Notes under the pieces: generated by a model
Told to the model about the DNA's origin: nothing
What the model saw: only the letters and a program-made list of their open reading frames with translations
Databases searched by the model: none
Assembly: GCF_001542625.1 (NCBI RefSeq)
Contig: NZ_CP016279.1
Span: 4,402,001-4,466,000, forward strand
Source of the DNA: Streptomyces griseochromogenes
GTDB taxonomy: Bacteria > Actinomycetota > Actinomycetes > Streptomycetales > Streptomycetaceae
Direction of reading: 5' to 3'
Length of the DNA: 64,000 bases
In this document: positions 1 through 64,000 of the stretch, one piece after another
Layout: every line of letters starts with the position of its first letter
Position numbering within the stretch: the stretch's first letter is position 1
Made by a program: the position numbers and the translations under genes

Positions 1-155
1 CCATGCTGGCGCAGACCGGCGACGACGCACTCGCGCCGGGGCTGGCCCGCCTCGCCGCCGACTTGGCGACCGGCAGTTGGCATTCCCGACACGCCGAGCT
101 GCTCGCGCTCGATTCCATCGATGTCGGTTACCGGCTACTCGTGACCGAACACTGA
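1..155 (+). CDS. SAM-dependent methyltransferase, C-terminal end (partial)
   Basis: Only the last roughly 50 codons are inside the window; the reading frame is open from the left edge and stops at a TGA. The tail has a Trp-His-x-Arg-His stretch followed by a Leu-rich segment ending in GYRLLV, which resembles the C-terminus of class I SAM-dependent methyltransferases from Streptomyces. The catalytic Rossmann part lies outside the window, so the substrate cannot be judged. The in-frame ATG at position 3 is probably internal rather than a true start. The family call rests on recall of this C-terminal pattern. Confidence 0.5.
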   Translation, partial: MLAQTGDDALAPGLARLAADLATGSWHSRHAELLALDSIDVGYRLLVTEH

Positions 156-291
156 CCCACGCACGTCGCCCCGGGAACGGCCGCCAGGGGCGGTGCAGGC
201 GGCAGCCGCTGGGCCTCGGCCGGGAGGGCGCATGTCACCTCCCGACCGCAAGGCTCTCACCGGCAGCGGGCGTTGACCTAAGGGCAGACTT

Positions 292-1134
292 TCACCGGTC
301 GTTCAGCAGGTCGGCTCCCGGGGCCGCCTCACCGAAGGCGCGGCGGGCGGCGCGACGCCACCGATTGGCGGGGAGCGCCGGGCGCAGTGCGGCGAAGGCA
401 CTGCAGTACTTGGTGAACACGGCGGGGCGTATCCCGTGGGCGTGCAACAGACGGTCCGCCTCGGTGAGGTGCCCGGTGGTCTTGGTCTCGACGAGCACGA
501 GGTCGTCCGCGCACCGCACGGTACGCCCAGTGCGCAGGTCGTCGCAGACCAGTGCCGCGTCGCAGGTGATGCGCTCGCCGTCGGCCACGAAGGTGGCGCG
601 CATGTAGTCGGTGCTCAGAGACGGTTCGATGGCGGCCGGGGCGCCTATGCCGTATGTGGTTCGCAGGGTGTCGGCGAGGAACCCCCGGCAGTCGGGGTCG
701 AGCGGGGTGCCGGCTCCGGTCAGCGGACAGCGGCGTTTGACGGTGTCGCCGCGCGGCCCCTTGAGCTTGATCTCGAACTGCCGCTCGCCCGTGTCCGTGT
801 AGACCCGTTCCCGGATCTTGAAGCGGAGCCGGCGGCCCTTGCGGTGGTCGTGGAAGGAACGGAGCTCGGGGGTGTCGTAGTAGACGGAGTGGTAGCGGAA
901 GGCACGCCGACCGTCGATGGCCAGGGCGCGGAAGGGGCCCCCGGGCCGGTGCCGGTCGGTGAGCCGGCCGACAACGCACAGGAAGGTGTCCGAGGGCACG
1001 AGGTAGCTGTGGTCGAAGCGGGCGAGAAGGGCGGCCCGTTCGTTGAGCTCGTCGAGCGAGATGGGGTCGGCACCGTGGGCGGCGTCGCCGATGGCACGCA
1101 CCGCGGCGGCCGAGTGGACCGGTGCGGTGGTCAT
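292..1134 (-). CDS. VTC domain protein (polyphosphate polymerase-like)
   Basis: This 280-residue protein has the features of the VTC/CYTH tunnel fold that in yeast polymerises polyphosphate from ATP. Basic strands with alternating Arg and Lys line the tunnel: RRAFRYHSVYYDT around residues 76-88, RRLRFKIRERVY around 101-112, FEIKLKGPRGDTVKRR around 120-135, and a late VLVETKTTG strand that carries the acidic metal-binding position. It overlaps the upstream DUF4956 gene by four bases (ATGA), so the two are translationally coupled. In other bacteria this pair is often joined by a CotH kinase-like gene, which is not seen here. The fold assignment is firm; polyphosphate synthesis is inferred. Confidence 0.85.
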   Translation of the reverse strand: MTTAPVHSAAAVRAIGDAAHGADPISLDELNERAALLARFDHSYLVPSDTFLCVVGRLTDRHRPGGPFRALAIDGRRAFRYHSVYYDTPELRSFHDHRKGRRLRFKIRERVYTDTGERQFEIKLKGPRGDTVKRRCPLTGAGTPLDPDCRGFLADTLRTTYGIGAPAAIEPSLSTDYMRATFVADGERITCDAALVCDDLRTGRTVRCADDLVLVETKTTGHLTEADRLLHAHGIRPAVFTKYCSAFAALRPALPANRWRRAARRAFGEAAPGADLLNDR

Positions 1135-1766
1135 ACGGTCTCCCAGGCGGGCGTGGTCCGCGAGGTGGATCCGTCGGCGGGCGCGGGGTCCCGGTCGGCC
1201 GGGACCGCCGCAGGCTCGCGGTAGCGGACGTCGACGACGGTGAGGTCACGGACGAAGTCGACTTCCATGACCGTCCAGTGGAGGGGCTCGCCCAGGCGCC
1301 GGACGAGGTCGGCGCGGAGGGCGGCCGGGTCCTCGTGGACGGCGTCGAGGGTGACGACGGCGCGGCGGGTGCCGGCGAGGAGGCGGGGGCTGTCGGCCGC
1401 CCAGACGACGAGGAGCAGGGTGGCGCACAGCCCGGCGGTGAGCGCGAAGGGCAGCCTCGGCAGTCCGCAGAGCAGGCCGAGGACCAGGGTGGTGAAGTAG
1501 TAGGCGACTTCTTCGTGTTGCACGGCGTCGGAGCGGAGTCTGACGATCGAGAGCACGCCGAAGAGGCCGAAGCCCAGGGCCGCGCCCCCGGCGCCGCGCA
1601 TCTCGGCGAGGGCGGTGACGACGGTGAAGAGGCCGGTGTTCAGGGCGAGGTAGGCCGGCACGAGGTCGCGCCGACGGTGGCGCGGATAGTAGATGGCGAA
1701 GGTGAGCATGCCGACGGCGGCGAGGTCGAGTCCGAGGTGGGCGGCGAGGTGCCCTAACGACTCCAT
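1131..1766 (-). CDS. DUF4956 membrane protein
   Basis: A 211-residue protein with about four hydrophobic segments in its first 120 residues, then a soluble tail with alternating strands (WTVMEVDFVRDLTVVDVRY) typical of DUF4956. DUF4956 proteins are regularly encoded next to VTC-domain proteins and probably anchor or partner them at the membrane; the function is not established. The start at 1766 was chosen because a GGGAG ribosome binding site lies about 8 bases upstream, whereas longer readings add a low-quality N-terminus. The first gene of a two-gene operon, it overlaps the VTC gene by four bases. Confidence 0.85.
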   Translation of the reverse strand: MESLGHLAAHLGLDLAAVGMLTFAIYYPRHRRRDLVPAYLALNTGLFTVVTALAEMRGAGGAALGFGLFGVLSIVRLRSDAVQHEEVAYYFTTLVLGLLCGLPRLPFALTAGLCATLLLVVWAADSPRLLAGTRRAVVTLDAVHEDPAALRADLVRRLGEPLHWTVMEVDFVRDLTVVDVRYREPAAVPADRDPAPADGSTSRTTPAWETV

Positions 1767-2427
1767 GACTGCACTCCCTGTAGGTGCGAAGGCCGGAAGA
1801 CTCGGAAGAACTGGTACGAGAGACAGACGATAGGTAAACGGATGGCGAACATACTTCCGCCTACGGAGAAACAATGCGCCTCCTTGATGGCCCTCGGCCC
1901 CAACTGACCGGAAGCACACATCTCCTGACGCATTCCCCGCTCTTGCCAGCGGCTTCTCCCTCCACAGAGGGCAGACCGGACCCACCCACTGCCGACGTGT
2001 GCGCCTTCGCCGCCTACGATCGGCCCCCCGAGCCCGGCGCCCTCGTCAGGGCCGCGGTCGCCCGCGGACACCGGGCCCACAGCAGGGGAGAAGGCCTACT
2101 TCGCAGATCATCGCCTGGTGGGCTTGCGGATCATTGACGGTGTCGGAGCGTCACATTTCGGCGTAGTTCGCGCGCCATGGTGACGAGCGATGCCACCGAC
2201 TCGGAACCACTGTCGACAAGTCGTGGCGTTGGGTCGGACTCATGGCAGCCTCTGGGCGACCATCAGCGATCCGCACCGGTGGGTGATCCGGCGCCGTGAC
2301 ACCCACCAGTTGCGCACCAGACACCCAAGCACCATTCGAGCAATCCGTTCGGGTGAGTCTCGTTTCATGTGCAATATCGGGGGAAACGCCTTTCCGGGGG
2401 CTCGACTCAGTACAAGGAGACGCACCT
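1767..2427. other. Intergenic region, no gene recognised
   Basis: About 660 bases between two divergently transcribed genes. It must hold the promoter for the DUF4956/VTC operon and that of the small secreted protein. Open frames here have no family resemblance and no convincing ribosome binding site, and I do not call them. Confidence 0.5.
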
Positions 2428-2763
2428 ATGCCACAAAAATCCACGAGATTACGCCAGACAGGACTGGCCCTTGGGGCTACCTTGCTTCTGCTCGGCTGCC
2501 TGACCTTCAGCGCGCAGGCGGCACCCGGCGAGTTCGAATACCTCAGGGCGGACAACAACAAGCCGGACACGATTTCTGACCCGTCATTGGGCTGTCGTTC
2601 CATTCCAGGCGGGGCTGCCAACGCCAGCAACCGCACAAGCTTTACCGCTACGGTCTACACGTCTCTCGGCTGTGGTGCCGGGAAGATCAAAGACATTGCC
2701 CCCAACGGCGGGACCTGGAACGGCGCTCCTCTCACTGTCGCCGGGTCGGTGAAGTTCAGCTGA
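2428..2763 (+). CDS. Small secreted protein of unknown function
   Basis: A 111-residue protein with a clear Sec signal peptide: basic residues at 4-9, a hydrophobic core at about 12-28, and a likely cleavage after AQA near residue 31. The mature part of about 80 residues has only two cysteines (C56 and C82), which could form one disulfide, and is rich in Gly, Asn and Thr, suggesting a small beta-sheet protein. The ATG follows an AAGGAGA ribosome binding site with good spacing. A 16-bp hairpin terminator lies about 70 bases downstream, so the gene is monocistronic. I do not recognise the family. Confidence 0.75.
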   Translation: MPQKSTRLRQTGLALGATLLLLGCLTFSAQAAPGEFEYLRADNNKPDTISDPSLGCRSIPGGAANASNRTSFTATVYTSLGCGAGKIKDIAPNGGTWNGAPLTVAGSVKFS

Positions 2764-2832
2764 GACGGTGCGGATCGCTGGAGGCGCTGCCAACGCGTGT
2801 CCCGGCACTGCAAGAGATCACCATTTTCGCGG

Positions 2833-2872
2833 CGGCTCCCGGGGCGATGAGCGTATCGCCTCCCGGGAGCCG
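2833..2872 (+). terminator. Strong hairpin terminator after the secreted-protein gene
   Basis: CGGCTCCCGG at 2833-2842 pairs perfectly with 2863-2872, and the inner GGCGAT at 2843-2848 pairs with ATCGCC at 2855-2860, leaving a 2-base bulge and a 6-base loop. That gives 16 base pairs, typical of U-less Streptomyces terminators. Confidence 0.7.
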
Positions 2873-3287
2873 TCCGCTGCTGTGCGCGACCGCTGCACGA
2901 GCGCATTCGCGTGTCTCGCAATAGCCGTCAGAGGCGGCGAGGGAATCGGCATTCCGGGACACCGAACCGGAGTTTACGTAACTCTCGAAGATCTCCTGTG
3001 GCGTTCGGGACAAGGGGGCCTCCTTGGACTCGGACACGGGAGGCAACATCATCACAATGGCGCTTCCGTGGGAGGCGGTTTCCGGGAACGATCACGTTCC
3101 GCCGTATCCGTTGCCCTTCTGAGAGCGAGGTGGAAGAAGCCGGGACGAGTGCGACTCGTCTCTACCAGCCGGTCAGGTCAACGAGGAGATCGCGGTGAGG
3201 GTCGTCCGGGGCCGGCTGTTGCCCAGGTTCACGCCTCGGTAACCCAGTGGGCCACCAGCACGTCACCGCCTGCGCGAAGACGCGCGG
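2873..3287. other. Intergenic region, nothing recognised
   Basis: About 415 bases between the terminator and the end of the VOC gene. No coding frame with family resemblance and no further repeat stood out. Confidence 0.45.
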
Positions 3288-3641
3288 TCAGGCGGGCTGC
3301 CACAGCTCGACCCGATTGCCCTCAGGATCGGTGACCCAGCCGAATCGACCGACACCCTCCATGTCCTGCGTCTCCTTGGCCACGTCCGCTCCCTTGGCGC
3401 GCAATTGCGCGAGCATCGCATCCAGGTCGCGGACCCGGAAGTTGAGCATGGCCTGTTGGGTGCGGGACCCGAAGTAGTCGGTCTCGGACTCGAATGTCGC
3501 GAACACCGTTGGCCCGGTTCCCTGACGCCACAGGCCGTTCTCGTCGGCATCCAGGCCCAGGCAATCGCGATACCACGCGCTCAGGGCCGCCGGGTCGGCG
3601 GCCCGCATGAAGTAACCACCGATTCCAAGCACACGTTCCAT
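3288..3641 (-). CDS. VOC family (glyoxalase/bleomycin-resistance-like) protein
   Basis: A 117-residue single-domain protein of the vicinal-oxygen-chelate superfamily, at the usual length. It shows the two beta-alpha-beta-beta-beta modules: an N-terminal [21 protein letters not shown] module and a second [20 protein letters not shown] module ending in the typical [14 protein letters not shown], in which the Glu is the usual metal-ligand position. Members bind a metal or sequester small molecules; the substrate cannot be read from sequence. The start was placed at the ATG just before RVLGIGGYF. It reads toward the secreted-protein gene and away from the decayed gpsA. Confidence 0.8.
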
Positions 3642-3699
3642 GCCGCCATCTTGCCAGGACGCCGATCGCGCGGAAGGGCACCACACCACGGCCCGCTTC

Positions 3700-4194
3700 C
3701 CCCGCCGTCTGTCCGTCCCCGCCCAGTTCCTGCGGGCCGGCCTCACCACGTGGACTCCGCACATCGGGCCCGGCACCATGATCGTGTCGCTGATGAAGGG
3801 CATCGAGCGCGACACCGGCAAACGAGCGAGCGAGGTCATCGCCGAGGTGACCGGCGTGAGCGCGGACCGGATCGCGGTGCTGTCGGGGCCGAATCTCGCC
3901 CGGGAGATCATGACCGGGCAGCCCGCCACCGCGACCATCGCCTGTCCCGACGAGGACGCCGCACGCCGTTTTCAAGCGGCATGCCACACCCCCTACTTCC
4001 GGCCCTACACCAGCACCGACGTGATCGGCCGCGAGCTGGTGGCGCGGTGAAGAACTTCATCGCCCTCGCCACAGGCGTCGCAGTCGGCATGGGCCTGGGC
4101 GACACGCGGCAGCCCTCCGCTGCTCCACGAGAAGATCAGCCTCACAGGGGCCGCAGCCGCGCTGATGCAACGGCCCCCCAAGCCCGAGCGCTGA
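3700..4194 (+). pseudogene. gpsA: Decayed glycerol-3-phosphate dehydrogenase (gpsA) remnant
   Basis: The translation [20 protein letters not shown] followed by SGPNLAREI and [16 protein letters not shown] is characteristic of NAD(P)-dependent glycerol-3-phosphate dehydrogenase. The N-terminal Rossmann part is missing. After VIGRELVAR the frame shifts, and [21 protein letters not shown] continues in another frame. Then most of the C-terminal catalytic domain is absent, and a tail ending in AAALMQRPPKPER resumes in a further frame. Truncation, frameshifts and an internal deletion make it a pseudogene. A working copy is presumably elsewhere in the genome. Confidence 0.75.
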
Positions 4195-4422
4195 CCCAGG
4201 AGCCCCTGCCCCGGGGCGCGCCTCCTGCGCCGTTCCCGGTAAGCGTGCCGCACGAGGCCAGGGTGCCGCGCGGCGCCGGCAGGCCCGCTACGAGGATCAG
4301 AGCCTGACGTGATCTTCGCAAGACCGCCGTGCGGCGGACGGCCAACGGCCGAATGCGGTCAACCGGGGCGGGAGAGGTGCCCACGCGCCGGGTACAGCGC
4401 GCAGACGCGGCCCGCGCAGGCT

Positions 4423-5196
4423 TCAGGACTCGAGTCGTTCCCGGTCTCCCATCACCACGACGGGGTGCTGTGCGGGATCCAGGACGCGCAGAAGGATCTT
4501 CATGCCGGTCTCCGGGACGGTGACGCAGGCCGACGTGCCGTCACCATGGTCCGTGTGCAGCCAGATTCCGCCGCCCTTTTCCACCCCGTCGGGGCGGCTC
4601 CAGTCGAAGGGCGGGGCGCTCTTGAGCCGGTTGTAGTCGATGGCGATGACGTAGTCGAAGTCATGGGCGTGGGCTTCGTCCGGATTCAGCATGGCCGCGT
4701 AGGCGTTGTCGTCCTGCCAGTACTCCAGCCGGCTTCCGGGGTCCTCGAGCGTGCCTCCCGCGTCGGTGAGGGTGAACACGCCAACAGGACTGCGCTCGTC
4801 GTCCATGTGGTGGTCCGTCGTCCAGCCCAGCCTGCCGTTGTGTGCGGGCCAGCTGGCCGTTCGCTCCCAGGTCGAGGACCGCCTCTGGTAGAGAACGGCG
4901 AGGCTGTCGGGTGAGTCCCAGCGTTCACCGTAAACGACCACCGCCTGTCTGGTACTGGCCGGTACCCGACTCCACATCCGGTCTCCGACGCCAGGAAGGC
5001 GAGTGCCCACAACCTCGCCGGGAGAGGCGGACGCGGCACCGGGTGCACCGCCAGGGACCTTTCGCACGGCGCCTTGGTCACACCCCGTGCCGACCGCGAG
5101 CAGCACGCCACAGACAAGAGCCGTACCTATGCCATGACGCACACCGCCGCGCCGCGTCGGCCGACGAGGGAACGGAGACACCGTGGATATCCGCAT
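4423..5196 (-). CDS. L,D-transpeptidase-like exported protein
   Basis: A 257-residue protein with a basic N-terminus, a hydrophobic stretch at about 24-37 and a cysteine at 39 (VGTGC), so it is probably a lipoprotein with an imperfect lipobox, or else a secreted protein. The C-terminal half fits the YkuD/ErfK L,D-transpeptidase fold: RSPVGVFTLTDAGGT, an AIDYN segment and a terminal IWLHTDHGDGTSACVTVP motif with candidate catalytic His214, Ser222 and Cys224. Such enzymes make 3-3 cross-links in peptidoglycan or attach proteins to it. No strong ribosome binding site is visible, so a slightly different start is possible. No operon partner. Confidence 0.7.
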   Translation of the reverse strand: MRISTVSPFPRRPTRRGGVRHGIGTALVCGVLLAVGTGCDQGAVRKVPGGAPGAASASPGEVVGTRLPGVGDRMWSRVPASTRQAVVVYGERWDSPDSLAVLYQRRSSTWERTASWPAHNGRLGWTTDHHMDDERSPVGVFTLTDAGGTLEDPGSRLEYWQDDNAYAAMLNPDEAHAHDFDYVIAIDYNRLKSAPPFDWSRPDGVEKGGGIWLHTDHGDGTSACVTVPETGMKILLRVLDPAQHPVVVMGDRERLES

Positions 5197-5616
5197 GATG
5201 ACGATCTTGTGGGGGAACGGACGCGAACCGCACCCGGACGCGGCATCCGGCCCAATGGATTCCTCCGCCAGGCCAGTGCGGCCGGCCTCGCTCACCGCCC
5301 CGTCTGCCGGGTGCATCCGCTGCTCAGGCGTATCCGGCCCGTGCGCGGCGGGACCGCCCCGTCCAGCCGTCCCCTACATCGGCGGGCGGCTGTCCTACAG
5401 GACACGCTGTTCTCGCCGGCACGGACAGCCGGTCGGCGGGGCGGCGCCGTATGAGTACGCCGGTGCCGGCACTCCCGCAGGACGGCAGTCGTGATGATCA
5501 GCAACGCCTCCACGGGACGGAGCCGAGAACGCAGCGGCTCTCGGTCCACTCCCTCGGTCGTGCTCGAAGCCCGGGCCCGGATAGTGTGCGCCGTACCCAG
5601 CAGACGAGAGGCCACG
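5197..5616. other. Divergent intergenic region, nothing recognised
   Basis: About 420 bases between two divergent genes. It should contain both promoters. No coding frame with family resemblance or clear operator was seen. Confidence 0.4.
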
Positions 5617-6387
5617 ATGAAGCACGGGATCATACGAACGGCCGCACGCGTGTTGCGCCAGCGCCCCGGTCTGCTCTGCTTTCCCGCTCTCGGCCTCTTG
5701 ACCGTCGCGTTGGTCCTGGCGGCCTCCTGGCCGCTGCTCCTGCAAGAGGTCTGGCACCGGGCCGGGCGCGGCCAGGCTCCCACCCAGGCTCAGTCGGCCG
5801 GGATGGCACTCGTGGTGTGGACCGCCTCCGCGCTCAACAGCGTCTTCACCGCAGCCCTGCTCCACTCCGTACACGCGCTCCTCGGCGGAGAACGCCTCCC
5901 GCTGGGCGCCTCGCTGCGCGCGACCGGCCGACGTGTGCCCACCCTGCTCTCCTGGAGCCTGTTCTCGCTGGTAGCCGGTTCGCTACTGCGGACCGGAGAG
6001 TCCCTGGCCGGTCTTTCGACGCTCTTCGAACTGCTCGGGTTCTCCTGGTCATTGCTGACCTTCTTCGTACTCCCCGTCATCGTCGTCGAGGGAACCGGAC
6101 TCGTGACGAGTCTGCGCCGGTCGCTCGCGCTCGGGCGCCACTCGCTCGGCCGGTGGGTCGCGGGCGGTCTCAAGCTCTTCATCACGACCGCACTGGTCGT
6201 CATCGGCGCGATCGTGGTGCTGATCCTCGCGGTGGAGTCCGACAGCCTGGCCGTCCTCTTCGCCACCTTCGCGGTGGTCGTGGCCTTGTTCCTGCTCGTC
6301 GCCGTCGTCAACTCCGCCGCATCCGGCATATACCGGACCTCCCTCTACCGCGAGGCCGTCACCACAGGCGGCCCGACCGGTCGCTAG
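5617..6387 (+). CDS. Multi-pass membrane protein (DUF6159-like)
   Basis: A 256-residue integral membrane protein with about six hydrophobic helices: roughly residues 18-40, 58-80, 105-125, 138-165, 190-215 and 220-245. The amphipathic stretch TGLVTSLRRSLALGRHSLGRW between helices, and the general architecture, resemble the DUF6159 family of actinobacterial membrane proteins; no catalytic motif is visible. The start ATG at 5617 follows a purine-rich GACGAGAGG site. It stands alone between a divergent transpeptidase-like gene and a convergent GNAT gene. The function is unknown; it could be a permease-like or envelope protein. Confidence 0.7.
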   Translation: MKHGIIRTAARVLRQRPGLLCFPALGLLTVALVLAASWPLLLQEVWHRAGRGQAPTQAQSAGMALVVWTASALNSVFTAALLHSVHALLGGERLPLGASLRATGRRVPTLLSWSLFSLVAGSLLRTGESLAGLSTLFELLGFSWSLLTFFVLPVIVVEGTGLVTSLRRSLALGRHSLGRWVAGGLKLFITTALVVIGAIVVLILAVESDSLAVLFATFAVVVALFLLVAVVNSAASGIYRTSLYREAVTTGGPTGR

Positions 6388-6551
6388 TGTTGTGACCGCG
6401 AAGCTTCGCCGGTGTAACGCCAAAGCCCGCCACCCCGACGTACTCGCCGCCCAGCGCAAGGAATGCGCCCGCATCCCCAGCGACAGGGGCATCCGTCGGG
6501 GCGGACGCCCCCTCGTACCCGCGGCCTGATCATGCGATCCAGCCGAGAACG

Positions 6552-7091
6552 TCAAGTCCTCGTACTACGACCGATTCGGTACAGCACGTTCGGACGCAGT
6601 GGCCCTTCGGGTGCGGTGAGGTCGTCGAAGTCGTCGGCCGGGTCCCGGGTCATGCCGATCCGTCGCATGACGGCCTGTGAACGGAGATTGGTGGCCGTTG
6701 TCACAGCGAGCACCTCGGGAAGCTCAAGAGTGTCGAAGCCGTAGGCCAGTACTGCCAGCGCGGCCTCGGTGGCGTAGCCCTGGCCCCAGGCGGATCGGGC
6801 GAGCCTCCAGCCGATCTCCACTCCAGTGAACGGCATGCCGTCATCCACCTCGTCCAAGCCCGCGAAGCCGATGAACTCGCCTGTGGCCTGCGCCTCGACC
6901 GCCCACCACCCGTAGCCTCGCTGGTCGAACTCGGTCTGGAACCGCGCCACGGAGGCATCGCTCTGTTCACGGGTGAGTACGTCGCCCAAGTGCTCCCGAA
7001 CCTCGGGATCGGCGTTCATCGCCGCCCATGGTTCAAGGTCTGAGTCACGCCATCGACGAAGGGTGAGGCGATCGGTGTGCAGTTCAGCCAT
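6552..7091 (-). CDS. GNAT family N-acetyltransferase (RimJ/RimL-like)
   Basis: A 179-residue enzyme of the acetyltransf_3 subgroup. It begins with the typical LHTDRLTLRRWRDSDL strand-helix unit, has GEFIGFAGLDEV in the central sheet, the acetyl-CoA loop ARSAWGQGYATEAALAVLAYGF (a version of the Q/RxxGxG/A motif), and the late NLRSQAVMRRIGM helix found in the RimJ/RimL group. These transfer acetyl from acetyl-CoA to an amine, often a protein N-terminus or a small molecule. The start was chosen at the ATG immediately before the conserved LHTDRL. It is divergent from the phosphatase gene to its right. Confidence 0.88.
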   Translation of the reverse strand: MAELHTDRLTLRRWRDSDLEPWAAMNADPEVREHLGDVLTREQSDASVARFQTEFDQRGYGWWAVEAQATGEFIGFAGLDEVDDGMPFTGVEIGWRLARSAWGQGYATEAALAVLAYGFDTLELPEVLAVTTATNLRSQAVMRRIGMTRDPADDFDDLTAPEGPLRPNVLYRIGRSTRT

Positions 7092-7375
7092 CTGGCCAGC
7101 CAACGTGAGATGTCCCCCTGAGGCAATCCATTTTCCTTCAGGACGACACCACCACGCGGAATGGACATACACAGCTCGCTCCCAGGCCTGAACCGTCCCG
7201 TGCCGCCTCTCTGAGCCGCCTCGCAAGCTCGGTCGGTAAGGAGGCCTGAAACGCGGAACGCATGCGGCCGACATGCCGCACATGGCGTAATGAACCGCTC
7301 CGGCGGGTTCCCAGGTCACGTTGTGCGGAGGCGGTGATCAGTGCGGAGGCGGGAAGGCGGGTGGCAAACCGGGCC

Positions 7376-8602
7376 ATGGGCACGGAGAGCATTGACCGAT
7401 CGGAAGGTTTCGGCGAGCGGCTGCTAGGCCTGTTGCTGGACAGAGCGCGGCTGCTGCCGCCCCAGATGATCGCCCCGCTGATCGCGGAGGGAGTGGCCAG
7501 GATCGGCGGTCGTGACGTCTCCGTGCTGCTCCAGGACTACGCGCAGGAGCTGCTGGTGCCACTGCCGGGCAAGAAGCTGCACGTGGCCCAGCCAGAGTCG
7601 GTGGCCGACTCCCCGGCCGGGCGGGCCTTCCTGCGCGGGGACGTTGTCGAGGTACCGCAGGCCCCGGGCGGTGTCCGGATGTACCTGCCGCTGCTGGACG
7701 GCAGCGACCAGGTGGGCGTATTGGCTCTCACCCTGGACGCAGTCGGCGACGACGACCGGCGCCTGCTGACCAGGCTCGCCAGCCTGGTCGCCGACATGCT
7801 GGTCACCAAGAACGCCTACACCGACCAGTTCTTCCAGGCCCGGCGTCGGGAGCCCATGAGCGTGTCCGCAGAGATCCAGTGGAGCCTGCTGCCGCCGCTG
7901 ACGATGTCCGTGCCCCAGGTCGAGGTGGCCGGCGCGCTGGAGCCCGCCTACCGTGTCGCCGGCGACAGCTTCGATTACGCCCTCAACGGCAACATCCTGC
8001 ACATGGCCGTCATTGACGCGATGGGCCACGGCTTGGACGCCGCCACGATGGCAACCGTGGCCATCGGCGCTTATCGGCATGCCCGGCGCGTGTTCATCAG
8101 CCTGGACGAAAAGTACGCGTTCATGGACGATGCCATTTCCCGGCAGTTCGGGCCCGACCACTTCGTCACGGCGCAGCTGATGCACCTGAACATCACCACC
8201 GGTGAGATGGAGCTGGTCAACGCGGGCCACCCCGCGCCGCTGCTGATCCGCGACGGCCGGGTCGTGGAGCAGCTGGAGAGCGCGACGACGCTGCCCGTCG
8301 GCTTCGGCGGCGAAATGCCCCGAGTCAGGGAACACGTGCTCCAGCGAGGCGACCGGGTGCTCAGCTACACCGACGGCATCATCGAGGAGCATGTCGTCGG
8401 CGGGGAGACGTTCGGCGAGGAACGCCTCATCCACTGCGTCAACCGCCTGGGGGAAGTGCCCTCAGAGGGAGTGCGGGCGGATCTGCGCCGACTCTCCCAC
8501 ACGCTGAGGAGGGAACGGGGCGGGCGCACCACCGACGACGCCACCCTTTTCATGGTCGAGTGGCACGGGGGCACCGCCGACCACCTCATGACCCTCGACT
8601 GA
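7376..8602 (+). CDS. SpoIIE-type PP2C protein phosphatase with N-terminal GAF-like sensor
   Basis: A 408-residue protein. The C-terminal half is a PPM/SpoIIE serine phosphatase domain: AGDSFD (metal-binding Asp197 and Asp200), VIDAMGHG (Asp214 to Gly219), NAGHPAP and LSYTDGIIE are the expected blocks. Residues 1-160 look like a GAF-type sensor module, with a helical linker (EPMSVSAEIQWSLLPP) typical of the RsbU/SpoIIE junction. In Streptomyces such enzymes usually dephosphorylate anti-anti-sigma factors; no kinase or antagonist gene is adjacent. An in-frame GTG at 7361 is an alternative start. The first acidic motif reads AGD rather than the more usual GGD. Confidence 0.88.
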   Translation: MGTESIDRSEGFGERLLGLLLDRARLLPPQMIAPLIAEGVARIGGRDVSVLLQDYAQELLVPLPGKKLHVAQPESVADSPAGRAFLRGDVVEVPQAPGGVRMYLPLLDGSDQVGVLALTLDAVGDDDRRLLTRLASLVADMLVTKNAYTDQFFQARRREPMSVSAEIQWSLLPPLTMSVPQVEVAGALEPAYRVAGDSFDYALNGNILHMAVIDAMGHGLDAATMATVAIGAYRHARRVFISLDEKYAFMDDAISRQFGPDHFVTAQLMHLNITTGEMELVNAGHPAPLLIRDGRVVEQLESATTLPVGFGGEMPRVREHVLQRGDRVLSYTDGIIEEHVVGGETFGEERLIHCVNRLGEVPSEGVRADLRRLSHTLRRERGGRTTDDATLFMVEWHGGTADHLMTLD

Positions 8603-8973
8603 CCTCTCGACATCGACCGAGTCCGCACCCGACACCGCCGCCCAACGCCGACGACGACCCGTCCCCAGCGGTGTCGCATCGCGACAGGGGGGGGGACCTG
8701 CAAGCGCGCCAGGGGCAAGGGTGCCGGGGACACCCCGGTCGTGCAACGGTCTCATCCGGGGGCGTCCGTCTGGCACTCTCTTCCGGCCCCAGACCGTATG
8801 CCGTGGCGAGACCCCGCACACCGTTCGGAAGGCCTGCCCTGCGGCGACGGCAGATGATCCGGTCCGAACAGCCGAAGCCGCTGACCTCGCATCACGGTGA
8901 CGGGAAGGCCGTGGGCACCCCGTCACCTTGCATATCCGGCACCAGCCGTAGGACGTCGTTGACTCCATGACGT
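8603..8973. other. Intergenic region, nothing recognised
   Basis: About 370 bases between convergent genes, including a run of nine G at about 8687. No supported gene was found. Confidence 0.4.
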
Positions 8974-9174
8974 TCACACGGTCGTGCAATGTCCGACCGG
9001 GCTGGCCTTGCGGGGGCGATTTCTCGAGAACCGCCATACGGCGTCGGAGTTGTTCTTCACACCCCTCGGGTTGTTGCAGTCATCGGATGCGCAGGCAGTC
9101 CGCGCTCGCGCGGAGACAACTGACAACGTGGACAGGGCGGTGGCCGCCACGAGCGTCGCGATTCGCTTCTTCAC
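8974..9174 (-). CDS. Small secreted Cys-containing protein
   Basis: A 66-residue protein starting at a GTG with a GAGGGG ribosome binding site about 10 bases upstream. The N-terminus VKKRIATLVAATALSTLSVV is a textbook signal peptide, probably cut near ARA (residue 24). The mature peptide of about 40 residues contains C28, C33 and C63 and is polar and basic (NNPRGVKNNSDAVWRFSRN). No family recognised. It could be a secreted peptide or an inhibitor-like small protein. It is convergent with the phosphatase gene and downstream of the AraC regulator, about 200 bases away. Confidence 0.6.
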   Translation of the reverse strand: MKKRIATLVAATALSTLSVVSARARTACASDDCNNPRGVKNNSDAVWRFSRNRPRKASPVGHCTTV

Positions 9175-9370
9175 CCGCGTGAAACCCCTCTGCTTTCCCG
9201 TGCGACCGTGAGCCGCGTTGGCATGCCACTGCCAATTGCGAGTTGTCGACGTTCCTGCGCGGACCCCCGTGCCGCGCAGTCCGATCGAGTCGGTGAACGT
9301 CCCCTTCAGGATGCAGCAACGCGGCCGGTGAGTCGTGAGCGCTGAGTGCACAACCGTGTTGGCAATGAGT

Positions 9371-10345
9371 TCACCCGTGCCCGTGGAACGCCTGCTGCCG
9401 GTGTTCCTGCGGGGTGGTGCCGTAGGCGGCGCGGTAGGCGCGGCTGAAGTCGGTCGCGCGGGGGAAGCCCCAGCGGGTGGCGATGGTGTGGATGCGGGCG
9501 GCGCGGAGCGCGGGGTCGGCGAGATCACGACGGGCCGCCTCCAAGCGCAGGCGGCGGATCCATGCGGCGACCGTGATCTCCTCGTCCCGGAAGAGACGGT
9601 GCAGGTAGCTGGTGGAGATGTGGTGCGCGGCCGCGATCGTGGCCGGGGCGAGGTGCGGGTCGTGCAGGTGCTCCCGGATGAACGCCTGGATGCGCAGCGT
9701 GAGGGTCCGCCGGTGGGTCTCCGAGGGGAGACTGTCGTCGGCATCGAGGACGTGGGCGAAGAGCGCGGCGACCAGATCGGTGAAGACGGTGCCCAGTCTG
9801 GGCCCGTCGGCAGGCTGATACGCGGTCGTGTCCGCGCTCAGCTGGGTGAGGAGCCGTGCCAGCAGGGCACCGATCCCTTCCTGTGTCGACACCGGTGCCC
9901 CGACTATCCGGCCCACCGCGCTGCGCGGCAACGGCAGCACGGCCTTGGGAATCTCCAACGCAAGGGTTGTGCCCAGGTCCTCGGTACTGTGCACGTCGTT
10001 CGTCAGCGAAGTCGAGTTGATGAGCAATCCGTGCGGCTTGTACTCGGTCTCCCGGTGCTTCCACACACCTCCTCCGGCCCCGCGTAGGACGAGTGAGAGG
10101 TGGTACGCCTCAGGGTCGGACTGCCGGATCAGCTTCGGTGTGCGGCGGAAGACCAGCGGCTGGAACGTGGCAGTCCACATGGTGACAGCACCGAGGCCCA
10201 GCACGCGCTGGGAGGCCCGGAAGTCGTCGGCGTAGTCGCTCCGCAGTTCCATGGGGGCATGGGTACGGCCCAGTAGCTCGGCCCAGTAGCCGAACCGGTC
10301 CGGCGCGGGTACATCGTCACTCCGGAACACCAACTCGTCCAGCAA
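9371..10345 (-). CDS. AraC family transcriptional regulator (AraC-binding-like domain 2)
   Basis: About 324 residues. The N-terminal two thirds match the cupin-like AraC_binding_domain_2 group (DRFGYWAELLGRTHAPMELRS), and the C-terminal 100 residues are a double helix-turn-helix: TIAAAHHISTSYLHRLFRDE for the first and TIATRWGFPRATDFSRAYRAAYGTTP for the second, the latter a good match to the AraC signature. The TTG at 10345 is preferred because a GAGGGGAAG site lies just upstream; an ATG at 10390 gives 15 extra residues. The target gene is not obvious, as no partner is divergent at close range. Confidence 0.85.
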   Translation of the reverse strand: MLDELVFRSDDVPAPDRFGYWAELLGRTHAPMELRSDYADDFRASQRVLGLGAVTMWTATFQPLVFRRTPKLIRQSDPEAYHLSLVLRGAGGGVWKHRETEYKPHGLLINSTSLTNDVHSTEDLGTTLALEIPKAVLPLPRSAVGRIVGAPVSTQEGIGALLARLLTQLSADTTAYQPADGPRLGTVFTDLVAALFAHVLDADDSLPSETHRRTLTLRIQAFIREHLHDPHLAPATIAAAHHISTSYLHRLFRDEEITVAAWIRRLRLEAARRDLADPALRAARIHTIATRWGFPRATDFSRAYRAAYGTTPQEHRQQAFHGHG

Positions 10346-10627
10346 CCGTCTTCCCCTCTTTCCCTGCAACCGCTGGTCAACGGCTCCCACTCAGGGATAC
10401 ACGGTGAAAGGGATGCCGCAGTTCCATTGCACCACGGTCGAACGACACGGGCAGGACAGCCCGGTTGCACGATCCGTCGGACATCGCCCGGCCCGTACCG
10501 TTCCCAGGGAAGACGTTACTGATGGTCACCCGGGTGGTCTCGAATGCAGATTGGAGAGCCGACCGTGCCGGGCCGGCCGTCCAGCACCGCGCGTATTGCT
10601 ACGGGCTGTCACGGCCGGCCCCTATCG

Positions 10628-10852
10628 CTACGCCCTGTACCGATAACGGATCCGGCCGCGGGTGAGGTCGTAGGGGCTGAGTTCCACGAGCACCCGGTCG
10701 TACGGAAGGATCTTGATGTAGTTCTTCCGGATCTTCCCGCTGATGTGGGCGAGCACTGTGTGCCCGCTCTTGAGCTCTACCTTGAAGGTGGCATTGCGCA
10801 GGCACTCGATGACAGTGCCTTCGACTTCTACGCCCCCTGATGTTTTTGACAT
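10628..10852 (-). CDS. infA: Translation initiation factor IF-1, accessory copy
   Basis: A 74-residue protein with the full OB-fold of bacterial IF-1: [20 protein letters not shown], then [39 protein letters not shown], ending in RYR. IF-1 binds the ribosomal A site of the 30S subunit during initiation. The gene is not in the ribosomal-protein operon where the essential infA usually lies (next to rpmJ/rpsM), so this is most likely a paralogue. It carries an extended N-terminus (MSKTSGG) and Tyr/Arg-rich tail compared with the housekeeping protein. It is monocistronic. Confidence 0.92.
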
Positions 10853-11052
10853 GGTCTCTCGGTTCTCCGGTTCTGTGACGGTGTAATTCGATGGGAAACG
10901 AATGCGGTGCGCGGTCGGGTGGGGCGCTCTCTGCCCTCCGCCGTACGCAGCCGACCCGTGGACGACGGCCGTCTGGCGCCCGCCCGTGGGAGCGGCCGTC
11001 ACCACGCCTGCCTCGGACTCGATTTGGTCGTTCGATGCGGTGTGACGGATCG

Positions 11053-11850
11053 TCAGCTGCGGATGAGCTCCAGGGTGCCGGCCGCGCGCCGGGCACCGAT
11101 GTTCTCGAACAGGGCGGTAGCCGCCGCGTTGGACTCGTTCACCTCAGCCCACGCCGAAACGGTCCCGGAGCGGTGCAGTGAACCCAGCGCGTGGGCCAGC
11201 AGCGCCCGGGCGATCCCGCGGCGGTGCCTGTCGGCCCGGACGGCGATCAGCCCGATCCGTGGCTGCCGGGTAAGCGGCGCCACCCGGATCAGCCCCACGT
11301 ACTGGTCCAAGTGCCGCGCCACCGCGTACTTCGCCGGGTCGACGACGGTGGTCCCCGCCGGGCGGGGCAGCACCTCGGCCGGCATCGTCTGCCATCCGAC
11401 GGCGGCCTCGACCTCGTCGCGGATGATGCGGTCCAGAGCCCGCAGCGGGGCCTCCTCGGCCTCACCGGAGGGCACGATGGTCACGCCGGACGGGGGCCGC
11501 ACCGGGTCGAGACCGGTGATCTGTGGGTCGGTGGGCACGAGATAGCCCCATTCGCGGCGTGCGACGGCGAAGCCGGCCCGCTCCCAGGCGGACCGCGCGT
11601 CATGGTCGGCCTCGTCGACGACCGTGGACAACGGCGTCGGCAGATCCGTCAGCATCGCGTCGGCGATGCGGTCGAAGACCGCGCCGTGCCATGCGTCGAT
11701 GCTGATGAAGAGCCGCCCGTCGGGTCGGCGTGAAGCGTCGCCTCGGCCGACCGTCCGGTCGTCCTCCACGGCGTGCCACTGCATGTTCGACACCCGCGTG
11801 ACCACGACCGCGTGATTGCCCGTGCCCGAAGCGGAATGCGCAAAGTTCAT
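11053..11850 (-). CDS. GNAT N-acetyltransferase under a probable leader-peptide control
   Basis: A 265-residue protein whose C-terminal half is a GNAT domain: [26 protein letters not shown] is the acetyl-CoA loop (R-H-R-R-G-I-A), followed by [18 protein letters not shown]. The N-terminal half ([18 protein letters not shown]) resembles a second, degenerate GNAT unit. Substrates are unknown; related enzymes include antibiotic acetyltransferases. Its ribosome binding site GAGAGG is enclosed in a hairpin, and a strongly initiated 17-codon reading frame lies upstream, an arrangement like inducible resistance genes. It lies downstream of IS debris on the same side. Confidence 0.85.
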
Positions 11851-11857
11851 AGCTGTT

Positions 11858-11884
11858 GCCTCTCAGGAGTGCCTTGTCTGAGGC
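11858..11884 (-). promoter_or_regulatory. Hairpin sequestering the ribosome binding site of the GNAT gene
   Basis: On the minus strand GCCTCAG (11884-11878) can pair with CTGAGAGGC (11866-11858) with a two-base bulge. The 3' arm contains the GAGAGG ribosome binding site of the acetyltransferase gene. It lies between the leader reading frame and the gene. Confidence 0.45.
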
Positions 11885-11903
11885 GCTCCCGGCGACACCT
11901 ACG

Positions 11904-11957
11904 TCAATCGCCCACCGTGACGAAAAGGGGGAGCACCCACACGGATACAGCCTTCAT
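11904..11957 (-). CDS. Leader peptide (17 residues) upstream of the GNAT gene
   Basis: MKAVSVWVLPLFVTVGD is read from an ATG with an unusually strong GAGGAGGTGAG ribosome binding site and ends 53 bases before the acetyltransferase start. Ribosome stalling on it could open the hairpin that covers the downstream ribosome binding site, as in erm and cat leader control. It is hydrophobic and Val-rich with one Trp. Leader function is inferred from placement and ribosome binding site strength alone. Confidence 0.5.
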   Translation of the reverse strand: MKAVSVWVLPLFVTVGD

Positions 11958-11994
11958 GGGTCTCACCTCCTCGCTCTCTCTCACGGCTGGCCAG

Positions 11995-12023
11995 ACGCTA
12001 CCAGCGGGGATCGGTCGGCCCAA
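11995..12023 (-). promoter_or_regulatory. Putative sigma-70-type promoter for the leader peptide/GNAT transcript
   Basis: Minus-strand TTGGGC (12023-12018) and TAGCGT (12000-11995) are separated by 17 bases. Transcription would start about 30 bases before the leader ATG. Confidence 0.45.
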
Positions 12024-12051
12024 CCCATTTGATGCCGGCATCCCCGGCCTA

Positions 12052-12123
12052 AGAGGTTGTCTCACGTGGCAAGTTTCGCGAGCTTCTTGTAGCAGGTCAG
12101 GGCGGCGGCCATGGCCAGGCCTC
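12052..12123 (-). mobile_element. Inverted copy of an IS5-family element end
   Basis: The stretch starting AGAGGTTGTCTCACGTG is nearly identical, in reverse orientation, to the right end of the IS at 12779-13480, including the last roughly 17 codons of its transposase (LTCYKKLAKLAT). Only this end remains. With the IS on the other side it brackets the DinB gene. Confidence 0.75.
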
Positions 12124-12195
12124 GGCTCTGTCAGTCGTTGCGGACCACGTACGGGATCTTGAGACCACGAACAGCCCATGGCAGGCTCATGCCGC

Positions 12196-12780
12196 ATGAT
12201 CGATGAATTCGCGAAAGACAACTTGCACGGGAGACTGTGGCGGGACCGCAAGGCGCTGCTCTGGAAACTCGACGGCTTGTCCGAATACGACGCCCGCCGG
12301 CCTTTGACAGCGACCGGGACCAACCTCCTCGGCCTGGTCAAACACGTGGCCACCGTCGAGGCCAGGTACTTCGGCGAGGTCTTCGACCGCCCTTCCCCGG
12401 AACCGCTGCCCCGGTGGCAGGACTCCAACGGCAGCGATCTGTGGGCAACCGAGGACGAGACCCGCGATCAGATCATCGGGTTCTACCGGCGCACATGGCA
12501 ACACTCGGACGCGACGATCAACGAGCTTCCCCTCGACGCCCCCGGCCACGTGCCGTGGTGGCCGGAGCCTTATGCCGACACGAACCTGTTCGCCATCCTG
12601 GTCCATGTCCTCGGCGAGTCCAACCGGCATGCCGGACACGCCGACATCCTGCGCGAGAGCCTCGACGGCCGGACCGGGTTGCGCGCCGAACACGAGAAGC
12701 AGATCGACGAGGAAGCCCGTGCAGCCTACTGCGCGAAGATCGAGCAGGCCGCCAGGTCGGCCGCACCAATCAAGGCTTAG
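12196..12780 (+). CDS. DinB family protein (DUF664)
   Basis: A 194-residue four-helix protein of the DinB/DUF664 group common in Streptomyces. It begins MIDEFAKDNLHGRLWRDRKALLWKLDGLSEYDARRPLTATGTNLLG, has the conserved LVKHVATVEARYFG helix (first metal His) and the ESNRHAGHADILRE helix (two further His of the metal site). Such proteins are putative metal-dependent thiol transferases or hydrolases; the reaction is unknown. An in-frame ATG at 12178 is an alternative start. The last bases of the gene (TAG) lie within the left inverted repeat of the adjacent IS, so the insertion point touches the stop codon. Confidence 0.85.
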   Translation: MIDEFAKDNLHGRLWRDRKALLWKLDGLSEYDARRPLTATGTNLLGLVKHVATVEARYFGEVFDRPSPEPLPRWQDSNGSDLWATEDETRDQIIGFYRRTWQHSDATINELPLDAPGHVPWWPEPYADTNLFAILVHVLGESNRHAGHADILRESLDGRTGLRAEHEKQIDEEARAAYCAKIEQAARSAAPIKA

Positions 12781-13480
12781 AAGTTGTCTCACGTGACTTG
12801 ATGTTCGTGCGTCATGATGCCGGTCGTGGGTGCTGATCTATCGAAGCGTCTGGTTCCTGATGAACTCTGGGAGCTGGCCGCCCGTTGCTGCCGTCGTTCG
12901 CTGCTCGTCCGCAAGGTGGTGGAACCGCTCCGTGTGACGAGCGGGCCGTGTTCACGGCAGTGGTGTACGCGCTCACCAGCGGCTGTGCCTGGCGGCATCT
13001 GCCGCCGACGTTCGGCACGTCGCCCGCCACCGCGCATCGCCGCTTCACGGTATGGACCGAGGCCGGCCTGTGGCGTCGGCTGCACCGGGCGGTGCTGGAC
13101 GAACTCGGGGCCCGGGGCGAGGTGGACTGGACCTCGGCGATCGTCGACGCGGCCTCCGTTCGCGCCAAAAGGGGGATCGCTGACTGGGCCGAACCCGGTC
13201 GATCGCGGCAAGAAGGGCAGCAAGCTGCACGTGCTGTCCGATGCCCAGGGCATCACGCTCGCCGTCGGCGTGTCCGGCGCGAACATGCACGACAGCCTCG
13301 CCCTCAAGCCGCTCATCCGCGGCATACCCATCGAACGGTCGATCGCCTGGCTCTTCGGCTACCGCCGCCTCACCGTCCGATACGAACGAAAGGGCTCGCA
13401 CTTCCTCGCCTTCCTCGGCCTGGCCGCCGCCCTGACCTGCTACAAGAAGCTCGCGAAACTTGCCACGTGAGACACCCTCT
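12779..13480 (+). mobile_element. Degenerate IS5-family (IS427-group-like) insertion sequence
   Basis: It is bounded by 17-base imperfect inverted repeats: AGAAGTTGTCTCACGTG at 12779-12795 and its complement at 13464-13480 (two mismatches). At about 700 bp it is shorter than is usual for this group because part of the transposase is deleted. It abuts the stop codon of the DinB gene. Confidence 0.8.
12814..13470 (+). pseudogene. IS5-family transposase, frameshifted and internally deleted
   Basis: The N-terminus SKRLVPDELWELAA is in one frame. The middle part (AVVYALTSGCAWRHLPPTFG to DWTSAIVDAASVRAKR, which includes the first catalytic Asp region) is in a second, and TGPNPVDRGKKGSKLHVLSD onward returns to the first frame. 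A shift at CAAAAGGGGG near 13165 could be the programmed frameshift known in the IS427 group, but the earlier break near 12880 is damage. About 40-50 residues between the second Asp region and the SWLFGYRRL-like C-terminal part are missing, so no active enzyme is expected. Confidence 0.75.
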
Positions 13481-13499
13481 AAGCTTGTTCCTCGACGTC

Positions 13500-14095
13500 T
13501 GACTTGGTCTCGTACGTAGAGCGTGCTCGGGTGTTCGACGGTTTTGCCCACGTCGTGGCGGGTGGCGGGGTGTCGGTTCTTGGAGCCGGGACAGCTGCTT
13601 CTCCCAGGGCTTGCGCTGGCCGGTGGCGAGCGGAGCCGGGTTGCCGTATCGGAGCGTGTCGTCGACCGTCGCCACCGACGGTTCCGTCCAGGTCTGCGGC
13701 CTGCCAAGGCTGAAGGCGGACGTCGCAGGGCACGGTGCGAACGCAGGCTGCCCACGAGTTCAACTGGCAGGTCCCTCAGCAGCCAGGCCAGGCGCATCAC
13801 CTCATAGCCGACGTCCAACACGATCAGCGTGCTCCGGTCGCCGGGCCGCCACTGCCCGGCCGCGATCAGCCGGTCGGTCACCCGCAGGAACTGGTCGGCC
13901 GTGACGGCTGCCGCGTCGTCGGTGGGCCCGGGGCGGATCGCGTCCAGCACCGCGGTCCACGACGTGCGGTCCGGCGTCAGCAGCTGGTGGTGGCCGGGTC
14001 CGGATCGGGCGAGGTCGATGACGGCCCAGTCGTAGTGGCGATGGCCCTTGGTGCCCGCGTCGGCGGACAGCGTCTGCCAGGCGCGCGTCGGTGCT
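13500..14095 (-). pseudogene. IS701-like transposase fragments
   Basis: Minus-strand translation gives the piece AWQTLSADAGTKGHRHYDWA, typical of the core of IS701-type transposases. It runs into SWTAVLDAIRPGPTDDAAAVTADQFLRVTDRLIAAGQWRPGD and VLDVGYEVMRLAWLLRDLPVELVG, typical of another DDE transposase group, and finally VDDTLRYGNPAPLATGQRKP in another frame. The join of two transposase types and the frame changes indicate fused, decayed remnants. Confidence 0.6.
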
Positions 14096-14174
14096 TTCTC
14101 AGTAACAGATCGTTTCAGAATGAGTTGAGACCGGTGGTCTTGCGCTTGGTGATCTTGTTCGGCAGGGTGTCCGG

Positions 14175-14520
14175 GTGCGTTCTGACCTTGTTCCGGATGA
14201 CCTGTGGGAGCGTGCGGCTCCGCTGCTGCCGCCTATTCCTGAACGGCGCCGCCGCTATTCTGGTCGCTTGCGTGTTGCAGACCGCACGACACTCGCGGGC
14301 GTGCTGTACGTGTTGCGGACCGGTGTCGCATGGCGCGACGTTCCCGCCGAGACCGTGGGCTGCTCGGGGGTGACGGCGTGGCGCCGACTGCGGGACTGGA
14401 CCGAGGCTGGCGTCTGGCCCCGCCTGCACGCCGCCCTGCTGACAGAGCTGCGCCAGGCGGAACTTCTGGAGTTGGACGACCGTGCCGTGGACGGGTCCCA
14501 CGTTCGGGGTCTCAAAGACA
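14175..14520 (+). pseudogene. IS5-family transposase, N-terminal half
   Basis: The reading frame begins RSDLVPDDLWERAAPLLPP, continues with TLAGVLYVLRTGVAWRDVP, and ends in DDRAVDGSHVRGLK, the region of the first catalytic Asp. Homology stops at about 14520, where the IS110 element begins. The rest of the protein is encoded 1.7 kb downstream. Confidence 0.75.
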
Positions 14521-14538
14521 TCTCAGGGAGCCAAGAAG

Positions 14539-15780
14539 TCAAGCCGCCTGCTCCGTCGGAGGTGACAGGAGCGGTGCGAAGGCCGCCTGTTCGTCAAAAT
14601 GCTGCCGGGTCTTGAGGCAATAGTGGAGCTGGCCGAGGAAGCGGTTCAGCAAGTGCCGTTGCGCGGCCGCATGCCAGTCTCCGTGTTCTCGTCGGCGCCT
14701 GTAGTGCGCGTTCGCTCCTGGTGAGGCGGTGAGAGCGGCGAAGGCCCAGAGGAACCCGGCGTTGATGAGGCGATTGTTCTTGACGAAGCGCCGGCCGACG
14801 AACCGCTTCTTGCCGGAGGCCCGGGTGATGGGCGCGGATCCGGCGTACGACTTCAGCGCCCGGGCATCGACGAACCGCGCCCGGTCGTCGCCCAGCTCGG
14901 CGAGCACGCGGGCGCCGAGCATGGGCCCAAGTCCCGGGAAGCTGAGCAGGATCTCGCTGTCGGCGTGCTGGTGAAAGGCGGCTGTGGCCGCCTCCGCGAG
15001 ATCGTCCGCGGCCTGGCAGGTGGCGTCCAGTTGCTTGAGCAGGGCCAGGAGCTGGTGACCGAAGGCGTCCTCGACGCCGGGCAGCTGGTGAGCGTACTCG
15101 GCACGGAAGACGTCCCGCAGCCGCTCGGCTTCCGCATCGCAGCCGCGGAGGCGGCCACTGCGTTTGAGGGCAGCCCGCAACTGGGCGAGGGTGAGCTTCG
15201 CGGCCTTGGCCGGGGTCGGGGCCAGAGTGAGGATGACACGGGCGTCAGCCCTGGTCAGACCGCCTTGTTTCCCCTGGAAGGCCAGCAGAGCGGCGGGGTA
15301 GTACTCGCGTAGAAGCGAGCGGACCTGGTTGGCGACCTGCTGCCGAGTCCAGACGGCGTCCTGCTGTGCTCGGGCCAGGACTGTGATGGCCTGGGCGAGT
15401 TCGGAGTCTGCCGGCAGGGGCCGGTGGGCGTGCATGTCGGTGCGCAGGATGTTCGCCAGGACCAGGGCGTCGCCCGGGTCGGACTTCTTTCGGCTGACGC
15501 CGTGGCGGTCGCGGTAGCGGGCAGCGGCGAGCGGGTTGATCGCGAAGACCCGGCGACTGCCGGTGCGCAGGCTCGCGACCAGGAGGCCGTGGCTGGTCTC
15601 GATGGCCACCGGTATCGGATCTTCTGGGCTGTCACCGTGCTCGGTCAGGAGGGCCAGGAGCTGGTGGTATCCAGCCGCATCGTCGGTGATACGGGCCTTG
15701 GCGAGCAGAGTGCCGGCTTCGTCGACGAAGGCGACGTCGTGGTGGCGCTCCGCCCAGTCGATGCCGCAGAACACGGTCAA
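14539..15780 (-). CDS. IS110-family transposase (DEDD, intact)
   Basis: A 413-residue recombinase. The N-terminal RuvC-like DEDD domain has D8 (CGIDWAERHHD), E61 (VAIETSHG), and D101 and D104 (SDPGDA). A helical middle follows, then a C-terminal transposase_20 domain with SFPGLGPMLGARVLAELGD and the SYAGSAP segment carrying the catalytic Ser. The TTG at 15780 is preferred, with GGGAGGA about 6 bases upstream; a GTG two codons later is possible. Recent work shows that IS110 enzymes use a bridge RNA to pick target and donor. All key residues are present, so it may be active. Confidence 0.92.
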   Translation of the reverse strand: MTVFCGIDWAERHHDVAFVDEAGTLLAKARITDDAAGYHQLLALLTEHGDSPEDPIPVAIETSHGLLVASLRTGSRRVFAINPLAAARYRDRHGVSRKKSDPGDALVLANILRTDMHAHRPLPADSELAQAITVLARAQQDAVWTRQQVANQVRSLLREYYPAALLAFQGKQGGLTRADARVILTLAPTPAKAAKLTLAQLRAALKRSGRLRGCDAEAERLRDVFRAEYAHQLPGVEDAFGHQLLALLKQLDATCQAADDLAEAATAAFHQHADSEILLSFPGLGPMLGARVLAELGDDRARFVDARALKSYAGSAPITRASGKKRFVGRRFVKNNRLINAGFLWAFAALTASPGANAHYRRRREHGDWHAAAQRHLLNRFLGQLHYCLKTRQHFDEQAAFAPLLSPPTEQAA

Positions 15781-16243
15781 GCGATCCTCCCAGATCCGTC
15801 CGTTTACGCAGGTCACGAGCACATGCGGGTCACGCGGCGCCCTAATCCAAGGACTCGTTGGTCCGCCATCTCAGTAGCCGTTCGCGACACCAGCGGACTC
15901 CAGGGGCTCGATCTTTCTGCAGAGCTCGCGGGCTCGCGGATGAATAAGAGGTCGGCCCTGGAGAGGGCTCGCGCCGTGACGATCAACGTCCGAGCAGTCG
16001 CCGCGAATTTCGCGGTGATCACGGAGGCGCCGGGCTGCGCCGCTCTTGACAGAGGCCTCAAAGGGCCCGGGGAAACGGAGGCATCAGCCCGGCGCCCGCG
16101 TCATCACCGCGAGCTCCACAACGGACAGCGATGCCGCTCTTTGAGGAGGCCTTGACGGCCAGGGGGGATCCAGGCATTCGCTGTCCTGTCATAGCAGTTG
16201 CCCGGGCCGTTGCATGAGCCCGGGCCATCTGCTTACGCACTGG
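15781..16243 (-). ncRNA. Candidate bridge-RNA region of the IS110 element
   Basis: About 460 bases between the transposase start and the outer end of the element lack a convincing gene. In the IS110 subgroup the bridge RNA is transcribed from this end, upstream of the transposase. GC-rich segments capable of pairing occur around 16010-16090 and 16130-16210. The exact RNA limits cannot be read from sequence alone; the call is by position. Confidence 0.3.
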
Positions 16244-16714
16244 ATTAGGGGGGATTGCGTCGGGCCTTCCCCGGTCGACCGCGCCCGTCTGGGCTCGAAG
16301 CATCATATGGTAGTCGACCGCTACGGAACTCCGCTTGCCGTCACGCTCACCGGCGGCAACCGCCACGATGTCACTCAGCTCCTGCCGCCGCTCGACGCCA
16401 TCCCACCGATCCGGGGCCGACGTGGTCGCCCCCGCCGCAAACCTCGGCGCCTCTACGCCGACCGGGGCTACGACTTCGACAAGTACCGGCGCCTGCTATG
16501 GAAACGCGGCATCAAGCCGGTGATCGCCCGACGCGGCGTCCCTCATGGTTCGGGGCTCGGCAAGGTGCGTTGGGTGGTCGAGCGTGTCTTCGCCTGGCTG
16601 CACCAGTTCAAACGGCTCCGTGTCCGCTACGAACGACGCGCCGACATCCATCGTGGGTTGTTGACCCTGGCGTGGAGCATCATCTGCCTTCGAAAGCTCC
16701 GGTTCGCCGAATGA
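16244..16714 (+). pseudogene. IS5-family transposase, C-terminal half
   Basis: It resumes at GPSPVDRARLGSKHHMVVDR, followed by LYADRGYDFDKYRRLLWKRGI with the second catalytic Asp, and WVVERVFAWLHQFKRLRVRYE with the final Glu. It ends next to the presumed right inverted repeat. It completes the N-terminal half found before the IS110 insertion. Confidence 0.75.
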
Positions 16715-16719
16715 AAACC

Positions 16720-17591
16720 TCAACCGGGGAGAAATTCCCGGGCATGGTCGTGTGCCCACTGGGCGAAGGTGCGAGCCGGGACCCCGGTGGCCTCCTCGGC
16801 TGTGGACACCGGGCCCGTCGCCGTCGGATCGAATTCCTTGAGTGCCTGTAGGTCTGTCTCGCCGCCTGAATAGTCCTTGAAACCGAGCAGGAAATCCGCG
16901 TTCGCCGCCGCGAAGCCTCCCTGCTTACGGTAGTTTTCCCGTGCCTCGTCCCGGCTCACGACTTCAAAACGGATCGGCCGCCCGATGGCCTCGGCGATGA
17001 GTTCAACCTGTCGCCGATGCGACAACATTTCGGGGCCGTTGAGGGTGTACGCCCGTCCGCAGTGTCCGTCCTCCAGCAGAGCCAGGGCCGCGACATCGGC
17101 GATGTCCTGCTCGTGCACCGGGCACCAGGCCGCGTCGGGGTTGGGGTCGCGCACACGCCTTCGACACGGATGGACGAGCCCCACAGGGCCAGCTTGTTCA
17201 TCGCGAACTCGCCGGGGCGCACGTGAGTCCACTCCAGCCCCGACGCCTCTACGGCCTGCTCGACCGGCAAGTGGAAGTCGCTGTCGAAGCCCGTCGTGAC
17301 AGCCCCTGATGACAGCACCACAATGCGTCGCACGCCAGCCTGCCGTGCCAAAGCAGCCACTTCCCATGCCGTTTCGGCGACTGGGAAGAGATACATCCGG
17401 TCGACGCCCTTCAACGCTTCGGCGAGTGATTCCGGTTGCATGAGATCCCCCGCAACCACGCGCACGACTTCCGGGAACCCCGCCGTGTGTGGGCTGCGGG
17501 TCAGAGCCCGCACCTCCGCGCCGGCCTCAAAGAGTTGCCGGACCACGTTCCGACCGACATTACCGGTGGCTCCGGTCACCAAGATCGCCAT
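16720..17591 (-). pseudogene. NmrA/SDR-type NAD(P)-binding oxidoreductase with a frameshift
   Basis: The first part reads MAILVTGATGNVGRNVVRQL, a Rossmann GxxGxxG motif, and continues well to NKLALWGSSIRVEGV. The frame then breaks near 17153 and VRDPNPDAAWCPVHEQDIADVAALAL continues in the next frame to the end (WAHDHAREFLPG). Restoring one base (a lost G in the GGCGTG-TGCGCG stretch) rebuilds a full protein of about 290 residues of the NmrA-like/NAD(P)H-quinone-reductase type. It may be a true pseudogene or a sequencing error. Its stop lies in the end of the neighbouring IS5-family element, so the insertion may have trimmed the 3' end. Confidence 0.7.
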
Positions 17592-17739
17592 GATGCTCCT
17601 TCTGATCGTCACTGCTCAGGGGAACGCCTCACCACGAGAGGACAACCCCGTCCCACGTTGAGTCGACCGACGAACGCAGTTGTCCAACGACAGACTGTCG
17701 GCCCAAGCGGCGAGGATGGCAGGCAGCGCGGAAGCGGCT

Positions 17740-18144
17740 CTAGTCTCCCGTCGAACGCATTTTGAAACCGTCAGTAAGTGCGTTCGCGCGGAACTTCCGT
17801 GCAGCGGTGGCCACTTCGTGAGTGCGGGCCACCGCGAGCACATAGCCGATGCCCCGTTCTTCCAGTGCGGTCCGCAGAGTGGTGTTGCCGCCGCGGACCT
17901 CGTCGCGGACCTGGTCCGCGCCCCATTCGGCACGGCACAGCAGGTGCCGGATCCTGTCCGGCGTCGCCTCCGCAGCCCACTCCGCGATGGTCCAGCAGTT
18001 CTGGCGCGGCAGGTCGGACAGCAGCCCGAGCACCAACCGTGCAGCGTGACGCCGGGGTTCGACCCGGGCAGACCCGCCCGCTGTCCGGCCCGTCAAGGCT
18101 TCGAATGCCTCCCCGCCAGCCGGCCCCCTCGGCAGGGAGGTCAC
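17740..18144 (-). pseudogene. IS701-family transposase, N-terminal fragment
   Basis: The sequence VEPRRHAARLVLGLLSDLPRQNCWTIAEWAAEATPDRIRHLLCRAEWGADQVRDEVR is typical of the start of IS701 transposases. It jumps directly to GGNTTLRTALEERGIGYVLAVA, skipping the segment that normally contains the first catalytic Asp. The protein ends soon after. The missing continuation is recognisable about 3.6 kb away, at 13960-14095, on the same strand. Confidence 0.7.
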
Positions 18145-18174
18145 CGCCGGGTGCTCCCGCCCGAGGGAGAAGGC

Positions 18175-18510
18175 TCACAGCCCGGAACCACCCGTCGCGT
18201 CGATCACCCGTCCGGTCACCCAGCGCGCATCGTCCGAGGCGAGGAAGGCCACGATGTCGGCCGCGTCTTCCGGCTGCCCGACCCGGCCCAGCGCAGCCAG
18301 GGAGGCCGCATGGGCTTCGGCTTCCCGCGTAGCCGGCCGGCGTTGACGTCCGTGTCGATCACGGCGAGACGGGCCGCACCGCTGGAGATGTTGATGATCT
18401 GTCCCCCGTCGCGCAGCCGTTTCAGTCCCTCCTGCACGATGAATAATGGCGCGCGCACGTTCACGGCGAAGACCTCGTCGAAGCTCTGGTGCCAAGCGAG
18501 GGCGGCCACG
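18175..18510 (-). pseudogene. Short-chain dehydrogenase remnant
   Basis: VFAVNVRAPLFIVQEGLKRLRDGGQIINISSGAARLAV is the classical SDR segment around the catalytic Asn and Ser. The Tyr/Lys region is deleted, and the C-terminal part resumes in another frame as LGRVGQPEDAADIVAFLASDDARWVTGRVIDATGGSGL. The N-terminal cofactor domain is missing; that boundary coincides with the 5' end of the TetR gene on the other strand, marking a rearrangement junction near 18505. Confidence 0.7.
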
Positions 18511-19090
18511 GGCGTTCGACCGCACCGCGGCGCTGATGGCGGCCACCCGGCTGTTCTGGGAACGCGGCTACGAGGCCACGTCCATCGGTGAGCTGACGGC
18601 GGCGATGGGCATCAGGCCCGGCAGCTTGTATGCGGCCTTCGGCGACAAGAAGTCCCTGTTCCAAGAAGTCGTGCGCAGCTACGGCCGCTCACCCGTCGGC
18701 GCATTCATGGGCGTCGCCCTGGAGGAGCCCACGGCCTACGGCGCGTTCGCCCGCATCCTGCGGGAGGCAGCGGCCATCTATCCCGACCCCTCCCATCCGG
18801 CCGGCTGCCTGACGATCAGCGCAGCCACCAACGTCACCCCACAAGACGCCGAGATCGAGGTGTCTCTGCGCACCCTGCGCAACGAGAACCTGGCCACCTT
18901 CGAAGCCCGCCTGCACAGGGCGCATCAGACGGGCGAGCTACCCCCTGCGGCCAACCCCCGCTCGCCGGCCGCGTACTTCGCCGGAGTCATCCAGGGCATG
19001 TCGCAGCGCCCCCGCGACGGAGCCACGGCGGCCGAACTGACCGAAACCGCCGAACTGGCACTCACCGCATGGCCTGCGGCACAACACTGA
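18446..19090 (+). CDS. TetR/AcrR family regulator with a rearranged N-terminus
   Basis: From RGRPRAFDRTAALMAATRLFWERGYEATSIGELTAAMGIRPGSLYAAFGDKKSLF on, this is a normal TetR DNA-binding domain with a ligand-binding C-terminal part, about 190 residues. The residues before RGRPRAFD (MARARSRRRPRRSSGAK) are encoded by the antisense strand of the SDR remnant. The natural start was therefore probably lost, and translation may now begin inside foreign sequence. No ribosome binding site is visible before the ATG at 18446. It may have once controlled the dehydrogenase now destroyed beside it. Confidence 0.7.
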   Translation: MARARSRRRPRRSSGAKRGRPRAFDRTAALMAATRLFWERGYEATSIGELTAAMGIRPGSLYAAFGDKKSLFQEVVRSYGRSPVGAFMGVALEEPTAYGAFARILREAAAIYPDPSHPAGCLTISAATNVTPQDAEIEVSLRTLRNENLATFEARLHRAHQTGELPPAANPRSPAAYFAGVIQGMSQRPRDGATAAELTETAELALTAWPAAQH

Positions 19091-19159
19091 TGTGTGGTTC
19101 GACCGCGAACGTCGCTGCGGTCCACCCCTGACACCGACGTCGCACATCATGACGTCGGA

Positions 19160-19882
19160 CTACCGGTGTGCCAGGCCGTCGATCATCAGGGCGAGCGTGA
19201 AGTCGAACCGGTCGTGGCCCTCGCCGGCGGTGAGCTCGGCGGCGTGGCGGGTGGTGTGGGGGAAGGTCTCGGCAGGCAGGGCGGTGAATCGGCGTCGCAG
19301 TTCGTCGCGGTCGAGGACCCAAGCGGCGTCATCTTGCGCTGATCGCTGGCGCGCGATCGACACCTCGAGGCAGTAGGCGGCCACGTACAGCAGGACGGCG
19401 TCGATGGCCCAGGCGGCGGCCTGCGGGGCGACGCCGCCGGCGAGGAGGATCGCCAGCATTCCTTCGGTGACACGCACGGTCTCCAGGTCGCTGGGGGCCA
19501 TGGCCAGTGCGGCACGGGAGATTCCGGGGTATTTCAGGTACTGGTCACGTATCTGGGCGCACACGCCGCGGATCTGCTCCCGCCAGGCCGCGGGGTCGGG
19601 CTCGGGCAGTACGAGCTCGGCGCACAGCCGCCCGATGAGCAGCTCGTCGAGGTCGGCCTTGTTGACCACGTGGGCGTAGAGCGAGGCGGGTCCCGTGTCG
19701 AGCGCGCCGGCCAGTCGGCGCATGGTCAGTGCCTCGTAGCCCTCTGTAGCGACGACGCCCAGCGCGGTGTCGACGACCTGCTGCACGGTGATCGGGGCCT
19801 TGCGGCGCCGCGGCCTGGGGTCGGCTTCGGCCTCGGGGTTCGGCGGCTGGTGACGCGCCGCGCGTCGCTCTCTCGGGTTCAC
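19160..19882 (-). CDS. TetR family regulator (TetR_C-type ligand domain)
   Basis: About 240 residues. The N-terminal helix-turn-helix is ITVQQVVDTALGVVATEGYEALTMRRLAGALDTGPASLYAHVVNKADL, and the C-terminal domain (LRRRFTALPAETFPHTTRHAAEL ... FDFTLALMIDGLAHR) resembles the tetracycline-repressor C-terminal family. The GTG at 19882 is used as the start; longer reading enters the operator region. It is divergent from the FAD monooxygenase gene, with two palindromes between them, and so most likely represses itself and that oxygenase until a ligand is bound. Confidence 0.85.
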   Translation of the reverse strand: MNPRERRAARHQPPNPEAEADPRPRRRKAPITVQQVVDTALGVVATEGYEALTMRRLAGALDTGPASLYAHVVNKADLDELLIGRLCAELVLPEPDPAAWREQIRGVCAQIRDQYLKYPGISRAALAMAPSDLETVRVTEGMLAILLAGGVAPQAAAWAIDAVLLYVAAYCLEVSIARQRSAQDDAAWVLDRDELRRRFTALPAETFPHTTRHAAELTAGEGHDRFDFTLALMIDGLAHR

Positions 19883-19902
19883 GCAACCATCATAGCTTGA
19901 CG

Positions 19903-19932
19903 CGAACGCCGTTCGTATATAGAACACTGTTC
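19903..19932. promoter_or_regulatory. Tandem palindromes, probable TetR operators
   Basis: CGAAC-GCC-GTTCG (19903-19915) and GAACA-C-TGTTC (19922-19932) are both perfect inverted repeats, with centres 18 bp apart and an AT-rich TATATA between. They sit in the short divergent promoter region between the TetR and monooxygenase genes. Confidence 0.65.
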
Positions 19933-19959
19933 GTGTCAATGGACGTGAGTAAGGACGTG

Positions 19960-21561
19960 ATGGATGTGAACCAGAACGTGGACGTGACCGTGGTCGGAGC
20001 CGGGCCGGTGGGCCTCGTGCTCGCCGCGGAGCTGGCGCTCGCCGGGGCGACGGTGCAGATACTCGAACGACGGGCCGAGCCGGACGAGGCGGTCAAGGCG
20101 GGGGCGATCAATGTGCCGGCGGCCGAGGCGCTTGACCGCCGCGGGCTGCTGTCCGCCGCCGAAAAGGTGCAGCGAGAGACGCTCGAGCGGGTGGGGCCGT
20201 TCGCTCGCAAGGTCGACGACCAGCAGCCCGGTGGCGGCCGGCGAGCGCGCGAGCCGCGCTTCACCGGGCATTTCGCGGGGATGATCCTCGACGCCGACCT
20301 CGTGGACTGGTCCGATCCCGACCTCGCCGCGCACACCGCGGTCGCCGGAGCGAGGATGGTGCCGCAGTGGGAGCTGGAGAAGCTGTTGGCCGACCATGTC
20401 GCGCGACTCGGCATACCGGTGCGTCGCGAGGTGGAGGTCACCGCGCTCGAAGACACCGGCGACGGCGTGCTCGTCGGCACCACTGCCGGCACGGTGCGCA
20501 CCGGATGGCTGGTCGGGTGCGACGGTGGGCGCAGCACTGTGCGCCGCCTCGCGGGCTTCGATTTCCCCGGCACCGACCCCGAACTGGCCGGACTCCTGGG
20601 GATCGTCGACATCGCCGACCCGGAGAAGCTCGTGAACGGATGGGTGTGGTCGGCCCGGGGGGCGTACCGCTACGGGCCACAGCCCGGGCGGGTCGTCACC
20701 GTGGAGGCCGACGGCGCTTCCGCCCACGCTCGGCTTCGCTCGCGCGGGGGGACCCCCATGGCGCCGGTCACCCTCGAGGAGTTGCAGACCACTCTGCGCC
20801 GGGTCTCGGGCACCGACGTCACACTGACCGCGCTGCGCGGCGCCGCGACCCGCTGGACCGACAACGCCCGCCAGGCCGCGACCTACCGGTCGGGCCGGGT
20901 GCTTCTGGCCGGCGACGCGGCGCACGTGCACTCGCCGTTCAGCGGTCAGGGGCTCAATCTCGGGATCGGCGACGCGACGAACCTCGGCTGGAAGCTCGGT
21001 GCCGTGGTCGCCGGGTGGGCGCCCGAAGGGCTGCTCGACACGTACGACGCCGAGCGGCGTCCCCTTGGCGCCCGGGTGCTGGACTGGACGCGGGCGCAGA
21101 CCGGGGTGATGCGCGGGGACGTCAAGTCGGCCGCGCTCCGGGAGGTCGTCTCCGACCTGCTGAGCACTCGGGAGGGCGCGACGTACGCGGTCAAGAAGAT
21201 CTCCGGCGTCACGCAGCGCATCGACCTGCCCGGTGACCATCCGCTGGTCGGCCGGTTCGTCCCCGACCTGTGGCTGACGGACGGCTCCCGTCTGGTCGAC
21301 CACGGTCACGGCGGCGGGTTCCTGCTGCTCGACCGCACGGCGGACGGCGCGTTCGCCCGTCTCGCCGCGGCCTGGGCCGGGCGAGTGGGCAGCGTGACCG
21401 ACGACCATGCAACGCCGACCGGGGTGTTGGTGCGCCCGGACGGGGTGGTCGCCTGGGCCTCCGACGCCACCGTCATCGCCGCCGTCACCGGCCTCGAAGC
21501 CGCCCTGCACCGATGGGCCGGCGCGCCGTCGTCCTCACCCGAGCACGAGCCGGTGAGCTGA
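19960..21561 (+). CDS. FAD-dependent aromatic monooxygenase (PHBH-type hydroxylase)
   Basis: About 533 residues, the length of polyketide/rifampicin-type hydroxylases. The FAD-binding motif is VVGAGPVGLVLAAELALAGA near the N-terminus, a GCDGGRSTVRRLAG segment is the second conserved block (DG motif), and GDAAHVHSPFSGQGLNLGIGDATNLGWKL is the ribityl-binding GD motif. A thioredoxin-like C-terminal domain follows. It uses NAD(P)H and O2 to hydroxylate an aromatic substrate and can inactivate antibiotics. The ATG at 19960 has AAGGA upstream; an ATG at 19939 is possible. It is divergent from its presumed TetR repressor. Confidence 0.9.
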   Translation: MDVNQNVDVTVVGAGPVGLVLAAELALAGATVQILERRAEPDEAVKAGAINVPAAEALDRRGLLSAAEKVQRETLERVGPFARKVDDQQPGGGRRAREPRFTGHFAGMILDADLVDWSDPDLAAHTAVAGARMVPQWELEKLLADHVARLGIPVRREVEVTALEDTGDGVLVGTTAGTVRTGWLVGCDGGRSTVRRLAGFDFPGTDPELAGLLGIVDIADPEKLVNGWVWSARGAYRYGPQPGRVVTVEADGASAHARLRSRGGTPMAPVTLEELQTTLRRVSGTDVTLTALRGAATRWTDNARQAATYRSGRVLLAGDAAHVHSPFSGQGLNLGIGDATNLGWKLGAVVAGWAPEGLLDTYDAERRPLGARVLDWTRAQTGVMRGDVKSAALREVVSDLLSTREGATYAVKKISGVTQRIDLPGDHPLVGRFVPDLWLTDGSRLVDHGHGGGFLLLDRTADGAFARLAAAWAGRVGSVTDDHATPTGVLVRPDGVVAWASDATVIAAVTGLEAALHRWAGAPSSSPEHEPVS

Positions 21562-21661
21562 ACCCCTGTCCGCTGCGAGACCCGGACTGCCCCCGCCGCG
21601 CACAGTCAGTGGCTACCTCTGATGAATTCCGTTCCGATACTCCAACTCCCCATGGATCGCC

Positions 21662-21889
21662 ATGTGGTCATCCTTCCGGTCGCCGGTGCAGCGCGCACCG
21701 CCGTTTTTGACCGACACGGGGAAAGCGGGCGTGACATCCGACTGTCCAGAATGTGGAAGGTACTGGACGGTCGGGTCGAACGGCCCGGATGGGCAACGTA
21801 CTTGCTCGTCCGGCTGCCACAAACGGGCCTGGCGCAGTCGGCGGACGGGGCGGGTCCGGGATATGAGACCGCGCGTCCAGTGGCCATGA
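21662..21889 (+). CDS. Small Cys-rich zinc-ribbon-like protein (uncertain)
   Basis: A 75-residue reading frame contains DCPECGRYWTV followed by RTCSSGCHKRAW, a Cys-x2-Cys and Cys-x3-Cys pair as in small Streptomyces zinc-ribbon proteins (the CSxxCRxRAxR type). A basic RRTGR tail follows. The start lacks a good ribosome binding site, and the N-terminal 25 residues look random, so this may be the remnant of a larger protein. It overlaps other open frames, none of which is better. Confidence 0.35.
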   Translation: MWSSFRSPVQRAPPFLTDTGKAGVTSDCPECGRYWTVGSNGPDGQRTCSSGCHKRAWRSRRTGRVRDMRPRVQWP

Positions 21890-21965
21890 GGCCGCGTCAC
21901 GCGCGGGGTCACATGCCCTCATAAGGGCATCGCGATGCCTGGAACGCCGAGAACCGTGCATCGGC

Positions 21966-22322
21966 TCAGGCAGCGAACCATGGAACCCGGCAGGTGTGGG
22001 GCGCCATTCCTTCCGGGCACAAAGTCTTGATCACTTCCTTGCGGATCGCTCGCCAGGCCCGCAGGGAACACGCCAGGTGGACGCGCAGCTCAACCGCTTC
22101 CCGCTCACCGCTGCTTTGGCCAGGATGCTCGAAGGCCCACTGTTCCGCCAGAAAATCGTACATTTCGGCAGTCGTCAGGTCGCTGTCAGGATAGGTACGC
22201 GCAACGTCCGCCTTGACGATCCGGGCGCTCCGGAACCCTGCCGTGCGGTCGACGAGTTCCCTGACCCATGCCAGTCCCTGCTCGTCCGTGTACAAACCGA
22301 ACCTCAGAATACGCATCCTCAT
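21966..22322 (-). CDS. Hypothetical protein, 118 residues
   Basis: A soluble protein with regular helical segments: LYTDEQGLAWVRELVDRTAGF, TTAEMYDFLAEQWAFEH and SGEREAVELRVHLACSLRAWRAIRKEVIKTL. It ends with a Cys-Pro segment and CRVPWFAA. Codon choice fits a real gene. I do not recognise the family and see no signal peptide or membrane segment. It is not in an operon. Confidence 0.55.
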   Translation of the reverse strand: MRMRILRFGLYTDEQGLAWVRELVDRTAGFRSARIVKADVARTYPDSDLTTAEMYDFLAEQWAFEHPGQSSGEREAVELRVHLACSLRAWRAIRKEVIKTLCPEGMAPHTCRVPWFAA

Positions 22323-22740
22323 GACGGAACGAACCTACTGATCATCAGCCTTCGGCGACAACGATTAACCTTCAACGGCACAGGGCATGCGGCGGGCATT
22401 TCGTTGGTCATCGCGACATGAACGATTCCCCGACCTGTCTCCCTCGGACAGGACGGAGCCGACTGCCTGGCCAGGTGCGCTGTGCGACCTTTTCCCCGGG
22501 TGGCGAGGTGCGGGGTCGGGAACGGTCTGCGCGGCGTCGCCCCGAGTTTGGATCTCGGTGGCTCCAGTGGCATCGTTCTGGTCTGCGCGAACTGACGTCC
22601 GGTCACGTCATCGAGGGCGATGCGAACGACATGTCTTAGCCGTCTTGTTGTCCTTACATCTTGACGTTTCTCGTTGTTCCGCGTTTTGTTTCCGCCACAT
22701 GGGTTGTCATGATGCTCCCTCATTACGGAAGGCACCTGAC
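22323..22740. other. Intergenic region upstream of the sugar-binding protein
   Basis: About 420 bases between divergent genes. It contains relatively AT-rich DNA around 22640-22700 that probably holds the promoter of the binding-protein gene. No coding frame is supported. Confidence 0.4.
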
Positions 22741-23877
22741 GTGAGCGCTCTTACCACCTCCAGGCCCCCCGCGCGTCAAATCGCGCTGGCCCTGGCCACC
22801 TCCATGTCGGCTCTCACGCTCACCGCGTGCGGCGCCGTCGACAACCTTGGCGGGAGCGGCGATTCCGCATCCCCGAAGAAGGGCGACGACATCACGGTGG
22901 GGCTGCTCCTGCCCGACAAGGACACGGCTCGCTTCGAGAAGTTCGACTACCCCATCATCAAGAAGGAGGTCGCCTCCCTCACGCACGGCAAGGGCAAGGT
23001 CGTCTACGCCAACGCCGAGGCGAGCCCGGCCACCCAGAGTCGGCAGTTCCGGCAGATAGTGGACAAGAAGGTCGACGTCATTCTGGTGGACGCGCTGGAC
23101 GCCAAGGCCATCGCTCCGGACGTACAGAAGGCCAAGGACGCGGGCATACCGGTCATCGCGTACGACAGGCTCGCGCAGGGCCCGATCGACGCGTACGTCT
23201 CCCACGACAATGAGCTCGTCGGCGAGGTGCAGGGCCGCGCCATCATCGAGGCGCTCGGCTCGAAGGCGTCCAGCAGCAAGATCGTGATGATGAACGGCGA
23301 CCCCGCGGACCCGAACACGGCGAAGTTCAAGGAGGGCGCTCTCGGCGAGCTCAAGGACAAGGTCCAGATCGCCAAGCAGTACGACACCGACAAATGGTCG
23401 CCGGTACTCGCCAAAGCGAAGATGAAGAAGGCGATCCAGGCCATCGGCCTCAACAACATCGCCGCCGTCTACTCGGCCAACGACGGCATGGCCGGCGCCG
23501 TCATCGACGCGCTGAAGGAGGCCGGCGCCACCAAGGTCCCGCCGGTGACCGGGCAGGACGCGAATCTGGACGCGGTGCAGCGGATCGTCTCGGGCGAGCA
23601 GTACATGACCGTGTACAAGTCGTTCCTGGACGAGGCCACCAACGCCGCGAAGATGGCGGTGGACAAGGTCCAGGGCCGTGACATCTCGTTCGACGCGCTG
23701 ACCCGCGACACCGTCGACAGCCCGACGACGAAGAAGATCCCCGCGATGCTCGTGCCGGTGGTCGTCCTCACGAAGGACAACATCAAGGCCACGGTGATCG
23801 CGGATGGCGTCTACTCGGTGAAGGACATCTGCACCCCCAAGTACGAGGCGGACTGCGCTGCCGTCGGGCTGAAGTAG
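22741..23877 (+). CDS. Sugar ABC transporter substrate-binding lipoprotein (xylose/ribose type), orphan
   Basis: A 378-residue protein starting at GTG behind GGAAGG. The N-terminus is a lipoprotein signal with LTAC (Cys30). The mature part is a periplasmic-binding-protein type I fold similar to XylF: VGLLLPDKDTARFEKFDYPIIKKEV, DVILVDALDAKAIAPDVQKAKDAGIPVIAYDRLAQG, MMNGDPADPNTAKFKEGAL, and VTGQDANLDAVQRIVSGEQYMTVYK. It should capture a pentose-like sugar for an ABC importer, but no permease or ATPase gene is adjacent. It may work with a remote transporter or as a sensor. A strong terminator follows. Confidence 0.88.
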   Translation: MSALTTSRPPARQIALALATSMSALTLTACGAVDNLGGSGDSASPKKGDDITVGLLLPDKDTARFEKFDYPIIKKEVASLTHGKGKVVYANAEASPATQSRQFRQIVDKKVDVILVDALDAKAIAPDVQKAKDAGIPVIAYDRLAQGPIDAYVSHDNELVGEVQGRAIIEALGSKASSSKIVMMNGDPADPNTAKFKEGALGELKDKVQIAKQYDTDKWSPVLAKAKMKKAIQAIGLNNIAAVYSANDGMAGAVIDALKEAGATKVPPVTGQDANLDAVQRIVSGEQYMTVYKSFLDEATNAAKMAVDKVQGRDISFDALTRDTVDSPTTKKIPAMLVPVVVLTKDNIKATVIADGVYSVKDICTPKYEADCAAVGLK

Positions 23878-23963
23878 CACCGCTCCTCCGCCGCGCGTCG
23901 ACGCATGGCCTCCTCCGGGCAATCAAGGTCCCTGACCTCCGTGGAGGTCTGACCTGCCTGCAG

Positions 23964-23986
23964 CGGTACGGCGCCGCGCCGTACCG
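23964..23986. terminator. Perfect hairpin between convergent genes
   Basis: CGGTACGGCG (23964-23973) pairs fully with 23977-23986, leaving a three-base loop. It lies between the convergent substrate-binding-protein and monooxygenase genes and could serve both directions. Confidence 0.65.
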
Positions 23987-24020
23987 GCCTTCGGTGTGGC
24001 GCGACGACTCGGGGGAGTGT

Positions 24021-24983
24021 TCAGAAACGGACTGTGACGAGGTAGAAGACGGCCGCCCAGAAGACCATCGCCATCGCCACGATGCCCAGGCCGCGGGCGT
24101 TGGATCTGGCCGCCGGTTCGTCCGGGGGCGGGCGCAGCCAGCGTCCGAGAAGCGGGTTCACGTAGTAGGGCATCGTGAGGAAGCTCATGATGAAACTCGA
24201 CAGCAGGTTGCCCACGAGCAGGCCGATCCAGAGCGGCATGTGCAGGGGGAGCAACGCGAGCGTCAGCAGGACGACGGTCGGGTACAGACCGACCCAGACG
24301 GCGAGGGAGGTCTTGGTCTCGGAGGGCGGTGGCGGTGCCTGCTTGCCGTTGCCCTCGAAGGCGAACCAGCTGCCGAACGAGTTGTCGATCGTGCGCAGTC
24401 TGAAGTCGTTGAACTTCTCGCCCTGGGCCAGGACCTCCTGCCGCTGCGGCGACGTCAGCCAGGCGTCGAGATGTTCGGCGCTGTCGTAGCGGTACAGGGT
24501 GGTCCATTCCTCCTGCAGTCCCTCGATGGGGCGGAACAGCTCGGTGCCGCGAAACCCCTCGAACTTGCGCTCCTCCTCGGCCATGTGGTGCTGCCAGTCG
24601 AGGAAGTCGTCGACGTGGTTCGGGGGGACACGGTGGGTGACCACCACGGTCACCAGCGGATCCAGCGACCGTGTGCCGCTGCTGACCACCTGCTGCGTCG
24701 CCGGACCGTCGAAGTACTTGGCGCCGACATCGAGATACGTCTGTCTGGTCGCGCTGTTGATCCATGCCTGCAGATGCGCCACCGAGTCGAACCGGTATAC
24801 GACGACCCAGTCGGGCTGCAGGGGTGTCGGCCGGGAGATCTCGGCGCCGAGGAAACCGGGGTAGTAGGCGGCCGCGGTGTTGAGGTCCTCCTGCCACTGC
24901 TCGTACTCCCGCTCCATCCCGGGCAGGACCTTCTGGCCGATGATCGCCGTCGCCGCGGAGGCTACGTTCTTTGCGCTGTTCAT
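24021..24983 (-). CDS. Duplicated antibiotic-biosynthesis-monooxygenase (ABM) domain membrane protein
   Basis: A 320-residue protein with two ABM-like ferredoxin-fold domains in tandem (about 10-105 and 108-205). Each contains the WxxxL/FRGTELFRP and VVYRFDSVAHLQAWI or TLYRYDSAEHLDAWL pattern. Three C-terminal membrane helices follow (about 230-250, 255-280 and 300-320). ABM proteins oxidise quinone-like or haem substrates without a cofactor. The gene starts 6 bases after the molybdo-hydroxylase stop and is the third gene of that operon, so it may act on the same pathway or handle a reactive product at the membrane. Confidence 0.85.
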   Translation of the reverse strand: MNSAKNVASAATAIIGQKVLPGMEREYEQWQEDLNTAAAYYPGFLGAEISRPTPLQPDWVVVYRFDSVAHLQAWINSATRQTYLDVGAKYFDGPATQQVVSSGTRSLDPLVTVVVTHRVPPNHVDDFLDWQHHMAEEERKFEGFRGTELFRPIEGLQEEWTTLYRYDSAEHLDAWLTSPQRQEVLAQGEKFNDFRLRTIDNSFGSWFAFEGNGKQAPPPPSETKTSLAVWVGLYPTVVLLTLALLPLHMPLWIGLLVGNLLSSFIMSFLTMPYYVNPLLGRWLRPPPDEPAARSNARGLGIVAMAMVFWAAVFYLVTVRF

Positions 24984-24988
24984 GGTGC

Positions 24989-27706
24989 TCAGCCTGTCGA
25001 CACCGACTGCTCCGAAGGGAGTCGGCCGTAAATGCGTTCCGGAGTCAGCGGCAGCGCGCGGTAGCGGACGCCCGTGGCGTCATGCAGCGCGTTCGCCAGC
25101 GCGGGGGCCACCGGGTTGATGCAGCACTCCGCCATCCCCTTCGCCCGCATGGGACCCACCGAGTCCGACGAGTCCACCAGGAGGACCTCGGTGCGGGGGA
25201 CGTCGGCGTAGGCGGGGATGCGGTAGTTGCGGAGGTTCGGGTTGACCATGACGCCGTTGTCGTCGACATGATGGTTCTCGGTGAGCGCGAAGCCGATCCC
25301 CTGGGCGACTCCGCCCTCCACCTGGCCCCGGACCTGCGCCGGGTTGATGACCACCCCGGCGTCCGCCGCCTGCACGCTGTACAGGATCCGTATCTCACCG
25401 GTCATCCGGTGGACGGCGATCCGGAACCCCTGTGTGTTGGAGGTGACGCTCCGGGGCGAGCCGTACGCCTTGCGGGCGGCCATGAACCGGATGCCTCGCG
25501 CCCGGGCCAGTGCGACCAGCTCGGCCAGCGACACCCGCCGGTCCCCGCAGACGACACCGTCGTCGTCCATCGAGCACATCACGAGATGGACGCCGGTGTG
25601 GGCGGCGGCGAACTCCAGGATGCGGTCGCGTACGGCGTTGGCTGCGCGCAGGACGGCGTTACCGGCCACGAAGAGGCCCGCGCTCGCGAACGCGCCGGAG
25701 TCGAATCCCGTGCGGTCGGTGTCGGACTGCACCAGCCGGATCCGCGAGGGTGTCGTGCCCAGCTGGTCGGCCGCGATCTGAACATGGGCCGTGGAGGTGC
25801 CCTCACCGAACTCGGCCGTCCCGACGGCCAGTTCGTAGATGAGGTCGTCACCCAGCGTGACCCAGGCCTCGGAGAGGTGCTCGGTCGGGGGTGCGGTCTC
25901 GTGCAGGGAACTCGCCACGCCGGTTCCGATGAGCCACTCGGGCCCCGGAGGCGGCTGGCCGGCCGTACGAGCCAGGGCGTCTCCCACCCGGTCGATGCAC
26001 TTCGCGAGGCCGTCCTCGGTGAAGAGGACGTCGTCGGGGCCCTCGTGCAGGGCGACCAGTGGCTCACCCGGCCGCACGATGTTGCGCCGGCGCAGTTCGA
26101 GGGGGTCGAGGTGCAGGGCGCGGGCGAGTTCGTCCATCGCCGACTCGACCGCGAACGCAGGCTGGGTCATTCCGTAGCCACGCAGGGCGCCGCTCGGCAC
26201 GGTGTTCGTGTAAATGGAGTAGGCGTCGTACTTCTTGTTGGGGCAGCGGTAGAGCATGACGGCGGCACCGCCCGCGTACACCGTTTCGCCGCCGTGGTTG
26301 CCGTAGGCGCCCGTGTTGGAGACGTTGCGCACCTGCACGGCCGTGAGCGTTCCGTCCGCCTTCGCGCCGAGCTTGACCGTCAACGTCATCGGGTGCCGTG
26401 GCGAGGCCGTGGTGAACTCCTCCTCGCGGGTGTACTCGAGACAGGTGGGCCGCCCTGTGTCCAGGGTGGCGAGGGCGACCAGATCCTCCGCGATCACCTC
26501 CTGTTTGCCGCCGAATCCGCCGCCGACGCGTGTGCAGAACACCCGCACCTGGTCCGGGCGCAGTGCGAACAGGTACTCCAGTTTGACCTTGGCGATCGAC
26601 GGCGACTGCGAACTGGTGCGGACGTTGAGCCGGCCGTCTTCCATCCAGGCGATCGAGCCATGGGTCTCCAGGTGCGCGTGCTGCACCCGCGGCGAGAAGT
26701 ACGTGCCCTCGTGGATCACGTCGGCCGCGGTGAATCCCGCCTCTACGTCGCCGATGTGCGAGTGGAGTTCGAGCAGGACGTTGTGGACGGGATCGCGGAT
26801 GAACGGATCGTCCGAGCCGTGCAGTTGGGGTGCGCCCTCGGCCATCGCCTCCTCGGGGTCGAACACCGCCGCCAGCTCCTCGTACTCGACGACCAGGCGC
26901 CGGCAGCCCGCCTCCGCCGCCCCGACCGTGTCGGCCAGGACCGCGGCGACGCGCTGGCCGGCGAAGCGGACCGTGTCGTCGAGGATGAAGGTGTCGTCCG
27001 GATCGACCAGGTGGTCGGTGTGGATCGCCGTGGTGAACCGTTTGCGGGGTACGTCCTGCCAGGTGTAGACCCGGTGCACGCCGGGCACCGCGAGTGCGGC
27101 GCTCTTGTCGACCGAGACGATCCGGGCGTGTGCATACGGTGAGTGCAGCACCTTGAGGTGCAGCAGGCCGTCGATGTGCGTGTCCATGGTGAACTCGGCG
27201 CGACCGGTCACCACATCGTGTCCCGCGGGCGCGCCGACGCTCGTCCCCACAGCCTTTCCCGGCGCGGCCGTCTCCACCGCGCGGACGCCCTTCACGGCGT
27301 CCTCGATGGCCCGGTAGCCGGTGCAGCGGCAGAGGTTGCCCTTCAACGCCCGTGGCAGATCCGCCTTCTGCTCCTCGGTGAAGGTCGCCGACGTCATGAT
27401 CATCCCCGCGGTGCAGAAGCCGCACTGGAAGCCCGGGGCGTCCTCGAACTGCCGCTGCATGGGATGCGGGGCGCCGGGCCGTCCGAGGCCCTCGATGGTG
27501 GTCACCTCACCGCCGTCCGCGCGGAACGCGGGGGTGATGCAGCTGTGTACGGGTTCGCCGTCCAGCCACACCGTGCAGGCGCCGCAGTCGCCGGCGTCGC
27601 ACCCCTTCTTGACACCGAAGTGGCCGAGTTCGCGCAGGAAGGTGCGCAGGCACTGCCCGGGGGCCGGTTCCCGGTCGAACTTGTGGCCATTCACCGTGTA
27701 GGTCAT
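24989..27706 (-). CDS. Molybdenum hydroxylase: fused 2Fe-2S and molybdopterin-binding subunit
   Basis: A 905-residue enzyme of the xanthine dehydrogenase/aldehyde oxidase family. Residues 1-75 are a plant-type ferredoxin with Cys36, 41, 44 and 56. The next domain holds the second cluster with Cys95, 98, 126 and 128 (FQCGFC and CRC). From about 160 the Moco-binding part includes VGGGFGGKQEV, a SGALRGYGMTQPAFAVE substrate region, and near the C-terminus the GMAECC segment with the catalytic Glu. Fusion of the Fe-S and Moco parts into one chain is less common than separate subunits. The start is fixed by the four-base overlap with the FAD subunit gene. Confidence 0.93.
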   Translation of the reverse strand: MTYTVNGHKFDREPAPGQCLRTFLRELGHFGVKKGCDAGDCGACTVWLDGEPVHSCITPAFRADGGEVTTIEGLGRPGAPHPMQRQFEDAPGFQCGFCTAGMIMTSATFTEEQKADLPRALKGNLCRCTGYRAIEDAVKGVRAVETAAPGKAVGTSVGAPAGHDVVTGRAEFTMDTHIDGLLHLKVLHSPYAHARIVSVDKSAALAVPGVHRVYTWQDVPRKRFTTAIHTDHLVDPDDTFILDDTVRFAGQRVAAVLADTVGAAEAGCRRLVVEYEELAAVFDPEEAMAEGAPQLHGSDDPFIRDPVHNVLLELHSHIGDVEAGFTAADVIHEGTYFSPRVQHAHLETHGSIAWMEDGRLNVRTSSQSPSIAKVKLEYLFALRPDQVRVFCTRVGGGFGGKQEVIAEDLVALATLDTGRPTCLEYTREEEFTTASPRHPMTLTVKLGAKADGTLTAVQVRNVSNTGAYGNHGGETVYAGGAAVMLYRCPNKKYDAYSIYTNTVPSGALRGYGMTQPAFAVESAMDELARALHLDPLELRRRNIVRPGEPLVALHEGPDDVLFTEDGLAKCIDRVGDALARTAGQPPPGPEWLIGTGVASSLHETAPPTEHLSEAWVTLGDDLIYELAVGTAEFGEGTSTAHVQIAADQLGTTPSRIRLVQSDTDRTGFDSGAFASAGLFVAGNAVLRAANAVRDRILEFAAAHTGVHLVMCSMDDDGVVCGDRRVSLAELVALARARGIRFMAARKAYGSPRSVTSNTQGFRIAVHRMTGEIRILYSVQAADAGVVINPAQVRGQVEGGVAQGIGFALTENHHVDDNGVMVNPNLRNYRIPAYADVPRTEVLLVDSSDSVGPMRAKGMAECCINPVAPALANALHDATGVRYRALPLTPERIYGRLPSEQSVSTG

Positions 27707-28530
27707 GCCAGGTCCCCAGCCGTGAGGTCGCGGCGAATCTCTTCGGCGAAGTACCGCGTGAGGTGGAGGCGGTGGTCGGGGGTCCCGTTGGGATCGGCGA
27801 ACCAGACGTCGGCCGGCAAGGCTTCGATGCTCTGCCGCAGGGTCCGGGCATCGGGCAGAGAGTCGAAGGCGATGCGTATCGGCCGTACGGTGCCGGCGGT
27901 GATGGTGAGCAACAGGTCGTTCGCTCCGGGCCGTTGGGTGCCGATGAGGAACACCGTCGAACGGCCGAGCCGGGTCAGCGTGAAGCGGCGATGCGCGGTG
28001 CGTTTCCGCAGGGCGTGCGCCGGAATGACGACGCGCCGCAGGATCTCCCCGGGAGCGAGGATGTTCTCGTGGTCGCCCGTCACGAAGTCGAGGGCGTCGA
28101 CCATCCGTACCGAGCCGTCGGAAGCCCACAGCTCGTACTGCGCCTCGAGGGCGACCGTCAGCGTGATCATCGGGCCTGCGGGCAAGGACATACAGATATT
28201 GCCCCCGACCGTCGCGGCATTCCACACCTTGAACGAGGACAGGAATGCCTCGCAGCTCTTAGGGAGAAGAATTCCAGCCGTCCAGTCGTGCGGCGGGGCG
28301 AAGGCATACAGCTCGCGTATGGTGCAGGTGGCGCTGATCTCGAGGCCCGCTTCGCCCGGGACGAGGGGCGCCCAGCGAAGCGCCGTCAGATCGATCAGTC
28401 GGCGCAGGTGCGGCTGCTCCGTGGAATAGAGCCATGTTCCGCCTGCGAGCCAGGCATCGCCCTCGTGCCAGTCCGTGCCTGGCCGGTCGGACGGTCGCCG
28501 GACGACTTCGGTGATGGTGTTCAGGTCCAT
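27703..28530 (-). CDS. FAD-binding subunit of the molybdenum hydroxylase
   Basis: A 275-residue protein of the CO-dehydrogenase medium-subunit type (CoxM). It shows the two FAD-binding patches, AGGTWL near residue 30 and ATVGGNICMSLPAGP near 105-120, and a CO_deh_flav_C-like C-terminal domain (RFTLTRLGRSTVFL). It passes electrons from the 2Fe-2S clusters to NAD+ or another acceptor. It is the first gene of the operon; its stop overlaps the start of the large subunit. No XdhC-type maturation factor is adjacent, and the substrate (purine, aldehyde or N-heterocycle) is unknown. Confidence 0.9.
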   Translation of the reverse strand: MDLNTITEVVRRPSDRPGTDWHEGDAWLAGGTWLYSTEQPHLRRLIDLTALRWAPLVPGEAGLEISATCTIRELYAFAPPHDWTAGILLPKSCEAFLSSFKVWNAATVGGNICMSLPAGPMITLTVALEAQYELWASDGSVRMVDALDFVTGDHENILAPGEILRRVVIPAHALRKRTAHRRFTLTRLGRSTVFLIGTQRPGANDLLLTITAGTVRPIRIAFDSLPDARTLRQSIEALPADVWFADPNGTPDHRLHLTRYFAEEIRRDLTAGDLA

Positions 28531-28997
28531 GGGAACCGACCTACGGAGACGACTCGCCCGTGGTACTGGTCGAGTTCATCTTCCGCCCACGGACATTCGG
28601 CTTGAGATTCCGGCGTATTCGTCGAATTCTGAACGTTTTTCTCAGCGTATCGCAGCACGCCGGTGGCGGCCCGAGCAGGCGAGAACGGAGGGCAGTCACC
28701 ACACAGGCGGCTCGGGATCTGTGCTCCGGTCTGCGGATCGGCGATCATGCGGACGACATCGCAGTCACCTGGAAGGGGCTGGCCTCGATGCCACCGACAT
28801 GCCCCCAGGGCGCCTGCGGGAACCGCGCGTGGTGTGGCGCTGCGCCGCAGGTGACAGGATGTGTACCCCGGCCGTGTCCCGGCAGCGGCCCCCGTGACCG
28901 GACAGCGCCTCCCCGTAATGGGAACTGCCCATCCCGATTTGGTTACTGCCAATAGACGCAAAGTGAATAAGGCAAACTAAATACGCTGGGTCGGATA
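28531..28997. other. Intergenic region, no supported gene
   Basis: About 465 bases upstream of the molybdenum hydroxylase operon. It must contain its promoter. Open frames on both strands have no family resemblance. Confidence 0.4.
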
Positions 28998-29243
28998 CAC
29001 CATGAGGTGGTCATCGGCAATAGCCGGGGCTCGGAAACCCTCGAAGCCGTCATGGGCAGGTCGGGGTCGATGGCCCGCGCGGCAACGGCCGAGGGAGCGG
29101 CGAAACCGGAGCTCGTGTTTCTCTCGGTGCCGTTCTTCGCCGTGCCGGAACTGACAGACCTCGCCGACTGGTCCGGGAAGATCGTCGTCGACACTACGAA
29201 TCAGTTCGCTGCGGCCGACCCCTGGCGGGGCCGGACGCCCTGA
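28998..29243 (+). pseudogene. Fragment of an NAD(P)-binding F420-reductase-like protein
   Basis: HEVVIGNSRGSETL, then a Gly/Ala-rich stretch and ELVFLSVPFFAVPEL, and finally GKIVVDTTNQFAA, match the N-terminal Rossmann domain of NADPH-dependent F420 reductase-like proteins. The preceding GxGxxG motif and the whole C-terminal domain are absent, so this is a remnant. An intact relative lies at 60883-61530. Confidence 0.6.
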
Positions 29244-29367
29244 TTCGGCAGGGATCTTCAGCTCGAATCCCTTGCCAAGCCTCCTGGGTGCCGGTGCCGA
29301 CACCGCAAGGCACACCGTTGCCCCTCACGCGCACGGCATGCCGTCCAGCGATCGGAAAGGAAACACC

Positions 29368-29949
29368 CTAGTCGTCGACCCCCAGATCGGCGCGCATGGA
29401 CCGCTTGAGTGCTGCCAGGTAAGGCCAGACCTCCTTGTGGAATTCATCCTCCAGGGTGGCCAGTTCCTCCGCGTATGTGGAGGGCGCCGCTTCATACTTC
29501 CTGAGCTTGCCGTACGCGGCGTTCAGACGCGTCTTCGCCGTACTGGAGGCGCGCAACACCGTCTCCGGAACGATCATCTGGGATTCCGCGTAGCTGTCCC
29601 GATAAGCCTGCCTGCCCGCCTCCAGATTCTCCAAGGACGTGGCAATGTCCTCGCTGCGTTGAAGCGCGTAGAGGTAGTTGGTCATCGCCGTCAGGTACTG
29701 GCGTGAGGCAGTGTTCAGTGTGATGTAGCAGGTGCGCCGCCGTTCAAGGCTCTCGCGCTGCCATTGTCTGGCTTGCTCCGCCCTGAGCAACTCCTCTGCA
29801 TGACCGCGTTCCTCGCGTCGTTGTTCCGCGGCGGCCTCAAGCTCCATGCGCTTGGTGCGGTCCGCGCGGGTCTGTGTCAGCAGCGCGGCTCCCAGCGTTC
29901 CCGCTACGCCTACCATGGCGATCAACAAACCCGTCCAACTGGCGTCCAT
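29368..29949 (-). CDS. Membrane-anchored coiled-coil protein of unknown function
   Basis: A 193-residue protein with one N-terminal membrane helix (LLIAMVGVAGTLGAALLT, about 7-24), a highly charged coiled coil (about 28-70, rich in Glu, Arg and Gln) and a helical tail. The ATG at 29949 follows AAGGGGGG. Such small signal-anchor helical proteins are frequent in actinobacteria; no motif points to a reaction. It might be a scaffold or stress protein. No operon partner is obvious. Confidence 0.7.
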   Translation of the reverse strand: MDASWTGLLIAMVGVAGTLGAALLTQTRADRTKRMELEAAAEQRREERGHAEELLRAEQARQWQRESLERRRTCYITLNTASRQYLTAMTNYLYALQRSEDIATSLENLEAGRQAYRDSYAESQMIVPETVLRASSTAKTRLNAAYGKLRKYEAAPSTYAEELATLEDEFHKEVWPYLAALKRSMRADLGVDD

Positions 29950-30398
29950 GAAGCCCCCCTTGTGTGAAGTCGGCAGACCTCGCCCCACGGCAGACACACC
30001 CCGGTACGCCTCTGCGGAACTCTCGGATTCCTCAGGCCGCCGCCGGTAGCCGTGAAGCGGGGTCTCGCTCATCATTTTGACCGGGCCGAGCACAGGACAC
30101 CGAGCAGCGGGCCGACCACGACCAGGCTCCCGAGGACGAGCGCGACGACGACATCGCGGAGGCGGGGCCAGGGCGGGTTTCAGATGTGGCTCGACGGACT
30201 GCTGGTTCGTTACTGCCGACGGAGAGAGGCGGGCCAGCTGTCGTCCCGGAACTCGGCGGGGATCTCGTTCTCCCACGGTTCGATGCCGCGGCGCTCCAGC
30301 TCGTCGAAGAGAGCGGACGGACGCGCGGTGGGCGGTGCTGGAGACGTTGGTGTCGAAGGACAAGCATCCCGGAGGGCCAACGGTTTGCCGGGCCGGCT
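29950..30398. other. Intergenic region with possible gene debris
   Basis: About 450 bases. On the minus strand a frame reads ALFDELERRGIEPWENEIPAEFRDDSWPASLRRQ, which looks protein-like, but it has a low-complexity Pro/Thr upstream part and no start with a ribosome binding site. It may be the end of a broken gene. Otherwise nothing recognised. Confidence 0.35.
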
Positions 30399-31874
30399 TC
30401 ACCTCAGGGCTCGCGTGATGACCCGTTCCATCACTGTCTCGGGCAGTGCCGGGTTGTTCGCGGCGGCACGGGCGAGGGAGCTGTCGGCGGCGTCGATCAG
30501 GGTTTCCAGGACCGGGAGGGCCAGAGCGGGATGAGCGGCCGCGCGGCGCCGTGTGTCGGAATCCCGGGCGGCCAGGCAGAGCAACAGTGTCTCGGACCGT
30601 GCCGCCGGGTGGCGCGCGATCTCTCGCAGGGCGCGGCTGGTGCCGGCCGGGTTCGCCGCCATGCGGTGCAGCAGGGCGGCGGGACAGCCGGGGTGGCGGG
30701 CGACCGCGGCGAAGACGGGCGGCCCGTGCCGTTCGACCAGTTCGGTGAGCCGTTCCGGAGCCAGTTCCGGGCGGGCGGCGATCCGCTGGGCCACTGCGAT
30801 GTCAGGGTCGGTGGCGAGCTGTTCGGCGAGATGGCCGGGCAGCCGTGTCCGGTCGGCGGCGAGCGCTCTGGCCTGCGCCACCCGACTCGTGGCCAGCGTG
30901 CGGAGCTCAAGCTCGGTGGCGGACTCGACGCGGGGTGCCGGTTCGCCGGGCAGTCGTTCGCGAGCGGCGAGAGTGGTGAGCAGGCCGAGCGGGACGGCCG
31001 GGTTCTCCGCTGTGGCCCGGCGGACCTCAGGAGCGGGGTCGGCGGCGAGTGTGCGCAGCAGCGCTTCGGGGACGGCGGGATTCGCGGCGATCACAGCGCG
31101 GACGTCGCAGGAGGGGTGTGCGGCGAGACGGTTCAGGAAGTCGGCCGGCAGGTCGGTGCGGGCGGCGAACGTCGTGACCGTCCAGATCTCGGGGGCGTCC
31201 AGGAAATCAGCGAGCCCTTCGGGCGGCACGGCCGGATGGCCGGCGGCCGCCAGCCGGACGCGCCGGATGCCGGGTGTGTGGTCCGCGCACTCCGTCTCGC
31301 GGCGGTGGCATGCACCGCAGCGGGTCGGGGCCGGCCACCCGCCGTCGGCGAGGAGGGCGGCGAGCAGCGAGGGCGGCGCGTTCTCGTTGCCGGCGACGGC
31401 CTGCCGGACGACGGTGCTGGGGTGCCGGGCGAGGTGGGGGAGCAGCTCGGGCGGAAGGTGTGGGCTCCCGGCGGCGCCGGCGACCACCGCCGGGTCCGGG
31501 TCATGGGCGAGGGAGGCGATGACGTCGGCGGGTGCGTCGAGGGCGTAGGCGACCTCCTGCCGTACCTCGGGGTCTGCATCGGTGGCGGCCTTTCGCCAGG
31601 CGGCGACCGGTGCCACCCCACCGAGAACCGCGTCGAGTAGACGTCCGGGATGGTCCGGGGGAATCTCGGGCCACGGAACCAGCCCGCCCCGGACCAGCGG
31701 ACAGGTGAGCGACGGGTTGCCGACGGTGAGCAGGAGTCTGATCTGCGGGGGCGTCAGCCGCTCACGATCGGCCAGTGTGAACAGGACCTCCTCGTCGCCG
31801 CTCGCCACGAGCCGGGCGAACAGTCCGGCGGGCAGGGCCGGGTTCTCGGCCAGTCCCAGCAGCGCTTCACGCAA
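30399..31874 (-). CDS. Leucine-rich-repeat-variant (LRV/HEAT-like) protein with a Cys cluster
   Basis: About 491 residues, almost all made of short helical repeats of the LRV type: units such as LAENPALPAGLFARLV, VIAANPAVPEALLRTLA, ATAENPAVPLGLLTTLA and AAANNPALPETVMERV recur about every 24 residues. Near the middle is a CGACHRRETECADH segment that could bind zinc or an iron-sulfur cluster. LRV proteins form curved solenoids for binding other molecules. The TTG at 31874 is preferred because it follows GGGGGGTGGG and begins exactly at the first repeat; an upstream ATG would add a poor N-terminus. It is divergent from the lectin gene. Confidence 0.8.
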   Translation of the reverse strand: MREALLGLAENPALPAGLFARLVASGDEEVLFTLADRERLTPPQIRLLLTVGNPSLTCPLVRGGLVPWPEIPPDHPGRLLDAVLGGVAPVAAWRKAATDADPEVRQEVAYALDAPADVIASLAHDPDPAVVAGAAGSPHLPPELLPHLARHPSTVVRQAVAGNENAPPSLLAALLADGGWPAPTRCGACHRRETECADHTPGIRRVRLAAAGHPAVPPEGLADFLDAPEIWTVTTFAARTDLPADFLNRLAAHPSCDVRAVIAANPAVPEALLRTLAADPAPEVRRATAENPAVPLGLLTTLAARERLPGEPAPRVESATELELRTLATSRVAQARALAADRTRLPGHLAEQLATDPDIAVAQRIAARPELAPERLTELVERHGPPVFAAVARHPGCPAALLHRMAANPAGTSRALREIARHPAARSETLLLCLAARDSDTRRRAAAHPALALPVLETLIDAADSSLARAAANNPALPETVMERVITRALR

Positions 31875-32216
31875 ACGGTCCCACCCCCCACGACTGGCTC
31901 TGCCGGCCGCCTGGTGGCTGCCAACGGCAGGTTGATGTAACAGCAAGGGCCGCTCGACCGTCCATCGCATATCGCGGGGGACGGACCATGGTGGACGGCC
32001 AGGACGGGAAGGCGTCGGCATTCATCTGTAGCGGTCAGACCATATGGAACCGGCCATACCGGATAGTGCGTCGCACATCGGATTGAAGTGTTCATGTCCG
32101 ACCCATAGCGTGTGCGAGGCACGCCGGCCGGGTGACAACCGGTACCACGGCACACAGCCGCACACTCGTGCCCGCCCCTCGACCAAGAGCGGGCCGCCAC
32201 CAAGGGGAGGACCATC
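31875..32216. other. Divergent promoter region
   Basis: About 340 bases between the LRV gene and the lectin gene, with relatively AT-rich DNA around 32030-32100. It should hold both promoters. No gene seen. Confidence 0.4.
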
Positions 32217-32744
32217 ATGAACCTCCGCACAACTGCCCTCACCACCCGCATCGCGAGACCGGCGGCAGTCGTGTTCGCCACCGCGGCGATGCTGCTGGCC
32301 GGCACCACGGCCGCGCACGCCGTCACACCCACGCCCACACCCAAGGGTCCGGCCATCGCCAACGGGCAGACCTACTACTACGCGCTCAAGAACCAGAACA
32401 CAGGTCGCTGCGTGGACGACTCCTGGGACTACGGTCTGCGCGCGTTCACCTGTAACGGGCTCAACTACCAGAACTTCAACTGGTACAACCAGTCCGACGG
32501 CACCTGGGTCATCCAGAACCAGAACACCGGCCGCTGCATCGACGACAGCACTGCTTACGGCCTGCGTGCCTTCAGCTGCAACTACCAGTCGTTCCAGCGG
32601 TGGACGATCGTCTATCAGTCCGACGGCACGAAGACGTTGAAGAACCAGAACACCGGCCGCGTCATCGACGACAGCACCGACTTCGGCCTGCGTGCCTTCG
32701 GGTACAACGCACTGTCCTACCAGCGGTTCACGTTCGTCGGCTGA
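32217..32744 (+). CDS. Secreted ricin-type beta-trefoil lectin-like protein
   Basis: A 175-residue protein with a signal peptide (cleavage after AHA near residue 35) and a short Pro/Thr linker. Three tandem repeats of about 42 residues follow, each with KNQNTGRC(I/V)DDS and YGLRAFxCN, the RICIN domain QxW-type plan. Repeats one and two keep a Cys pair (C65/C79 and C107/C121), while in repeat three both are replaced (V149 and Y163). Such domains bind sugars outside the cell. The whole protein is a free-standing lectin without an enzyme domain. The ATG follows GGGGAGGA. A terminator hairpin follows. Confidence 0.85.
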   Translation: MNLRTTALTTRIARPAAVVFATAAMLLAGTTAAHAVTPTPTPKGPAIANGQTYYYALKNQNTGRCVDDSWDYGLRAFTCNGLNYQNFNWYNQSDGTWVIQNQNTGRCIDDSTAYGLRAFSCNYQSFQRWTIVYQSDGTKTLKNQNTGRVIDDSTDFGLRAFGYNALSYQRFTFVG

Positions 32745-32755
32745 CACATCAGCTT

Positions 32756-32797
32756 GCCAGTGCCGGTTGCGCCGTTGCCGACGTGTCCGGCACTGGC
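32756..32797 (+). terminator. Hairpin terminator after the lectin gene
   Basis: GCCAGTGCCGG (32756-32766) pairs perfectly with CCGGCACTGGC (32787-32797), an 11-bp GC-rich stem starting 12 bases after the stop codon. Confidence 0.65.
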
Positions 32798-32891
32798 GCT
32801 TCGGACAAGGCCTGCTCAGACCATGCGGATGGACGCCAGGACTACCGACAGGTCGTGGACGCCACGCCTTCGCTGAGAGCGGCCCGGTCGA

Positions 32892-32914
32892 TTGTCAGTG
32901 GCCGTCCCTAGAGT
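32892..32914 (+). promoter_or_regulatory. RecA-NDp/PafBC-type DNA-damage promoter
   Basis: TTGTCAGTG (32892-32900), an 8-base spacer and TAGAGT (32909-32914) match fully the mycobacterial consensus tTGTCRgtg-N8-TAnnnT that PafBC activates after DNA damage. The predicted transcription start falls at or one base before the ATG of the next gene, so its mRNA would be leaderless. Confidence 0.65.
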
Positions 32915-32921
32915 GCTTGGC

Positions 32922-33833
32922 ATGGGAACAACGCCGTTGGAACAAGTACTGCGCGAGGATCCGGACGACCTCGCCGCCTGGCGTGCCTACATCGACGTGC
33001 TGCAGGAGTGGAACGACCCCCGGGGCAGATTGGTCGAGCTGGAACTGCACCTCGCGCGCGAGGTGCGGCATGACGAACGCGAGGCACTGCAGCGCGAGAT
33101 CGACCAGCTGACGCAGCGGCATCAGGAGAGCTGGGACGCCGAACTGCCGGAAGGCGTGAAGGCCGTTGCGCGCCGGTACGGCTTTGCCACCAAGGTGGCC
33201 GTCGACTGGTCACAGCAGGCGCCCGCACGCATAGCCGAGGCCCTGCGGAGCCGTTTCGTGACCGCGCTGCGCATCCGGCCGGGCACCGCTGCGGAGGAGG
33301 CGGACGCCGAGTATTGGAGCGACGAGCCCGACTACGACGAGAACGACATGCCGCTCCCGCCGCCACCCCATGAAGCCGGTGCTCTCGCGGACGTTGACTT
33401 CGGAGGGATCCGCGAGCTGGACCTCTCGTACTTCCGTATCGCCGATCCCGGTGCCAAGAGCCTTGCCGCCGCGGCCTCGGCCGGGCGGATCGAGACGCTC
33501 GACCTGCGCTACTGCGCCATCGGCAGCGACGGCGCGGCAGCCCTGGCCACCTCCGGGAACTTCAGCGACGTCCGGCGTCTGCACCTCCAGTACAACCGGC
33601 TCACCGGCGACGGTGTGCGGGCGCTGGCCCGCTTCGGGCGGCTTGAGGAGCTCGACCTGCGATACAACCGGATCGGCGCGGACGGCGCACAGGCTCTGAT
33701 CGAGGCGCCGTTCACCGGTTCCCTCAAGCGCCTCCTGCTCTACCGCCACGACGTCTCCGACGCCGGTGCGAAGAAGCTGGCGTCCGCCCCTCAGCTCCCG
33801 ACCACCCTGCGCAGCATTTGGAGGAGCGTATGA
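32922..33833 (+). CDS. TIGR02996-domain leucine-rich-repeat protein
   Basis: A 303-residue protein. Residues 1-45 match the TIGR02996 repeat-companion domain (LREDPDDLAAWRAYIDVLQEWNDPRGRLVELE). An acidic, Pro-rich linker (about 130-150) leads to at least four LRR units such as IRELDLSYFRIAD, IETLDLRYCAIGSDGAAAL, VRRLHLQYNRLTGDGVRAL and LEELDLRYNRIGADGAQAL, of the ribonuclease-inhibitor type. LRRs bind protein partners. No ribosome binding site is visible before the ATG, which fits the leaderless promoter directly upstream. Its stop overlaps the next start (ATGA), so it probably works with the oxygenase. Confidence 0.85.
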   Translation: MGTTPLEQVLREDPDDLAAWRAYIDVLQEWNDPRGRLVELELHLAREVRHDEREALQREIDQLTQRHQESWDAELPEGVKAVARRYGFATKVAVDWSQQAPARIAEALRSRFVTALRIRPGTAAEEADAEYWSDEPDYDENDMPLPPPPHEAGALADVDFGGIRELDLSYFRIADPGAKSLAAAASAGRIETLDLRYCAIGSDGAAALATSGNFSDVRRLHLQYNRLTGDGVRALARFGRLEELDLRYNRIGADGAQALIEAPFTGSLKRLLLYRHDVSDAGAKKLASAPQLPTTLRSIWRSV

Positions 33834-35821
33834 GCATCGACCTTCGTGACCGCTTCTTCGCCCTGTCGACCGGCTCGGCCCCCGAGGACGAGGTCGCCCG
33901 CTTCCGCGCCGAGGTCGACGAGACCGACACCGAGGCAGCGGCCGCGATCGACGGGCTGGCGGTGTCCTGGCACCCGACGGCCCGTTTCAAGGCGGTGCGA
34001 TTCGTCGACGCGGAGCACATCGACGAGGCAGCGCGCGCGCTGTTCGCCCGGCCCAGCGAGGACGCGCCGCACCTGGCTGCCGTGTTCGTGGACCCACGCG
34101 AGTTGTCGTTTCGTACCTTCGAGAACATCGTGCCTCTGGACCGGCTCTTCGCGAACGTCTCCTTGGACCTCACGCTCGCCGAGCCCGTGGAACTCGCACA
34201 GGACGCCTACGCGGCACAGCTGCGCCTGCCCGACGTCGCCCGCGCCCGCATCGAGGGACTGGACGAGCTGAACCTCTACGTCCCGCCGCTCAACTCCGGC
34301 TCCCGCGGTGGCGAACGCTTCATCTTCCACTCGGCGTTGCTGGCCGATGCGCTCACCAAGGCGCTGTCCGAGGCACTGCCCGAAGCGCTGCTCGACGGCT
34401 TCTCACACGTCAACCCGGTGTTCCGCTGCAACCGCTTCGAGCCCGGAGATGCCAACTTCCACCAGCACCGGGACACCCCTTACTACGACGCCGCCCGCGG
34501 ACACGTCTCCCGGTTCACGGTGCTGCTCTACGTCACCGGCGGCTCGGGCGACTCCACACTCGACCTGACCGGGGGTACCACGGTCACCGACATCGAGGCC
34601 TTCACCTGCGTCATCTTCGACCAGCGGTACGAGCATGAGGGTGCGCCATACCGTGACGGCCGCAAGGTCTTCCTGCGCACGGAACTGATCTTCCACCAGG
34701 CCGAGTGCGAGGTCGCACACGACCCGGGGATCGGCGCGCTGTTCAGCAAGGCCTGCTACCTGACGGGCGAAAGTGTCTTCGCCCCGGAACTCGCCCGTCA
34801 CGCCGACACCTACTACAACCAGGTCGCCGCCGCGCACTGGAAAGGCCTGCCCGCCGGTGATCTCACGAGCGAGCCGTTCGTCCACAAGCGGTTCCGTGGC
34901 GTGGACTTCGTCGCGAACGGCTACGACTTCTGGTTCGCCAAGAACCAGGGGCTCTCGCTCACCGAGTGCGCCGCGATCACCCTGCTCGACTACTTCAACT
35001 GCAAACTCGGCGAGAGAGCATTCCGCGACGCATGCGAGTCGTCGGTCATCGAGGCCCAGGGAATGGACTGGATCCCCGGCTTCCTCGCCCGTCAGCGAGG
35101 CGAGGGCAGCAAGCGCGCAGCGGAGGAGGCCGTCGCGGCCTTCGACAAAACCCTGCTCTTCCCCGAGTCGGAAGAGACGAACAACGCCTGCTGCCCGTTC
35201 CACGACTGGGGCGAGTTCGACGCCACGCGCTTCGACGAGATCATCGAACTCCACGAGGCGGCGCAGACCTTCGTCAAGGCGCACATCATGCCGGCGCCCA
35301 TCCTCATGCTCGGCCAGGACGTGGTCCTCGACCCGGAGAAGTTCATGGTCCGCGGCAACCAGATCCACGTTCTCGGCAAGCGGTCACTCACCCCGGTGAA
35401 CTTCGCGGCCTGCTGGAACTCCGGTGGCGCGCCCCCGAATTACATCGACGTGGCCGCCACGGTCGATGCGGCTCACTTTCTTGTCCCACCGATCGTCTTC
35501 TCCGAGACGGACGACTGCTACCACCTGCAGTTCGATTTCTTCCGCAACACCTGGATGGTGAAGCACCAGCAGCTGCCAGTGCCCGTCCCCAGGATCCGCG
35601 ACATCGACGAACTGGACTTCGACCCCGACGACTGGGACACACGCGTCGAAGCGGCCGTGGCCTACCCCTGGATGAGCGCGGTCGCCCCTTCCCTGACCGA
35701 GGAGCCGTGCGGGAGGGCCAAGGCCGCCCACTGGTGGGCCGAGGAAGGCGCCCTGGACGACGAACTCCGCGGCCACCTCGCGGACATCGCAGAGGAGTAC
35801 GAAGAATACGACGAGGAATGA
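33830..35821 (+). CDS. 2-oxoglutarate/Fe(II) oxygenase domain protein, large
   Basis: A 663-residue protein. The prolyl-4-hydroxylase-type core lies at about 140-300: the metal triad is H213-x-D215 (HQHRDTPYY) and H269 (QRYEHEG), and R283 (KVFLRTELIF) is placed to bind 2-oxoglutarate. The remaining C-terminal roughly 360 residues contain conserved-looking Trp/Cys-rich stretches (NNACCPFHDWGEFDATRF and NFAACWNSGGAPPNYID) that I do not recognise. Such enzymes hydroxylate proteins or small molecules. Translation is coupled to the LRR gene, with a GGAGGAG site inside it. It is much longer than a typical P4H, so it is a multi-domain variant. Confidence 0.82.
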   Translation: MSIDLRDRFFALSTGSAPEDEVARFRAEVDETDTEAAAAIDGLAVSWHPTARFKAVRFVDAEHIDEAARALFARPSEDAPHLAAVFVDPRELSFRTFENIVPLDRLFANVSLDLTLAEPVELAQDAYAAQLRLPDVARARIEGLDELNLYVPPLNSGSRGGERFIFHSALLADALTKALSEALPEALLDGFSHVNPVFRCNRFEPGDANFHQHRDTPYYDAARGHVSRFTVLLYVTGGSGDSTLDLTGGTTVTDIEAFTCVIFDQRYEHEGAPYRDGRKVFLRTELIFHQAECEVAHDPGIGALFSKACYLTGESVFAPELARHADTYYNQVAAAHWKGLPAGDLTSEPFVHKRFRGVDFVANGYDFWFAKNQGLSLTECAAITLLDYFNCKLGERAFRDACESSVIEAQGMDWIPGFLARQRGEGSKRAAEEAVAAFDKTLLFPESEETNNACCPFHDWGEFDATRFDEIIELHEAAQTFVKAHIMPAPILMLGQDVVLDPEKFMVRGNQIHVLGKRSLTPVNFAACWNSGGAPPNYIDVAATVDAAHFLVPPIVFSETDDCYHLQFDFFRNTWMVKHQQLPVPVPRIRDIDELDFDPDDWDTRVEAAVAYPWMSAVAPSLTEEPCGRAKAAHWWAEEGALDDELRGHLADIAEEYEEYDEE

Positions 35822-35980
35822 GAGTTCCACGAGGCGGAGGGCGATCCCTGAGTACCACCGCAGCCGCGACACCACATGGAGAGCGCCCGCTTCTCGGTAT
35901 CACGCGGCGTATCGACCAGCCAAGGGATGCCCTCCTCGCTCCGCACGAGCGTCGGACTTGTGGACCAGGGCGGTAGTTGC

Positions 35981-37066
35981 TCAGCGCAGTACGGCCGCCA
36001 GCAGGTCGGCGCCCAGTGCCGTCAGGTCGGTCAGATGGAGGGTGTAACGGACGTAACGACCGTGCCGCCGGGCCGTGAGCAGGCCCGCGCGGCGCAGGAC
36101 AGCGAGGTGGCGGGAAACCTCCGGGGGTGACAGTTCCCAGGCGTGCGCCAGCTCACGGGTGGTGTGCGGGCCCCGGGCGAGGGTGCGCAGCAGCCGTAGC
36201 CGTACCGGATGTGCCAGTGCCTCCAGCCGTAGCGTGACCGTTTCCAGCGAGACCGGTTCCGATGGACTCGTCTCGGCCACGGGGTACTGCACCACCGGCT
36301 GCCACCCGGGCGTGTGGACCGCCACCAGGTGCGGGCGGCCGAAGACACTGGGGACGAAAGTGACCCCGGTGCCGTGGGCGGTGGTCGCCTTGTCCTGCAG
36401 CTTGTCCACGATGATGCAGTCGCCGTCCGGTGCCAGGGTGACCGCGCCGGAAACCGATGCGAGTGCCGGCCCGATGCCCTGGCGCTTCAACAGGTCGTTC
36501 TTCAGGCGCAGGTCGGTGGCCAGTCGCACGGTGACATCCGTCCAGGCGGCGTCGAAGAAGGCCTCGGCGCACTGTTCGAGGGTGTGGCGCAGCCGCGCCC
36601 GCACAGCGGCCGGGTCCGCGAGCAGCCGTTCCGCGAAGGCCTCTTGCCGCGCGCCGCGGGCCTGGGCCAGGTCCAGGGCCCGCTCGCGCGCGGTGGAGTC
36701 GGCGAGCGGCGACCGCGCGGCGAAATGGACCCGGCTGCTGCCGCACGTGGTGACGAGCGCGGCGGTCACGTACCTTTCGTCGTCGATCCGGTCCACGTCG
36801 TCCAACTCCTCGGCGAGGGTCGGCCGAGGCCGGGCGGGGATCAGGAAGTCGGCTTGTGAGGAACGCCAGAGGAACTCCGCCTCCCGCAACCGCTCGGCCA
36901 GCTCCGGCCGCAGTCCGGCCCAGACGTCCCCGGCCCAGTCGGCGAGCTGAGGATGATGCCCGGGTTCGGCCAGCACGTGCAGCATCGCGGTCAGTTCGGC
37001 CAGTGGCGAGGCCGCGAACCGCAGCCGTTCGGAGGGCGGGCCGCTGATGTCGATGCGTAGCGTCAT
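35981..37066 (-). CDS. DUF5937/ArsR-type winged-helix regulator
   Basis: A 361-residue protein in which a large N-terminal DUF5937 domain precedes a C-terminal ArsR winged helix (LRLEALAHPVRLRLLRTLARGPHTTRELAHAWELSPPEVSRHLAVLRRAGLLTARRHGRYVRY). No metal-binding Cys pair is present in the winged helix, so it is not a classical metal sensor. This architecture is common in Streptomyces, usually next to an MFS pump. It is divergent from such a pump here with a 21-bp palindrome between, so it most likely represses both until its ligand arrives. Confidence 0.85.
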   Translation of the reverse strand: MTLRIDISGPPSERLRFAASPLAELTAMLHVLAEPGHHPQLADWAGDVWAGLRPELAERLREAEFLWRSSQADFLIPARPRPTLAEELDDVDRIDDERYVTAALVTTCGSSRVHFAARSPLADSTARERALDLAQARGARQEAFAERLLADPAAVRARLRHTLEQCAEAFFDAAWTDVTVRLATDLRLKNDLLKRQGIGPALASVSGAVTLAPDGDCIIVDKLQDKATTAHGTGVTFVPSVFGRPHLVAVHTPGWQPVVQYPVAETSPSEPVSLETVTLRLEALAHPVRLRLLRTLARGPHTTRELAHAWELSPPEVSRHLAVLRRAGLLTARRHGRYVRYTLHLTDLTALGADLLAAVLR

Positions 37067-37106
37067 CCGCTCATCATCCCTGGCAGGACCGGTCGACGAC
37101 GGCGTC

Positions 37107-37127
37107 GGTTGACGGTATCCGTCAACC
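37107..37127. promoter_or_regulatory. Perfect 21-bp palindrome, probable ArsR operator
   Basis: Arms GGTTGACGG (37107-37115) and CCGTCAACC (37119-37127) flank a TAT centre. It lies midway between the divergent ArsR-type regulator and the MFS gene. Confidence 0.7.
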
Positions 37128-37166
37128 CACGTGCCCCGCGCGGTGGCCGCACGCAGCGTGGGCGCC

Positions 37167-38357
37167 ATGGCAACCACCACCAGGATCCAGCCCCGTACCC
37201 TCGTCGGCGCCTCCGGAGGCCCTCGCTATGCCGTCGCCCTGGCCGTGGACGCGCTCGGCACCGGTCTGCTGCGGCCCTTTCTGCTGCTTTACGGAGTGAC
37301 GGTGCTCAGTCTGTCCGCACCCGTCACCGGCACGGCCATGACAGTCGGCATCGTCGCGGGTCTGGTGTGCATGCCCGCGGTGGGCCGATGGCTGGACCGG
37401 GGCGCTCGGAGCACGGTCGTGGCGGCGTCGATGCTGGTGCGGGTACTGGGGGTGGCCCTGCTGCTGGCAGCCCCGGCGGGGCACGTCTCGCTGTTCGTGG
37501 CGGCGGCGCTCTTCCTCGGCATCGGCAACCAGGCATGGCCTGCCGCCCACGCCGCCCTCGTGGCCACGGTCGCCCACGGCCGGGAACGCGACGCCGCTCT
37601 CGCGGCGAGCCGTGCCCTGCGCAACGCCGGCATGGGCGTCGGCGCACTCGTCGCCACCGCCTGCCTGGCGGGCGGCACCACCGCGCTGCGGGCGCTGGCC
37701 GCCGTCACCGGGCTCACCTACCTTGTCGCGGCGGCCCTGGTGCGGTCGGTCCGTGTGCACGCGCCTGCGGCCGCCGACTCGACCGAGGTCAGAGGCACGG
37801 GCCATGAGCCCGCACCCCGGATGCGCACGCTGCTGATCGCCAACGTGGTCTACGTCTTCTGCCTCAACGTCCCCGAAATCGCGCTTCCGCTGGTTCTGGT
37901 CACACAGTTGCACGCGTCCCCGGTGTGGTCGGCTGTCATCTTCGTGGCCAACACGGTGTTGGTGGTCATCCTCCAGGTTCCGGTCACTGTCATGATGTCC
38001 CGGTTCTCCCAGCGGACCGCGCTTGTCCTCGCCGGCGTGGTGCTCAGCGCGTCCTACCTGGGCTTCCTCGTGGCCGCCTCGTTGGGGCACGGCTGGGGTG
38101 CCCCGGCCGTCGCCGTGGTGTCCGTTGTCTGCACCCTCGGCGAAATCGTCTATGCGGGCAGCGCCACCGCACTCGTGACACATCTCGCCCCGGCACACGT
38201 CCTGGGACGGGCCCTCGCCCGCTTCCAGCTCTCCACGGGGTTCGGTCTCGCCGTCTCCCCGGCGGCCATCACCACGCTCGCGGCCCACGGCCCGGCTGCC
38301 CTCTGGGGCGGTCTGGCGGCGGCGACGCTCCTCTCCGCCTCCGTCGTCGCCCACTGA
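37167..38357 (+). CDS. MFS transporter (drug efflux type)
   Basis: A 396-residue protein with about 12 hydrophobic segments. Between helices two and three is MPAVGRWLDRGARSTVV, a variant of the MFS loop motif GxxxDRxGRR/K; a similar stretch (VMMSRFSQRTALVLAG) occurs in the second half. The gene is divergent from the DUF5937/ArsR regulator, the usual partner of such pumps. It exports an unknown compound, driven by the proton gradient. The ATG at 37167 gives a short cytoplasmic N-terminus; an ATG at 37131 is also in frame but lies within the promoter region. Confidence 0.87.
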   Translation: MATTTRIQPRTLVGASGGPRYAVALAVDALGTGLLRPFLLLYGVTVLSLSAPVTGTAMTVGIVAGLVCMPAVGRWLDRGARSTVVAASMLVRVLGVALLLAAPAGHVSLFVAAALFLGIGNQAWPAAHAALVATVAHGRERDAALAASRALRNAGMGVGALVATACLAGGTTALRALAAVTGLTYLVAAALVRSVRVHAPAAADSTEVRGTGHEPAPRMRTLLIANVVYVFCLNVPEIALPLVLVTQLHASPVWSAVIFVANTVLVVILQVPVTVMMSRFSQRTALVLAGVVLSASYLGFLVAASLGHGWGAPAVAVVSVVCTLGEIVYAGSATALVTHLAPAHVLGRALARFQLSTGFGLAVSPAAITTLAAHGPAALWGGLAAATLLSASVVAH

Positions 38358-38404
38358 ACTTGATCCGGCCTGTCAGGCTCAGCCGAAGAGCGGTTGCCAC
38401 ACAG

Positions 38405-38512
38405 CACGCGGACAACGGCTTCGACTACGACGACCTACGCCGCCGGCTCAGCGAGCGCGGCATCCGCCACCGCATCGCCCGCGAAGGCATCGAGTCCTCC
38501 TCCTTGCCTTCG
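38405..38512 (+). pseudogene. IS5-family transposase fragment
   Basis: HADNGFDYDDLRRRLSERGIRHRIAREGIESS matches the second catalytic-Asp region of IS427-group transposases. Only this piece remains, without ends or start. The corresponding region is the part missing from the element at 12779-13480. Confidence 0.65.
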
Positions 38513-38586
38513 TCGCCGTGGCCGGGGCTCTCATCGGCTGCCGCACCGCTGACCCAGCGGGAACGACTGCCCGTGGTTGAGCCCGT

Positions 38587-39798
38587 TCACCGTATGGCCG
38601 CGGCGAAACCGTACTTCGGCAGCGCGATGTCCCCGGCCTTGGCGAACTGTGCGGCGAGCAGGTTCCGCATCGGCCAGCGGGTCATCTGCCGCATGGAGAG
38701 GTCCCGCAGGCGGATGCCGAGCCTGCCCGAGGGCGCGAATCCCGAGGCACCGCCGGGCGGGAGCTGCTGGGCCTGGCTCACGTACGGGCGCATCACCTCG
38801 TCGTACTTGCGGAAGGCGATGCGGTGGTCGCCCTTGGCAGCGGCGATTTCGCCGGCCAGGACGTAGGCGCCGACCAGGGCCAGGCTGGTTCCCAGGCCGG
38901 TCAGCGGGGTCGCGCAGTAACCGGCGTCGCCCAGCAGCGCCACACGGCCGCGCGACCAGCGGTCGAGGCGGACCTGGCCCATGGAGTCGAAGAAGAAGTC
39001 CGGGGCGGTACGCATCGCCCGCAGCAGGCGCGGGGCCTCCCAGCCGACCTCGGCGAAACGCTCGGCCACGAGGACTTGCTGGGCGGCGATGTCGCGGCGG
39101 TCGTAGTCGATCGGTGCCGATCGGAAGCTGAGGCCGGCCTTGATCTCGCCGGGGACGCGGCCGGGGCGCGCGGAGGCGACCAGACCGCCGGGCGCGTTGT
39201 GCATCAGGTACCAGCCGTCGAGATCCAAGTCGTCGGTGGCGGTGAACCAGGCCGTGTAGAGGCCGAGCGGGTGGACGAACTCGGGCTCCGGGCCGAAGGC
39301 CAGCGCACGCACCACGGAGTGCGGCCCGTCCGCGCCGACGACCAGCCCGAACCGGCGGGGGGCAGCCTTCTCGAAAGCGACGGTGACCCCGTCCGCGTCC
39401 TGAGCGATCCCGGTGACGGTGTCGTCGAACAGGTACTCCGTGTCCGGCAGGGTGGACTCGTACAGCAGACGGGCCAGATCGCCACGGAGGATCTCGATCT
39501 CGGAGACGATCCCCTCGCCGCCGAAGCTCTCGGCGGGCACCCGCGCGGTGGTGCGGCCGGCGGCGTCGACGAGCGCGAGGCCGCGTTGGTCCACGCTCTC
39601 CGCCCTGGCCCGGTCCATCAGGCCCATGCGCTCGATCACGGTGCGGCCGGCCCCGCGCAGATCGACGGTCTGCCCGCCCGGCCGGGGTGCCGGCGCACGT
39701 TCCACGATCGTGACCGTGAAGCCTCTCTTGCGTAGCCAGTACGCCAGCGCGGGCCCTGCGATACCGGCACCGCAGATGAGTATCTCGTTGTTCGGCAT
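38587..39798 (-). CDS. FAD-dependent monooxygenase (TetX/PHBH-like)
   Basis: A 403-residue single-chain flavin hydroxylase. The N-terminus EILICGAGIAGPALAYWLRKRGFTVTIVER is the ADP-binding fold, VVGADGPHSVVRAL is the DG motif, and RVALLGDAGYCATPLTGLGTSLALVGAYVL is the GD motif. The length and pattern suit the tetracycline-hydroxylase-like FAD_binding_3 group. It would hydroxylate an aromatic or antibiotic-like substrate using NADPH and O2. The ATG before PNNEIL is used; ATGs 7 and 11 codons upstream are possible. It is divergent from a GntR-TetR hybrid regulator, its probable repressor. Confidence 0.88.
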   Translation of the reverse strand: MPNNEILICGAGIAGPALAYWLRKRGFTVTIVERAPAPRPGGQTVDLRGAGRTVIERMGLMDRARAESVDQRGLALVDAAGRTTARVPAESFGGEGIVSEIEILRGDLARLLYESTLPDTEYLFDDTVTGIAQDADGVTVAFEKAAPRRFGLVVGADGPHSVVRALAFGPEPEFVHPLGLYTAWFTATDDLDLDGWYLMHNAPGGLVASARPGRVPGEIKAGLSFRSAPIDYDRRDIAAQQVLVAERFAEVGWEAPRLLRAMRTAPDFFFDSMGQVRLDRWSRGRVALLGDAGYCATPLTGLGTSLALVGAYVLAGEIAAAKGDHRIAFRKYDEVMRPYVSQAQQLPPGGASGFAPSGRLGIRLRDLSMRQMTRWPMRNLLAAQFAKAGDIALPKYGFAAAIR

Positions 39799-39874
39799 GC
39801 TCTGAACGTACGCCGTACGCATGGTAGTGCGCAACCGCGAAACCGCCTTTCATTGCGCGGTGTTCGCAGGTACT

Positions 39875-39969
39875 GCACTAGTACGGAGACCGGCGGAAGG
39901 CGCTCGCGTGCAGGTATCGCCCGGCGTCGGCGGCTAGGATGTCAGCTGTCCAGGTGCACTAGTGCGGAG
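39875..39969. promoter_or_regulatory. Two ACTAGT-centred repeats, probable operators
   Basis: GCACTAGTACGGAG (39875-39888) and GCACTAGTGCGGAG (39956-39969) differ by one base and are 81 bp apart, in the divergent promoter region. The core CACTAGTG of the second copy is a perfect palindrome. The second copy lies at the ribosome binding site of the regulator gene, and the first lies nearer the monooxygenase, suiting joint repression. Confidence 0.6.
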
Positions 39970-39976
39970 GGTGTCG

Positions 39977-40939
39977 GTGAGCGGACAGGCGGTACCTCGC
40001 TACAGGCAGATCGTCGACGAGCTGCGGCGGCAGATCGAGACGGGCGAACTGGCGCCGGGCGATCGCGTGCCCTCGACCCGCGAGATCACCAAGCAGTGGG
40101 GCGTCGCGATGGCGACCGCGACCAAGGTGCTCACCGAATTGCGCCGCGAGGGCATGGTCCACGCCATGCCCGGTGTCGGGACGGTCGTGGAGGCCCCGAG
40201 CCGCCGGGTACGCAACGCCCGCCCCACGGCCGCCCCACGCCCGGAGGGGCCGCCCGATGCGTCATCGGGCCAGGCGGCGCTCACGCTCGAACGGATCGTC
40301 GTCGCCGCCGTCACGGTCGCCGACACGGAAGGTCTGGCCGCTGTCTCGATGCGCCGGGTGGCCGCCGAGCTAGGGGTGGCAACCATGTCGCTGTACCGGC
40401 ATGTGGCCGACAAGGACGACCTGTTGATGCGGATGATGGACACGGTCATCGCGGAGCACCCGCTGCCCGCAGACCCGCCGGCGGGCTGGCGGGAGGCGAT
40501 CGAGCTGGCGGCCCGGCAGCTCTGGGACCTCTTCCGCCGCCACCCGTGGCTCGCACCGGCCCTGTCGGTGACCCGCCCTCAGATGATCACCTCGGCACTG
40601 CCGTACAGCGAGTGGATGCTCGGCACCCTGCACGCGCACGGACTCGACCTGCACTCCGCTTTCACGGCGCACCTCATGCTGCTCAACTACGCCCGTGGAA
40701 TCGCCGTCAATCTGGAGGCAGAGCGGGAAGCCGAGGCGCACAGCGGTCTCGACAGCGAGGAGTGGATGGACACGCAGGAGCCCGCGCTCCTGGCGATTCT
40801 GGCCACCGGCCGGTTCCCCGCGCTCTCCCGCCTCGCCACGACCGGTTACGACTTCGACCTCGACGCCGTCTTCGAGTTCGGCCTCCAACGCCTCCTCGAC
40901 GGCCTCGCCCCACTCGTCAACGAGAGCTCCGCCGGTTGA
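39977..40939 (+). CDS. GntR-TetR hybrid regulator
   Basis: A 320-residue protein with two DNA-binding heads. Residues 5-72 are a GntR winged helix (YRQIVDELRRQIETGELAPGDRVPSTREITKQWGVAMATATKVLTELRREGMVHAMPGVGTVV). After a Pro-rich linker, from about 95 a complete TetR domain follows (LERIVVAAVTVADTEGLAAVSMRRVAAELGVATMSLYRHVADKDDL) with its TetR_C-type ligand domain. The GTG at 39977 follows GGAGGG; GTGs at 39962 and 39971 are in frame. Such hybrids are known in Streptomyces, often next to an FAD monooxygenase. It probably binds the ACTAGT repeats. Confidence 0.87.
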   Translation: MSGQAVPRYRQIVDELRRQIETGELAPGDRVPSTREITKQWGVAMATATKVLTELRREGMVHAMPGVGTVVEAPSRRVRNARPTAAPRPEGPPDASSGQAALTLERIVVAAVTVADTEGLAAVSMRRVAAELGVATMSLYRHVADKDDLLMRMMDTVIAEHPLPADPPAGWREAIELAARQLWDLFRRHPWLAPALSVTRPQMITSALPYSEWMLGTLHAHGLDLHSAFTAHLMLLNYARGIAVNLEAEREAEAHSGLDSEEWMDTQEPALLAILATGRFPALSRLATTGYDFDLDAVFEFGLQRLLDGLAPLVNESSAG

Positions 40940-41008
40940 ACGGAATCGATGTCTGCGGTGAGGTGCCGTGGGGCTCGCTCTGTCCCCAGGAGGCGACGAC
41001 ACCAGCAG

Positions 41009-41221
41009 TCAGGATGTGTCCTGGTGTGAGAGGCCCTGACAAAGGCGTTTCACGTGGCGGTGGGTGATCAGGCGGACGGCGAGGCCGAGGAAGGCCTCGT
41101 GGATGTCGTCGCGCCGTTCCCAGCGGATGCGCGGGCGTCGGAAGCCGTGGAGCCCGGAGGAGTCGATCACCGCCCGCGACCAGTCCAGCTTGTTCTTCGC
41201 CCGCAGCTTCTTCAAAAGCAC
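41009..41221 (-). pseudogene. IS5-family transposase remnant with internal deletion
   Basis: LLKKLRAKNKLDWSRAVIDSSG, the first catalytic-Asp region, is joined to a C-terminal piece with WERRDDIHEAFLGLAVRLITHRHVKRL. Everything between is missing. No end repeats were identified. Confidence 0.6.
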
Positions 41222-41231
41222 CGCGTGATCA

Positions 41232-41452
41232 ACAAGATTTGTCAGAGCCAGTTACACCGGCTTCCAAGTCTTCCGGCGGTGGCTCGCGCAGGCCGAGGGA
41301 TTCGCGCTCGACGAGATGCACGGCTTCGGTGGACGTCGCTCCCGGAACGACACACCGACCCGCTTCTCCGAGGACACATCGACGACGCTCGCCAGTTGGT
41401 GATCGTCCTGCAGCTCTGCAACGAGAGGGGCGTCGACCTCCTCGTCGGCTGA
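41232..41452 (+). pseudogene. Remnant of a conserved Streptomyces hypothetical protein
   Basis: SYTGFQVFRRWLAQAEGFALDEMHGFGG in one frame and DPLLRGHIDDARQLVIVLQLCNERGVDLLVG in another resemble the start and end of a common Streptomyces protein of unknown function, with the middle deleted. It is truncated by the neighbouring IS remnant. Confidence 0.55.
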
Positions 41453-41547
41453 GAGGAGGTGTGTTTCCTCTTACCGGCTGGAGCCGGCAGCGCATTGTCG
41501 GCGGATCAGCTTCCTGGCGGCGGCCGCGACTTGTGTCGGTCGCGTCC

Positions 41548-42426
41548 CTAACCGGCTTCCGGTGCGCCGTAGGAGAACTTGTATCCGGTGAAGTCGGAAA
41601 CCGGGACGTACCCGATTCGCTGGTAGAGGGCATTGCTGGTGGGGTTGGCAGGGTTTGTGAACAGTACGACCTCCTTCGCGCCTGCGGTCAGCGCGGCTCT
41701 GCTCACCTCGACCGTCACGGCACCCGCGTAGCCGCGACCCCGGAGGAGGGCCGGGGTGTAGACGGGGTCCACCCGGATCATGCCTCCGACCATCGAGGTC
41801 GAGCCTGCCATGGAGACGGGAGTGCCGTCCGGGGTCTCCCAGAACGTGAAGTGTTTGTCGGCGAAGCGCGAGCCGGCCCAGGAGCCGGCGTCCAGGATGG
41901 GGGCCTCTCCGACGTCGGCCGAGAACTCATTGCACCAGCGGATGAGTTGCTCACGGTCCTGCGCGTCCACGACACGGCCCTGACCCGGTGGACGCGGCTC
42001 CGGCGCGGTGAGGTTGCCGAGACGGTAGAGCCGCCCCCACCAGTGGGCTACTGGCGCTGCGCCCGTGCACCGCTGCCATGCCTCGGCGAAAACCGTGGCG
42101 GTGTCGTGGTCCGCGGTGACGCCGGAGGGGGAGTGGCCGAGGTCGGCCAGGTGGGCGGCAAGGGTGTCGGCCTGCTCGGTGGAGAGGGGGGTGAGGGTCA
42201 GGCGGCGGGACGGAGGGCGGTAGAAGACGGCGCGGACCATGCCCCCTGACTCCAGTCGGCCGAACACGGTGGCTTCGGCGTCGTGTGCGTCCGCCTTACG
42301 TGTTCGCATCTTCTCGATCACCGTCAGCGGCGTGTTGTGCAGAGCCGGGCGCGACCGCAGGAAGTCCCCGGCCCGGGCGAGAAACTCGTCGACGTCTTCG
42401 GTGAGGTGCCAGTCATCCGGGCGCAT
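41548..42426 (-). CDS. GNAT N-acetyltransferase
   Basis: A 292-residue protein with a C-terminal GNAT domain: MIRVDPVYTPALLRGRGYAGAVTVEVSRAAL is the acetyl-CoA loop, and FTNPANPTSNALYQRIGYVPVSDFTGYKF is the typical end. The first 140 residues form a less conserved GNAT-like half, as in two-domain acetyltransferases. It transfers acetyl to an unknown amine. It is monocistronic, flanked by pseudogenes on one side and a 490-base gap on the other. Confidence 0.85.
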   Translation of the reverse strand: MRPDDWHLTEDVDEFLARAGDFLRSRPALHNTPLTVIEKMRTRKADAHDAEATVFGRLESGGMVRAVFYRPPSRRLTLTPLSTEQADTLAAHLADLGHSPSGVTADHDTATVFAEAWQRCTGAAPVAHWWGRLYRLGNLTAPEPRPPGQGRVVDAQDREQLIRWCNEFSADVGEAPILDAGSWAGSRFADKHFTFWETPDGTPVSMAGSTSMVGGMIRVDPVYTPALLRGRGYAGAVTVEVSRAALTAGAKEVVLFTNPANPTSNALYQRIGYVPVSDFTGYKFSYGAPEAG

Positions 42427-42855
42427 GCTTCATCGTCCCCGATGCACTCGGCTCGGGGGAGCATTTGCCCAGAGACGAGCCGTCGCCGCTCCTGGTCCAA
42501 CGTCTGCCGGCCACATGAGGCGACTGCCGCCCGTCGTGGCGTGCGGGGTTGCGGTGACACGCGCGGCGCTTTCTTCGCATTCCTCGTCGCTCGGACGACG
42601 GGCTTCAGAGAAATGGCTTGACCGGAACGGCCGTTGGTGCGGATCACCCGCCCGGTGCAGGGGGGGGCGAGGGCGCTGCCCAGGGGGTGTGAGGACCGAA
42701 ATCCGCTGGTCAGAAGACCGATCCCTCGGCATGCGCCGTCTCCCGTGCACGGCTGTTCGATACGCGGCGGTCACGCTGATGGATCGGGAACCTGAACGTC
42801 CGGTGTCTTGAACCTGCCCAAGTTTCACCCCAGTTGAGGTGCCCGGACCGATCGA
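42427..42855. other. Intergenic region, nothing recognised
   Basis: About 430 bases with a run of eight G near 42660. No coding frame has family resemblance. The promoter of the acetyltransferase gene must lie at the left edge. Confidence 0.4.
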
Positions 42856-42878
42856 TTGTCAGTGGCCGCAATCAGCAT
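42856..42878 (+). promoter_or_regulatory. DNA-damage-type promoter motif, near match
   Basis: TTGTCAGTG (42856-42864), an 8-base spacer and CAGCAT (42873-42878). The upstream element and spacing match the RecA-NDp/PafBC consensus, but the -10-like part has CA instead of TA. The 17-mer TCGATTGTCAGTGGCCG is identical to that before the LRR gene at 32922. Confidence 0.45.
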
Positions 42879-42921
42879 GGACGTCACTCGGGGACCATGA
42901 CCATCGATGGGGGAGGGCTCA

Positions 42922-43275
42922 ATGCCTTTTGTCCGGCCGTACGTGCGCGCGGACGGAACACAAGTACGCGGGCATGTCCGGTGGGCGCCGGGCGCGCGTC
43001 GGGAGATGACGATCCTCGCCGTCTTCGGTTTGGTCGTTCTTGGCTTCGGCCATGCCGGCGGCCGGAACGAGAACGGTGCCGGACCACAGCCCCGGCCGAC
43101 CGTCTCGTATCCCATCCGTTTCGACCAGATCACGCCCCATGCTCCGAGAGGTGCCGAGCCGCGCCCGACGGTGTCGTACCCGGTCAAGTTCGGCACCCCC
43201 ATGCAGCGGAAGGCAGCGCCCACACCGAGCGTGTCGTATCCGATCGGTTTCTCCGCCATGGGAGGTGGGCGATGA
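42922..43275 (+). CDS. Small membrane protein with VSYPI repeats
   Basis: A 117-residue protein with a charged N-terminus, one membrane helix (about 29-44) and a Pro-rich tail containing three copies of an eight-residue unit: TVSYPIRF (60-67), TVSYPVKF (83-90) and SVSYPIGF (103-110). The ATG follows GGGGGAGGG. The N-terminal PFVRPYVRADGTQVRGHVR resembles a pattern found in small actinobacterial proteins. It overlaps the nuclease gene by four bases, so the two are co-translated and may form a membrane complex. I do not recognise a function. Confidence 0.75.
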   Translation: MPFVRPYVRADGTQVRGHVRWAPGARREMTILAVFGLVVLGFGHAGGRNENGAGPQPRPTVSYPIRFDQITPHAPRGAEPRPTVSYPVKFGTPMQRKAAPTPSVSYPIGFSAMGGGR

Positions 43276-43970
43276 CCCGGCGCCCGCCCGCCAGGCGAGC
43301 CGCTACCCGGCGTCCTGGCCGCCGATGCGGCAAGCAGGATGCCCACGTCGTCCGGGGCGTGGTCGCCATCGCGGCGGTCGGTCTAGTGGTGATGGTGGTC
43401 AACTGGCTGATCGTGCACTGGTGGCTGCTGTTGATCATGGCCGTGCTCGCCGTCCTGGGACGCATCGCGTGGTGGCAGCGGCGGACACGGCGCGCGCAGT
43501 GGGAAGAAGCCCAGGCACGCGCCTTGCGCTACGGACTGGCCCAGCTGGACGCTCTGTCCCACCGGCAGTTCGAATATGCGGTCCGTGACCTGATGAACCG
43601 GGACGGCTGCGCTGATGCCGTCCAGGTCGGCGGGCGGGGCGATCTGGGAGCGGATGTGAAGGCGACCGACCCGTTGGGGCGGCGCTGGGTGATCCAGTGC
43701 AAGCACCGCAGGCACGGTGAGCGGGGTGCAGCCGTGGGCACGCCGGAACTGCAGGTCCTCAACGGCACGGGACGCCCGGTGCACAAGGCGGATGTCGTGG
43801 TGATGATCACCAACGGCAGGATCACTCAGCCCGGCCGCGTCTTTGCCCGGCAGCAGCGGCTGCACCTCGTCGACCGCCAGCTGCTCGGTTCATGGGCCGC
43901 GGGATCACGGCCGCTGTGGGAGCTGCTGCCCGCGCTTCCCCCGCCCCGCAGACCCTCACAGCTGTCCTGA
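43272..43970 (+). CDS. Membrane-anchored Mrr-type restriction endonuclease domain protein
   Basis: A 232-residue protein with a basic N-terminus, a hydrophobic segment of two helices (about 28-48 and 48-66), a short coiled region and a C-terminal Mrr_cat domain. The domain shows LSHRQFEYAVRDLMNRDG, then GGRGDLGADVKA with the catalytic Asp128, and QCKH with Gln142-x-Lys144, the PD-(D/E)xK pattern. Mrr-type enzymes cut modified DNA; the membrane anchor suggests action on incoming or membrane-close DNA. Its start overlaps the VSYPI-repeat gene (ATGA). No methylase gene is adjacent. Confidence 0.85.
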   Translation: MTRRPPARRAATRRPGRRCGKQDAHVVRGVVAIAAVGLVVMVVNWLIVHWWLLLIMAVLAVLGRIAWWQRRTRRAQWEEAQARALRYGLAQLDALSHRQFEYAVRDLMNRDGCADAVQVGGRGDLGADVKATDPLGRRWVIQCKHRRHGERGAAVGTPELQVLNGTGRPVHKADVVVMITNGRITQPGRVFARQQRLHLVDRQLLGSWAAGSRPLWELLPALPPPRRPSQLS

Positions 43971-44128
43971 GCCCCACCTCGTGCTGCTGCCGATGAGCGC
44001 GTGCGTCCGGCCGCTCGTCGTAGTCCCACCACCGAGCGACTGAATCCCCAGGCCGAGCAGCGTGTCTGGACGGGTGGGGCTGCTTGCTCGGTCCAGGGTT
44101 GTCAGTGCCGTCGTTGTCAGGAGGAATC

Positions 44129-44269
44129 GTGAAGCGTCGAGTACTCGCCGTCTTGGCCGTCGTCGTTTCTGGGCTGGTGCTGTTCGCGGTTCCGGCCGCG
44201 GGCCAGGACGGTCGTGACGACATGGAGAGAAACGACTGGAATTTCCCACTCACCAACATCGGCCTGTAG
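44129..44269 (+). CDS. Very small secreted protein, 46 residues
   Basis: A GTG with an AGGAGGA site begins KRRVLAVLAVVVSGLVLFAVPAAGQ, a clear signal peptide, followed by a mature peptide of about 20 residues ending in DWNFPLTNIGL. It has no Cys. It is too short for routine gene calling, but the signal peptide and ribosome binding site are both strong. Function unknown; a secreted signal or a lipid-associated peptide is possible. Confidence 0.65.
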   Translation: MKRRVLAVLAVVVSGLVLFAVPAAGQDGRDDMERNDWNFPLTNIGL

Positions 44270-44752
44270 AGCGTAGTCAGGTCTTGGGGAGCGACGCAGA
44301 GCGGTTGCCGACGCGCTGCGTGCCACGGTCTACGACTCCTACCGGAGCGGCAACCGCCGGCGGTCGAGAAGGACGACGATCGCCACAGCGGGTCCAGGCG
44401 CCGTCTTCGCGCCGGAACCTCCACTTCCCGACCAACCTGCTGACCCGCGACGACGATCCGGACTCAGCCCGGAGCCGTGGAACCCGGGGTCAACCCGGCG
44501 CGACAGCCGGGCCGCCAGCCCGCGACGACCGCACTGACAAGCAGAAACGACCTGCCGAACAAGCCGACGGACCGTCACGAAACATGCAGGCCGGCAAAGT
44601 AGGCAGGTTCAACAGGCCGCGGTGGTGCATACGCGGATCGGTGGGCTGGGTGAATACCTCCATCGATGCCTCCAGTCGCAAACCCTCAACGGGCTGCGAG
44701 GCCCACAACAAAGTGAGGGCGCGACTCCTTCCGGTCGAGGTACGGTCCTGCC
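44270..44752. other. Intergenic region, no supported gene
   Basis: About 480 bases. One forward frame starts with AVADALRATVYDSYRSGNRRRSR, but it degenerates into low-complexity Pro/Arg sequence. Possible gene debris only. Confidence 0.35.
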
Positions 44753-45409
44753 ATGCCCCGATCAGCAGAATCCGGCCGTTCCCCGTCCCCTGTCACTGCG
44801 AACGACCTCGACCTTGCCGTTCAGCTCGCTGTGACGGCCCTTCGCGAGGCGCCCCCGGCCGCGTGGGACGGTAAGGCGGGTTCGCTGGAATGGGATTGCT
44901 GGGAGACCGTCGAGCATCTCAGCGATGACCTCTTCGCGTATGCCGCGCAACTGGGCCTCAGGAAACCGCCCTTGGACGGCGAGGTGCCCTTCGTGTGGGA
45001 GAGCCGACGGCCAGGCGGTCCGGCGAACGCCATTCACGCGGACCGCAAAGCGGGGCACGTCGGCCTCTTGCAGGTGTTGGAGGCGAGCGGTGCGCTGCTG
45101 GTCGCCATGGTGCGCACGACACCCCCACAGACCCGCGCCCACCACGTCTTCGGCATTTCCGATCCCGAGGGCTTCGCCGCCATGGGAGTCGTGGAGACCC
45201 TGGTGCACACGAACGACCTGGCCCAAGGGCTCGGGCTCGCCTGGAGCCCACCCGCCGATCTGTGTGCCCGAGCGCTCGCCCGGCTGTTCCCAGACGTACC
45301 GGAATCCACGGACCCCTGGCTCACCCTGTTGTGGGCCACCGGACGCGCCGAACAGCCCGGACGTCCTCGTCTGACCACATGGCGCTGGGACGGCACCCCC
45401 CGGTCCTGA
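44753..45409 (+). CDS. DinB/maleylpyruvate-isomerase-type (TIGR03083-like) protein
   Basis: A 218-residue protein. The N-terminal four-helix part with LEWDCWETVEHLSDDLFAYAAQLG resembles the mycothiol-dependent DinB-type fold, including the conserved HLSDDL helix with the first metal His. The later GVVETLVHTNDLAQGLGLAW carries another expected His near residue 150. These proteins are putative metal-dependent, thiol-linked transferases. The reaction is unknown. It is a single gene; its ATG follows a weak GAGGTA site. Confidence 0.72.
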   Translation: MPRSAESGRSPSPVTANDLDLAVQLAVTALREAPPAAWDGKAGSLEWDCWETVEHLSDDLFAYAAQLGLRKPPLDGEVPFVWESRRPGGPANAIHADRKAGHVGLLQVLEASGALLVAMVRTTPPQTRAHHVFGISDPEGFAAMGVVETLVHTNDLAQGLGLAWSPPADLCARALARLFPDVPESTDPWLTLLWATGRAEQPGRPRLTTWRWDGTPRS

Positions 45410-45989
45410 GAGCTCTGCCGCTTTTGCCTGATCACCGCCTGGCCTGATCAATGAGTGACCTGTGAACCTGCGCGGCCCGGCTGCACGAACTACGTCCTGT
45501 CAGATGTCGACGGCACGTTGACCGACGTGGTGCGCAACCAGGGGCGGCTCTGGGGAACTTGGGCGCGACTGCAACCACCTGCAACGTTGGTCAGACGGTC
45601 GCGGCAGCACGCCCCGGACCGCTCGCAAAGGAACGGGTTCCATCGGCGTCTTCCGCACGGCCATGCCCTGCGCGGACAGCAGCGCCATCTGGGCACGCCG
45701 TCAGGTCACCACCGTCCCCGTACCCCGGCGGACAATCCTCAGCAGCCGCTTGCCCGCGTCGTCGTCGGTCTCACGCACGCGTACTCGTTCTGGCATCCGC
45801 ACAGCCTGATGGCCACGCGCCACCCAGGACGCGACCGGATGCGGCAAGCTGGACCAGTTCCCAAGCGGTCGCCTTCTCCCGCCACACTCGCGTGCGGCCT
45901 GCTATGCACTCCACGGGGTTCATAGGAGGGCACCACTGGACTACGCCGGAAACGTGCCCCAGGCAGGCCGAACGGCGAGTTGCTCGTCG
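45410..45989. other. Intergenic region with unclear gene debris
   Basis: About 580 bases. The stretch around 45600-45740 resembles 56750-56870 over about 60 bases (both contain a CCTGCGCGGAC-GCAGC block), suggesting two relics of one gene or element. No intact gene was found. Confidence 0.35.
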
Positions 45990-46970
45990 CTACTGCGCTG
46001 AACCGCCGACGAGTGTGGGGCGGAAGGTGCGGCGGTATGCGTGCGGTGTGACTCCGATGGCGGCATGAAGGTGATGGCGCAGGGAGACACCGGTGCCGAA
46101 TCCTGCGCGGTTGGCGATCAGGTCGATGGGCCAATCAGTGGTCTCCAGCAGGTGCCGGGCCAGGTCGACGCGCTGGCGGATGAGCCACTGGCCGGGGCTG
46201 GTGCCGACCTCGTCGCGAAAGCGGCGGGTGAAGGTACGCACACTGACGTTGGCGTGGGCGGCCATGTCAGCCAGCGTGATGGGTTCAGCGAGGCGCTCCA
46301 TGACCCATCCCTGTGTGGGGGCGGTGCCGGGGGCGGAGGGGTCGGGGACGGGGCGCCGGATGTACTGGGCCTGGCCGCCGTCGCGCCAGGGCGGTACGAC
46401 GCAGGAGCGGGCGACCTCATTGGCGATGTCGCTGCCGTGGTCGCGGCGGACGATGTGCAGGCACAGGTCGATCCCGGCGGCTACTCCGGCGGAGGTGAGG
46501 ATTTCGCCGTCGTCGATGAAGAGGACGCCGGGGTCGATGCGCGCGGAGGTGAACATGCGCTGCAGGCGGTCGGCCTCGCGCCAGTGTGTGGTGGCGGGGC
46601 GGCCGTCGAGGAGTCCGGCGGCGGCCAGCACGTACGTGCCGGTGCAGATCGCCACGATCCGGGTCCCGGGCCGGATGGCAGCCAGGGCCTTGCGCAGGGT
46701 GTCGGGCAGGCGGCCCTCCTCGCGGATGGGGCCCAGCGCGTGAGTGGGCGGGATGACGACGGTATCGACGGTGGCCAGCAGAGAGGCGTCGTGGGAGACG
46801 GTGAGCTGGTAGTCGGCTTCGGTTCGGACGGGGCGGCCGTCCAAGCTGCATGTGGTCACGGAGTAGAGCCGGTTGCCCGTGGCGTCGCGGGCGGCGCCGA
46901 AGATCCGCGCGGGGATGCCGAGCTCGAAGGGGACGACGCCATCCAGGGCCAGAACGCCGATGTGGTGCAT
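45990..46970 (-). CDS. GlxA-type AraC regulator (DJ-1/PfpI-like plus AraC HTH)
   Basis: A 326-residue protein. Residues 1-190 are a DJ-1/PfpI-like domain with the nucleophile-elbow segment RIVAICTGTYVLAAAGLLDG. The C-terminal 100 residues are an AraC double helix-turn-helix: ITLADMAAHANVSVRTFTRRFRDEVGTSPGQWL and DLIANRAGFGTGVSLRHHLHAAIGVTPHAYRRTF. GlxA-like regulators sense small molecules through the DJ-1 part. It is divergent from the quinone-oxidoreductase gene, separated by about 130 bases, and is its likely regulator. Confidence 0.9.
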   Translation of the reverse strand: MHHIGVLALDGVVPFELGIPARIFGAARDATGNRLYSVTTCSLDGRPVRTEADYQLTVSHDASLLATVDTVVIPPTHALGPIREEGRLPDTLRKALAAIRPGTRIVAICTGTYVLAAAGLLDGRPATTHWREADRLQRMFTSARIDPGVLFIDDGEILTSAGVAAGIDLCLHIVRRDHGSDIANEVARSCVVPPWRDGGQAQYIRRPVPDPSAPGTAPTQGWVMERLAEPITLADMAAHANVSVRTFTRRFRDEVGTSPGQWLIRQRVDLARHLLETTDWPIDLIANRAGFGTGVSLRHHLHAAIGVTPHAYRRTFRPTLVGGSAQ

Positions 46971-47098
46971 GGCCTGATCCTTTCATTCCGCGACCATCAG
47001 GCCACTACTGGGAGGCTGTCCACCGCGGGAGTCTGAGGGCGTGCCCAGGAAAACCGGCACACGCCACAAGAAATCCACTGCTGAAAAGAGCACGTCAT

Positions 47099-48058
47099 AT
47101 GGGCCAGGCCACTACTCCCGAGACAATGCGCGCCATCTCCCAGAACATCGCCGGGGCACCGGATGTCCTCAAGCTCGTCGATACGCAACGGCCGGTCCCA
47201 GCCCGGGGCGAGATCCTGGTCCGAGTGCACGCGGCGGGCGTGAACCCGGCTGACTGGAAGACCCGCGAGCGGGGGGTGTTCGCCAACGGCGCCACGCCGC
47301 CGTTCACGCTCGGCTTCGACGTCGCCGGGGTGGTCGAGGCGGTCGGCGACGGGGTGACACTGTTCCAGGCCGGCGACGAGGTGTTCGGGATGCCGCGCTT
47401 CCCGCATCCGGCGGGTGCCTATGCCGAGTATGTCGCCGCCCCGGCCCGACACTTCGCCCTGCGCCCCCAGGGCCTGACCCACATCCAGGCCGGCGCTCTG
47501 CCATTGGCCTCGCTGACCGCCTGGCAGGCCCTGGTAGACACCGCGAACGTCCGGCCCGGCCAGCACGTCCTGATCCACGCGGCCGCCGGAGGAGTCGGTC
47601 ATCTGGCCGTGCAGATCGCCAAGGCCCGCGGCGCGTACGTCATCGGCACGGCCACCGCCTCCAAGCACGAACTGCTGCGCTCGCTCGGCGCCGACGAGCT
47701 GATCGACTATCGCACTCAGGACTATGCCGAGAGCCTCCGCGACGTCGATGTCGCCTTGGATCCCCTCGGCGGCCCCAACTGGGCCCGGTCCCTGCGAACA
47801 CTGCGGCCGGGCGGCACGCTGGTCTCGATCCTGCCGCCGGACGACACCTTCCCCGCCGAGGAGGCCGGAGTGCGTGCGGTGTTCATGCTTGTCGAGCCCG
47901 ACCACGCGGGGTTGCGCGAGATCGCCTCCCTGGTCGAGGACGGACGCCTGCGTGTTGTCGTCGACCAGGTCTTCCCCCTCGAAGAAGCGGCGCGGGCCCA
48001 CACACTGGGTGAGACCGGCCGCACCACCGGCAAGATCGTCCTCACCGTCGCTCCCTGA
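47099..48058 (+). CDS. NADP-dependent zinc-free quinone oxidoreductase (MDR superfamily)
   Basis: A 319-residue protein of the quinone-oxidoreductase class of medium-chain dehydrogenases. The GroES-like half has VHAAGVNPADWKTRERG and GFDVAGVVEAVGDGV; the nucleotide site is HVLIHAAAGGVGHLAVQIAKARGA, the quinone-reductase AxxGxVG type. Catalytic zinc ligands are absent, as expected. It reduces quinones or enones with NADPH. No clear ribosome binding site precedes the ATG at 47099, so an ATG at 47126 is possible. It is divergent from a GlxA-type regulator. Confidence 0.9.
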   Translation: MGQATTPETMRAISQNIAGAPDVLKLVDTQRPVPARGEILVRVHAAGVNPADWKTRERGVFANGATPPFTLGFDVAGVVEAVGDGVTLFQAGDEVFGMPRFPHPAGAYAEYVAAPARHFALRPQGLTHIQAGALPLASLTAWQALVDTANVRPGQHVLIHAAAGGVGHLAVQIAKARGAYVIGTATASKHELLRSLGADELIDYRTQDYAESLRDVDVALDPLGGPNWARSLRTLRPGGTLVSILPPDDTFPAEEAGVRAVFMLVEPDHAGLREIASLVEDGRLRVVVDQVFPLEEAARAHTLGETGRTTGKIVLTVAP

Positions 48059-48164
48059 CCCACCTCGCAGCTTCCCTCGGACAGATCCCGCCGAGGAGGG
48101 GTTGACCGGCCCAGGTTGCAGGAGGCATGGCGGTGCCCGTGCATGTGTGAGACCGCGGTGCGGC

Positions 48165-48215
48165 GGCGGGCGAGTCGTCTGCAACCCGACGAACAGCGCC
48201 TGGCTGAACCGGACG
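48165..48215 (+). pseudogene. Possible IS630-type transposase scrap
   Basis: A short frame reads VVCNPTNSAWLN, like the NPTxSxWLN segment before the last catalytic residue of IS630-type transposases. Nothing else of the element is recognised, so the call is weak. Confidence 0.25.
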
Positions 48216-48218
48216 TCG

Positions 48219-48776
48219 TCAGCCAGGGTTTCGTGGGCCGCGTGCGACGAGCGGGCGGCCGCCGTCCTCGGGCAGGACGACCAGGAAGCTCCAACAGCTG
48301 TGTTCGACGCGGGCCAGGCCGATTGTCGTGGCAGCGCCGAATGCCTCAGCCGCTGGTTCTGCGCCCTCTGTCAAGGTCTCGAGTCCCGCGTAGTGTTGGG
48401 CCAGGGTCGCGGTTGGACCGTGGAGCCACAAGGCCACCCGAGCACCCCGCGCAAGCCCGGCGATGAGGTCGTCGCGGACATCTCCGGGGGCGGCGGTCTG
48501 CACCAGGTGGTGCAGTCGTTCCTGCGCACTTGGCTGCGTCGGAGCGGCGTCAGCCTGCCGGCGGCAGTCCGGGCATGCCCGAGGGCCCTGAGGGACGAAC
48601 AGGTGCCTGTAGCGGGTGACATGGTCTTCCGGAATCCCGCACAGCGTTCCGCTGGCCGCCATCGCGTGCTTGACGTCGGCAACCCCGTTGCGCTCGCCCG
48701 CGCTGAATCTGGCCGGCTCTCGCGCGGTTGCAAAGGACCAGTCGGGGTCAGGAGCATCGATCATGCGCACGAGCAT
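48219..48776 (-). CDS. Hypothetical protein with a CxxC motif
   Basis: A 185-residue soluble protein. The middle contains HLFVPQGPRACPDCRRQADAAPT, with Cys-x2-Cys and a further Cys upstream in the TLCGIPEDH segment, a possible zinc site common to a Streptomyces protein family of unknown function. The C-terminus is helical and hydrophobic (LARVEHSCWSFLVVLPEDGG). No signal peptide. It is tandem with the next minus-strand gene, separated by 13 bases, so it is probably the second gene of an operon. Confidence 0.7.
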   Translation of the reverse strand: MLVRMIDAPDPDWSFATAREPARFSAGERNGVADVKHAMAASGTLCGIPEDHVTRYRHLFVPQGPRACPDCRRQADAAPTQPSAQERLHHLVQTAAPGDVRDDLIAGLARGARVALWLHGPTATLAQHYAGLETLTEGAEPAAEAFGAATTIGLARVEHSCWSFLVVLPEDGGRPLVARGPRNPG

Positions 48777-48789
48777 GTCATGGTCGTCG

Positions 48790-49302
48790 TTACTGCCTGG
48801 CAGGGCGGGCGGCGCTTGTGTCTGTGGGCCGGCGCCACATGTCGATCACGTACGACTCCAGGTCGGTGGGCATCTCGATGTCCTCGCCGTCGCCGATCCG
48901 TCTGACCGCTTCATCCCGCCGGTCCCGCGCGGCCGGGCCACCCCCGAAGCGGTACACGCGCACCCCGTACAGCCCCGGCCCCTCCAGTTCCAGCGACTGC
49001 CCTTCAGGCCCTCCCATCATGGAGTGCACCGAGATGCGGCCGGACTTGGAGAACAGGGTGACCTGCCCCAGCAGTTCGCCTTCGGCGCGTTTCGGCGGGA
49101 CGCCCGCCCACATGTGCACCTGTGCCTTCGTCTCGTGTTCCTGGACGGTGGAGGCGGCGTAGACCACTCCGCGGGCCACCGGGAGGTAGGCCATCCCGAT
49201 ACCCTCCGGCGGATGGGAGTCGTAGTCTTCCTCGTCGTGAACGAGGAACAGGCTGTATTCGACATGCAGTGTGAACGTCCGGCTGCGCTTGGGCTCGGTC
49301 AT
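48790..49302 (-). CDS. Hypothetical protein, 170 residues
   Basis: A soluble beta-rich protein beginning TEPKRSRTFTLHVEYSLFLVHDEEDYDSHPPEGIGMAYLPVARGVVYAAS, with later VHMWAGVP and YGVRVYRFGGG. The pattern suggests a small beta-sandwich domain found in Streptomyces, without known function. The ATG follows GAGGGGAA. It likely forms an operon with the following CxxC protein. No signal peptide or membrane helix. Confidence 0.7.
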   Translation of the reverse strand: MTEPKRSRTFTLHVEYSLFLVHDEEDYDSHPPEGIGMAYLPVARGVVYAASTVQEHETKAQVHMWAGVPPKRAEGELLGQVTLFSKSGRISVHSMMGGPEGQSLELEGPGLYGVRVYRFGGGPAARDRRDEAVRRIGDGEDIEMPTDLESYVIDMWRRPTDTSAARPARQ

Positions 49303-49860
49303 CGGTTCCCCTCGGTCGGTGCGTTGTGACACCCGAACGTATGTAGAGGGGTTCCGGCGAACAACGGCTTTCGCCGACCCCTTGGTGCTCCCCTTGTGGA
49401 GGTGACCTCCTACTGAATCGGCACGACCCGCAAGTGATCGGCGCGGGGATGGAGTTCTGCCGGGGCTGTCACACCTGCCGCCCAGCCGCGCGCGCCCACA
49501 TCCGCCGGCACCGCGACTCTCACCGGGACCCGAGGCCACTGCCGAAGCTGTTCGGGGACCGGGAGACCGGGACCATATACGCCTGCGGCCGACGCCGCGC
49601 CCACAGCCCGGGGCCCGGGCGTGCCGGCCGGCGGCACTCCGCACGAATCCGATGGCCTGATGGAGCCCCGACGGTGGCCGCTGCCGCCATCCCACTCCGA
49701 CCGTCGATGGCCGGCAGCGACTCCCTGGTACCGCGCCGGTCAGGCAAGCCCATCGGGTTGGAGCGGAGGGCCGAGGATGTTCGGGAGCGTATGCGGCGCC
49801 GCGGTGGCGGTATTCCACCGCGGACCAGCCGAGGTGACGATGGGGCGGAAGGTCTATTCC
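49303..49860. other. Intergenic region, no supported gene
   Basis: About 560 bases upstream of the operon of two hypothetical genes. Open frames are Arg/Pro/Gly-rich and have no family resemblance. Confidence 0.4.
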
Positions 49861-50035
49861 ATGGGTGAGTACGTCGAAGTCAACGGAACCACAATCTGGA
49901 CCGAGGGCCGTGGCCAAGGCCCGACGTCCTGCTGATCGCGGGGTTGGGAGATCCGGCGGAGGCATGGCAAGGGCAACTCGACGGGCCTTCGGGCCGGTAC
50001 TGGGTCATCGCCGAACCGCGCCATGCAGCTCATGA
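49861..50035 (+). pseudogene. Alpha/beta hydrolase N-terminal remnant
   Basis: GEYVEVNGTTIWTEGRGQGP in one frame continues as DVLLIAGLGDPAEAWQGQLDG in another. This is the typical start of an alpha/beta hydrolase with the oxyanion-hole segment. A frameshift and loss of the remaining roughly 220 residues show it is broken. The tail runs into the end of the MFS gene. Confidence 0.6.
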
Positions 50036-50052
50036 GTTCCGACGGCGCCTCG

Positions 50053-51441
50053 TCACTTCTTCGATCTCGATGTGTGGGCCATGAAGCCCAGCAGCAGTCC
50101 GCAGCCGACAACCAGGATCCAGCCCGGCCGGGATGCGTGTGCGAGTTGGGCTGGAGTGGTGTTCGCCACCAGGCCGCCGGCGAGGGCGATGCCGAGCGCC
50201 GAGCCGACCTGTCGTGCGGTGGATGTGATCGCTCCGGCCACGCCGGCCCGGGCGGGAGGCAGCCCGCTGACCGCGGTGTTGGTGATCGGCGCGTTGGCAA
50301 AACCGAACCCGATGCCTGCGAGCAGATAGGCGAGCAGGAGGACGGTCGTGTTCGTGTGACCGTCGAGTCCGACCAGGCAGAGCCCGCCTGCCATGGTGAA
50401 GCCGCCGGCCAGGGTCAGCGGCAGCCGGGGTCCCCTGCGCCCGACGAGACGACCGGACCAGGGGGCGCAGACGGTTGCTCCGACGGCCATGGGCAGGGTC
50501 GCCACTCCGGCGGCCAATGGCGTGAATCCCCTGGTGTGCTGCAAATAGAGGGTGTTGAGCAGCAGCGTCACGTTCAGGGCGACGAAGACCGCCACGGCGC
50601 CCAGGACCGCATTCCTGAACGCGGGGCTGCGGAAAAGCCCAAGATCCATCAGCGGCTCGTGTCGACGGGCCTCGACCCACACGAATCCGGCTGTCGCCGC
50701 GGCGGCCACCCCGTAGGCGGCCAGCGCCGCGGGGGACGTCCAGCCGATGTGCGGCCCTTCGATGAGGGCACCGACCCAGACTCCGATGACCACGGTCAGC
50801 AGCAGCTGACCCGGAACGTCGAGGCGTCGTGCCCGCGGCCCACGGGATTCGGGTACGAACACGGCGCTGAGCACCAGGGCGGCCACGATGACCGGTGCGT
50901 TGATCCAGAACAGCGCCCGCCAGCCGAGCCCTGCGAGAAGTGCGCCGCCGGTCACCGGTCCGACGGCCATGCTGAGCCCGAAGACGGACGCCCAGACACC
51001 GATCGCCTGTGCCCGCTCTTTCGGGTCGGGCATCGCGTTCACCACGATGGCGAGAGCGACCGGACTGAGCATCGAGGCGCCGATGCCCTGAACGGCACGG
51101 GCTGCGACGAGCGCGCCGACCGAAGATGCGGTCGCGCAGAGCAGCGAGGCCGCCCCGAACACGACCAACCCGGACTGGAAGATCCGTCGGCGTCCGAACC
51201 GGTCCGCCAGTGCGCCGGAGGAGATCAGCAGACCGGCCAGAGCGATGGTGTACGCGTCAACGGTCCACTCAAGACTGCGCGTCCCGACGCCCATGCCGCG
51301 TCCGATGGCGGGCAGGCCCACATTGACGATGGTGGTGTCCAGGCCCACCAGGAACATGCTCAGGCAGCAGACGGCCAGCACCGTCCAGCGCCTGCGCGCG
51401 CTCAGAGCGGGCAGAACAGGATGAGTCGTTGTCGCGGTCAC
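50053..51441 (-). CDS. MFS drug efflux transporter, DHA2 (14-TM) type
   Basis: A 462-residue membrane protein with 14 expected helices. The motif-A loop is GALADRFGRRRIFQSGLVVFGAAS, and helix five has the antiporter motif-C pattern (MAVGPVTGGALLAGLGWRALFWINAPV). The first helix has LDTTIVNVGLPAIGR, the DHA2 motif D1. It exports drugs or metabolites by proton antiport. The GTG start at 51441 has GAGAGG upstream. It is divergent from an XRE-cupin regulator 107 bases away, which probably controls it. Confidence 0.9.
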   Translation of the reverse strand: MTATTTHPVLPALSARRRWTVLAVCCLSMFLVGLDTTIVNVGLPAIGRGMGVGTRSLEWTVDAYTIALAGLLISSGALADRFGRRRIFQSGLVVFGAASLLCATASSVGALVAARAVQGIGASMLSPVALAIVVNAMPDPKERAQAIGVWASVFGLSMAVGPVTGGALLAGLGWRALFWINAPVIVAALVLSAVFVPESRGPRARRLDVPGQLLLTVVIGVWVGALIEGPHIGWTSPAALAAYGVAAAATAGFVWVEARRHEPLMDLGLFRSPAFRNAVLGAVAVFVALNVTLLLNTLYLQHTRGFTPLAAGVATLPMAVGATVCAPWSGRLVGRRGPRLPLTLAGGFTMAGGLCLVGLDGHTNTTVLLLAYLLAGIGFGFANAPITNTAVSGLPPARAGVAGAITSTARQVGSALGIALAGGLVANTTPAQLAHASRPGWILVVGCGLLLGFMAHTSRSKK

Positions 51442-51510
51442 GGGTCGCCTCTCACGTCCGGGAGTACCTGCCCGGCAAGGCTCGGTCAGGCCCGCAAGCA
51501 CCGACCAGCA

Positions 51511-51529
51511 CTTTTGCGAGGACCGCAAA
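51511..51529. promoter_or_regulatory. Inverted repeat between the MFS and XRE-cupin genes
   Basis: TTTGC (51513-51517) and GCAAA (51524-51528) flank a six-base GAGGAC centre, in the divergent promoter region. It could be the operator for the XRE-cupin regulator. Confidence 0.4.
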
Positions 51530-51548
51530 GAACGGCACACTGAGCCAC

Positions 51549-52169
51549 GTGGACGCAGAACTGGAGCAGATCCTCGACAGCATCGGGCCCAGGCTGCGTG
51601 CGTTGCGCCGGGACCGGGGACTCACGCTGGAGGCGCTGGCAACCACGACCGGGGTCTCCGTGAGCACACTGTCCCGTCTTGAGTCGGGCAGCCGGCGCCC
51701 GACCCTGGACCTGCTCATCCCGCTCGCGCGGGCCCATCGCATCGCGCTCGACGACCTGGTGGCCGCACCGGCCACCGGTGACCCCCGGGTGCATTTGAGG
51801 CCCTTGCGCAAAGGAGACGGCAGCATCCTCGTCCCCCTGACCCAGTACCCGGGCCGCGTCCAGGTGTTCAAGCACGTACTGGCTCCCCGCGAGCGGAAGC
51901 TGGTAACCCACGACGGCTACGAATGGCTCTACGTCCTCGCCGGCGAACTGCGGCTCATCCTCGGAGAGCACGAATGCACGCTCCGCCCCGGGGAAGCTGC
52001 CGAGTTCGACACCAGACAACCGCACTGGTTCGGTCCCGCGAACACGAGCGCGGTGGAGATCCTGCATCTGTTCGGACCACGAGGCGACCAAGCCGTCGTA
52101 CGCACAAAACCGTCGGCCAACAATCCCACACCGGCGGCCACCACACCGCTACCGCCGGCCGCATCCTGA
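51549..52169 (+). CDS. XRE-family regulator with C-terminal cupin domain
   Basis: A 206-residue protein. The HTH_3 domain is at 8-62 (IGPRLRALRRDRGLTLEALATTTGVSVSTLSRLESGSRRPTLDLLIPLARAHRI). Residues 100-180 form a cupin barrel (YEWLYVLAGELRLILGEHECTLRPGEAAEFDTRQPHWFG), a ligand-sensing part. The GTG at 51549 has no strong ribosome binding site. The divergent DHA2 pump is the natural target. The tail is Pro/Thr-rich and disordered. Confidence 0.87.
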   Translation: MDAELEQILDSIGPRLRALRRDRGLTLEALATTTGVSVSTLSRLESGSRRPTLDLLIPLARAHRIALDDLVAAPATGDPRVHLRPLRKGDGSILVPLTQYPGRVQVFKHVLAPRERKLVTHDGYEWLYVLAGELRLILGEHECTLRPGEAAEFDTRQPHWFGPANTSAVEILHLFGPRGDQAVVRTKPSANNPTPAATTPLPPAAS

Positions 52170-52209
52170 CCCGCGATTCCTCTTTGGAGACGCGCTGAGA
52201 GTTGTCCCG

Positions 52210-52518
52210 CAATGATCTTTGAGTCGCCACCGGACGCGACTGCGTGCTGTGTGGCCCGCTTCTCCATCCGACGAGGCTGAGATCGGGCAGCCGGGCGCTG
52301 CCCAGCATGGCGCGGTCGGCGCCGTCGCCCTTGCGGCGGCTGTCGCGCAGGATCTTCCAGCCCTTCAGCCGGGCGACGATGTGCTCGATGCGGGCCCGGA
52401 TTTGCCTGTGCGAGCGGTTGTGTTCGTCCTTCCAGGCTGGGAGTTCGGTCTGGCCCCGCTCGCGGCGGTGCGGCATGACCAGGGCCGTGCCAAGGTAATT
52501 GAAGGGAGAAGCCTTCAC
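52210..52518 (-). pseudogene. Transposase C-terminal fragment (DDE_4 type)
   Basis: ALVMPHRRERGQTELPAWKDEHNRSHRQIRARIEHIVARLKGWKILRDSRRKGDG with AMLGSARLPDLSLVG is the C-terminal third of a DDE_4-type transposase of the IS5 superfamily. The N-terminal part is missing. A related fragment, in the other orientation, lies at 54245-54712. Confidence 0.7.
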
Positions 52519-52589
52519 GACCCGGTTCAGCGTCTATCGACTCGATTCCGTTGCTCGTGCCGAGGAGGTCGTAGCCGAGGGACTGCTGG

Positions 52590-53132
52590 TCAGCCCATTC
52601 CGCCGATCCACCCTGCTGCGTCGAGCCGGAACGCTCCCGGCGCCGCTACCGCGCGCAGGTCGTCCTCGATTGCGCGCAGGCGTTCCTCGCCCAGGACGGC
52701 GGCCCAATCCGCCCGCAGCTGGTCGAAGATCGCAGCTGAGCGGGCCAGCAGGTCATACCCTCGCTCGGTCAGCCGCACGAGCCTGCGCCGGGCGTCGGCG
52801 GGATCATCGGCGCGTTCGGCGTAGCCGAGGGCGACCAGGCGGTCGACGGTCTTGCCCGCCGCCTGTTTGGAGATTCCCAGGCGGCGGGCGATATCGCTGG
52901 CGGCGCTGCCTTCGAGGCCGATCGCCTGCAAGGCGAAGCCGTACGCCGGACGCACATTCGGATGGCCCTGCCGGGCCAGTTCGGCGTGCACTCCGTCGAT
53001 GAGCGTGCGGAATCCCGCGAACAGCAGCAGCGGGAGTTCGTAGCCGGCCCTGGGCCGGCCAGGGTCCCCGCCCGTCGCTCCAGCTCCCTTGGCCGGAAAG
53101 ACAACCTGGTTTACCATCTGATCGTCAACCAT
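52590..53132 (-). CDS. MarR family regulator
   Basis: About 180 residues with the MarR winged helix: RPAYGFALQAIGLEGSAASDIARRLGISKQAAGKTVDRLVALGYAERADDPADARRRLVRLTERGYDLLARS, in which the DPxDxRxRLVxLT wing is the family signature. It is divergent from a carboxymuconolactone-decarboxylase-type gene with only about 25 bases between, so the two share an operator. A GTCAA/TTGAC inverted repeat lies at 53123-53137. Two other ATGs, at 53141 and 53117, are possible starts. Confidence 0.85.
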   Translation of the reverse strand: MVDDQMVNQVVFPAKGAGATGGDPGRPRAGYELPLLLFAGFRTLIDGVHAELARQGHPNVRPAYGFALQAIGLEGSAASDIARRLGISKQAAGKTVDRLVALGYAERADDPADARRRLVRLTERGYDLLARSAAIFDQLRADWAAVLGEERLRAIEDDLRAVAAPGAFRLDAAGWIGGMG

Positions 53133-53155
53133 ATTGACCATCCTAGGAGGGTGCC

Positions 53156-53665
53156 ATGTTCGCCGCACACAGCGTGGAGAGCGCTCCAGAAGCGTCGCGA
53201 CCGGCGATGCAGGCCGTGGCTGGCGCATCGGGTGGCACGGTGCCGGACGCGGTAGCGCGGCTGGCTGCATCACCTGAGTTGCTCAACGGATTCTTGGCCC
53301 TGAGCGCAAGTTTCGAGCGTTGCACGCTCGATGCGCTGGCCAGGGAGGTCGTCATCATGACGGTCGCCGTGCGCAACCAGTGCCACATCTGCGTCGCCAT
53401 GCACACCGGCAAGCTCCGCAAACTCGGCGCGGAAACGGAGCTGATCGCCGCCCTGCGTGAGGAGCGGGCGCTGACCGACGAACGGCTCGAAGCGCTCCGG
53501 ATGTTCACGCTTGACGTACTGTCCACCGCCGGCGGGGTGGACGATGACGCGCTCAAGGCCCTGAGGGCACACGGGTACACCGAGCGCAACGCACTGGAAG
53601 TCGTCCTGGGTATCGGTACATACACGATGTCGACATTCGCCAACCGCCTTGTCAGGGCGGCGTGA
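53156..53665 (+). CDS. Carboxymuconolactone decarboxylase (AhpD-like) family protein
   Basis: A 169-residue protein of the CMD/AhpD fold. LDALAREVVIMTVAVRNQCHICVAMHTGKLRKLGAE contains the redox Cys-x2-Cys and the proton-relay His, as in AhpD-type peroxidases. These proteins reduce hydroperoxides or act as decarboxylases. The ATG follows AGGAGGG. It is divergent from the MarR regulator, which may sense oxidants or electrophiles. Confidence 0.88.
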   Translation: MFAAHSVESAPEASRPAMQAVAGASGGTVPDAVARLAASPELLNGFLALSASFERCTLDALAREVVIMTVAVRNQCHICVAMHTGKLRKLGAETELIAALREERALTDERLEALRMFTLDVLSTAGGVDDDALKALRAHGYTERNALEVVLGIGTYTMSTFANRLVRAA

Positions 53666-53869
53666 AGGCGGAGCCTCGTCGAGCCTGGTGAGCCGGCGTT
53701 TCGATACGCCGGCGCGCAGTGGGTCCGGCGGCGGCGCGTTCGCCGAGCCCGGTAGTGGCGGACCCGCAGGAGGCGTCTCACCGCCGCCGGCAAGGACTGC
53801 CCAGGTTCGAGGCCGATAGCGCAGTCCGGTTCTTCGCCCGGCATCTCGACCGAGGGGTCGCCGGGTCGT

Positions 53870-54245
53870 CGACGGCACCTGGAGCGGGTGCTCACCGCGC
53901 TGACGGCCCAGCCCGACGTCGACGAGGACCTGGCCTGGGCCGTGTCGGTGGAATCCACGATCGTGCGAGCTCCTCAGCACGCGGCCGGGGCCCGTAAAGA
54001 GGGCTCCGGCCGACGAACCGGTCCGACACCGGGGCGTCCGGGCACCATGCCGGACATGCACCTGGCGGATATGGCCCACTCGCCCCGCGCGATCCGCGAC
54101 CACTGGCGCAAGCGCGGTGCCCGGGCGGTGATCCCGTTCCCGGCGGGCCACCGGCTCCGACGGGGCAGCAGGCCACCAGCCTTCGGCCGCGAGACCTATA
54201 AGCAGCGCAACACTGTCGAGTGGTGCTTCAACCGCCTATGCGGTG
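53870..54245 (+). pseudogene. IS5-family transposase remnant
   Basis: Fragments in order: LAWAVSVESTIVRAPQHAAGARKEG (first catalytic Asp region altered, as the expected Asp is Glu) and AHSPRAIRDHWRKRGARAVIPFPA followed by RPPAFGRETYKQRNTVEWCFNRL. The central region with the second Asp is deleted. It then runs directly into a second, different transposase fragment. Confidence 0.65.
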
Positions 54246-54712
54246 GGACGGACACGGTGCTGACCGTGGACGGCACTCTAGTCCCTACCCGCGACCACAG
54301 CATCGCCGAGCAGTCGAAGAACTACAGGTACTCCACCGATCACCAGGTGGTCGCAGATGCTGACAGGTGTCTGGTCGTGGAGATCGGGCGGCCGGTGCCG
54401 GGCAACCGCAACGACTGCACGGCATGAGTCGAGTCCGGCGCCAAGGCCGCCGTCGGGAAGCCGACAACAATCGCCGATGGCGGTTGCCCGGGCACCGGAC
54501 TCGTGATCCCGCATCGACGCCCCGCCGACGGTGACCTGTGTGACGGGAAGAACACAACCGCTACCACAACCGCGTCCGAACTCGGGGCGAGCACGTCGTC
54601 GTGCGGGTGAAGGTATGGAAGAAGCTGCGTGACTGCCGGCTCAAGGGCGACGGCGTAGACCACGCCATGCTTGGCGTCGCCCGCCTGCGCAACCTCCTTC
54701 AGCCCGAGTAGA
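54245..54712 (+). pseudogene. DDE_4-type transposase remnant
   Basis: TVLTVDGTLVPTRDHSIAEQSKNYRYSTDHQVVADAD, then IADGGCPGTGLVIPHRR and VWKKLRDCRLKGDGVDHAMLGVARLRNLLQP in other frames. The order matches a DDE_4 transposase, broken by an internal stop and frameshifts. It is fused to the IS5-type remnant just upstream. Confidence 0.65.
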
Positions 54713-54946
54713 CGTACCACCGGCTCGGCTACCTGGGATGCCTCGGCGTACCTGAAGAACGATAACGGACCCTCAGGAGTGCGGTTCCGAACTCGGGCTT
54801 CGGCCCAGCTTCTGTGGTACCGCCACTGCAAGTGATCCGCGTCCAGGCTTGCCGAACTCTGCACGAGCGCACCGCAGTTCGGGTCTTTCATGTGATGTGC
54901 GGTGGCACGCATCGGTGTTGAATGATCTGATTCCCGGGTGTTCATG

Positions 54947-56467
54947 ATGACCTTCCTGTGTGAGTTCCAGTCCTGGTACTGGAACTGCGATTTCGACGAT
55001 GCCGAGCTGCAGGCCGCGTTCGATGCCACCGACGCGGTGACGACTCCCGACGAGTTCCAGCGGGCGTTCCTGGTGCTACTGCGCAGCAAGGACACCGTCG
55101 CGCGCGGTACCGCCCTCGACTACTTCGACCGTGCCGCCGCCACCAGCCGGTTCGGCGAGGCCAACCCGTTCGAGCCCCACCGGGAGGAAGTCCTCGCGAC
55201 CGCCCGCGAGATGCTCCGTCGCCCGCCCCGGCCCGGCGACGACATCGCTTTCGAGGGTGCCGATCACGCCAGCGCCCTGCTCGCCCTCAAAAATGACGCG
55301 GGGCCCGAGGACGCCGAGGTGGTCCTCACCGTACTGCGGCGCCGCCCGGACGGGGCACTGCTGTACAACGCTCTGGGCACAGCGGGAACCGCCCTGGCGA
55401 ACTCGGAGCCCCCCGATCCCCGGCTGGTTGCACTGATCGGTGAGATGGCGTTCGACCACTCGCTGGACATCGACGACCGCCGCGAAGCGCTGAGGGCGCT
55501 GCGCGGCGCAACCGGCGCCGAGGCGACCGCGCTCCTGGTGCGCGCGACGGGCGAGGACGACTACCGCTTCCAACAGGAGGCGGCACGGGCGTTGTCGATC
55601 GGTCAGCGGTTCTACGGCCACCGCGCCCTGTTGGAAGACCTCGACGCCTCCTGGCCGTACGATGAGCGCAGTTTCGCGGCGAGCGAGGTCCGCGAGGCCC
55701 TCGGCCCCGGCCCGCACAGCACCTACTGGCAGGGGGTCGATCCCAAGAGTTCGGGGTTGCTCCAAGCCCACCGAGAGATGCGCGCCCCAACCAGCCGACG
55801 AGCCCACCGGCAGGCATTTCGGACCATGCTCTACAGCGGTCTCGTCCCGATGGTGGCCATCGCCCTGGACCACTTCTGCGACAACGAGGGGCTCACGCGT
55901 TTCGATCTGGACGTCCAGGCGCTCCGCCCCAACGTCCTTGCTCTCGCTCGCCATCTCCTGACGCTGTCGCCATCAGCGGCGAGGGCTGGCCGGGAGACCA
56001 GCGCCGGAGCCAGCCACGCCAGCGCGCTGGACGTCCTGGCGCTGCTCGCCGGCCCCGAGGACGTCGTGCTGCTCACCGCTGTGCTCCGACGCCGTGACGC
56101 CGAAGCGCTGGTACGCGAGCGCGCGATCCGCGCGGCGCGAGAGTGCCTCGACCGGTGGAAAGAGCCGGACGCCCGAGTCATCGCCGCCCTGGAAGAGCTC
56201 GTCTTCGACCCCTCGGCTGCCGTGGACGACCGTGCGCTCGCCGTCATCGCCCTGTTCGACGTGCCCGGGCCGCAGGTCACCGCCGTGCTGCTGCGCGCCG
56301 CTCACTCCGACGTCCTGCCCGTCCAGGTCGAAGGCGCACTCGGCCTCACTTACGACCACCTGATCGACCAGCACCGCGACTTCGTGCGCGGCCTCGTCGC
56401 ATCCTGGCCCGACGGCGATGACGAACCCGACCGGGCCTGGCTCGTCCGGCACGCACTCAGGGACTGA
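54947..56467 (+). CDS. HEAT-repeat protein, 506 residues
   Basis: An all-helical solenoid with HEAT-like units: FQRAFLVLLRSKDTVARGTALDYFDRAAAT, then DDRREALRALRGATGAEATALLVRATGEDDYRFQQEAARALSIGQ and DDRALAVIALFDVPGPQVTAVLLRAAHSDVLPVQVEGALGL. Such scaffolds bind other proteins; no catalytic site is visible. The first 20 residues (CEFQSWYWNCDFDDAELQAAF) are aromatic-rich. ATGs at 54944 and 54947 are both possible, and no strong ribosome binding site is visible. It follows transposase debris and is monocistronic. Confidence 0.75.
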   Translation: MTFLCEFQSWYWNCDFDDAELQAAFDATDAVTTPDEFQRAFLVLLRSKDTVARGTALDYFDRAAATSRFGEANPFEPHREEVLATAREMLRRPPRPGDDIAFEGADHASALLALKNDAGPEDAEVVLTVLRRRPDGALLYNALGTAGTALANSEPPDPRLVALIGEMAFDHSLDIDDRREALRALRGATGAEATALLVRATGEDDYRFQQEAARALSIGQRFYGHRALLEDLDASWPYDERSFAASEVREALGPGPHSTYWQGVDPKSSGLLQAHREMRAPTSRRAHRQAFRTMLYSGLVPMVAIALDHFCDNEGLTRFDLDVQALRPNVLALARHLLTLSPSAARAGRETSAGASHASALDVLALLAGPEDVVLLTAVLRRRDAEALVRERAIRAARECLDRWKEPDARVIAALEELVFDPSAAVDDRALAVIALFDVPGPQVTAVLLRAAHSDVLPVQVEGALGLTYDHLIDQHRDFVRGLVASWPDGDDEPDRAWLVRHALRD

Positions 56468-57048
56468 CACTCAGTGGGAATGATCGTGTCGCTGTGTCCC
56501 AGCCCCGAGTGGCAAGACACCTCAAGGAGAAGAGCCCGCTGCGAGGTCCCAGGAGCGGGGATGGAGGTCGGCGATTGAGGCAACGGCTGGACGTCTCACG
56601 GCGCGGTGTCCGGGTCGGCGGGACCGGGCCGTCCCAGGCCGAGGACCAGAACTCGCCGGGCTCGGGGTCCTCCAGGACAGACCCGATCTTGGTTGCCGTC
56701 CAGTCGCGGGCTTGGATCACGGGTGACCGTCGGTGTTGACGTTGCGGGTCACGTCCGGGACCCGGTCCGTGCTGGTGAACGTCACGTCGGCGATCTTCGC
56801 CACCGGTATGCCCTGCGCGGACGGCAGCACCATGTGTCCTCGCGGTCAGGTCACGACCGACCCGCCGCCCCGCGGATGATCCGTGGCGGGTGCCGCCCTT
56901 CGACGTCATCGATCGCCCGGACGCGTACACGTTCTGCCACCTGCCCCGCACAGCCTGGCGACACCCCGCCGTCCGGGCTCCGCCGCCGCGCAGTCCATCG
57001 ACAACCTCAGCAGTGATCCTGACCTCGGGTGGGAACCACCGTGCGCGT
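56468..57048. other. Intergenic region with unclear small frames
   Basis: About 580 bases. On the minus strand a 38-codon frame (MVLPSAQGIPVAKIADVTF...) with a GAGGA site overlaps a following GTG-started frame (VIQARDWTATKIGSVLEDPEPGEFW...). They look like a coupled pair, but I cannot assign either, and the second frame decays. The block around 56750-56870 resembles 45600-45740. Confidence 0.3.
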
Positions 57049-57438
57049 TCAGTACTTTGGGCCCGTGCCGGCCGGAGTGCGCAGGCTCTCGCGATGGGCG
57101 CGGGCCGTGGCCATCAGACCGTCCAACGCGTCCCGCGTCCGCACGAGTTCGTCGATGTACCCGGAGAGCCGGTCGCGCTCCTGCGCCATCCGATCGAGAG
57201 CGGCATCGGAGTTGCCCTCACTGGGCGCGTCGACGCAGGGCAGCAGCTCGGAAATCGTACGACTGGACAGGCCCGCCGTGTACAGGCGCTGGATGAAACG
57301 CACGCGCTCCACCTCGGCGTCCGTGTAATGCCGCTGCCCACTGGCGCTACGGCTGCTGGTCAGCAGCCCCTGTTCCTCGTAGTAGCGCAGCGACCGGACG
57401 CTGACCTCGGTACGCGCCGCGAGCTCGCCGATCCGCAC
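57049..57438 (-). CDS. MerR family regulator
   Basis: A 129-residue protein with the MerR winged helix (VRIGELAARTEVSVRSLRYYEEQGLLTSSRSASGQRHYTDAEVERVRFIQRLYTAGLSSRTISELL) and a short coiled coil (LDRMAQERDRLSGYIDELVRTRDALDGL). One Cys (LLPCVDAPS) sits at the ligand-loop position. The GTG start has GGGAGG upstream. It is divergent from the old-yellow-enzyme gene, and a palindrome lies between an over-spaced -35 and -10, the classic MerR arrangement, so it likely activates that gene on electrophile or redox stress. Confidence 0.87.
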   Translation of the reverse strand: MRIGELAARTEVSVRSLRYYEEQGLLTSSRSASGQRHYTDAEVERVRFIQRLYTAGLSSRTISELLPCVDAPSEGNSDAALDRMAQERDRLSGYIDELVRTRDALDGLMATARAHRESLRTPAGTGPKY

Positions 57439-57471
57439 GACTGCCTCCCATGGTGAACCACACCACATCGC

Positions 57472-57502
57472 TTGCCTCTGACATCAATGTCAGGTTTTAG
57501 CG
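57472..57502 (+). promoter_or_regulatory. MerR-type promoter/operator for the old yellow enzyme gene
   Basis: TTGCCT (57472-57477) as -35 is followed by the inverted repeat CTGACA-TCAA-TGTCAG (57478-57493) and a TTAGCG or TAGCGT -10 at about 57497. The spacing is 19-20 bp, typical for MerR-activated promoters. Confidence 0.6.
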
Positions 57503-57554
57503 TAGCGCTGTGCCCGGCACCCGGGCACGCGATGTACGGACTGAGGAGCCCGAC

Positions 57555-58628
57555 GTGACGACTTTGTTCAGCGATTACGGACTCGGCGACCTGACCCTGC
57601 CCAACCGGATGGTGATGGCCCCGATGACCCGTGTCAGGGCCGCGGCCGGCGGCCTCGCCACACCGTCCATGGCGATGTACTACGCGCAACGTGCGACGGC
57701 CGGACTGATCGTGTCCGAGGGCGTGCAGCCCAGCCTCGTCGGGCAGTCCAACCCGGGCACGCCCGGACTGCACACCGATGAGCAGGCCGCCTCCTGGCGT
57801 GCCGTGACCGACGCCGTGCACATCAACGGCGGGCGGATCTTCGCCCAGATCATGCACGGCGGCCGGGTCTCGCACCCCGACACGACCGGCCACCAGCCGG
57901 TCGGCCCCTCGGCGATCGCCGCGGTGGGCGAGGTCTTCACCCCGACCGGCCCGCAGCCCGCACCCGTGCCCCGCGCACTGGACACCGCCGAGGTGCCCGA
58001 GCACGCCCACGCGTACGCCGAGGCGGCCCGCCGCGCCATCGACGCGGGCTTCGACGGAGTCGAACTCCACGGCGCCAACGGCTACTTGATCTCGCAGTTC
58101 CTTTCCTCCAACGCCAACCTGCGCACGGACCGCTACGGCGGCACGATCGCGGGCCGGATCCGGTTCGCCGTGGAGGCCGTGTCCGCGACCGTAGACGCGA
58201 TCGGGGCGGTCAGGACCGGCATCCGACTGTCCCCGGGAGGCGGCTTCTGGGGCGTCGAGGAGACCGACGCACTCGCCCTCAACACCGCGTTGCTTACGGA
58301 ACTGTCCCGTCTCGGACTCGCGTACATCCACCTGGAAGCGACCACGGACGAGGAGGTGCTCATGGGGCTGCGCCGCGCCTGGCCCGGGACCTTGATCGTC
58401 AATCCGGTTCTCCCGATGGGCCCCAAGCAGACCGGCCGCGAGGAAGCGGACCACTGGCTGGGGCTGGGCGCGGACCTGATCAGCTTCGGACGCGGCTTCC
58501 TGGCCAACCCGGACCTCGTCGAACGCCTCCGCGTCGGCCTGCCGATCGCTCCCGTCGACGAGAGCACGTACTACCAGGGCGGCGACGCCGGCTACCTCAC
58601 CTATCCGGCCTATCAGTACACGGTCTGA
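57555..58628 (+). CDS. Old yellow enzyme family alkene reductase (NemA-like)
   Basis: A 357-residue FMN protein. LPNRMVMAPMTRVRA is the N-terminal FMN-binding strand; FAQIMHGGRVSHP, FDGVELHGANGYLISQFLSSNANLRTDRYGG (His/Asn substrate pair and FMN site) and LISFGRGFLANPDLVERLR (phosphate-binding) follow in order. It reduces C=C bonds of enones or nitro compounds with NAD(P)H. The GTG at 57555 has GAGGAG upstream. It is divergent from a MerR-type regulator with an operator between. Confidence 0.93.
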   Translation: MTTLFSDYGLGDLTLPNRMVMAPMTRVRAAAGGLATPSMAMYYAQRATAGLIVSEGVQPSLVGQSNPGTPGLHTDEQAASWRAVTDAVHINGGRIFAQIMHGGRVSHPDTTGHQPVGPSAIAAVGEVFTPTGPQPAPVPRALDTAEVPEHAHAYAEAARRAIDAGFDGVELHGANGYLISQFLSSNANLRTDRYGGTIAGRIRFAVEAVSATVDAIGAVRTGIRLSPGGGFWGVEETDALALNTALLTELSRLGLAYIHLEATTDEEVLMGLRRAWPGTLIVNPVLPMGPKQTGREEADHWLGLGADLISFGRGFLANPDLVERLRVGLPIAPVDESTYYQGGDAGYLTYPAYQYTV

Positions 58629-58978
58629 CGCCCGTGTGGCGGCTCACGCCTCCGCGAGGTGGACGACAGCGCGAACGCCGCCCGATGCGGCACCGGCCGT
58701 TCCGCCGGATCGGGAGTCCGGCCATGTCGATCTACGTCGCTGCTGTCGCCCGCCATTTCGAGGCGTGGCTGCCGTGACTGAGAACGCGCGTACCTACGTT
58801 GCCCAGTGGAATCCGAGGCCGGTGAGTGCGGGCGTTTGCCGGGGGTGAGTGTGAGCGGGGGCCGCCGCCCCCGCTCGAAGGTTCCAGAGGCCCGGCGGCT
58901 TGCGGGCGCGCGGCGGGCATCTCCCGCTCCGGTGGTGTCGGTACGACGTGGATCACCGGCCTCGAAGGTGGCGGTCTG
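58629..58978. other. Intergenic region, nothing recognised
   Basis: About 350 bases between the convergent old-yellow-enzyme and LysR genes. No gene or strong hairpin was identified. Confidence 0.4.
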
Positions 58979-59893
58979 TCAGGAGCCGGTCGGTGGCGCG
59001 AACAGTGCCTGGACGGTCTCGGTCGCCAGGTCGCGTAGCCAGGTATGGGCGCGGTCGTCGTCGTAGCGCTGGTGCCACAGCAGGTACAGCGGGACGTCGG
59101 GCAACTGGAGTGGCAGCGGCAGGGTGATCAGGCCGAGCCGGTCCCGGGCCGCGCGGGTGACCGCGTCGGGAAGGGTGACCACCAGATCGGTGCCGAGGGC
59201 GAGTTGCAGCGCGAAGGCGGTGGTGGGCCCGGCGGCGATGACGCGACGCTCGTGGCCGCGTGTGGTCAGGGCGTCGTCGATCGGGTCGCGCAGGCGTCCG
59301 CGCCGCGAGACGGTGAGGTGTTCGGCGGCCGCGTACCGCTCGACACTCAGGGGGCCTTCGGCGAGCGGGTGGCCGGGGCGGACGGCGACGATGAGCCGAT
59401 CGCGGCCGACGAGGCGGTGGCGGATGTCGGGCAGCGTCGGCCGGCCGGAGCTGGATTCGAGGTCGACCTCACCCCGGCGCAGCTCGGGGGTGTCCGTGCC
59501 GGGTTCGCCGGGCAGGCGTAGCTGGACGCCGGGCGCCTGGCGGTGGACGGCGGCGATCAGTGCGGTGCCGCAGGCGGCGATCAGGGCGTCGTGCCAGCGC
59601 ACGGTGAACACCCGCTCCAGGGCCGCCAGGTCGAGCTCCCGCTGCGCGGACAGAAGCCGGTGGGCCTGCTGCACGAGGGCGTGGACCTGGGCGCGCATGG
59701 CCAGTGCGCGGGTGGTGGGGACCATGCTGCGGCCACTGCGGACCAGGATCTGGTCACCGGTGGCCTTGCGGATACGGCCCAGGGAGCGACTCATCGCCGG
59801 TGCGGTGACGTGGAGGCGGGCCGCGGCACCGGCGACACTGCCCTCTTCCAGCAGCGCGTCCAGGGCCGTGAGCAGGTTCAGATCCAGTTGCAT
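58979..59893 (-). CDS. LysR family regulator
   Basis: A 304-residue protein with a typical LysR HTH (LDLNLLTALDALLEEGSVAGAAARLHVTAPAMSRSLGRIRKATGDQILVRSGRSMVPTTRA) and a substrate-binding-type C-terminal domain (DRLIVAVRPGHPLAEGPLSVE ... RVIAAGPTTAFALQLALGTDLVVTLPD). The ATG immediately before QLDLNLL is used. It is divergent from the inositol-phosphatase-like and F420-reductase-like genes, about 120 bases away, and is their likely regulator. Confidence 0.9.
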   Translation of the reverse strand: MQLDLNLLTALDALLEEGSVAGAAARLHVTAPAMSRSLGRIRKATGDQILVRSGRSMVPTTRALAMRAQVHALVQQAHRLLSAQRELDLAALERVFTVRWHDALIAACGTALIAAVHRQAPGVQLRLPGEPGTDTPELRRGEVDLESSSGRPTLPDIRHRLVGRDRLIVAVRPGHPLAEGPLSVERYAAAEHLTVSRRGRLRDPIDDALTTRGHERRVIAAGPTTAFALQLALGTDLVVTLPDAVTRAARDRLGLITLPLPLQLPDVPLYLLWHQRYDDDRAHTWLRDLATETVQALFAPPTGS

Positions 59894-60012
59894 GAGAGTA
59901 ACTCTATGAGTGAAGAGCATGCACTTGTTGTTAATCGTCGGTCGACCTACCGTCGAAGTGCGGGCGTGAGACAAGCCGCCCCGGACTTCGGCCGAACCCC
60001 AGGGAGCCAGCC

Positions 60013-60826
60013 ATGAGCACAGCCGTGCCTTTCGACGCCGACACGACGCTCATGTCCGACGTGACGGCCGCGATGAAGACCGCCGGCCTGACGCTGCGAG
60101 ACCGCTACACCCCGCACGCCCGAGGCGTGAGCCTGAGCGAGGTCGTCGACGAGATCCACGCCAACGACGCCGCGGTGCTGGACGTGCTGCGGGAACCGCT
60201 GCTGCGGGCCCGGCGAGGATCGCAGTGGACCGAGGACGAGTTGGCCGGCGGCGCGCTCCCGCCCGGGGGAGTGGTGGGTCGTCGACCCCGCCGAGGGCAA
60301 CATCAACCACGTCCACGGCATGCCGGACTGGGCCGTCACCGCCACCCTGGTCCGCGACAACCACCCGGTACTCACCGTCGTCCACCTGCCGCTGGCCGGT
60401 GACACCTATACCGCCGTCGCGGGCGGCGGTGCCTGCCTCAACGACCGACCCCTGAAGGTGTCCGCCAGGACCGACCTGGGCGCCGCGCTCATCGGCACCG
60501 GCCAGGCCAAGCCCGGCGAGGACGAGGACACCTTGCGGCGGATCGGCGAGTCGGTCACCGCCATGCTCGTCAACGGCCTGGTCGTGCGTGTGTCCGTGCC
60601 CGCCACGATGCAGCTCATCCACGTCGCCGCCGGACGCGTGGACGCGTTCTGGCAGTTCTCCGACGTCCGCTCCGGCCTGGTCGCCGGTGCCCTGCTGGTC
60701 TCCGAGGCCGGAGGCACCGTCACCGACCTGGCGGGCGGACCCTGGAGCACCGGCAGCCGCGACTTCCTGGCCGCCGCCCCCGGCATCCACGCCGGCGCCC
60801 TCGAGGTCCTGTCGCCGATCGCCTGA
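60013..60826 (+). pseudogene. Inositol-monophosphatase family gene with a frameshift in a G run
   Basis: The first part (MSTAVPFDADTTLMSDVTAAMKTAGLTLRDRY) reads to DELAGGALPPG, then the frame shifts in a run of five G at 60265-60269. Removing one G gives EWWVVDPAEGNINHVHGMPDW, the IMPase metal-binding segment (DPxEGxxN, with Glu in place of the usual Asp), followed by a normal C-terminal half to residue about 270. The C-terminal metal site (FSDVRSGLVAGALLVSEAGG) is degenerate. It may be a real phase-variable or broken gene, or a sequencing error. It is the first gene of a two-gene operon. Confidence 0.75.
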
Positions 60827-60882
60827 CCGCGGAAGCGCCCGCGCTCCCGTTCGTTCCACCCAAGACCGCTAGGAGCACCACA

Positions 60883-61530
60883 ATGACCAGCATCGGCATC
60901 CTGGGCGCCGGCCGCGTCGGCGCCAGCCTCGCCGGCAAGCTCGCCGCGACCGGACACCACGTCGTCCTCGGCCGCCGGAGTCCGAAGGAGGAGACCATAA
61001 GGTCCGCCGAAGGCTTGGACCCCCGCATCTCCTTCGTCGACCAGCGCACCGCCGCCCGCACCGCGGACATCGTGATCAACGCGACGCCCGGCGACAGCGC
61101 ACTGGACCGCCTCACCGACCTGCGCACCGAACTCGCCGGAAAGATCCTCGTCGACGTATCCAACGCCACCCGCGACTCCGATGACGGCCTGCCCGGCGAC
61201 CTGTGCTATCCCGGCAGCAGCCTCGCCGAGCAACTCCAGGCCGCCCTCCCCGACACCCATGTGGTCAAGACCCTCAACACCATGCTGTTCATGGTCATGG
61301 CCGCCCCCGAAACCCTGGCCACCCCGCCCGTCGTCTATGTCTCGGGCAACGACGAACATGCGAAGAAGACCGTCACCGGTCTGCTCGGCGACCTGGGCTG
61401 GCAGCCCGGATGGATCGAGGACCTCGGCGACATCACCACAGCCCGTGCCACCGAGGCCATGATCCTGGTGGTTCCCCATATCCTGCGCCGCCACGGCTTC
61501 CAGCCCTTCGCGGTCTCCCTCGCCCGCTGA
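60883..61530 (+). CDS. NADPH-dependent F420-reductase-like NAD(P)-binding protein
   Basis: A 215-residue Rossmann protein: MTSIGILGAGRVGASLAGKLAATGHHVVLGRRSP (GxGxxG, with Arg residues suited to NADP), IVINATPGDSALDRL, KILVDVSNATRDSDD, and the late THVVKTLNTMLF segment found in F420:NADP reductases. Whether it uses F420 is not shown; many relatives use other substrates. It follows the inositol-phosphatase-like gene by 56 bases, is divergent from LysR, and probably is co-transcribed with it. The ATG has an AGGAG site. Confidence 0.82.
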   Translation: MTSIGILGAGRVGASLAGKLAATGHHVVLGRRSPKEETIRSAEGLDPRISFVDQRTAARTADIVINATPGDSALDRLTDLRTELAGKILVDVSNATRDSDDGLPGDLCYPGSSLAEQLQAALPDTHVVKTLNTMLFMVMAAPETLATPPVVYVSGNDEHAKKTVTGLLGDLGWQPGWIEDLGDITTARATEAMILVVPHILRRHGFQPFAVSLAR

Positions 61531-62044
61531 CCCGCCAGGGCCGGCACCGCGGAGCGGGAGCCGACCCGGATGAGGAAGCTGCCCGCGACTTCGCCCGGTT
61601 CGCCGAGGCCGGACACCGAAGCCCTCGCATGGGCCTTCGACCTGTCCTGACCGGCCCCTGGCATGCCACGGGCCCCGGGGGTCGGTCGTGACATCCCCGG
61701 GGCCCGGTGTATGGACTCGCACCGTTCAACGACGCCGCGCCAGCGAGGTCACGGCGCCGCCTTGGTAGGTGAACTTGCCGATGCTCGGCGGCTGTTGCCG
61801 ATCACGGTGTTCTTCGCCCGGACGGTGGCCGACCGCCGTGGGGGTTGCACCTGGCCGGCTCGGTCCGGCCGGCTGTGCACACGGAGGTTCGTGGCCGCGG
61901 CCGGCTGTGGTCGGACGACCCTGGCCACGCCGGGGAACTCCTGACGGGGGAGGCGACGCCGGTGCGCGGTGACCGGCGCGGTGTGCCTGTACCTGCGGCG
62001 CGGGGGAGTGGCGGGATGCGCGGTACGGGGCCGAGCAGGCTGGG
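61531..62044. other. Intergenic region between convergent genes
   Basis: About 510 bases. It contains the terminator hairpin at 61670-61705 and otherwise no recognised gene. Confidence 0.4.
61670..61705. terminator. GC-rich hairpin after the reductase gene
   Basis: GGGCCCCGGGG (61670-61680) pairs with CCCCGGGGCCC (61695-61705), 11 bp with a 14-base loop, in the gap between convergent genes. Confidence 0.55.
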
Positions 62045-62428
62045 TCAGGTGACGGGAGGAGCGTCCCAGGCGTTCTGGAGAGCTGACCGCACGTCGTCCC
62101 CGAGAACGATGTGCGTCATCCCGCCTGGCAGGGTCGGCAACTCGGCCCAGTGAGTCACGGTTTCATCGCTGTCAAGGCCGTAGGGCAAACGGACAATCCC
62201 GTCGGAGTCGACGAAGCAGTCCCTGTGCTCTGCCCCGTCCTCACTCCAGTGCAGGGTCGTGAAGTACATCGGCCTCACCAGCCAGAATTCCTCACCCAAC
62301 GCCGTATCGGACTCAGTGGCGCTGTCGGCTGGATATCGGCCCGTGATCGCTGCCGCCACTGGTGTACCGCTCCGGGGCAGCCTCTCGCGTGCGTCAACCC
62401 ACGTCACCACGGTGTTCAGATTCGTCAT
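62045..62428 (-). CDS. Conserved Streptomyces hypothetical protein (AQJ64_40280-like)
   Basis: A 127-residue soluble protein starting NLNTVVTWVDARERLPRSGTPVAAAITGRYP, followed by EEFWLVRPMYFTTLHW, HRDCFVDSDGIVRLPYG and VTHWAELPTLPGG. This matches my recall of a small Streptomyces family of unknown function. The final part, WAELPTLPG, is like that found in DUF551-type phage-derived domains. The ATG follows GAGGGTGG. No operon partner. Confidence 0.7.
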   Translation of the reverse strand: MTNLNTVVTWVDARERLPRSGTPVAAAITGRYPADSATESDTALGEEFWLVRPMYFTTLHWSEDGAEHRDCFVDSDGIVRLPYGLDSDETVTHWAELPTLPGGMTHIVLGDDVRSALQNAWDAPPVT

Positions 62429-62818
62429 CTCCACCCTCATTCGGGCACTCGGCAAGTCGTCTTCCGCCCGTATGCCGGCTCATGCATGGGCAAGGGCGCT
62501 GCCCCGACCTCGGCATCCGGGAAGACTGCCCGGCGCTCACGAAGGTTGCTCGAGCCGGAACGAGCACGGCACCGGGCGATCCACGGGAATGGGCCCTCGC
62601 CCGCGACGAGTGCCTTGCCGCCATGGTCGACGGCCACGGACACCACCGGCCGCACGGCCCCGTCTTACCCAGCGCCGTCAGGCCGGTTTCCACGATGTGT
62701 CGAGCCTCGCTGGTGGCGTTCTCCTCGGATACCTCCACCACGCGAAACCCACCGCGGCATCGCTCCGATCACCCGCCCGTGACCTGGAGCCTCTCGAGGG
62801 CTGTGACATCCTGGTGCA
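62429..62818. other. Intergenic region, no supported gene
   Basis: About 390 bases between divergent genes. A minus-strand frame (VEVSEENATSEARHIVETGLTALGK) looks partly protein-like, but I cannot assign it and it lacks a good start. It should hold the promoters of both neighbours. Confidence 0.35.
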
Positions 62819-63301
62819 GTGCTCTTGACTGACCATGCCAACCGTGTCGAACTCCGCCCGCTGCGGTATGAGTTCGCTGCGGTGCGGGGCAATCGCTACG
62901 ACGACAACTGGCTGGTCATCAGCGGCGCGGTGACAAGTCCCGAGGGAAGCTGGTCCTTTGCCGATCCAGCACTGCTGACCGACGAAGCCCGCCAGGTCGG
63001 CGCTTGGCTGCGCGGCGTGGCCGCAGGGACAGTGGCCGTCACCCGACGTGATGCCGGGGGCTATGTGTCCCCGGACACATGGTTTATCGAACCGGTCCTG
63101 GCCTTCAGCCTGGCTGACCGGAGCGAAGCTGGGGCGTTGATTCGCCTGCACCTGTCCCTGGAGGCGGCGCCCCCTTGGAACCAGGGAGATCGCAGGGTGG
63201 ACATCTACCAGTACTTCGTGGAGGTGCACGTGAATACGGCCGCGCTGGTCCACGCAGCTGACCAGTGGGATCTTGCTCTGGCTTCCTTTCCCGCCCGCTG
63301 A
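62819..63301 (+). CDS. WapI-type immunity protein, orphan
   Basis: A 160-residue soluble protein. The pattern [56 protein letters not shown], then [30 protein letters not shown], fits the WapI family of immunity proteins that neutralise the toxic tip of cell-wall-associated or polymorphic toxins. No toxin gene is seen nearby, so it may be an orphan immunity gene guarding against neighbours. The GTG at 62819 lacks a strong ribosome binding site; a TTG six bases later is possible. Confidence 0.75.
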
Positions 63302-63635
63302 TCAACGCCAGTTCCACGTGCAGGTCGACGCGCGCTGTCATACGGAAGTACGGCACGCGGCTCGAACCCATCGCCCTCGGACATCGGACGGAGTGGGCGA
63401 ACGAACTCGGCGGACACCCGCACCCCGGTTGTAGGCGAGTACCGCAGCGGTTTACCAACCTGGGTTGGATGATGCGCCTGCCGGCCGGCCGTAGTGTTCA
63501 CATTGATAGAGGCGGACTTATCGATGGCCGTAGCCGAGGTGTACGTCCGGAACCGGGCTGACGCGGCCGGGATGCTCCCAGGATGGATCGTCCGGCCTTG
63601 ATCCAAAGCATCACGACATTCACGGAGGTACATCC
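63302..63635. other. Intergenic region upstream of the peptidoglycan-binding protein
   Basis: About 330 bases. It should contain the promoter of the secreted peptidoglycan-binding protein. No gene seen. Confidence 0.4.
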
Positions 63636-64000
63636 ATGTCCCTCGTCACCGGCGTCCGACGCCTGGCCGTCGCCGGGTGCGGCTCGGTCCTTCTCGCGTC
63701 CGGCTTCGTGGCCCTGACGGCCGGGCACGCCCAGGCCGCCACCCCGATCTGCACCAAGACCGTGACGAAGTGGTATCAGGACTTCTCGGGTCCCGTGGCC
63801 GCGGCGTCCAATGGCTCCCTGAACTGTCAACTGGGCCCCGGCAACAGTAGCTCTGCCGTCAAGGCGCTCCAGAACTCCCTCAAACGCTGCAGCACGGCAA
63901 ACCCCGGCGGCGTCGACGGCATCTACGGCCCCGGCACCAAGGCAGCGGTCGCCAAGCTGCAGCGGGAGAAGCACGTTTCACCCAGCGACGGCCTCTACGG
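63636..64000 (+). CDS. Secreted peptidoglycan-binding-domain protein (partial, cut by window end)
   Basis: The start ATG follows ACGGAGG. Residues 1-34 are a signal peptide (VTGVRRLAVAGCGSVLLASGFVALTAGHAQA). The mature part shows a peptidoglycan_binding_1 domain: SSAVKALQNSLKRCSTANPGGVDGIYGPGTKAAVAKLQREKHV. The frame is open at the window edge, so any catalytic domain lies outside. Such proteins bind the cell wall and are often hydrolases or hydrolase-like. Confidence 0.85.
   Translation, partial: MSLVTGVRRLAVAGCGSVLLASGFVALTAGHAQAATPICTKTVTKWYQDFSGPVAAASNGSLNCQLGPGNSSSAVKALQNSLKRCSTANPGGVDGIYGPGTKAAVAKLQREKHVSPSDGLY

Follow-up and report, generated by a model that had tools for sequence, protein, structure and literature searches.

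A predicted leaderless LRR protein and 2OG/Fe(II) oxygenase operon as a putative protein-modification module of the PafBC DNA-damage regulon in Streptomyces

The window, a 64-kb stretch of Streptomyces DNA, contains a two-gene operon which encodes a leucine-rich repeat (LRR) protein and a 2OG/Fe(II) oxygenase and is preceded by an exact match to the RecA-NDp promoter consensus. We propose that this operon is a member of the PafBC-controlled, RecA-independent DNA-damage regulon. Upon damage, single-stranded DNA would activate PafBC, which would open the RecA-NDp promoter to the housekeeping RNA polymerase. Transcription would begin at the ATG of the LRR gene or immediately beside it, the LRR protein would be translated leaderless, and the oxygenase would be translated by coupling from its own Shine-Dalgarno sequence. 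Both proteins would act together, with the LRR protein most likely holding or selecting the substrate, and the prolyl-hydroxylase-like enzyme would modify a cellular protein during damage. As a whole, this explanation (a PafBC-regulon operon joining a leaderless LRR substrate-holder to a prolyl-hydroxylase-like modifier) appears fairly likely to us, and the operon is probably a damage-response module. If true, it would constitute a bacterial DNA-damage response working through protein hydroxylation. The features of the operon are as follows.

32892..32900, plus strand: RecA-NDp/PafBC-type upstream element TTGTCAGTG; exact consensus match, at the same position in many relatives
32909..32914, plus strand: -10-type hexamer TAGAGT (TAnnnT), from the sequence; also in relatives
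32921..32922, plus strand: predicted transcription start at the A of the ATG or 1 base before, deduced from the -10 spacing
32922..33833, plus strand: LRR protein gene, 303 aa, predicted leaderless; Pfam LRR_6, with a TIGR02996-like N-terminal region followed by leucine-rich repeats
33820..33826, plus strand: Shine-Dalgarno sequence GGAGGAG of the oxygenase gene, read directly
33830..35821, plus strand: 2OG/Fe(II) oxygenase gene, 663 aa; prolyl-hydroxylase-like catalytic domain and C-terminal region
34466..34474, plus strand: codons of the HxD iron motif (H213, D215), invariant in 75 of 75 aligned sequences; residues confirmed in the window protein
34634..34678, plus strand: codons H269 to K279 and R283, invariant in 75 of 75 aligned sequences

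Gamulin et al. (2004) reportedly gave the RecA-NDp consensus as TTGTCRGTG-N8-TAnnnT. A pattern scan showed that TTGTCAGTG, 8 bases and TAGAGT (32892-32914) match every defined position with 0 mismatches, and this operon site was the only strict match in the window (mean of shuffled sequences, 0.01). The exact fit claimed by the sequence-only reading was thus confirmed. The consensus, described there as established in Mycobacterium, is not only mycobacterial, as it was found in all of the sampled Streptomyces genomes. The ATG at 32922 is located 7 bases 3' of the -10-like hexamer, and direct reading revealed no Shine-Dalgarno sequence in between, in agreement with the proposed lack of a ribosome binding site. 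A promoter scan of positions 32700-36100 returned no ordinary sigma-70 promoters, and the best match to a LexA box in the operon promoter had 3 mismatches. Judged from the sequence, the LRR transcript very probably starts at the ATG or next to it. The LRR and oxygenase genes share a 4-base ATGA overlap at 33830.

The genome containing the window (a single contig of 10.76 Mb) was scanned as well and contained 34 strict RecA-NDp matches, as compared to 0 for the reversed pattern. The first genes at 24 of the other 33 sites were scanned against family libraries. Matches above curated cut-offs were RadA, RecA, Ung, RuvC, UvrB, DnaX, DpdE and an AlkZ-like DNA glycosylase. PcrA, a second UvrD-type helicase, a DinG/YoaA-type helicase, a RarA-like AAA protein, a Hel308-like helicase and UvrA were best matches below cut-off, mostly because the fetched locus ends within the gene. 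The remaining regulon genes encode a SWIM protein, an SMC/RecF-like ATPase, a SUKH-4 protein, a phytoene-desaturase-like protein and several DUFs, and some had no match. Furthermore, the genome has pafB-type (WYL, WCX) and pafC (HTH_PafC, WYL, WCX) genes in the vicinity of a Pup-ligase gene. Each of the 61 sampled Streptomyces genomes carried 11-44 strict sites, in total 1509 against 6 for the reversed pattern. The excess over the reversed pattern in the window's genome and in the genus, the repair genes and the presence of pafB and pafC establish that the RecA-NDp box genuinely marks a regulon throughout the genus.

At 19 of the 34 sites, a frame of at least 100 codons begins with ATG or GTG 5-10 bases after the box; other 6-base bins up to 118 bases after the box held 1-10 sites each. 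Among the 1509 sites, an ATG followed at a distance of 5-10 bases in 610 cases and of 15-20 bases in 83. About half of the RecA-NDp regulon in the window's genome shows the leaderless layout, and the arrangement at 32922 is therefore typical of the regulon: the leaderless promoter proposed in the sequence-only reading is right for the operon, but it is common in the regulon and not peculiar to the operon. Passages of two papers that name both terms make no link between leaderless layout and PafBC. Behind a RecA-NDp box lies a gene for DpdE (L015:1566-3023, plus strand), which we take to be part of the DNA 7-deazaguanine system; this DNA-modification/defence system may be damage-controlled. A SUKH-4 immunity-type protein is encoded downstream of a RecA-NDp box at L028:243-1400 (minus strand).

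According to passages of two papers, PafBC is activated by single-stranded DNA and equips the housekeeping polymerase for promoters containing a -26 element (PMC11804915, PMC10936776). A passage of a 2022 S. venezuelae study mentions an initial search that pointed to a lack of conservation of the M. smegmatis PafBC motif in that species, a remark with which strict sites in 61 of 61 Streptomyces are in tension. The 2022 S. venezuelae LexA study, in the text available, left open a RecA/LexA-independent damage response in Streptomyces; our site counts argue for such a response, at least in the 61 Streptomyces searched. Hence, the question of PafBC in Streptomyces is now directly testable with named target genes, the LRR–oxygenase operon among them. 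A new type of promoter had been reported at recA of Streptomyces rimosus in 2002, as stated in a reference title. SCO6735, a macrodomain gene behind a RecA-NDp promoter, is described in passages of its report as UV-inducible, and its mutant as having no significant damage-sensitive phenotype (PMC5087735), a warning that regulon membership is no guarantee of a repair phenotype.

Promoters of related operons were examined at 42 of 46 loci, the window's included (L038, the same gene as L037, and L073, L077 and L078 were left out), in stretches of 100 bases (80 up and 20 down of the start) and with a tolerance of 2 mismatches. A RecA-NDp box was present in 26 of these 42 promoters as compared to 0.96% of random 100-base stretches from the same loci, and in 22 of 38 once near-identical promoters were removed. 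A wider promoter stretch also gave 26 loci, with a null of 1.65%. Of the 26 box-bearing loci, 25 have their start codon 6-8 bases downstream of the box. Starts were placed by a match to residue 1, direct or counted back, at 22 loci (21 at 6-8 bases; exception L068) and by eye beside the box at L037, L042, L047 and L058, so that these four are not independent. Sixteen of the 42 promoters had no RecA-NDp box within 2 mismatches; seven of them are LexA-type and nine neither type (L048, L054, L057, L065, L071, L072, L074, L075, L076). L048 and L076 are within one mismatch of the LexA pattern, as are 2.4% of random stretches; the likely start of L075 is near 5339 (by eye), where TAGTTT precedes the start by 7 bases and a box could not be recognised. 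The RecA-NDp loci are spread across the actinobacterial part of a tree of 43 oxygenases. Nonomuraea montanisoli harbors a Streptomyces-type copy of the oxygenase with a RecA-NDp box; apparently, the promoter travels with the gene.

LexA-type promoters were found at eight loci, all from Streptosporangiaceae (L053, L055, L056, L059, L062, L064, L066, L070); L062 was counted both here and among the 26 loci with a RecA-NDp box, and the start anchor of L056 was one base off, which left its class unaffected. In these promoters, TTGACA (GTGACA in L056) and TACATT (TACATG in L056) are separated by 16 bases, and the ATG follows after another 7 bases; the -10 is overlapped by a box of the CGTACATTCGTTCG type, which ends one base before the LRR start codon. 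The pattern CGWACN4GTWCG was exact in six of the eight loci and had one mismatch in two. In those genomes, an exact copy of the pattern is also located upstream of the best lexA hit (8 of 8) and of recA (8 of 8); the stretches fetched for six further LexA-family genes there contained none. In six of these genomes, the pattern occurred 46-108 times per strand as compared to 22-30 for the reversed control and is thus also found outside LexA sites. RecA-NDp sites were retained in all eight genomes (100 against 6 reversed). In the oxygenase tree, the eight loci form one clade (99/97) and hence represent one evolutionary event. In Nonomuraea-type relatives, the pair was apparently brought under LexA control, so that it seems to have exchanged one damage regulator for another. 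Although a single event, this apparent change of regulator is the best indication that what matters is damage control. The damage control suggested by the sequence-only reading is supported by the promoter kept with the operon, by the genome-wide repair regulon and by the LexA-type box in one clade, and we regard it as highly likely that the operon would be induced by DNA damage.

At least 409 proteins matched the oxygenase at E<=0.001 among the best 8000 candidates scored. The gene is sporadic, occurring in 7 of 246 Streptomyces including the window's strain, and the rarity of the pair speaks against a core repair function. The gene is also carried by 4 plasmid records, including two Embleya replicons of megabase size. 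No relative was present in the phage records or viral contigs searched, and a phage origin was rejected on these grounds. Gene linkage was analyzed at 38 loci, three of them metagenome bins. By tblastn, an LRR gene was located upstream on the same strand in 37 of 38 loci; in five of the 37 (L042, L058, L073, L075, L078) the LRR protein was matched in part only. In the near-identical loci L037 and L047 the LRR frame is broken shortly after the start (near L047:5107), and box and oxygenase frame are kept. The 38th locus, from a planctomycete, has a different LRR gene which is convergent with and adjacent to the oxygenase gene. Natural LRR–oxygenase fusions are P0025 and, with an LRR part that is degraded as judged by eye, P0059.

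Beyond the two genes, the wider neighbourhood of the 38 loci contained only group-level recurring neighbours. A minus-strand gene is located divergently upstream of the operon in 9 loci (the eight LexA-type and L074); the one scanned, in L062, encodes a DUF6745 protein (L062:3795-4889, minus strand). Two minus-strand genes lie convergent downstream in 11 and 10 loci, mostly from Actinomadura; in L054 they were scanned as AAA_5/MoxR-like and DUF2201 (L054:7971-9911 and L054:9911-11524, both minus strand). In the window, an LRV (leucine-rich-repeat-variant) protein of 540 aa is encoded nearby at 30399-32021 (minus strand); no cluster containing this protein reached four loci in the neighbourhood comparison. 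The gene at 39962-40939 (plus strand) joins, as read by eye, a GntR-type N-terminal half to a TetR-type C-terminal half.

The LRR protein of the window matched Pfam LRR_6 with 72.1 bits (cut-off 23.4). Its TIGR02996 match was weak, with 17.7 bits below the curated cut-off of 29.05; hence, of the earlier designation as a TIGR02996/LRR protein, the LRR part is sound and the TIGR02996 part is weak. TIGR02996 was matched at E<=0.01 by 10 of 14 family members scanned, and the window's LRR protein scored 42.1 bits against the STM4015 family (NF038076), below the cut-off of 275. In an alignment of 14 LRR proteins, chosen such that the match began at residue 1, an ATG was present at the aligned first position in 14 of 14. 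Judged from linkage alone, the chances are about even that the LRR protein would be a partner rather than a substrate.

H213, D215, H269, K279 and R283 were invariant in 75 of 75 aligned oxygenases, corresponding to an HxD…H triad and a basic residue. By analogy with prolyl 4-hydroxylases, we take H269 to be the third iron ligand and K279 and R283 to be candidate 2OG-binding residues. A profile search returned no Pfam family for the window oxygenase; 2OG-FeII_Oxy_3 (PF13640) left it unmatched and gave 18.7 bits for a fusion relative (cut-off 27), and PF26703.1, listed for the oxygenase in a protein search, was not returned by the Pfam profile search. No sequence match to any solved structure was obtained. 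The structure prediction used P0001, identical to the window protein except at residues 298 and 660; the first model A1, built from 25 close sequences, was poor (pLDDT 63.6) and was replaced by a later model. The predicted structure displays a double-stranded beta-helix fold; this fold class covers the catalytic part, and roughly residues 300-663, about half of the protein, lie outside the fold assignment. For this model, the 50 structural matches listed comprised mainly prolyl/lysyl hydroxylases and PHD2, besides a small number of other or uncharacterised oxygenases; they were tied within about one Z unit, and some are uncharacterised or non-protein-modifying oxygenases. The earlier designation as a 663-residue 2OG/Fe(II) oxygenase is borne out by the invariant catalytic residues and the fold, although the enzyme has no Pfam match.

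Protein hydroxylation by this enzyme, as suggested by the model, has somewhat better than even chances. Likewise, the proposal of a protein-modification module gains support from the predicted resemblance to protein hydroxylases and from the LRR protein that the enzyme adjoins or is fused to. A bacterial prolyl hydroxylase acts on EF-Tu, according to the title of a structure entry, and OGFOD1 is described, in the text available, as acting on a ribosomal protein. By analogy, a translation factor could be a reasonable target, which is a guess; example targets might be a translation or replication factor, and these too are guesses.

The close neighbourhood and the two natural fusions fit a dedicated substrate as well as an adaptor: the oxygenase might hydroxylate the LRR protein as its sole substrate and thereby switch LRR binding. 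We consider this unlikely, since at most three prolines (P14, P76, P263) are invariant in the 14 aligned LRR proteins and a cis-fused substrate would be unusual. That an LRR adaptor presents a cellular protein to the oxygenase, in a damage response via protein hydroxylation for which the pair was recruited at least twice (PafBC, LexA), is put forward tentatively. AlkB enzymes are 2OG oxygenases, and AlkB-like direct repair of nucleic acid would explain the place of the operon in a repair regulon. This possibility appears very unlikely: the preponderance of prolyl/lysyl hydroxylases and PHD2 among the 50 structural matches listed speaks against it, and an LRR partner suggests that the target is a protein. 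AlkB enzymes were absent from these 50 matches, which by itself does not count against an AlkB-like activity.

Alternatively, the operon could be an anti-phage or conflict module for which DNA damage serves as a stand-in for infection. This would agree with the sporadic distribution, the plasmid records including the Embleya replicons, the apparent joint transfer of promoter and gene into a foreign host (L043) and the defence-like genes elsewhere in the regulon (DpdE, SUKH-4). Neither protein matches a PADLOC model and no copy was found in phage records or viral contigs, and we hold such a module to be quite unlikely. A known defence family was rejected, as there was no PADLOC match for either protein and none in PHROGs. 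Finally, the promoter likeness could be due to chance and the operon be without damage control; in view of the shuffled sequences, the genome-wide and genus-wide enrichment and the conservation in relatives, a chance match was rejected and this explanation is extremely unlikely. The preferred explanation is still that of a damage-controlled operon whose two products would jointly modify a cellular protein.

Among the literature matches listed (on the families, on PafBC in Streptomyces, and on hydroxylases with LexA, SOS or DNA damage), the LRR–oxygenase pair was not described, and the matches listed, mostly without subscription papers, contained no link of a bacterial prolyl-hydroxylase-like enzyme or of the LRR family to DNA damage. 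Promoter, enzyme class and repeat protein are known; their combination was not found described.

As compared to known systems, the window oxygenase shows about 9-17% identity over one domain to OGFOD1/Tpa1, PHD2 and bacterial prolyl 4-hydroxylases, but differs from them by extra N-terminal and large C-terminal parts and by its LRR partner. The LRR protein has the LRR region and the N-terminal motif in common with STM4015-family and TIGR02996 LRR proteins, but falls under both curated cut-offs. The LexA motif of S. venezuelae is given in a passage as tCGAAC-N4-GNNCGa (PMC9380542); the Nonomuraea-type CGTACATTCGTTCG box fits this actinobacterial SOS box on the opposite strand, and so do the boxes at the best lexA hit and at recA of these relatives. 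With the PafBC/RecA-NDp promoters of Mycobacterium and of Streptomyces recA and SCO6735, the operon promoter shares consensus and spacing, and in the window's genome such promoters are likewise located upstream of recA and other repair genes. In contrast to the known RecA-NDp cases, the operon encodes an LRR protein and a hydroxylase-like oxygenase, and its start codon lies 7 bases past the promoter.
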